This document shows, one piece after another, positions 1-23,327 of a stretch of 23,327 bases of DNA (the stretch's first letter is position 1; each line of letters starts with the position of its first letter). Below the pieces are notes generated by a model, which was not told the DNA's origin, did not search any database, and was given only the letters and a program-made list of their open reading frames with translations. The DNA lies in the IMG/VR virus record IMGVR_UViG_3300034198_008618, positions 1 to 23,327 of that record; one strand, written 5' to 3'. The position numbers and the translations under genes were made by a program. The stretch is from a virus.

Positions 1-484
1 CAACGCCAGCAAGGGCCCCTCCAGGCCCAGTAAGGGCCGTTGTCGCCGCTACCTGCCCAAGCGTGCCGATAAGCTCGCCGCCAAACTTTGCGACCGGCTG
101 AGCCTTCTCGATCATCGCAAGCGACTCTGGATTAACGGCTCCAGACGCAAGAGCAGCAGCGCCGCCAAGGTTGGACGTGAACCCTTGACCTGCGCCATAG
201 GCCAATGCCTTTGCTGCGCCACCGATGCCGCCGTATTCTTGCTCTGCTACGCGGTTGAACGCTTCGTCCGCCGATAGAATCGACAGGTTCTCTGTTGGCT
301 TAGCCCGGTTGATGTTCTCGACAGGAACCTTGTTGACGCCGTCACCCTTGGCAAAGTACAGGCTTTGGCCAGGGAGCGGATTAAACCCGGACCGACGCAG
401 GCTCTGGATCTCCTCTTGGGGTCGCTCAACGACTTCACCACTAGGAGCCTTGAACTTAAGAAAGCCCGTCTTCGTCGTTGCCAT
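1..484 (-). CDS. Large virion (internal/ejection) protein, N-terminal part only
   Basis: This reading frame starts at an ATG at base 484 and runs leftward off the window, so only the first 161 residues are seen. A site reading AAGGGAAGC just upstream, beside the TAA stop of the previous gene, supports the start. The visible part begins MATTKTGFLKFKAPSGEVVE, is polar to about residue 85, then becomes a long Gly/Ala-rich, weakly hydrophobic stretch (residues about 86-161, with segments such as GGELIGTLGQVAATTALTG). Such Gly/Ala-rich helices at the head of a gene downstream of the tail nozzle and two internal proteins are typical of podovirus DNA-ejection or very large internal virion proteins. 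The role is inferred from position and composition only; no enzymatic motif is visible in this fragment. Confidence 0.6.
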   Translation of the reverse strand, partial: MATTKTGFLKFKAPSGEVVERPQEEIQSLRRSGFNPLPGQSLYFAKGDGVNKVPVENINRAKPTENLSILSADEAFNRVAEQEYGGIGGAAKALAYGAGQGFTSNLGGAAALASGAVNPESLAMIEKAQPVAKFGGELIGTLGQVAATTALTGPGGALAGV

Positions 485-493
485 GTGCTTCCC

Positions 494-2290
494 TTACATC
501 CCCTGCTGGATTCGACGCGACACTGCATCACCTTCAGATACAGCTTTCCTTGCCAAGCGCGCAGACTTGATCATGGTTCCATAGGAATTGTCCCATGCAG
601 CAGATGCGCTTGGATTTGCAGACTTGGCTGCATTGATGTACGACTCAGTGGAGTTGAGCTTGGTGTCGACAAAGTTGAGAACAGACTTTGGGTCGTTAAG
701 GTTCACGACCTGAGCCATGTTTGCAAGCTCGCTGATCGACTGAGCCTTTCCAAGATTCTCAGCAAGTGCATTCATGTACATCGTTTGAAGCTCTTGGGCT
801 ACCGCTCGCTTCGCTGGGTCATTTTTAACAACACTGTCGATGATATTTGCAAGCTCCTGCTTTGCGGTAGCCATCAAGACGCCGTTGTCTGCATTTTTCG
901 CAGTGGAGCCCTTCAGCTTGTTACTGAACTGTTCAAGCAGGCCTCGATCGAGCAGCTGGTCGATGTTCTTGCCTTGGCCAATAGCGGAATACAGTGCGTT
1001 GTTGAATCTGCCGATGCTTGAAAGCGAATCGATTTTTGCCGCTCCATCATGTGACATGATGTACTGCTGCACGGCCTGCTCGCCCTTGGCGCGCTCTTCC
1101 ATCGAGGTCTTGAGCATGTACGCCTGCTGTTGCTCAAGGAGCTTCTGCATCTCAACGTAGCCGCTGTACAAGGCCTTCTGCGCTTCGAGTTGGCGATTGG
1201 CGTTGTCGCCCTTGAGCTTCGTCGCCGCTTCGCCAATCTGGTAGTCAAGACGCCCGATGGCTGCAGCTACATCAGCACGGTCCTTCGCGCGTCCAAGCCG
1301 GTCATGGACGAACTTGAGGCCAGTCTTGTACTGCTCGAATGTGGCAAGCGCAGCCACCTGCAATGCTTGCTGCTCATCACCAAGAGCCTGACGTGCCTCA
1401 GTATACGCGTTCTTGGTGTACTCAAGCCCCTGCTCTTGGCGCTTGCGCTGCTCAATCTGGTTCATGACGTCGCGCTTGGCAGCTTCGTCAACAGATTGCA
1501 GGATGACGTTTGGCTTGTCTACGCCAGCATATCCCTGAAGACCTTGCACCAGCCCAGCAGCGAACGAGAGGACACCAGTCTGCAAGGGTTGATTGGCAAG
1601 GTCTGAATAGACACGGTTTGCGTCGAACGCCATCTGCGATCGAGCCAAGGCAGCTTGCTCTACGTTACGCTCCGCCATTCGAGCTTCATCTGCGCCAGCT
1701 CGCTTCTTGCTCAGCGTATCGAGTTGCCCCCGATACTTATCCATTTCGTTAAGCAGTGCAGACTCAGCTTTGCCGATGGCAGGCTCCATACCGGTAGCCG
1801 TGCTGACATAGTCAGAGTATGCCTTCTGGGCTGAGGCCGTTCCTTGAGCCATCCTTGGGTCAAGCGTGACATTCCCAACTCCAACGGTTGGAGCTGCCTG
1901 AAACGCCTGCTGCAAGTCACGGATGGTTGGCTGAGCTGGAGCAGCTGGCGCAGCAACCTCTGGCTGCATTTGCCGCTGAATCTCAATTTGACCAGGAAGA
2001 CGTGGAACAGCCACGTCGTTCTTCATCGACTGGTCAAATGCAAGCTTCTCTTCCGGGCTTAGATCGGCATAGTATCGAGGGGCAGATGGCCCAACGATCT
2101 CCACCCCGTTGGAGCTTTGCACCACGGGAGTGTTTGCTTCGATAAGACGCCTGGCTGCTGGATCTAGAGGGTTGCCTATCCCAGCAATGGTATTTTGCGT
2201 ACCTGCTGGAAGAACGGTTGGCGCACGAGGGCCAATCGTCTCAACATTCGGATCTTCAGGAGCTGACTCACTTGATACGAATGGGAACAT
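494..2290 (-). CDS. Internal virion / DNA ejection-type protein, 598 aa
   Basis: Unrecognised at family level. The start is the ATG at 2290, which overlaps the TGA of the preceding gene (TGATG) and has GGAG about ten bases upstream; a GTG one codon earlier is possible. The protein has a Pro-rich N-terminus (to about residue 125), a short hydrophobic Gly/Ala helix near residues 238-256 (TGVLSFAAGLVQGLQGYAG), and long Ala/Gln/Glu/Lys-rich helical stretches (about 265-410) that look coiled-coil. It lies second of three proteins after the tail nozzle, the usual position of internal core or ejection proteins in short-tailed phages, which cross the host envelope with the DNA. That function is inferred from context and composition; it could also be another internal head component. 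Confidence 0.7.
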   Translation of the reverse strand: MFPFVSSESAPEDPNVETIGPRAPTVLPAGTQNTIAGIGNPLDPAARRLIEANTPVVQSSNGVEIVGPSAPRYYADLSPEEKLAFDQSMKNDVAVPRLPGQIEIQRQMQPEVAAPAAPAQPTIRDLQQAFQAAPTVGVGNVTLDPRMAQGTASAQKAYSDYVSTATGMEPAIGKAESALLNEMDKYRGQLDTLSKKRAGADEARMAERNVEQAALARSQMAFDANRVYSDLANQPLQTGVLSFAAGLVQGLQGYAGVDKPNVILQSVDEAAKRDVMNQIEQRKRQEQGLEYTKNAYTEARQALGDEQQALQVAALATFEQYKTGLKFVHDRLGRAKDRADVAAAIGRLDYQIGEAATKLKGDNANRQLEAQKALYSGYVEMQKLLEQQQAYMLKTSMEERAKGEQAVQQYIMSHDGAAKIDSLSSIGRFNNALYSAIGQGKNIDQLLDRGLLEQFSNKLKGSTAKNADNGVLMATAKQELANIIDSVVKNDPAKRAVAQELQTMYMNALAENLGKAQSISELANMAQVVNLNDPKSVLNFVDTKLNSTESYINAAKSANPSASAAWDNSYGTMIKSARLARKAVSEGDAVSRRIQQGM

Positions 2291-3168
2291 CACCGAACTC
2301 CTTCACGGCTTTTAAGCGCACGCTGAAGAAGGCCTCTGTTTATGGCATCGATCTCTGCTCCAGCATTAGCCTCTCCAGTTGGGATTACTGTTGATGGTGC
2401 TTGAGCTGGATTTACATCAATGACATTAGCTGGAGCTGATTGCTTGGCTTGTTGAGCAATCATAGGAACTGGAGCAGAGCCAATTGGCTGGAGCAACTGT
2501 CCACTTTCAGCTTGAGTATCACTTTGTGGATTCAACATCTTCAAAGCAGACGCAGCTCCTTCTGCCTGACTGCTAAGGTCGTCGACCCTCTGCTTGTTCG
2601 CAAGGTATCCACCGTACGCCTTCGACAACGCTCCGAGCCCACCCTCGATTGAGCCAGCGGCCATCATGCCCATGCGTCGACGTTGCTCGTCGGCGTATTG
2701 CTTTTCCATACTGGCCACAGCACGCATCGCCTGCTCTTGCTCTTGGGCTCGCTTGTCGGCGAGCTGGGCAGCGAACTGAGCTTGGCCTTCCTGGCCGATG
2801 CGCATGGCCTGTCGCTGCGCCGATGCCTGCTGCTGCGCCGTACCACGAGCAGCTTCGCCAGCAAGGCGGCTCTGCGCCTGGCTACGGGCGTAGTTGATGC
2901 CAGCCTGAGCTTGCGTAGTCCCGCCCTGCGCGACGTTGCGAAGGCCCGCCATTGCGGCTTCCTCGCCAGCAGAACGCTTGTTGAGGCCGAAGACCTCCGT
3001 CAGGAAGTTCGCGGCGATCGGCGCTGCAATAGCGCCAACGGCACCAAGGGTTTGGCTGCCCACCATGTTGCCAATGGTGTTTGCCTCTTGAAGCTTCTTA
3101 GCGCGAGCTTCAGCTTCCGCTTGCTGTGCTTTGTACTGCAACAGCAGTTCCTGCATGCTGGCTGCCAT
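2290..3168 (-). CDS. Internal virion / DNA ejection-type protein, 292 aa
   Basis: The ATG at 3168 has a TAGGAG ribosome site that includes the TAG stop of the nozzle gene. The sequence is extremely Ala/Gln-rich. A helical N-terminus (residues 5-30) is followed by a hydrophobic Gly/Ala segment (about 33-62, including LGAVGAIAAPIAANFLTEVF), then a long Gln/Ala/Arg helix region (about 85-165), a Gly-rich patch (about 170-187) and a Pro/Ala-rich tail. A membrane-active helix flanked by long amphipathic helices is the general look of podovirus ejection proteins (the P22 gp7/gp20 and T7 gp14 type), although no specific family signature is recognised. It overlaps the next gene by one base, so translation is probably coupled. 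Confidence 0.7.
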   Translation of the reverse strand: MAASMQELLLQYKAQQAEAEARAKKLQEANTIGNMVGSQTLGAVGAIAAPIAANFLTEVFGLNKRSAGEEAAMAGLRNVAQGGTTQAQAGINYARSQAQSRLAGEAARGTAQQQASAQRQAMRIGQEGQAQFAAQLADKRAQEQEQAMRAVASMEKQYADEQRRRMGMMAAGSIEGGLGALSKAYGGYLANKQRVDDLSSQAEGAASALKMLNPQSDTQAESGQLLQPIGSAPVPMIAQQAKQSAPANVIDVNPAQAPSTVIPTGEANAGAEIDAINRGLLQRALKSREGVR

Positions 3169-3177
3169 GACCTACTC

Positions 3178-6100
3178 CTAGTGCTTTGCCTGCTCGGTAA
3201 TACGCTTGTTTAGGCCATCCTTCAAGCCAACAACAATCGAAACGCTTGACATGTACAGATTTGCACAGTCCACGTTGACTACCGCTGGAGCAGTCTCTGT
3301 GTATGCGATCATCTGGAGCTGGCCTTTCTGATTCGCGCAGTGGACCTCCATCTGGACAAATCCCTGAAGGTTGTAGATCGACTGGATCTGCTGCTGAGTA
3401 AACGAAGCGTTCTGGACCAAGTACGATACTGATGAAAAGCCCACCACGGCTCCATCTGTGCCGATAGAGATGCTGGTTCCTGGCAGCGTCCCACTGTAGT
3501 CTTGATATGCGAACAGTCGAACGCGTTTGACGCGCTGGAAACCCTGTTCACCGCTCATCGAGAACGGCCCCATTACCCAGAACATCGGATAGAACTTCAG
3601 CGTATAATCAAGTGCTCCCTGAAGCCTGTCCACATGGATATCGTTCTGCTTGTATACAAACGCCTGCGGGGTGTTCGTAAGGTTCCAGCTGTCCGTGCTC
3701 TTTGACGCGATCCATGCATAACTATCCATGACCGCGATACGGTTACCGGATGACTCCGTGAATGACTGCGTCTTCCATACGTACCAGCCATTGAGCTTGT
3801 AGCTGTACACAAGGGTGTTGCCACCATCCATGCAGAAGTAGATCTCTTGCGACTTGGCGTTGTGCGCAGTCGATACAACCTGCTGGTCAGCGTTCAGGTA
3901 GTCCTGGACCTTGTCGCCGATCTGGAAGATCTCAAGGTTTGGCTTGAGCAGCTCAATGCTACGGGTGCTGCGGAAAAACACACCCATTGGCGTTTCGATG
4001 ACAGACCGATGGTCAACACATCCAAGACCGGATGGCAGCGCATACGGAGTACCGAACGAAGTGGAACGACCAGTCGCATCAGGCATCGTCCCAGGAATGA
4101 TGTAGACGTCGGACTTCTTGAAGACGATAAGGTTATCGCCAAGAGACGCGAGCCCAGTGACTGGGCCTCCATCCTGGATATTGATAGTCAGCGCGTCATT
4201 GAACCCAGGAGCATCAGTTGGGTTAAGTTCCTTCGAGAACCAGATGACCGATGCGTCGTCTGCGCCACCGATGACGAGTCGATTCTGATGTACGCACATC
4301 GCCTTGCACGCAGGAGGCGCGACGTTATCGAGCACGTCTCCGGTGGTGTAGAGGTACGGCTCCGCAAGGATGCCGTTGTAGTCTCGCGTTGGACCGTCAA
4401 GGCATCGGAAGTTGTCGGTAACAAACCCAAGTGGATTCGCGTTAGCTCCGCCATATGGGATAGACGAGTATGGAGCAATGCCGCGTGACTCGTTACGGCC
4501 AATGACGAAGTCGCCAGATGGGTTCACGAAACTAGAGAACGGCATCCGGTAGAGCACCGTCGAGTAAGGCTCCGCAGTAGTGTACGGCTGAAGCACAACT
4601 CGACGGCTATCCGATGCAGCCGTAGACAGTCGGTTCGTTAGCTCAAGACGCGGAGCAAAGAACCCGTAGCGGAACTGGAATACCTGTCCACCAGTATACT
4701 TTGGGACGTCGTTGCTGTTTGCCCACGCACCAAAGATCTGAGCGCATACGGTATACGTCGCTGGCACTGATGGGCACGAGCGAACCATGCGACCAGTAGC
4801 GTCAGCGTATTCGTACGTCCATCGCATGATGAAGTCACCAGCTGCGTCCGCTGCATTGTACTGGCTCTGCTTGAGTGACGCCCAGCCAGCTGCGTTTCGA
4901 GGAGCCCAGACGTACAGACCAAGGTCTTGGTTTGGCCCTACTGCGATAGGATTTCCAGGAGTTGAATCATCGTAGATGGCTGGAGCAGAATGATAGCGTC
5001 CATAGTAGTGCTGGTTCAGCGAACCTGTCATGGCCATGCCAGACGCATATCCAGTTCGAGCTATCGACAGCTGGCTGATTCGAGGGTCAGCGTACACTGA
5101 CTCATAGTTGTCAGATGGGTTGCCGCCCCAGTACGTGGTGATAGGAGACTCCCACCCGATTGATGCACTAACGCCGTTCTTGTCATTGAACCCAGCTTCA
5201 TACTTGAACCATGGGCGGGTAATATTGATCAGGAGATATGAGTTCCTGAACGAGTAAAACGCACTGGCCCTGTTCTGAAGAAGTGGAGATCCTGCATTCT
5301 GCGGGGACACGATATACAACTCTGGAGACACGTCGTTCCAGTTGATTGTCGTATAGTCCTTTTGAGGCCACAGCAGCATGGACGACTCATTCACAGATGC
5401 GCCGTCGTAGCAGGACAGTACGCCTCCGTTAACGAACGTATAGTCAGACATGACGGCCATAGACCGCCAGTTTGCTGGGCTCTTCTCGTAGCTCAGAAGA
5501 AAGACTTCTTGAGTGCCTTTGGAAGAGCCATTCCTGAGTCCTCCAGCGACGAGCTTGGAGCCACTGAGCAAAAGACGTGGCGTATTAAACGGCGCGGACG
5601 TGACGCGCATCATGTTGCACGACTCCACAAACACACCTGTGCTTCCAGAATACGTCACGTACTGAGATCCTGAAAGCTCTGGCGTTTTAGCCCACCCAGG
5701 ATCTGTAATCGTGACCGTCTGAGACGTGGTCCCGACACGCACAAGGAACGTGCTTTGCTGCATCGTGTCGCCACCTGGGCAGATGCCGCAAAAGTAGTAG
5801 TCTCCATCCTTGGCCAGACCAGAAACCAGACGCCACGGTCCTCCTAGAGACGTGATCAAGTTGGACGTCGACCCGCCTCCAGACCCAATATTCCTAAGTG
5901 GACCGTTGCTCAGACCAGACCACTTATACACCTCAAACTGGTTGTTCTGCGTATGAGGGTCAGCTGCTCCGTATGGCGCATCCCCACTTGGGTTAGTGAT
6001 CTGAGTGGATGCAGTTGTCGCGATTGCACAAACTACGACGCCAGATGAATCGCGGTCTACGCTCCACCTGTGTACGCAGTCCTCAAGTCCGCGTTGCGAC

Positions 6101-8358
6101 AGATACCCAGCATTCGAAACATTGAGAGCTCTATATGGAACATCTACTGCTGACAGTGCCTTCACTGGAGCTTTGATGTAGTTAATTGCCTTGGCTCCAG
6201 TCAGCGTACCAGCTCCTAGTCCTGCGCCAATAACAGATGTAACCGCCGTAGACCCAGGGCCATATACAAATGTCGTGCTTCCGTCTTCAATGGCAACTTC
6301 AACGATAGCTCCAGACGCATCTGTTGCGACAGTGGCAAGACACAGGATGTTGCCACCGGACATGAACTGTACGTTTGGAACAACAATGCTCGCAGTGAAC
6401 CCAGTGTTTGCTGGACCAGGTCGAGGCATCTCGATCTGGTTAGTCTGGTTGTAGTTTACCGATATGGTTGAGTTGTTGTTGGATGCGTATGTATGCTGAA
6501 CAACTGGATAAAGATTCGAAGCTGATACAGCTACTCTATCTCCGCCATAGTATGGCTCAATTGGAGAAAGAGAAAACGAAGGGAATCCACCAAACCCAAT
6601 AGGGACGTTAGATTGCCCTAGCGTAGACAGGTACGCCTGCTTCGTGCCGTCTTGTAGAGTTCCTGTAATTACAATTGAGCTATTCGGCCCAGTAAGCGCC
6701 GTGATCGTGCCAACGAATCCAGTGCCAGTTGGACTTCCAGGGGTAAGTATCTTGAATGTATCGCCTACACTGTAACCAGAACCTGGAGAGGAGAAGTAAA
6801 AAGACGTTACGGTTAGCGTACCAAAAGTTACGAATACCTGCGCTCCAGATCCGGTACTACCTGCAGTGATGACCTGGGTATCGTATATGCCATTTTGCAT
6901 ATTAAAGTACCCAGCTCCAGCGGATGTAATGGAACCAGACATCGCTCCAGTTGTAATACCTGATATACTAGGCGTATATTGTGGGTATGCAAATGACGTA
7001 ACAACTGGATCCGTAACATTCACAAATCCACTTCGCGCAACAGCGCCAGCGTTTGTGCCAAGAACCTTGGTATGGTCATCCTGCGTAGTGAACCCAGAGA
7101 ATGGGATGTACGCGTTGCTTGCGGACTTAGTTAGAGCCGATCCTACCGACCAAGACGCGGTACCAAGTACGATTTGACCATCGAGAGCATCAGTCGGAGT
7201 AGCTGGTGCGGTAAAATACCTAGACACGACGCGTGCTGCGAATGCGATGGTGAAGAGCCCAGCCGCCTGCCCTGGGTCTTGTTGAAGCACGACGCCACGC
7301 TGCGCCCATGGGTCGAACCATGCACCAGATGCTGGAGGTGTATGGCCAATCACATCAGTCACAGCAGCGACCGACGTATGCACGGCAGTAGCCGTATCAA
7401 AAGACAGGATGCGGAGAGGTAGCTTGGAGTACCCACCGATGACAGAGTTGTTGGAATCTGCGCTCGTGTAGCTGATTGCCGCATACGCAGTCGTGGATCC
7501 TGGGATGCGAAGCGCGCAGATATCGAACGTGCGATGCAGCTTTGTCTGCCCTGCCGTATACGACGTCGTCGTCGGAGACACCGTCACGGACTGCGCGTCA
7601 ATGATAAAGTGCTGGATGGCCCCGGTGCTGGACTGCCATGCGATCAGCGGATAGTCGATCGCGTTTCGAGACAGCGCCACAACTCGAAGGTTAATGGCTG
7701 ACTGAACGTATCCCGTTCCGCCGACATTCGCAGCGCGAGTTGGCGGGATGATGTAGGAGCCCGTTTCCTCGTCCTGCAAGGCGTAATAAACGCTGTTGCC
7801 ATCGCCAACGGTCTGGCTGCTGTAGACTAGGTCGCTGGTGAGTTCTTGGCCCGTCCTGGAGCCAGTAACCCATGCAGAGATGCGCAGCTTCTTCTCCGGC
7901 GTGAACGGGGCGACATTGATAAGCAGGCTCTCCGTCTCGATGACGCTGCCGCCCGAAGACATAACGGACTCAAGCGTACCAACGTACTCTGGGATCTTGT
8001 TGGCCGTACGCCACTGGTGAGTCGCGTCAGCGCCCACCCACTCGTACAGCTTGGAGCCAGCAGCGAGGAGCATGCGGTTGCCATCCGAACCGTAGTACGG
8101 GGACATCGCCTCTACAGAATCAGATGGAGCCGTAGCACCACCGAAGTCGTTGAACGACGTAGCTGGGGTGCCCCCATTAACGCCGACAAGATCGAACCCG
8201 TTACGCTTCTCAAGACGGCCAGTCTTTACAACGGTGACGTCTTCAAGCTGGTTAAGCTCCGGGGGCTTAACAAGCAGCGGGTTAATCTCCTGGTTAATAC
8301 CTCCAACCATCGAGACGTTAACGACGTCGTCTCCAGCCTTGAACGGATTGCGAGGCAT
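3178..8358 (-). CDS. Tail nozzle / tail tubular B-like (stabilization) protein, 1726 aa
   Basis: The N-terminus carries the signature of podovirus tail nozzle proteins: a GGIN motif (19-22), then LEDV and TGRLEKRNGF (38-55). A second family block lies near the C-terminus (about 1344-1425), with NRLVIGGADD, DGGPVTGLASLGDNLIVFKK and DVYIIPG. These proteins form the distal tail tube that closes the portal channel and often bear fibres. At 1726 aa it is far longer than T7 gp12 (794) or P22 gp10 (472). The central region is beta-rich with low-complexity Gly/Ser/Thr tracts, including a GxGY module (GAGYF at 481, GSGYSVGD at 526). The insert may carry a fibre or receptor-binding function (inference). 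The start ATG overlaps the preceding TGA by one base; GGAG sits about 12 bases upstream. Confidence 0.85.
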   Translation of the reverse strand: MPRNPFKAGDDVVNVSMVGGINQEINPLLVKPPELNQLEDVTVVKTGRLEKRNGFDLVGVNGGTPATSFNDFGGATAPSDSVEAMSPYYGSDGNRMLLAAGSKLYEWVGADATHQWRTANKIPEYVGTLESVMSSGGSVIETESLLINVAPFTPEKKLRISAWVTGSRTGQELTSDLVYSSQTVGDGNSVYYALQDEETGSYIIPPTRAANVGGTGYVQSAINLRVVALSRNAIDYPLIAWQSSTGAIQHFIIDAQSVTVSPTTTSYTAGQTKLHRTFDICALRIPGSTTAYAAISYTSADSNNSVIGGYSKLPLRILSFDTATAVHTSVAAVTDVIGHTPPASGAWFDPWAQRGVVLQQDPGQAAGLFTIAFAARVVSRYFTAPATPTDALDGQIVLGTASWSVGSALTKSASNAYIPFSGFTTQDDHTKVLGTNAGAVARSGFVNVTDPVVTSFAYPQYTPSISGITTGAMSGSITSAGAGYFNMQNGIYDTQVITAGSTGSGAQVFVTFGTLTVTSFYFSSPGSGYSVGDTFKILTPGSPTGTGFVGTITALTGPNSSIVITGTLQDGTKQAYLSTLGQSNVPIGFGGFPSFSLSPIEPYYGGDRVAVSASNLYPVVQHTYASNNNSTISVNYNQTNQIEMPRPGPANTGFTASIVVPNVQFMSGGNILCLATVATDASGAIVEVAIEDGSTTFVYGPGSTAVTSVIGAGLGAGTLTGAKAINYIKAPVKALSAVDVPYRALNVSNAGYLSQRGLEDCVHRWSVDRDSSGVVVCAIATTASTQITNPSGDAPYGAADPHTQNNQFEVYKWSGLSNGPLRNIGSGGGSTSNLITSLGGPWRLVSGLAKDGDYYFCGICPGGDTMQQSTFLVRVGTTSQTVTITDPGWAKTPELSGSQYVTYSGSTGVFVESCNMMRVTSAPFNTPRLLLSGSKLVAGGLRNGSSKGTQEVFLLSYEKSPANWRSMAVMSDYTFVNGGVLSCYDGASVNESSMLLWPQKDYTTINWNDVSPELYIVSPQNAGSPLLQNRASAFYSFRNSYLLINITRPWFKYEAGFNDKNGVSASIGWESPITTYWGGNPSDNYESVYADPRISQLSIARTGYASGMAMTGSLNQHYYGRYHSAPAIYDDSTPGNPIAVGPNQDLGLYVWAPRNAAGWASLKQSQYNAADAAGDFIMRWTYEYADATGRMVRSCPSVPATYTVCAQIFGAWANSNDVPKYTGGQVFQFRYGFFAPRLELTNRLSTAASDSRRVVLQPYTTAEPYSTVLYRMPFSSFVNPSGDFVIGRNESRGIAPYSSIPYGGANANPLGFVTDNFRCLDGPTRDYNGILAEPYLYTTGDVLDNVAPPACKAMCVHQNRLVIGGADDASVIWFSKELNPTDAPGFNDALTINIQDGGPVTGLASLGDNLIVFKKSDVYIIPGTMPDATGRSTSFGTPYALPSGLGCVDHRSVIETPMGVFFRSTRSIELLKPNLEIFQIGDKVQDYLNADQQVVSTAHNAKSQEIYFCMDGGNTLVYSYKLNGWYVWKTQSFTESSGNRIAVMDSYAWIASKSTDSWNLTNTPQAFVYKQNDIHVDRLQGALDYTLKFYPMFWVMGPFSMSGEQGFQRVKRVRLFAYQDYSGTLPGTSISIGTDGAVVGFSSVSYLVQNASFTQQQIQSIYNLQGFVQMEVHCANQKGQLQMIAYTETAPAVVNVDCANLYMSSVSIVVGLKDGLNKRITEQAKH

Positions 8359-8789
8359 CAGAAAAGCTCCAAGTGAAGTCGGACCGGGTCATCCACAGTC
8401 TCGTTTTGGTTTGTAGCTGGGTTGTAGCGAGTTGGGGCCACATATCGCAGCCGCATGATCTTTTGCCCGAGTGGGCCTGGAACTGGGACCACTTGTAGGT
8501 TCGGGTTCGCGATCGGCATGCTCGAACCATTCGGAGTGTTGGTGATGATCTTCGAGATGTTAAATCCAGAAGCCACCTTGCCGAGGTTGTGCGGCACGTC
8601 GACAATCTGACCAGGCTTAAACACAATGCCCTGATTGGGCTTGTTCTTGGTAAGCTCAGTCACCGCCTGCCGTGGAGGCGGAGCGTTTCTGACTGCTTCA
8701 GTAGTCTGCTTGAGCGAATTCTGGATCTTGTCTACCGACTCATCACCGGTAGGTGAGACGGCAAACTGAGATGGCTTGCTCTGCGCCAT
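8358..8789 (-). CDS. Putative tail/virion-associated protein, 143 aa
   Basis: I do not recognise a named family with certainty. The start ATG at 8789 follows a strong GGAGGT ribosome site that contains the TAG stop of the adaptor gene, so the two are translationally coupled. The first 50 residues are polar and probably flexible. The rest looks like a small beta-sandwich, with PGQIVDVPHNLGKVASGFNI near residues 58-77 and RLRYVAP near residue 113. The pattern of a hydrophobic strand, a HNLG/HGLG turn and then P/S-x-GF recurs in small phage tail and head-completion proteins of unknown role. Its place between head-tail adaptor and nozzle suggests a structural part of the neck or tail (inference). 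Confidence 0.65.
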   Translation of the reverse strand: MAQSKPSQFAVSPTGDESVDKIQNSLKQTTEAVRNAPPPRQAVTELTKNKPNQGIVFKPGQIVDVPHNLGKVASGFNISKIITNTPNGSSMPIANPNLQVVPVPGPLGQKIMRLRYVAPTRYNPATNQNETVDDPVRLHLELF

Positions 8790-8791
8790 GA

Positions 8792-9775
8792 CTACCTCCA
8801 GGGGCCGTAACGTCGGCTCAACAGCGTGTGATCACGAATGCGCTCAGGCTGAGCACCATCACGGTCTGCCGCATGCAGCTCAAATCGCTTGAACAGCTCA
8901 TCGCGGATAACCTTGATAGCGGCGGCTTGGTCAGTGCTCTCCTCCTTGAGGAGACACTTGATTGCGGAGTCTTTCACGACCCACTCATCCCACCCAGAGC
9001 GACCGTCAATACGATCGGTGCTCGCCAGCATCTTCTGCGGCGCTGGATAGTAGTAGAGCCGATACACGCCACTCAGCGTGTCAGGAGCAATGGAGAGCTT
9101 CTCTCGATTGTCTACCGTGTAGACTCGATAAAGAGGAAGTGAGTTCGACGCTTCGTAGATGGCGGACTGCCGAAGCACGTTCTGCTCATCCCACGTAAAT
9201 CGCCGAAGCGGGCTCCAGAATCCGTTGGTGTTTGCCGTGCCGAACCAGACTCCCTTGCACTTGTAGAAGTCCGAGTCCAGGTAGACAACACCAGCACCGC
9301 CAGTTCCACTAGAGAAGAGCGGAACAGGGGTAAACGTCACTGCGGCAGTAGATACAGACAGAGAATCAGAGACGTATCCATTGCCAGCAGAAACAAGGCT
9401 AAATGTAACAACAGCTCCAGAGCCATTGATGGAGTCAACCTTGATGCGCGCCTTCGTTGCTGCAGCGGCCTGAGTCAGATCGATTAGGTCGCCAACTACA
9501 TATCCGCTTCCCTGCGGCGTAAGAAAGACCAGGCTGCGCACAAGCCCAGTCTTTCCATCATTCAGAATATCGTACACTCCTGCGCCGGTAGACGTGATGT
9601 CCACCGTACGCAGGAGGTACTCCTGATCGAACAATACGATGCGATCGTATAGTTCGGCCCACGACTGGTTGATGTAGGCAGTAACCTCATCGGACGTGAC
9701 GAATGTAGAGTTCACCATGTCGGCTTCACGCCGAACGGCTTGTTCAAGTTCGCTCAATGTCCGAGAGTATGCCAT
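8792..9775 (-). CDS. Head-tail adaptor / tail tubular A-like protein, 327 aa
   Basis: The N-terminal helices (SRTLSELEQAVRREA, then SDEVTAYINQSWAELYDRI) match the pattern of podovirus tail tubular A / gp4-type head-tail adaptors, which sit as a ring between portal and nozzle. Further family-like features are the YxxGVWFG, SPLRRFTWDE and RLYYYPAPQKM strands and a helical C-terminus around WDEWVVKDSAIKCLLKEE. Residues about 84-163 are an apparent insertion made of a beta module with paired motifs GSGYVVGD (89-96) and GNGYVSD (131-137). The same kind of module occurs in the nozzle and decoration proteins. The ATG at 9775 lies three bases after the TGA of the previous gene, with GAGG eleven bases upstream. 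Confidence 0.8.
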   Translation of the reverse strand: MAYSRTLSELEQAVRREADMVNSTFVTSDEVTAYINQSWAELYDRIVLFDQEYLLRTVDITSTGAGVYDILNDGKTGLVRSLVFLTPQGSGYVVGDLIDLTQAAAATKARIKVDSINGSGAVVTFSLVSAGNGYVSDSLSVSTAAVTFTPVPLFSSGTGGAGVVYLDSDFYKCKGVWFGTANTNGFWSPLRRFTWDEQNVLRQSAIYEASNSLPLYRVYTVDNREKLSIAPDTLSGVYRLYYYPAPQKMLASTDRIDGRSGWDEWVVKDSAIKCLLKEESTDQAAAIKVIRDELFKRFELHAADRDGAQPERIRDHTLLSRRYGPWR

Positions 9776-9778
9776 CGA

Positions 9779-10024
9779 TCAATCCTCTTCGCTTCCGTCC
9801 ATACAAGAGCTGTGCATCTCCTTGAAGATGCTTGCGGCAGTCTTGTACTTACCCTTCATGCCAGCTTCGAAGAAAGACTTCGTCATGGATTCGAGCTCCA
9901 TGCCGTAGTCTTCGCCATCGGAAAGGGATTGCTTGGAAGACGGCGGGCCGTCATCCTCGCTACCCATGCCAGGCTTCTTCTTGCCGATGGCGATCATGAG
10001 GGCCATGCCGCCTTTGCCCTTCAT
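9779..10024 (-). CDS. Small Met/Gly- and acid-rich protein, 81 aa, unknown function
   Basis: This short frame starts at an ATG at 10024 that shares bases with the TGA stop of the decoration gene (TGATG); a GTG one codon earlier is an alternative. There is only a weak ribosome site (GGTGG), consistent with coupled translation. The sequence has a hydrophobic start (MKGKGGMALMIAIGKKKPGM), an acidic and Ser-rich middle, a predicted helix (SMTKSFFEAGMKGKYKTAASIFKEM, about residues 46-70) and an acidic tail. Small proteins of this style are common between head and tail genes in phages, but I cannot assign a role. The conserved spacing and operon position support it being real. Confidence 0.6.
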   Translation of the reverse strand: MKGKGGMALMIAIGKKKPGMGSEDDGPPSSKQSLSDGEDYGMELESMTKSFFEAGMKGKYKTAASIFKEMHSSCMDGSEED

Positions 10025-11067
10025 CACACCACCGCCGAGCTATTCCGGAGGAGGAGCTGGAAGGCGATTGACGAGCCCGGATACGGATCCGAAGGCACGT
10101 TGTTGTGATCGGTGATGAGGACGTCAATGTCGCCATTGGTCGTGTTCACGTTGAGCACGCTCGCCGTGACACCAAATGTGACGCCACCTGCCGCCTTGCC
10201 GTCGAGACCAATGTTTGAAAACACCGTACTCGCGAGGCTGCCGTTCGATACGCCAGGGCCCTGGTTCAGAGAGAGAGACGCTCCCTTAACGACAATCGGA
10301 GGGAGCGAGCCGCTGACGCGCGTGCTGTTGAACGCAAATCGGTAAACGCCCGCCGTGACCTTCGAGATCGTCATGTTCGCGGTCGCTGGCGAGCCAACAG
10401 CATAAGCCGTCGCAAGGCACGCCTTGCCGGAGGACTCTTGAAGCGACACACGGAAACCCTCGACTGCGGCGGGAAACCCACTTCCGAGGTTCGCGATGGC
10501 CGATGGGAGCAGACGAGCGGCTTTGACCGCGTTGCTGACTACCCACATACTCCCGCTAATGGTACCGGTGCCGGTGCCAGTGGTGAGAGGTACGTTGACT
10601 ACGGCAGCAGTGCTCGCCGTTCCAATGCCGCCGCCGCTTCCGCCGCTGAACGTGCAGGGCAACGAGCCCGTCGACGACAACGCGTATTGCGTTCCACCAT
10701 CGGTGATGTTGACCGATTGAATTGCGCCGCCCGAGACGACAACCGTCGCCTGCGCGGTAGCAATACTACTGTTGGTCACCGTCACACCAGTGAACGTGCC
10801 GTTGTTATAACCCGCGCCGCCGCTAGTGACGGGCGCGAACCCATCCTGAAGCGTCGAGAGCAGAGTGAACGTCGTGAGCGGGGGACCGCTAGTGATCGTA
10901 CCGGTCTTGGTTTCCGCAAGGATGTCCAACCGCTGGATTGCGGTTGGCTCCGTCACAATGAACCCGGCCGTGCCACTAGCCCCGCTGACGACACAGGTCG
11001 CCGACAGGAACGTAGTAGCCGGCTGGTTCGACGCCATCTGGCTATGAAGAGTTGCGTTCAGTGCCAT
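10024..11067 (-). CDS. Putative capsid decoration / head fibre protein, 347 aa
   Basis: The frame lies directly after the major capsid gene, the usual place for decoration or head-fibre proteins, and starts at an ATG with AAAGGAG upstream. It is almost entirely Gly/Ser/Thr/Val beta sequence with few charged residues. Residues about 80-132 contain the paired module GGAGYNNG (83-90) and DGGTQY (123-128). The C-terminal third (about 240-347) has alternating strands, including VYRFAFN, and a final block with NTTNGDIDVLITDHNNVPSDPY near residues 308-329. This resembles the strand pattern of C1q-like or jelly-roll tips on phage head proteins. Assignment rests on position and fold style; a minor tail component cannot be excluded. 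Confidence 0.6.
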   Translation of the reverse strand: MALNATLHSQMASNQPATTFLSATCVVSGASGTAGFIVTEPTAIQRLDILAETKTGTITSGPPLTTFTLLSTLQDGFAPVTSGGAGYNNGTFTGVTVTNSSIATAQATVVVSGGAIQSVNITDGGTQYALSSTGSLPCTFSGGSGGGIGTASTAAVVNVPLTTGTGTGTISGSMWVVSNAVKAARLLPSAIANLGSGFPAAVEGFRVSLQESSGKACLATAYAVGSPATANMTISKVTAGVYRFAFNSTRVSGSLPPIVVKGASLSLNQGPGVSNGSLASTVFSNIGLDGKAAGGVTFGVTASVLNVNTTNGDIDVLITDHNNVPSDPYPGSSIAFQLLLRNSSAVV

Positions 11068-11093
11068 GATTTGGCTCCTTTCTCAGACTTCGA

Positions 11094-12407
11094 TCAGAGA
11101 CCGAAGTTCGTGAGAATGATGTTTGCGCCGGGGTTGTTGCAGAGGAATTGACCGTAGTGACCGAAGCGAACCTCGTACTGGTCGTTGTCGTTCACGCGGA
11201 GGTAGTCGTTGTTGTCCCAGTCAAGCATCTGCGGAGCAGCGCCGAGCGTCGAAAGCTCGAACGACGACATCTGGAGCATCATGGCCTTGTTGCGAGGACA
11301 CATCGGCGCAGCGATGATTTGAATCGGGCCATTCGCACCATCGTACTGGATGCTCTTGAACGAGACACCAGCGACGTTGCTGACGACGCGATCGTAGACA
11401 ATGTCCGAGCCCAGCGACTTCTTGAGGTTCTGGAGGTCGAGCGGGTTCACGAGAATCGTGTCGGGCGAGCCAACGCCCTGCACGAGCACGCGAGCCTCAC
11501 CTTCCATGAGGGCTTCGTTCATCGGAAGACCAGTCGCCGAGAACACCTGCCCAGCAAGGCGCACGGAGTCCGACGTACGATTAAGGCCCCAGAATGCCGT
11601 TGCGCTCGGATTGGTAATCCACGCTTGGACACCGGTAACTGGACCGCTGGCGTAACCAACGCCGGTGCTAACGACGCCAGGCGTCGCGTTGAAATCGCCC
11701 GAACGAACAACGCGATAGCCAGCACCGACGCCATCGCCAGTAAGGTTTACCGAAGTCGAGCTGGGAATACCAGTGACCGTAATAACACCGGTCTGGCGAT
11801 TGATGCCGGAGACGTAAATACCATTTCCAGCATCGCTCGTAGCAGGCGTCGTCGTAATCGGCGACGTGCCGACCGACGTGATGAAGTCGAGCTTCATGTT
11901 GAGCATGAAGTTGACCGCATCAGCCGGCGTCGAAAGCGTGAAGGTCGACGTCGTCGCCGAAGCAACCGTGCCACGAACGCCAGTGCCATCGCCGAAGAGC
12001 TGAAACTCAAGCTCCTGAAGCTCGTTCGTCGAGATGCCGTCCGTCTCGTTGTTCCAGAGGTCGACGAGCGCACCAGAGGTGCGCACGGCAGCCTTCATGG
12101 TCTCGCCATCCATACGGAGGAGGCCGTAGTGGCGCGTACGGTAGACCTGGAAGCGGTTGTACTGACCACCGCCACCGTTGGTGCCAGACTTTGCGACGCC
12201 CTGGGCAATCGCGAACTGCGACGACGAGCCCTGCGGACGCTCGTTCTGGAGCGCCACAACGCGGAAGTCGCCGTCAAAGTTCGTGGTCTTCTTGACCAAG
12301 CTCAAGAACGGGAAGTTCTTGTAGAGCGCCTGCGGAATCGCTCCGTCCGGGTACTTGGTCTTGAGGATTGCCTGGACTGCGCCGTAGGTGGGATTGGTGT
12401 ATGGCAT
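11094..12407 (-). CDS. Major capsid protein, 437 aa
   Basis: This is the gene after the scaffold, with a strong AAGGA ribosome site eleven bases before the ATG. The protein reads as an HK97-fold capsid subunit: an N-terminal segment (YGAVQAILKTKYPDGAIPQ), an E-loop-like region rich in Gly (about 60-100, with GTNGGGGQYNRFQVYRTRHYG), a helix where the spine is expected (LVDLWNNETDGISTNELQELEFQLFGDGTG), a beta/Thr-rich inserted region (about 145-250), and a P/A-domain-like C-terminus (LVNPLDLQNLKKSLGSDIVY ... QYEVRFGHYGQFLCNNPGANI). Length is normal for podovirus capsid proteins. No N-terminal protease site or fused scaffold is apparent, in line with the separate scaffold upstream. Confidence 0.85.
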   Translation of the reverse strand: MPYTNPTYGAVQAILKTKYPDGAIPQALYKNFPFLSLVKKTTNFDGDFRVVALQNERPQGSSSQFAIAQGVAKSGTNGGGGQYNRFQVYRTRHYGLLRMDGETMKAAVRTSGALVDLWNNETDGISTNELQELEFQLFGDGTGVRGTVASATTSTFTLSTPADAVNFMLNMKLDFITSVGTSPITTTPATSDAGNGIYVSGINRQTGVITVTGIPSSTSVNLTGDGVGAGYRVVRSGDFNATPGVVSTGVGYASGPVTGVQAWITNPSATAFWGLNRTSDSVRLAGQVFSATGLPMNEALMEGEARVLVQGVGSPDTILVNPLDLQNLKKSLGSDIVYDRVVSNVAGVSFKSIQYDGANGPIQIIAAPMCPRNKAMMLQMSSFELSTLGAAPQMLDWDNNDYLRVNDNDQYEVRFGHYGQFLCNNPGANIILTNFGL

Positions 12408-12418
12408 GATATGATTCC

Positions 12419-13381
12419 TTAGTTAGCTGGTTGCGAGGTTGCTTTTTTGACTGCGGCCAGAAGAGCAGCTTTTTGCTGGTCGGCATCAAGCTGCCCAAAG
12501 GGCTTGCCAGCAGTCCGCGTCTCGCTGGCAGCCTTCGTCGATAGCGTCTTTGCTGGCTGCTTCTTTTGAGAAGCCTGCAAAGGCGTTGCATTGAAGCGGC
12601 CAAGCCGCTCTCGGTACTTCTTCTCAAGGTGCTGGATGACCTGGATGTCATCCACATCATCGTCGCCCTGAGCTTCAGCAATTCGGCATGCCTCATCCCA
12701 CAGCGCATGCGGGTCGTCCTTGAACCACTCGTACAAGGACGGGAACTGATTCTTGGTGACCATCCCAAGGAACTCGTTACGAGCGCCTTCGAGCTGTGCA
12801 GCCTCAGCCTTTTCAGCCTCGACACGGCTCATCTCTTCGCGGTCCTTCTTGAGGGCGCGAAGCTCCTCTCGAAGCTCGTCGATCTCACTGACAACGCGGT
12901 CGTCTCCGCCGCTTGTCTCGCGGATGCCGGCATCGATCAGGTCTTGGAAGTCGAAGCCGAACTCCTTGAACGTGGCAGCAGGCTTGCGACGCAGCTTCTT
13001 GAAGATGTCCTGAGCAACCTGCTCGCGGGTCTTCTCGTTCTGTTGCGTGGCCTCAGCAAGCTGCTTCTCAAGAAGCTTCGTCTTAACCTCGAACTGCTTG
13101 ATGCGACGCTCAGCGATGCGCTGAATGACGGCAAAATTCTCATCTTCGTCATCGTTCGCAGCAGCCTCTGCGACCGGTGGAGCATCAACATCAGACTCTT
13201 CAGCAGCAGGCTCTTCTGCTGGCGCATCACCTTCAGCCGTCTCTGCTGGCTGCTCTTCTGGCGCGGCCTCTTGGCCAGAAGCCTCGACCGTCTCTTCGAC
13301 GGCGTTAGACTCTGCAGGAGTAGACTCCTTGATCGCGGTTTCGGCAGCTGCCTTCATCTTGGCAAAAAGATCATCAGACAT
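12419..13381 (-). CDS. Scaffold / head assembly protein, 320 aa
   Basis: The ATG at 13381 (MSDDLFAKMK) is chosen over the TTG/GTG-type starts upstream because GGAGGG lies ten bases before it. It overlaps the portal stop by eight bases. The protein is highly charged: an acidic Ala/Glu/Pro-rich N-terminus (about 20-85), a coiled-coil region (about 85-125 and 160-200, with QFEVKTKLLEKQLAEATQQN), a conserved-looking stretch around FPSLYEWFKDDPHALWDEAC, and a basic Lys/Thr/Ala-rich C-terminus. An acidic head, helical middle and basic tail is the standard architecture of phage scaffolding proteins, whose basic C-terminus binds the capsid subunit. Position between portal and capsid supports this. 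Confidence 0.85.
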   Translation of the reverse strand: MSDDLFAKMKAAAETAIKESTPAESNAVEETVEASGQEAAPEEQPAETAEGDAPAEEPAAEESDVDAPPVAEAAANDDEDENFAVIQRIAERRIKQFEVKTKLLEKQLAEATQQNEKTREQVAQDIFKKLRRKPAATFKEFGFDFQDLIDAGIRETSGGDDRVVSEIDELREELRALKKDREEMSRVEAEKAEAAQLEGARNEFLGMVTKNQFPSLYEWFKDDPHALWDEACRIAEAQGDDDVDDIQVIQHLEKKYRERLGRFNATPLQASQKKQPAKTLSTKAASETRTAGKPFGQLDADQQKAALLAAVKKATSQPAN

Positions 13382-15260
13382 TAGGGGTTCCCTCCGGTGG
13401 AGCAGCACCTAGCGGTGCCTGTGGCGGCTGCGCAGAAGCCTGTGCTGACTGAGCCATAGCCTGAGCAGCCATTTGCTGATCACGCTGCTCATCTTCAGCC
13501 TGCTTGATAAGTGCCTCGATCTCGCCAATGTACTGCCGAAGAACCGACAGACGGCGTTCCGGGACACCCTCTACGCGAGCCTTGTTGTAATGACGACGAG
13601 CCCGGTCAAAGGCCATCGGAAGATTAAGGTACTTGTCTGGCGTGACGTATCGATCGCCACGAAGAATAAGGGCAACAGCTTTGTCGACGACATCGAGGTC
13701 CGACGTCTCAAGATCTCGCTCGGCATCGACGTCTGGAATCTCCAGAAGACGGAAAGCCTCCTCCTTCGAGGAGATAAGCTTGCGGTCGACCATCTCGATC
13801 ACTTCCGCAAACCGAGCTGCCTTGGTTTGAGAAAGCGCGCTGACGGGTTCGCAGACGAGAATGAAGTCATCCCGGTCCATTGCCACGTCAGACCAGTTGA
13901 TTCGGTCGAGGGCCTTCTTGCTTGGCGCAAGAACCTCGACGTCCTCACCCGCCTCGGTGGCTTCGATGCACGCATCGACGATGAGCCAGCCAATGTCGAC
14001 GTGGAATTGGCGGACAGCCTCATGGGCAACGCGGAAGCGAGCGTCTTCCATGTCGTCGTAGACCGTCAGTGCTCGTCCAGAGGCCTGACGGAGACCAGCA
14101 GGGAGCAAAGACTGAGCAGAAAGCTCAGAGATGCCCTCGTATCGGAGCATGTTCTGAGCAATCGAGTCCTTGTACGAGTACGTGTCCGGATGCACGGGCT
14201 GCGGGTTAAAAACCTGCGGCGCTGCACCGGAATACTCGATGAAGGTACCGACGTCGTTGTCGATCTTCGTCTTGCCAAGGGTTCCAGCCTGAATGGCGAT
14301 GTGGCTGCCGCCCATGAAGTGGTGAGCGGTCTGGATTTTCTCGCTGAGACGGTCGTACTCGTCCTGCGCGGCGGCCAGTTCGAGCGCCATCGAGGGGCCG
14401 AAGAAGCCAGACAGCGGAGCGTTGAGCTTGAGGAACGCCATCGCCGCGTTGTCGTGGCGGTTCCAGTCGCTCACCAGCAGCGTCCCAGTGGCCGTAGAGA
14501 TGATCTTTCGACCATCCTTGGCCTTTGGCCCGGATGCGAGGTGAATGGCCTCGTAAACGAGGATCTGGTCAGAGAACCGACCGCTGTTCAGGTACGTGCT
14601 GTCGTCATCCGCAGGCTTTGGAGCTTCGTAGATGGCTCGTTTGCGCTGTTCAGGAGTTCCATACAGGTCTGGATGGTCAGAGCCACCGAACATATCGAGG
14701 ACCACGGAGCGGTCCATGTAGCATCGGTGGTAGTAGCAGCGTGGAGAGCCGTAACGGGACTCGGCCTCAGACACGAGCAGGTCAAAAATGGGAACGCGTT
14801 CGATCTGAAGTTTACCTTGGGAAACGTAAACCTTGACCGATGCCGTTCCAAAGACAAGAACGTCAAGAAGGATCTGCGAATAAGTCTTTTGGTACTGCGT
14901 CGAGTACATCGCACCGACGAAGAATCGGTCGAGATGCTTGGCGCGGTCTCGCTGAATCCAGTCGCCACCCACCGTTTGGCTGGACGGGATCGGCATGTTG
15001 CGCGCCAGCTTGGCTTGCATCGTATGGATGGCATTGCGTGCCACGTTGAACGATACGCGCTGGTCGTAGACGTTGCGCACAGGCATGCCGAACATGCGCA
15101 GGTCCGTGCCGTAAACCTCAGCAGCGCGGTTCCACATGGCGCGTCGGTAGTTCGTCTCGTTGCGGATCGAGTTAATCGTTCCGACGATAGAATCAGCTGG
15201 GTCACCTCCCTGACTGGAGATGAGCCACCACGCGTCCGTCGTGTCCTTAACCGACTGCAT
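13374..15260 (-). CDS. Portal protein (head-tail connector), 628 aa
   Basis: The protein lies between terminase and scaffold and has the size and pattern of podovirus portals: an N-terminal helix region (SIVGTINSIRNETNYRRAMW), an alpha/beta wing (about 100-260, including QILLDVLVFGTASVKVYVSQ and RVPIFDLLVSEAESRYGSPR), helical stem/crown sequence around the YRFL-like YSYKDSIAQNMLRYEGISEL segment, and a long Gln/Ala/Pro-rich C-terminal tail (after residue 590). It forms the dodecameric DNA channel and motor docking ring. The start used is ATG 15260; a TTG three codons upstream is possible. Neither has a good ribosome site, which is unusual in this block. It follows the terminase stop by 38 bases. 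Confidence 0.85.
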   Translation of the reverse strand: MQSVKDTTDAWWLISSQGGDPADSIVGTINSIRNETNYRRAMWNRAAEVYGTDLRMFGMPVRNVYDQRVSFNVARNAIHTMQAKLARNMPIPSSQTVGGDWIQRDRAKHLDRFFVGAMYSTQYQKTYSQILLDVLVFGTASVKVYVSQGKLQIERVPIFDLLVSEAESRYGSPRCYYHRCYMDRSVVLDMFGGSDHPDLYGTPEQRKRAIYEAPKPADDDSTYLNSGRFSDQILVYEAIHLASGPKAKDGRKIISTATGTLLVSDWNRHDNAAMAFLKLNAPLSGFFGPSMALELAAAQDEYDRLSEKIQTAHHFMGGSHIAIQAGTLGKTKIDNDVGTFIEYSGAAPQVFNPQPVHPDTYSYKDSIAQNMLRYEGISELSAQSLLPAGLRQASGRALTVYDDMEDARFRVAHEAVRQFHVDIGWLIVDACIEATEAGEDVEVLAPSKKALDRINWSDVAMDRDDFILVCEPVSALSQTKAARFAEVIEMVDRKLISSKEEAFRLLEIPDVDAERDLETSDLDVVDKAVALILRGDRYVTPDKYLNLPMAFDRARRHYNKARVEGVPERRLSVLRQYIGEIEALIKQAEDEQRDQQMAAQAMAQSAQASAQPPQAPLGAAPPEGTPNV

Positions 15261-15298
15261 TGTTCGCAAGTGTCAATGATATGGTCCGCATGTCAAGA

Positions 15299-16969
15299 TT
15301 ATTTGAAGCCGAACCGATTATTCCTGTTTTTATTACGAATCTTCGTTTCAATTTTCCCCCATATCTTTTTTTCTTCTTCATTCATCGAGCGATAGCCGTC
15401 TTCAAACTCGTGTTGTTCGGTGGCAGTTCGCTCTTCGTGCCATCGGGTAAGGGCCATGCAGATGGCTGGAGCGTAGTCGGCGTGTCGACCGTCGTTGCTT
15501 TTCGCGAGGTCGATGGTGATGCCGTTGTTGGTGTAGCGTCGGATGACGCGTTGCAGGTCTTGACGGACGGTATCGTCTGGAGGCAGTTCGACTTCACCGA
15601 TCTCGAACATGGTTCGGAGCGTGAGGTATCGCCTGGTGCGCTCGGTGGATGTCCAGGCGTGAGGGACGAGCACGAGTCCGACTTGGGAAGCGAGGTCACG
15701 CATGGCGTCGCCCATGTACTGGTCGGAGTCGAGGACGGTGACGCGGTAGGCCTTGAGGATGTGTGCGATTTCTGCGAGCACGAGTGCTGGTCGCAGGGGA
15801 TTTGTGGGGCTACCGGTCCACTGCTTGGCTAAGCAAATAGTCTTTTGCTTACGTCCGGAGCCGGTGGCGACGACGAGTGTGAAGCTGTTGCCACGGGTAG
15901 CGGGGTCGATGGCAGCGGTGTACTGCAGGGCTGGGTTTGGAGACAGGACGATGGGCTCTTTGCGAGTGGCCTGCTCAATCATGCTGGTGCTGAAGAGAGC
16001 TTCTTCTGGGTCAGCGAACTCCGCTTCGATGTCGGTGCGGTAGATGCGCATATCGCGCTTGGCGATTTCGAGCTTGTCTGGAGTCCAGATGATGGGGGCC
16101 ATGTCATAGGCGGGAGCCTTGATGACCATGCAGTCGCGGTCGGGCTTGCCCCATCGCTCTTTGACAAGGTCGTAGAGGAAGCCCATGGGGGCCCAGGGGC
16201 TGGAGATGTAGACGAGTTGAGCGCCGGGTAGGATGCGCAAGAGGACGGCGTCGCGCAGGTCGTTGACGGAGACAGCAGCATCGTCCGCACCCCAGCGAGC
16301 GACTTCGTCCATAATGACGCCAGCGGACCAGCGTGCGACGAGGGACGAGCCGGCCTTGGAGGCAGCGACGACTTTGATCTCGACGGGGCGACCGGAGGGG
16401 TGACGGACCATGAGTGTATCAGCCGTTGGGTTCTCCAGGATAATCTTGGAGAGCAGCGGCGAGGCCATGGTGCGACCGACGATGTGCCCGAAGATGACGT
16501 CTGCTAGGTCTTTGGATAGCGAGACGATTGAAATTCGAGGTATTTCTCCAGGGCCAAGTCTTGAGAGGTCGGCGCGCTGGGACCAGTAGATGGCCATGGC
16601 AGCGGCGCTGAGGGACTTGGCGGTGCGGATACCTGCGACGATAGCGACTTCAGCTGGTTTGACAGCAGGCGGGAGTGTTCCTCCGCACGCGCGCAGGACG
16701 ACATCATCTCGGCCAAGCTCATCGAGAGGACGGCCATCAACGATGCGAGCGATAGCTCGTTGGAGTGGAGAAGCAGTAGTGAGAGCAAAACCGAGAGGGC
16801 TAGTGAGAAGGCCCTCGAAGTGAGTAAGAGACTTTTGCTCCAGCTCAGCTTTGACGCGTGCTTCGAAGTCGACAAGAGCGGATTCAGCTTTGGACGGGGT
16901 TACGCGGCGGTCGTCCACGACGGCGGACGGGTGCAGCTTCTGGCTCTTCTTTGACGGCGACGACAGCAT
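15299..16969 (-). CDS. terL: Terminase large subunit, 556 aa
   Basis: The ATPase-nuclease that packages DNA. The frame is open back to 17203, but the upstream part is Ser/Pro-rich, out-of-frame-looking sequence that overlaps another gene; ATG 16969 is preceded by AAGGA nine bases away and is preferred. From that start: a Walker A-like segment VAGIRTAKS (111-119; the usual GKS is replaced by AKS), Walker B VIMDE (218-222), coupling motif SSP (256-258), and RNase H-like nuclease aspartates D355 (AAIDPATRG), D414 (TVLDSD) and D498 (RHADYA). All expected motifs are present in order and length is normal. The C-terminus is Asn/Lys/Arg-rich. The gene overlaps the upstream AT-hook gene by 86 bases. 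Confidence 0.92.
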   Translation of the reverse strand: MLSSPSKKSQKLHPSAVVDDRRVTPSKAESALVDFEARVKAELEQKSLTHFEGLLTSPLGFALTTASPLQRAIARIVDGRPLDELGRDDVVLRACGGTLPPAVKPAEVAIVAGIRTAKSLSAAAMAIYWSQRADLSRLGPGEIPRISIVSLSKDLADVIFGHIVGRTMASPLLSKIILENPTADTLMVRHPSGRPVEIKVVAASKAGSSLVARWSAGVIMDEVARWGADDAAVSVNDLRDAVLLRILPGAQLVYISSPWAPMGFLYDLVKERWGKPDRDCMVIKAPAYDMAPIIWTPDKLEIAKRDMRIYRTDIEAEFADPEEALFSTSMIEQATRKEPIVLSPNPALQYTAAIDPATRGNSFTLVVATGSGRKQKTICLAKQWTGSPTNPLRPALVLAEIAHILKAYRVTVLDSDQYMGDAMRDLASQVGLVLVPHAWTSTERTRRYLTLRTMFEIGEVELPPDDTVRQDLQRVIRRYTNNGITIDLAKSNDGRHADYAPAICMALTRWHEERTATEQHEFEDGYRSMNEEEKKIWGKIETKIRNKNRNNRFGFK

Positions 16970-17183
16970 GCGGTGGTTCCTTGGGGTCTTCGATCTGGGG
17001 GACGGGGACGGTCTTGAGTTCGACGACGTTGTCGAGAGGAACGAGCAGGTCACCGGAGCGGACGAAGCCGTTCTCGTAGCGGAGGTCACCGTGCTTGGGC
17101 CGATAGAGCGTGGTGGTGATTCGAGATGGGTCGATGGGGTCAAAGACGCCCCGCAGGAAGATAGCGCGCTGGAGTTGAAGCAT
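16884..17183 (-). CDS. AT-hook protein upstream of terL, 99 aa (possible small terminase or DNA-binding factor)
   Basis: First gene of the minus-strand late block. Residues 1-60 read as a compact beta-containing domain (FDPIDPSRITTTLYRPKHGD, then VRSGDLLVPLDNVVELKTV). The tail is Pro/Glu/Val-rich and ends in PVRRRGRPPRNP (about 85-96), a canonical AT-hook core (RGRP flanked by basic residues) for minor-groove binding of AT-rich DNA. It overlaps the start of terL by 86 bases in another frame. The ATG at 17183 has no clear ribosome site, the main reason for doubt. The position immediately before terL and the DNA-binding tail would fit a small terminase subunit or a late regulator, but no terminase-small helix-turn-helix is seen; function is inference. 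Confidence 0.6.
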   Translation of the reverse strand: MLQLQRAIFLRGVFDPIDPSRITTTLYRPKHGDLRYENGFVRSGDLLVPLDNVVELKTVPVPQIEDPKEPPHAVVAVKEEPEAAPVRRRGRPPRNPVQS

Positions 17184-17262
17184 CCCGCGAAGGTATCACC
17201 CACCCATAAAGAAGTCTACCCATAGCGAATAGAACACTAGATGTAAGTGAAGATGCGATAAA

Positions 17263-17281
17263 TCGACATGAGGGATGTCGA
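17263..17281 (-). other. Hairpin in presumed late leader (7-bp stem, 5-nt loop)
   Basis: Plus-strand sequence TCGACAT-GAGGG-ATGTCGA is a perfect inverted repeat with 7-bp arms. It is about 80 bases upstream of the first late gene and is not followed by a T-run in either direction, so it is not a standard terminator. It could be an operator or an mRNA leader stem. Confidence 0.5.
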
Positions 17282-17296
17282 ATCTGACTTCTAACC

Positions 17297-17315
17297 ATAC
17301 GCTGTCTGAGCGTAT
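17297..17315 (-). other. Second hairpin in presumed late leader (7-bp stem, 5-nt loop)
   Basis: ATACGCT-GTCTG-AGCGTAT is a perfect inverted repeat with the same 7/5/7 geometry as the element centred 34 bases away. Sequences differ but architecture is the same. No terminator-like T-tract follows. Confidence 0.5.
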
Positions 17316-17341
17316 AGGGGACTGAGGGGTCCAGAAGCCCT

Positions 17342-17419
17342 GTGACGTTCGGTTAGCTGTAGCGTAGCGGAAGCTCACCGAGACCCAGAGCGAGCAACGA
17401 CGAGCGCCGGGTCAGTCAC
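17342..17419. other. Possible three-way-junction RNA element, 78 nt
   Basis: GTGAC at 17342-17346 can pair with GTCAC at 17415-17419. Inside, GGTTAGCT can pair with AGCTCACC (one mismatch) and GACCC with GGGTC, giving a three-way junction. It lies in the presumed late leader if transcription is leftward. The stems are short and could be chance; no tRNA consensus boxes are present. Confidence 0.25.
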
Positions 17420-17490
17420 TTGCGCTACCGAGCATGCCACTGGATGCGTTGCGGTATTACCGGAACTCCCGCACAGGAAATTTTATGAGT

Positions 17491-17500
17491 GGGGTACCCC
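17491..17500. promoter_or_regulatory. Palindrome GGGGTACCCC at expected late start point
   Basis: A perfect 10-bp palindrome located about ten bases downstream of the candidate leftward -10 box, that is, at or just after the predicted transcription start. The position suits an operator, but the length is short. Confidence 0.3.
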
Positions 17501-17509
17501 CTACCCCCT

Positions 17510-17537
17510 AGGATAGCATAGTGCAGAGGGGGGTCAA
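17510..17537 (-). promoter_or_regulatory. Candidate sigma70-type promoter for the late operon
   Basis: On the minus strand, TTGACC (plus bases 17532-17537) is followed after 16 bases by TATCCT (17510-17515), preceded by TGC, an extended -10 element. It matches five of six and four of six consensus bases plus the TG dinucleotide. Transcription would start near 17503 and give a leader of roughly 320 nt before the first late gene. Confidence 0.45.
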
Positions 17538-17563
17538 GATAAAAGCGCATGCGTAGTACGATT

Positions 17564-17583
17564 GTTAAGTGCCCGTAATCGTT
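17564..17583 (+). repeat. 20-bp direct repeat, copy 1
   Basis: GTTAAGTGCCCGTAATCGTT. Matches copy 2 at 17793-17812 in 19 of 20 positions, same orientation, 229 bases apart. Such a long near-identity in non-coding DNA suggests a protein-binding or promoter element. Confidence 0.75.
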
Positions 17584-17624
17584 GACATATCTAGCGGTAA
17601 ACGTATGCGCAACGTGTGTATATG

Positions 17625-17655
17625 ATATTACGGTGCGTTGTGCTAACGTTGTCAA
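17625..17655 (-). promoter_or_regulatory. Second weaker candidate leftward promoter
   Basis: The minus strand has a perfect TTGACA (plus bases 17650-17655). A -10 is poor: CGTAAT with 17-bp spacing or TAATAT with 19-bp spacing. It points the same way as the better candidate about 120 bases downstream. Confidence 0.25.
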
Positions 17656-17676
17656 ACCGTAGTGAGTGTGTATGTT
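17649..17676 (+). promoter_or_regulatory. Weak candidate rightward promoter
   Basis: TTGTCA (17649-17654), 16 bases, then TATGTT (17671-17676) on the plus strand. It faces the early genes but shares its -35 bases with the opposing TTGACA, so the two cannot both be taken as secure. No stronger plus-strand promoter was found before 17896. Confidence 0.25.
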
Positions 17677-17792
17677 GAGCGTAATACTCCATCATACTCT
17701 AAGCACACAACGCCAAACCATCCCTCACGACAAAGGTTCGGAGGTTGAGAGTATGGAACATCCGTTGTCAACTACTCTTTTCGCCGCCGTGC

Positions 17793-17812
17793 GTTAAGTG
17801 CCCGGAATCGTT
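17793..17812 (+). repeat. 20-bp direct repeat, copy 2
   Basis: GTTAAGTGCCCGGAATCGTT, one mismatch from copy 1 (T to G at repeat position 13). It lies about 85 bases upstream of the first rightward gene. Confidence 0.75.
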
Positions 17813-17895
17813 AAGACTGGACACTGAGAAAAAGAATCGACACGCGAAGCGATAATGAATGTGGACATGGGCGCGAATGCTGGTAGTGTCTGCGT

Positions 17896-18300
17896 ATGGT
17901 CATTAATATGCAAAATCAGAATGAAGCGAAGGCCTTCGCGCGCGCCTCGCGCGAGGTTGTCGCGCTCGTTGACGAGGCGATGCTCGCGGGACTGGCGGTC
18001 ATCCGAGCGCGTCGCGCCGTGTTGAAGGCCGATGACGCGGCATGCGTCGCAAAGTGGCTTCTGAAGGCCAACGGCGGCGAGGAGAACGTCCGAGAGTACG
18101 CCAAGGTACGCGCCGCTTACCTCGAATGTGAAGCACGGTGCATCGTCGAAGAGAGGTGTTTCGCCCGCGCCTGTAAGGCGCTGCGAGACGCAATCAAAGG
18201 CGATGCGGTGCGCCTCGCCGCCGTCCGTGGTCTCCTGGAACGTGAAGCGGAAGTCTCGCCCGTGCACTGCCAAGCCTCCTGGTTGATTGACCTGGGCTGA
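17896..18300 (+). CDS. Small Ala/Arg/Cys-rich helical protein, 134 aa, unknown function
   Basis: First gene of the rightward block. I do not recognise it. Almost the entire sequence is Ala/Arg/Glu-rich and predicted helical (EAKAFARASREVVALVDEAM, then LKADDAACVAKWLLKAN), with seven cysteines but no regular metal-binding spacing. Codon use is strongly G/C-ending, as in real genes here, and favours this strand over a 159-aa frame opposite. There is no ribosome site before ATG 17896 or the in-frame ATG four codons later, so initiation may be atypical. The gene ends nine bases before the first mini-tRNA-like element. First position in an early operon is often held by host-takeover or regulatory proteins; that is only a contextual guess. 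Confidence 0.6.
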   Translation: MVINMQNQNEAKAFARASREVVALVDEAMLAGLAVIRARRAVLKADDAACVAKWLLKANGGEENVREYAKVRAAYLECEARCIVEERCFARACKALRDAIKGDAVRLAAVRGLLEREAEVSPVHCQASWLIDLG

Positions 18301-18309
18301 ACGACCATA

Positions 18310-18350
18310 GCCGTAACGGTTCCAGCGCGGGTTCGATTCCCGCGAACGGC
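18310..18350 (+). ncRNA. Mini tRNA-like element 1 (acceptor + T-arm only), 41 nt
   Basis: A canonical tRNA T-arm is present: stem CGCGGG/CCCGCG with loop TTCGATT, including the full B-box GGTTCGATTCC. It is followed by a 7-nt strand GAACGGC and then A, where a tRNA would have its acceptor 3' strand and discriminator base. The 5' end GCCGT pairs with ACGGC, giving a 5-bp acceptor. Only ten nucleotides, containing a GG like the D-loop G18-G19 pair, lie between the 7-nt 5' strand and the T-arm, so there is no D-stem or anticodon arm. It starts nine bases after a stop codon. No complete cloverleaf can be built with upstream sequence. CCA is not encoded. Function unknown. Confidence 0.7.
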
Positions 18351-18389
18351 ACTATCAGAAGACGAACGGAACGCCCGCGAAAGCGCGCT

Positions 18390-18555
18390 GGTCCGTCGAG
18401 TCGATGTTCATTGACAATTAGTCTCTAGCGGTCCGTGCCTAGTGCGCGGTCCGTGCTACGCGCCTCCGGGCGCGTATGACCTGTCCGCGCATGCGCGGAA
18501 GGCATAGGCAAGGGCAAGCCGAGGGACGAAAACAAACGCTAACGCGCGACGGACC
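18390..18555 (+). ncRNA. Possible structured RNA closed by a 9-bp long-range helix
   Basis: GGTCCGTCG at 18390-18398 is exactly complementary to CGACGGACC at 18547-18555. Enclosed are an 8-bp stem capped by TCCG, a UNCG-type tetraloop (TACGCGCC/GGCGCGTA, 18457-18476), and a 16-base perfect palindrome TCCGCGCATGCGCGGA (18484-18499). The amount of pairing exceeds what short GC-rich spacers usually show. Whether this is a separate RNA or an mRNA leader cannot be told; no promoter or terminator is certain. Confidence 0.4.
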
Positions 18556-18583
18556 GACAACCCGACGCGCACCTAGCACGCGT

Positions 18584-18619
18584 CGACTCGCACGGAGTCG
18601 AACAAGCTTCGCAAGCTTG
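18584..18619 (+). other. Tandem hairpins upstream of a ribosome site
   Basis: CGACTC-GCACG-GAGTCG (18584-18600) is followed directly by CAAGCTT-CGC-AAGCTTG (18603-18619). Together with the GCGCCA element at 18630 they form three consecutive stems leading to the AAGGAG site at 18647-18652. No T-tract follows, so an intrinsic terminator is unlikely. Confidence 0.5.
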
Positions 18620-18629
18620 CGCGTGCTCT

Positions 18630-18644
18630 GCGCCATAGTGGCGC
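18630..18644 (+). repeat. GCGCCA-N-TGGCGC ribosome-site hairpin, copy 1
   Basis: GCGCCA-TAG-TGGCGC ends 15 bases before the ATG at 18660 and is followed two bases later by AAGGAG. It is one of three copies in the early region, each just upstream of a start codon. Confidence 0.7.
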
Positions 18645-18659
18645 TTAAGGAGAAAGATA

Positions 18660-18875
18660 ATGAGCCTACTGACCATTCAAGCGCGCAGCATATACGCTGA
18701 CGCCAAGCCAGAACCGGTTCGACCGGTCCGTAAGATGGCCATCATTCACCGGGCAACCGGCGAAACGGCCATCGCCACGGCCAAGCCTGCCACCAAGCCA
18801 ACGGCCACGGCCAAGCCTACCCGGAAGCTTTCTGGGCCCCGCTTCCGCGTGGAAGCAATTCAGGAGACAAAGTAA
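18660..18875 (+). CDS. Small basic Lys/Pro/Thr-rich protein, 71 aa, unknown function
   Basis: The ATG has a very good ribosome site (AAGGAG, seven-base spacing), which makes the gene convincing despite its size. The N-terminus is ordinary (MSLLTIQARSIYADAKPEPV), and the middle carries imperfect short repeats of the type A-K-P-(A/T)-T-K-P (about residues 41-55), giving a strongly basic, probably disordered segment. The end (GPRFRVEAIQETK) may form a strand and helix. Basic Pro/Lys/Ala repeats suggest nucleic-acid or membrane-surface binding, but there is no family match I can name. The next gene starts two bases after the stop. Confidence 0.65.
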   Translation: MSLLTIQARSIYADAKPEPVRPVRKMAIIHRATGETAIATAKPATKPTATAKPTRKLSGPRFRVEAIQETK

Positions 18876-18876
18876 C

Positions 18877-18984
18877 ATGATTACCATCCCATCAATCAAC
18901 GGCCGCCCCGCGCGTGAGTATGCCATGGGCATTCTCGGTAGCGCGCTTCTCGGCGCGCTCATAGGGCTCGCCTTCTGGCTGTAG
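18877..18984 (+). CDS. Tiny single-span membrane peptide, 35 aa
   Basis: An ATG one base after the previous stop, preceded by AGGAG, opens a 35-codon frame ending in TAG. The first 16 residues are polar (MITIPSINGRPAREYA) and the remaining 19 form one hydrophobic Gly/Ala/Leu helix ending in AFWL at the very C-terminus. This would insert as a single tail-anchored or N-in/N-out segment in the inner membrane. Small membrane peptides in early phage operons often act on host membrane proteins or superinfection; a holin-like role is possible but there is no endolysin nearby. The stop lies four bases before mini tRNA-like element 2. Confidence 0.6.
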   Translation: MITIPSINGRPAREYAMGILGSALLGALIGLAFWL

Positions 18985-18988
18985 CCCT

Positions 18989-19031
18989 GGCCCTGAATGG
19001 TTTTACGCAGGTTCGATTCCTGCGCAGGGCC
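18989..19031 (+). ncRNA. Mini tRNA-like element 2 (acceptor + T-arm only), 41-nt core
   Basis: The core at 18990-19030 has the same length and layout as element 1: GCCCTG pairs with CAGGGC (6 bp), the T-arm is CGCAGG/CCTGCG around loop TTCGATT, and the linker contains TGG. An extra G at 18989 can pair with C at 19031, extending the acceptor; in register this is a G at -1 opposite C73, the pair that marks bacterial histidine tRNA. Relative to element 1 both stems have changed with pairing kept (for example G20-C32 to A20-T32 in the T-stem). It starts four bases after a stop and is followed three bases later by the GCGCCA hairpin. No D- or anticodon arm is present. Confidence 0.7.
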
Positions 19032-19033
19032 CT

Positions 19034-19047
19034 GCGCCAAGTGGCGC
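19034..19047 (+). repeat. GCGCCA-N-TGGCGC ribosome-site hairpin, copy 2
   Basis: GCGCCA-AG-TGGCGC lies between mini tRNA-like element 2 and the GGAGG site for the 64-aa gene. It is identical over 15 bases (including the following T) to the copy at 22343. Confidence 0.75.
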
Positions 19048-19065
19048 TATTGGAGGATATCATAT

Positions 19066-19260
19066 ATGAGTGCAATCGAATCGTTCATAACAACGCTCAT
19101 CGGCATGGCCGATGATAAGCCTGAGAGGCTCGCAACCATCGTAGCGGTCCTTCGCGGTCTCGCCCGCGATAGCGTGTACGCTCCGGAAGTGGAGCTTATC
19201 GAGGCTATGGCTGCCTACTTCGAGAACAAGCTCGAAGAATTGGAGCAGCCATGCTCCTGA
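19066..19260 (+). CDS. Small helical protein, 64 aa, unknown function
   Basis: The start ATG at 19066 follows GGAGG at a nine-base spacing; the same frame is open further left, but that part would run through the tRNA-like element and is not used. The protein (MSAIESFITTLIGMADDKPE, then VYAPEVELIEAMAAYFENKL) looks like three or four short amphipathic helices with an acidic end. No known motif is visible. It overlaps the next gene by ten bases, so expression is coupled. Unknown function. Confidence 0.7.
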   Translation: MSAIESFITTLIGMADDKPERLATIVAVLRGLARDSVYAPEVELIEAMAAYFENKLEELEQPCS

Positions 19261-19595
19261 AACGCAAGCGAACAAGCTTCTACTCGGCAACGTGGTGTCA
19301 CGCTGGCACTAGCGCCAAGCTTCGCCACGGATGGCAAATCATCGACGGTCTGCCTGAGAATATCTTCAATTGGTACGTGTACAAGTACGCTGCAACTTGG
19401 TATCTCATAGAAGGCCGTACTGGCCTTTCAGCGGGCAGTGGCCCGACCATCCAGGCAGCGTGCGACTCGCTGCTAAATAGCCCGGAGCGCATGATGACGT
19501 GGTGCGCGAAGGCAGCCAACGAGCAGCCAGTAGGCTTGCTCCCGTTCTGGGAGCACGTCGCGACCACGGAACTCGCTCGCCAATTACGCGTGTGA
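19251..19595 (+). CDS. Aromatic-rich protein, 114 aa, unknown function
   Basis: The ATG lies inside the end of the previous gene (ten-base overlap) with GGAG nine bases upstream. The first 60 residues are rich in Trp and Tyr and look like beta strands (FNWYVYKYAATWYLIEG near residues 39-55). The last 50 appear helical (IQAACDSLLNSPERMMTWCA). An N-terminal KRKR patch is present. This resembles small alpha/beta phage accessory proteins, but I cannot name a family. No catalytic motif is evident. Confidence 0.65.
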   Translation: MLLKRKRTSFYSATWCHAGTSAKLRHGWQIIDGLPENIFNWYVYKYAATWYLIEGRTGLSAGSGPTIQAACDSLLNSPERMMTWCAKAANEQPVGLLPFWEHVATTELARQLRV

Positions 19596-19603
19596 GACGG
19601 CCA

Positions 19604-19619
19604 AAATGTCCAAACATTT
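19604..19619 (+). other. Hairpin abutting the ribosome site of the GP88-like gene
   Basis: AAATGT-CCAA-ACATTT, a 6-bp A/T-rich stem, ends one base before the GAGG ribosome site at 19620-19623. Weak stem; it could modulate initiation. Confidence 0.35.
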
Positions 19620-19631
19620 GAGGTACATACT

Positions 19632-20363
19632 ATGCTTCTGAACCTGGGCCGTCAGGCGAAGCTTGAAAAATCCATGAAGACCTACGACATTCGTGTCGCC
19701 GGTCTTCACCTGTCGCCCGGTCGTGTCGCCGGGCATATCATCTGCCCTGACATGACGCCGGGCTGCCGTCGCGGTTGCCTCGACACCTGCGGCCGTGGGC
19801 AAATGAATTCGGTCCAGTCTGCGCGTCACCGTAAGACGCTGCAGTTCCTGGCCGACCCTGTCAGCTTCTCTCGTCAATTCAACGACGAGTGTGCCGAGTT
19901 CATCGCACGACAGACCCGCAAGGGTGTCGAGGCGTGGATCCGCCCGAACCTGACATCCGATATCGCGTGGGAGTCTTACCTCACCACGCAAGTGCTTCGC
20001 CACTGCTACGACTACACCAAGTCACTGCAGCGTTGGCGTTCGCAGCCGTACCACTTGACGTACAGCTGGAACGAGCGTTCCGCTCTGTCGCCCATTGCGC
20101 TCGCCAGAGAGGCCCTTAAAGCGGGTCGACCGGGCGTCGCAGTAGTCGTCGACCCTGCCATCCATGAGGCCCTCCTACGGTCATCCTCGTGGCACGGCGT
20201 GCCCATCGTAGATGGCACCAAGGACGACCAGCGCCCATACGACCCGCCGGGGTCTCTTGTACTGCTTAAGCCACTCGGGAAGATGCGCCACGATACCACC
20301 GGGTTCGTGGTCCGTAAGCTGTCAACCATGTGCGACGTGCGTCGCTTGGAGGTAATTCAATGA
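19632..20363 (+). CDS. GP88-family (mycobacteriophage gene product 88-like) protein, 243 aa
   Basis: Residues 24-56 carry the hallmark of the phage gene product 88 family: LHLSP near 26, then ICPDMTPGCRRGCLDTCGRG with C38, C45, C49 and C53, followed by NSVQSARHRKTL (59-70) and a conserved IRPNLTSDIAWE block (103-114). The family is widespread in phages of many hosts. Its biochemical role is not established; the spaced cysteines suggest a metal or Fe-S site. The start ATG has GAGG nine bases upstream. The C-terminus (LVLLKPLGKMRHDTTGFVVR) is also family-like. It overlaps the next gene by ATGA. Family assignment is from remembered sequence pattern, not a search. Confidence 0.75.
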   Translation: MLLNLGRQAKLEKSMKTYDIRVAGLHLSPGRVAGHIICPDMTPGCRRGCLDTCGRGQMNSVQSARHRKTLQFLADPVSFSRQFNDECAEFIARQTRKGVEAWIRPNLTSDIAWESYLTTQVLRHCYDYTKSLQRWRSQPYHLTYSWNERSALSPIALAREALKAGRPGVAVVVDPAIHEALLRSSSWHGVPIVDGTKDDQRPYDPPGSLVLLKPLGKMRHDTTGFVVRKLSTMCDVRRLEVIQ

Positions 20364-20764
20364 AGCATAACATGTCACAACGTCTGGTCGATATTCTGAA
20401 AGACTGGATTCAAGAGATCAACCCAGACTCCGACGAGTCGACAGCCGAGGAGATTAAAGAATGCCTCGCCGAGTTCGTTGACAAGCATACGCTTACCCGG
20501 TCGCGAGTTGAGGAGCAGCTTACCGAGTTGCTTTACATGTTCAATCCACGATTCAGCCGATCGAGCATCGAGCTACGCAACGAGTGCTCGATGTACATCC
20601 AAGGCAAGAATCGGCATGGTCGCATCGAACTCGACTCGTTGGAGTTCGATTCATCCGAAGACCTTAGCTCGCTCGCCAATTACGCGCGTGAGATGGAAGA
20701 CGCCGTTTGGGACGGCGACTCGACAGAGGAACTCATCGAGAAATGGTTTGACCTGGAGAAGTAA
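20360..20764 (+). CDS. Acidic helical protein, 134 aa, unknown function
   Basis: The ATG at 20360 overlaps the previous TGA as ATGA and is preceded by TTGGAGG; an upstream in-frame ATG at 20330 has no ribosome site and is not used. The protein is acidic, helical and rich in Glu/Ser (MSQRLVDILKDWIQEINPDS, then EEQLTELLYMFNPRF). The last 40 residues contain many Asp/Glu. No domain is recognised. Such acidic early phage proteins may be DNA mimics or inhibitors of host enzymes, but that is speculative. Confidence 0.7.
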   Translation: MKHNMSQRLVDILKDWIQEINPDSDESTAEEIKECLAEFVDKHTLTRSRVEEQLTELLYMFNPRFSRSSIELRNECSMYIQGKNRHGRIELDSLEFDSSEDLSSLANYAREMEDAVWDGDSTEELIEKWFDLEK

Positions 20765-20768
20765 TACT

Positions 20769-21197
20769 ATGAGCTGGATTCTACCATTCGAACCGGACCT
20801 CAACCCGCCAGACTACTGGTGCACTCGCCATTGCGAGCGGCACTGCGAGGAACATCGCGACCCCGACGATGTTCAGGAAGACCTGGACGCGGCTGTCGCC
20901 GCTGCGATCGCAGTGTTCCCTGCCGGCTATGTGCCGCTGGCATCTGAGGTACTCGACGATATCGAGACCTGCAAATGGGCCAGGAAATCCCGGCGCGACG
21001 ACTCTCAATACGGCATCGCGGCCGGTTGGCGCGAGGCGTGGTCATGCTACAAGACAAGCGTCGATGCCCCCTCTGTCGACGCGTTCGACGCGTACGTCGC
21101 CGCATGCGAGGAGGCTATCGACCTGCTGATCGAGTTCGAAGAAGCCGAAAGGCTTCACGAAATCGAGTGCGACTGCGACTGCGCCTGCCACGACTGA
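20769..21197 (+). CDS. Cys/His-rich acidic protein, 142 aa, possible metal binder
   Basis: Two metal-ligand-like clusters bracket a helical, acidic body. The first is CTRHCERHCEEH at residues 18-29 (C18, H21, C22, H25, C26, H29), and the second is ECDCDCACHD at the extreme C-terminus (C134, C136, C138, C140, H141). The middle includes PAGYVPLASEVLDDIETCKW and an EAIDLLIEFEEAERLHEI helix. The spacing does not match a standard zinc finger. The ATG at 20769 is four bases after the previous stop, with GGAGAAG upstream; the frame is open to 20478 but that part overlaps another gene. Function unknown. Confidence 0.65.
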   Translation: MSWILPFEPDLNPPDYWCTRHCERHCEEHRDPDDVQEDLDAAVAAAIAVFPAGYVPLASEVLDDIETCKWARKSRRDDSQYGIAAGWREAWSCYKTSVDAPSVDAFDAYVAACEEAIDLLIEFEEAERLHEIECDCDCACHD

Positions 21198-21212
21198 ACA
21201 AAGGGGGAACAC

Positions 21213-21416
21213 ATGAAGATGCATCCTTCTCTCACCAGGAAGAAGATCATGGCTGCCGTGGTGCGCTCGCACCGTGGCGTCGACTACCCAGGCTTCTGCG
21301 TCAACTGTGGCGCAGCGCATGACGGCATCGAGCCCGACGCACAGCACTACCGCTGCGATGAATGCGAACACGATCAGGTGTTCGGTGCCGAGGAACTTAG
21401 CTTCTTCATTATCTGA
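21213..21416 (+). CDS. Zinc-ribbon protein, 67 aa
   Basis: Residues 29-51 hold CVNC ... CDEC, two CxxC pairs (C29, C32, C48, C51) separated by 15 residues, a classic rubredoxin-like zinc ribbon (GFCVNCGAAHDGIEPDAQ then HYRCDECEHD). The N-terminus is basic and helical. A strong AAAGGGGGA ribosome site precedes the ATG. The segment FCVNCGAAHDGIEPDA...YxCDEC resembles a family of small phage zinc-ribbon proteins of unknown role, probably nucleic-acid or protein binding. Confidence 0.75.
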   Translation: MKMHPSLTRKKIMAAVVRSHRGVDYPGFCVNCGAAHDGIEPDAQHYRCDECEHDQVFGAEELSFFII

Positions 21417-21422
21417 GGCAAC

Positions 21423-21578
21423 ATGATCCTACTCATACAAGGGGCACTGTTGTGCCTTATGTTCGGCAGCCTCAAGGGCAGCTTCCAAATTCTTGGACTG
21501 ATAGGCATCTGCCTCGTGCTCAACCCCTGGGTGTGGGCATTCATCGTCGCATCGTTTTCTACTGGAGATGACACATGA
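21423..21578 (+). CDS. Small membrane peptide, 51 aa, two hydrophobic segments
   Basis: An ATG six bases after the previous stop, with GAGG just upstream, opens a 51-codon frame that ends in an ATGA overlap with the next gene. Nearly all residues are hydrophobic: a first segment (about 1-15), a short loop with one Lys (KGS, 18-20), and a second segment (about 22-46, including IGICLVLNPWVWAFIVA), then a polar tail. It probably spans the membrane once or twice. The size and layout are holin-like, but it sits among early accessory genes, so an immunity or host-membrane role is equally possible. Confidence 0.65.
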   Translation: MILLIQGALLCLMFGSLKGSFQILGLIGICLVLNPWVWAFIVASFSTGDDT

Positions 21579-21982
21579 GCTACCATTCTGCACTCGCAAT
21601 TGACGCAGCCACGACGCGCAACGAGGGACCATCCTACATGGATGATCTCGCGCACCGCATCGCCATGTACGAGGCGAATCGCATGGTGTCCTACAAGGAT
21701 CCGTGGACCCCGGAAGACATCGCGCAGCACCGTGAGACGGTGACTGCATTCTGGCGCGGCGCAAAGGTCATCGAGATACTCGCGCGGTACAACATCGATG
21801 CGCCGTACAACGGTCAATCTGCCTACCGATTGCGCCAGCAACTACTGGCCGATGCTGGCTCTGCTTACGCATATGCCGACGAGTACGGCATGTACAATGG
21901 CGAGGACAAGTACCGCACCATGCAACGTATCACTGAAGAGATCCGTATCATCGACCTTGCCATGCAAGATGGGTTCAAGTGA
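21575..21982 (+). CDS. Hypothetical protein, 135 aa
   Basis: The start overlaps the membrane-peptide stop (ATGA) with TGGAGATG upstream. The sequence is Tyr/Ala-rich and helical (MDDLAHRIAMYEANRMVSYK; RETVTAFWRGAKVIEILARY), with a second helical half including EYGMYNGEDKYRTM. No motif is recognised. Its continuous coupling with neighbours on both sides indicates it belongs to the same early transcript. Confidence 0.65.
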   Translation: MSYHSALAIDAATTRNEGPSYMDDLAHRIAMYEANRMVSYKDPWTPEDIAQHRETVTAFWRGAKVIEILARYNIDAPYNGQSAYRLRQQLLADAGSAYAYADEYGMYNGEDKYRTMQRITEEIRIIDLAMQDGFK

Positions 21983-22380
21983 GCCAGACACTTATCCCAC
22001 GCACGAACGCGACCATGTCAGACGTCCGTGCCCTTGAAGCCAAGTGCAACCGCATCGAGGCTACACTCACAAAACGCATACAAGATCTTGAGATTCGCTT
22101 GAACGCCATGCACCTTGGTAGTACGTGTCACCCGGAGTGGGTGACCCCAGGCATGGGCGAAGTGGCGAAGGCACGCCGTGCCTCTATCGTCTTCACCGTG
22201 ATTCATTCGTCCGGTCGTGACGGTATGAACCTTAATCAGATACTGTCTTACCTTCACCTGCCCAAGACGCGGGCAGCTGTGCTTAAGCAAGACTTGGCTT
22301 GGCTTATTGAGTCCGAGCAGATTGAACGCACCAGAAAGAACAGCGCCAAGTGGCGCTCCAAGGAACACAATGCCACGTAA
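21979..22380 (+). CDS. Coiled-coil plus winged-helix-like protein, 133 aa
   Basis: A GTG start at 21979 overlaps the previous TGA as GTGA; an ATG at 22015 (MSDVRALEAK) is an alternative, and neither has a strong ribosome site. Residues about 13-45 are heptad-like (VRALEAKCNRIEATLTKRIQ). Residues about 68-128 look like a winged helix: helix (RRASIVFTVIHSSG), a Gly-turn and helix (MNLNQILSYLHLPKTRAAV), a recognition-like helix (LKQDLAWLIESEQI) and a basic wing (RTRKNSAKWRSK). A DNA-binding regulator is a reasonable inference. Its last codons contain the third GCGCCA hairpin, encoding SAKWRS. Confidence 0.65.
   Translation: MSQTLIPRTNATMSDVRALEAKCNRIEATLTKRIQDLEIRLNAMHLGSTCHPEWVTPGMGEVAKARRASIVFTVIHSSGRDGMNLNQILSYLHLPKTRAAVLKQDLAWLIESEQIERTRKNSAKWRSKEHNAT
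22343..22356 (+). repeat. GCGCCA-N-TGGCGC ribosome-site hairpin, copy 3 (inside a CDS)
   Basis: GCGCCA-AG-TGGCGC, here extended by A and T on either side to 7-bp arms, ends 13 bases before the ATG at 22370 and precedes AAGGAA. Unlike the other two copies it is embedded in the coding sequence of the winged-helix gene. Confidence 0.75.
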
Positions 22381-23095
22381 AGCAGCAGCGTCCCCCTCCG
22401 ATGCAGAGTCGACGACCACCCAGTCGGAGCCCTGCGACAACCTCAAGCTGTGGGATTCGGTACAGGCTACCGACCCACGGTATACCAAGAAGTTCACGCG
22501 CGGCGGCGGGTTCAGCGGCACCGCCATCAACGCGACCTACCTCGCCAAGCGTGCCACCGAGACGTTCGGCCCTATCGGCACCGGCTGGGGCGTGCTCGTC
22601 GAGGATGAGCAGTACGCAGAAGGCGCGCCCATCGTCGACGATAAGCACGGACTCGTCGGCACGGAGATCATCCACGTCCTCCGCATCATGCTCTGGTACG
22701 AGTTCAACGGCGTTCGTGGCGAAGTCCGCCACTACGGACAGACCGTCTTCGTGGGCAAGAACAAGCACGGCGTGTTCACGGACGAAGAGGCACCCAAGAA
22801 GTCTCTCACCGACGCAATGTCCAAGGCTCTGAGCCTGCTAGGATTCGCGTCTGACGTTCACCTCGGTCTGTATGACGACAACAAGTACGTGTCTGACCTA
22901 AAGACGGCCATCGCCGAGGCAGAGAAGCCCAAGGGTCCGACCCTGCAGGAACTGCTCGACCGCCTCAACGCGGCGACCACCCTCGACGAACTCAAGACCT
23001 CTGTTGTCTCCGCTAGCCTACTGTCTGACACGGACAAGGCCACGCTCAAGGTTGCCTACCTCGCCAAGCAGACGGCGCTCAAGGGTGCGCAATGA
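22370..23095 (+). CDS. Single-strand annealing protein (Rad52/Erf-type, DUF1071-like), 241 aa
   Basis: Residues 143-175 have the signature of this family, KKSLTDAMSKALSLLGFASD followed by LGLYDDNKYV, and residues 27-72 have the matching N-terminal pattern (LWDSVQATDPRYTKKF ... FGPIGTGWG). Such proteins anneal complementary DNA strands in phage recombination and replication. The core is about 175 residues; a Lys/Pro linker and a helical C-terminal tail (about 191-236) follow. ATG 22370 is chosen because it has AAGGAA upstream; the frame is open to 22307, but that overlaps the previous gene without a ribosome site. A next gene overlaps by ATGA. Confidence 0.8.
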   Translation: MPRKAAASPSDAESTTTQSEPCDNLKLWDSVQATDPRYTKKFTRGGGFSGTAINATYLAKRATETFGPIGTGWGVLVEDEQYAEGAPIVDDKHGLVGTEIIHVLRIMLWYEFNGVRGEVRHYGQTVFVGKNKHGVFTDEEAPKKSLTDAMSKALSLLGFASDVHLGLYDDNKYVSDLKTAIAEAEKPKGPTLQELLDRLNAATTLDELKTSVVSASLLSDTDKATLKVAYLAKQTALKGAQ

Positions 23096-23280
23096 GCGAC
23101 GACCTCGACACCAGGGCGAAGGATATCGCCCGCCGCCTCATGCTTCCGCATGGGCACGCCGATAGGCTTGGACTCAACCTAGACATCGGCGCTGCAATGT
23201 TCGTCTACGGGATAGACCGGGTGTGGCGAGCCGTGTTCACCGAGCTTGGCGTCGACATCCGAGAGGCAGGTGCCGCGTGA
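23092..23280 (+). CDS. Small protein, 62 aa, between annealing protein and probable exonuclease
   Basis: The start overlaps the annealing-protein stop (ATGA) and the stop overlaps the next GTG (GTGA), so it is translated as part of a tightly coupled set. The sequence is helical (LDTRAKDIARRLMLPHGHAD, then FVYGIDRVWRAVFTELGVDI). I do not recognise it. Placement suggests a small accessory of the recombination or replication genes, but there is no direct support for function. Confidence 0.65.
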   Translation: MSDDLDTRAKDIARRLMLPHGHADRLGLNLDIGAAMFVYGIDRVWRAVFTELGVDIREAGAA

Positions 23281-23327
23281 AGCTACCGGTCCTCACGGCG
23301 TCGAGCACGGAGGAGTGGATCAACTGC
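23277..23327 (+). CDS. Possible PD-(D/E)XK exonuclease, N-terminus only
   Basis: A GTG start overlapping the preceding stop (GTGA) gives 17 residues, KLPVLTASSTEEWINC after the first, before the window ends. The LTASS-x3-W-x2-C pattern at the N-terminus is like that of Cas4/RecB-like and DUF2800-type phage exonucleases (ASS-x2-RW-xN-CP), which usually neighbour a single-strand annealing protein. The fragment is too short for the catalytic residues to be seen, so the call is tentative. Confidence 0.4.
   Translation, partial: MKLPVLTASSTEEWINC

Follow-up and report, generated by a model that had tools for sequence, protein, structure and literature searches.

Synthetic minihelices composed of an acceptor stem and a T-arm are minimal substrates of RNase P. 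In mitochondria, tRNAs lying between genes, directly after stop codons, act as cutting marks in the transcript. A further tRNA-shaped molecule, tmRNA (RF00023), carries a tRNA-like domain with an acceptor stem, a stemless D-loop with GG and a T-arm and no anticodon arm, joined to an mRNA-like part with a tag reading frame. RNase P binds pre-tRNA through the T-arm, through stacking on the elbow of D-loop (G18) and T-loop, and through base pairs between L15 and the 3' end (PMC13254310). The enzyme also gauges how long the acceptor stem and T-stem are together (PMC10731613). Its non-tRNA substrates include phage M3 RNA, phage C4 antisense RNA, T4 gene 32 mRNA, and the tRNA-like 3' ends of plant viruses (PMC11143913). 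Repeats upstream of phage genes are known from the cluster K mycobacteriophages, in which SAS has a fixed 13-bp consensus (GGGATAGGAGCCC) and ESAS contains 17-bp inverted repeats (PMC3203893).

Here we analysed a virus record over its full length of 23,327 bases (the window), in which two 41-nt elements, E1 and E2, show the acceptor-plus-T-arm form. They are nearly identical in minimal shape to the synthetic minihelices; those, however, are man-made, and the phage elements add a D-loop-like linker. With the mitochondrial marks they share the position of a tRNA-shaped RNA between genes, right after stops, and a proposed role as cutting marks, but the mitochondrial marks are functional full tRNAs, whereas the elements occur in phages and lack the decoding parts. 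Like the listed RNase P substrates, they are phage or viral RNAs with tRNA-like features, of which cleavage is presumed for the elements; the listed substrates are single cases, whereas the elements form a covarying intergenic family repeated along operons. SAS and ESAS are likewise repeated upstream of phage genes but are not tRNA-like, and the SAS consensus had no match in the window at up to two mismatches and was essentially absent (one match) from the Cuke and Send513 regions.

At relaxed Rfam thresholds, E1 aligned to the ends of the tmRNA model, which form its tRNA-like domain (E 8.5e-6, below the gathering score). This alignment was the key to the shape of E1, since it allowed the linker (AACGGTT, or AATGGTT in E2) to be read as a stemless D-loop (A14 R15 Y G18 G19 U). 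Unlike tmRNA, the 41-nt elements have no mRNA-like part, no tag reading frame, no insert between linker and T-arm, and no CCA, and they occur as many copies in cis between genes. The alanine pair G3-U70 of tmRNA was not kept (C3-G in E1 and E2; G-U as the third pair from the outer end in 8 of the 124 copies listed), and alanine charging is therefore unlikely.

ARAGORN detected no tRNA or tmRNA in the window and no tRNA in most multi-copy loci; a tRNA-Phe that it placed in locus L183 (one overlapping call) coincides with an intact mini-element. Rfam 15 at the gathering score gave no match in the window, and its sole match in ten multi-copy loci was a DUF805b RNA, which is not an element. No description of such a family was found in a search of open-licence PMC papers, although subscription papers could contain one. 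The family is apparently undescribed, as the earlier note had supposed for phages; it lacks a defining property of tRNA, of tmRNA, of the Rfam 15 families and of SAS/ESAS. The fold is of a known kind; what the literature searched does not describe is the family, the use made of it in genomes and how widely it is spread. The elements have apparently remained unannotated because they are too short for tRNA finders and are in no RNA library.

Results

Structure and position of E1 and E2

In the window, the minus strand carries late genes, among them that of a terminase-like protein (15299-17182), and the plus strand carries early genes from 17896 onward. Two gap-free elements with the layout that the earlier note had drawn were found exactly at 18310-18350 (E1, GCCGTAACGGTTCCAGCGCGGGTTCGATTCCCGCGAACGGC) and 18990-19030 (E2, GCCCTGAATGGTTTTACGCAGGTTCGATTCCTGCGCAGGGC), both on the plus strand. 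In E1, an acceptor stem of five pairs and an A-A mismatch (18310-18314/18346-18350) is followed by the D-loop-like linker (18315-18321), a T-stem (18326-18331/18339-18344) and a T-loop, TTCGATT (18332-18338). The corresponding parts of E2 are an acceptor stem of six pairs (18990-18995/19025-19030), or seven with the optional pair G18989-C19031, the linker (18996-19002), a T-stem (19006-19011/19019-19024) and the same T-loop (19012-19018). The T-stem has 6 bp and the anticodon arm is absent in both. One T-stem pair is G-C in E1 and A-T in E2, and the acceptor pairs also differ, with pairing kept.

The drawn structure was the minimum-energy fold for both elements (E1, -15.3 kcal/mol; E2, -18.2 kcal/mol). 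Because the folding energy of E1 alone was not significant (z -0.6), the case for E1 and E2 rests on layout and comparison rather than on energy. A scan of the window for a T-arm, an acceptor stem and the linker GG returned exactly two matches, E1 and E2, whereas 300 first-order Markov resamples of the window gave one match in all and never two. E1 and E2 are thus confirmed as real and present exactly as drawn.

Both elements lie shortly behind a stop codon, as had been noted before. E1 starts 9 nt past the TGA (18298-18300) of a 134-aa ORF (17896..18300, plus strand), for which a Pfam search gave no family and a contig scan no relatives. E2 starts 5 nt past the TAG (18982-18984) of a small 35-aa ORF (18877..18984, plus strand). 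Directly 3' of E2, after CCT, come a short hairpin (GCGCC-AAGT-GGCGC, 19034..19047), of a type that also follows many other family members, the ribosome-binding sequence GGAGG (19052..19056), and the ATG at 19066 of a 64-aa gene (19066..19260), all on the plus strand. This order matches the plan found in the phages Cuke and Send513 (see below). E1, by contrast, has no close gene or hairpin downstream, the next gene starting at 18660.

Two further features were seen in the same region. Upstream of the gene at 18660, positions 18575-18644 may contain a three-way junction closed by AGCACGCG/CGCGTGCT. Behind it come the hairpin CTGCGCC-ATAGT-GGCGC and a ribosome-binding site, which is the E2 plan with a different folded module; this module is partly conserved in the related contigs L002 and L003. 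At 17560-17830 and 18525-18550, words resembling GTTAACG/CGTTAAG are repeated in non-coding sequence that precedes the early genes. They also occur in L002 and L003 and are perhaps regulator binding sites.

A widespread family with covarying stems

Viral contigs were first scanned with the pattern GGTT-N6..9-GGTTCGATTCC, which returned ordinary tRNAs together with many contigs carrying the mini-element, several with 2-6 consecutive copies. Viral contigs were then scanned with AATGGTT-N6..9-GGTTCGATTCC and genome contigs with AATGGTT-N6..9-GGTTCGANTCC. These motif scans, made on sequence only, gave at least 259 distinct matches in at least 225 virus and genome contigs. Since the patterns required AA(C/T)GGTT or GGTT plus GGTTCGANTCC, the conservation of the loops is partly imposed. 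The patterns are silent on the acceptor stem, and pairing of the flanks is therefore an independent test. An acceptor stem of at least 5 bp was present in 192 of the 259 matches listed, compared with about 28 when 3' flanks were exchanged between elements. It directly adjoined the AAY of the linker in 182 of these 192 paired elements.

A structure-fitted alignment of 150 copies, from which the window was left out, was used to measure covariation. Stem cells were paired in 96.8%, against 51.2% after shuffling and 39-53% after sliding; the absolute figure is inflated because the alignment was fitted to the model, a bias of which the flank-exchange test is free. The covariation score was 1.04 versus 0.18 in the shuffled alignment, and 11 of the 12 pairs showed compensatory changes on both sides. 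Additional copies in the same contigs were found by structure alone, and 55 of 72 among the matches listed kept YGG in the linker, which indicates that the D-loop mimic is not merely a product of the search pattern. The reading of E1 and E2 as acceptor plus T-arm, with the linker GG as a D-loop mimic and selection on pairing, had been proposed from two copies; it is now strongly supported by a large set of unrelated ones, and the family is solidly established.

A covariance model of the 150 copies (R3), with the window held out, matched E2 at E 1e-13 and E1 at E 4.7e-10. Judged by this match, E1 and E2 are members of a widespread intergenic phage RNA family, and a chance origin of the two is very unlikely. 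Against lambda, 2972, Giles, phiC31, B40-8 and half of crAss001, the model produced nothing with an E-value below 0.28, and searches of P-SSP7, Pseudoalteromonas HS2 and parts of HM1, phi38:1 and crAss001 gave no convincing match. The phiC31 match of a loose scan was its annotated tRNA-Thr and was discarded.

Distribution

The contigs related to the window through terminase and GP88-type proteins (L002-L029) had no element in a structure scan and model search. Relatives had been named in the earlier note as the place to look for further copies; none was found in the close ones (L002, L003, L007, L027 and L028), and unrelated phages carried them. A condition that the earlier note had named as refuting its reading thus applies in part. 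As inferred from flanking matches, the stretch with the 134-aa ORF and E1 is apparently missing from L002 and L003. A lone T-arm-like match in L003 and L023 was treated as chance; its loop is TTCGAAC, it sits within coding-like sequence, and the early genes lie on the other strand. Very different phages carried up to about 11 copies per genome among the matches listed. At E <= 1e-4, the model matched 3 of 118 Bacteroidota genomes, a prevalence to be expected of a mainly prophage-borne element.

A contig labelled Bathyarchaeota (L251, 780-1254) had four elements in 475 bases, spaced about 110-170 bases apart with GTGAAGT-type repeats between them. In the Haloferax marinum genome, three strong copies are scattered on the archaeal chromosome, one of which (L270, 5475-5515) precedes a gene with a lipoprotein-like start. 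In the crAss-like phage cr109_1 (L356), a partial model match at 6005-6029 (E 0.013) lies 26 bases ahead of the DNA polymerase gene and is possibly a copy that has diverged.

Other folded modules were seen as well. On the reverse strand of L230 (2630-5070), a variant is repeated four times in which the acceptor is followed by an extra hairpin (e.g., GGACGC-TTA-GCGTCC), GGT and a T-arm with the loop TTCGAAC or TTCAAAC, and then by ACTA, ACTG or ACGA and a hairpin; it is apparently a three-armed form of the element. L002 (1878-1937) and L003 (8905-8964) share a 60-base intergenic stretch that is 100% identical in diverged surroundings. It includes a three-way junction of 53 bases, closed by GTCGCAGC/GCTGCGAC. 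One of the arms has a 5-bp stem and a 7-base loop that reads CTCATAA, like the initiator tRNA anticodon loop; there is no T-arm, and C-T-G and a hairpin follow, as after E2. The exact 21-base core of this junction was absent from all other viral contigs.

Genomic placement

Among the matches listed, 60% of the elements started within 30 nt of an upstream stop, commonly at about 9 nt, compared with 12.5% of random positions, and 4% lay inside a same-strand ORF of more than 100 aa, compared with 33% of random positions. A hairpin of at least 5 bp was found within 15 nt downstream in 78 of 192 listed elements (about 40%), against 14-24 in shuffled sequence. In an automatic test of the matches listed, the local coding strand was that of the element in 99 cases, opposite in 37 and unclear in 56; orientation is therefore a trend and not a rule.

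Isolated phages gave the clearest examples: Mycobacterium phage Cuke has 10 full-length copies and Mycobacterium phage Send513 has 11, all unannotated. In Cuke, most copies begin 8-10 nt past a stop, and the next start lies 42-51 nt behind them; after each copy come ACG, a hairpin and a purine-rich site. In Send513, the distance from the preceding stop is mostly 7-15 nt and that to the next start 39-46 nt. The two phages thus mostly repeat one order: stop, about 7-15 nt, element, hairpin, purine-rich site, and start. In another contig (L101), the unit is repeated six times. In L305, an element (5189-5229) is followed after 3 bases by a DUF805b RNA (RF02914, 5149-5185) on the same strand.

The 3' tail and features of RNase P substrates

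The bases that follow the acceptor stem were counted in the copies with a 12- or 13-nt 3' strand among the matches listed (n=112). The base at tRNA position 74 was C in 77 of these (background, 16%), position 75 was A or T in 95 and C in just 5, and position 76 was A in 73. From these counts, the tail reads N-C-W-A, which is NCCA-like with C75 avoided. E1 is followed by ACTA (18351..18354), which fits this tail, and E2 by CCTG (19031..19034), which fits up to position 75 and has G as the last base instead of A.

Two features of RNase P substrates are present in the family, namely the elbow of AAYGG linker and T-loop and an acceptor/T-stem of about 12 bp. From the loop to the stem end, the 3' strand measured 11, 12 or 13 nt in 47, 75 and 54 elements, respectively (176 of 192 listed), the value in tRNA being 12. 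The family keeps the elbow, T-arm, stem length and C74, and all decoding parts are dropped. Judged from these features, the element retains all that the RNase P contacts need apart from C75. Since RNase P pairs with C75 in RCCA substrates, its avoidance suggests either that recognition is partial or that the avoided C75 means something else.

Discussion

The elements mimic the half of tRNA that enzymes processing the tRNA ends read. They combine a coaxial acceptor/T-stem of about 12 pairs with a T-loop, on which the stemless D-loop would be able to dock. In a polycistronic phage transcript, such an element would fold right behind the upstream stop codon. Its 5' end would then be cut by host RNase P, a second cut after base 73 would be made by nucleases that process tRNA 3' ends (RNase Z or others), and the double cut would yield separate messages. 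At E2, the freed downstream mRNA would start near its 5' hairpin, followed by the ribosome-binding site, and the hairpin should shield it from 5'-end-dependent decay. Effects on mRNA stability and expression would be expected to follow.

We lean slightly towards the view that the elements punctuate phage mRNAs by serving as cleavage sites for RNase P. Cutting by RNase P is judged most likely because the contacts are kept and because the bacterial enzyme also cuts several tRNA-like RNAs and mRNAs of phages and viruses. Punctuation by such putative cleavage is also the best fit to the gene context. The broader proposal, that the stand-alone tRNA elbow is an undescribed class of cis-acting RNA serving as an operon punctuation mark in phages of several bacterial phyla (and found also in archaeal genomes), with early transcripts cut by host RNase P into single messages that each have their own 5' hairpin and ribosome-binding site, seems to us evenly balanced between true and false. 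Against cleavage stand the avoidance of C75, the lack of a close downstream gene or hairpin at E1, the presence of a hairpin in only about 40% of the copies, and the absence of the element from close relatives. The weak points are C75 avoidance and the lack of a protecting hairpin on the upstream message, and they leave room for a 3'-end cap, ribosome docking or a decoy.

The elements might remain uncut, or be cut at the 3' side only, and, much like the tRNA-like 3' ends of plant viruses, cap the 3' end of the upstream mRNA against 3'-to-5' exonucleases; cleavage by RNase Z and addition of CCA might come first. Their position directly after stop codons is where a cap would be needed, and RNase P would leave the upstream message ending about 9 nt past its stop with no protecting hairpin. 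This explanation is nevertheless unlikely: a plain hairpin would suffice as a cap, so that the retained D-loop mimic is unexplained, as are the separate hairpin and ribosome-binding site downstream of many copies, and with C75 avoided no CCA is encoded. We consider it quite improbable that the elbow docks on the ribosome (e.g., on the L1 stalk) and keeps or re-recruits ribosomes for the downstream gene. A terminating ribosome could reach an element that begins about 9 nt past the upstream stop, a start site follows in many copies, and the L1 stalk and RNase P recognize the elbow alike (PMC13254310); but so near the stop the structure would be covered, or else unfolded, by a ribosome that has just terminated, the elements have no anticodon or codon mimic, and L1 binding does not require the 12-nt stem length.

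The many copies per genome and the full elbow mimic would also suit a decoy or sponge that draws off tRNA-end enzymes, T-loop modification enzymes or a host defence that targets tRNA. A decoy would not need the fixed intergenic placement with the hairpin and ribosome-binding site behind it, and anticodon nucleases are excluded as targets because there is no anticodon loop; we regard this role as very doubtful. Phages often use 3' tRNA ends as attachment sites, and the absence of the element from close relatives would be in keeping with chance or with att-site-like remnants of tRNA, one of which the earlier note had considered as an alternative. The remnant reading is contradicted by more than 150 copies with covarying stems in one uniform truncated form of about 41 nt, many of them sharing a genome with different stems and no full tRNA behind them. 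Chance or remnants are thereby refuted for the family and, given the match to the model built without the window, very unlikely for E1 and E2, and as an explanation overall they are barely credible.

Cleavage by RNase P as a punctuation signal thus leads our readings, and its consequences would be considerable. If the elements are RNase P sites, phages would process polycistronic mRNA generally through an essential host enzyme, in a manner comparable to the RNase III sites of T7 or to mitochondrial tRNA punctuation, and maps of phage gene expression would need revision. The proposal is directly testable in the cultured phages Cuke and Send513 on Mycobacterium smegmatis. Furthermore, the family, of which the earlier note had known two copies and which is now seen to be widespread, would supply naturally occurring minimal substrates for studying the RNase P and RNase Z of many hosts.
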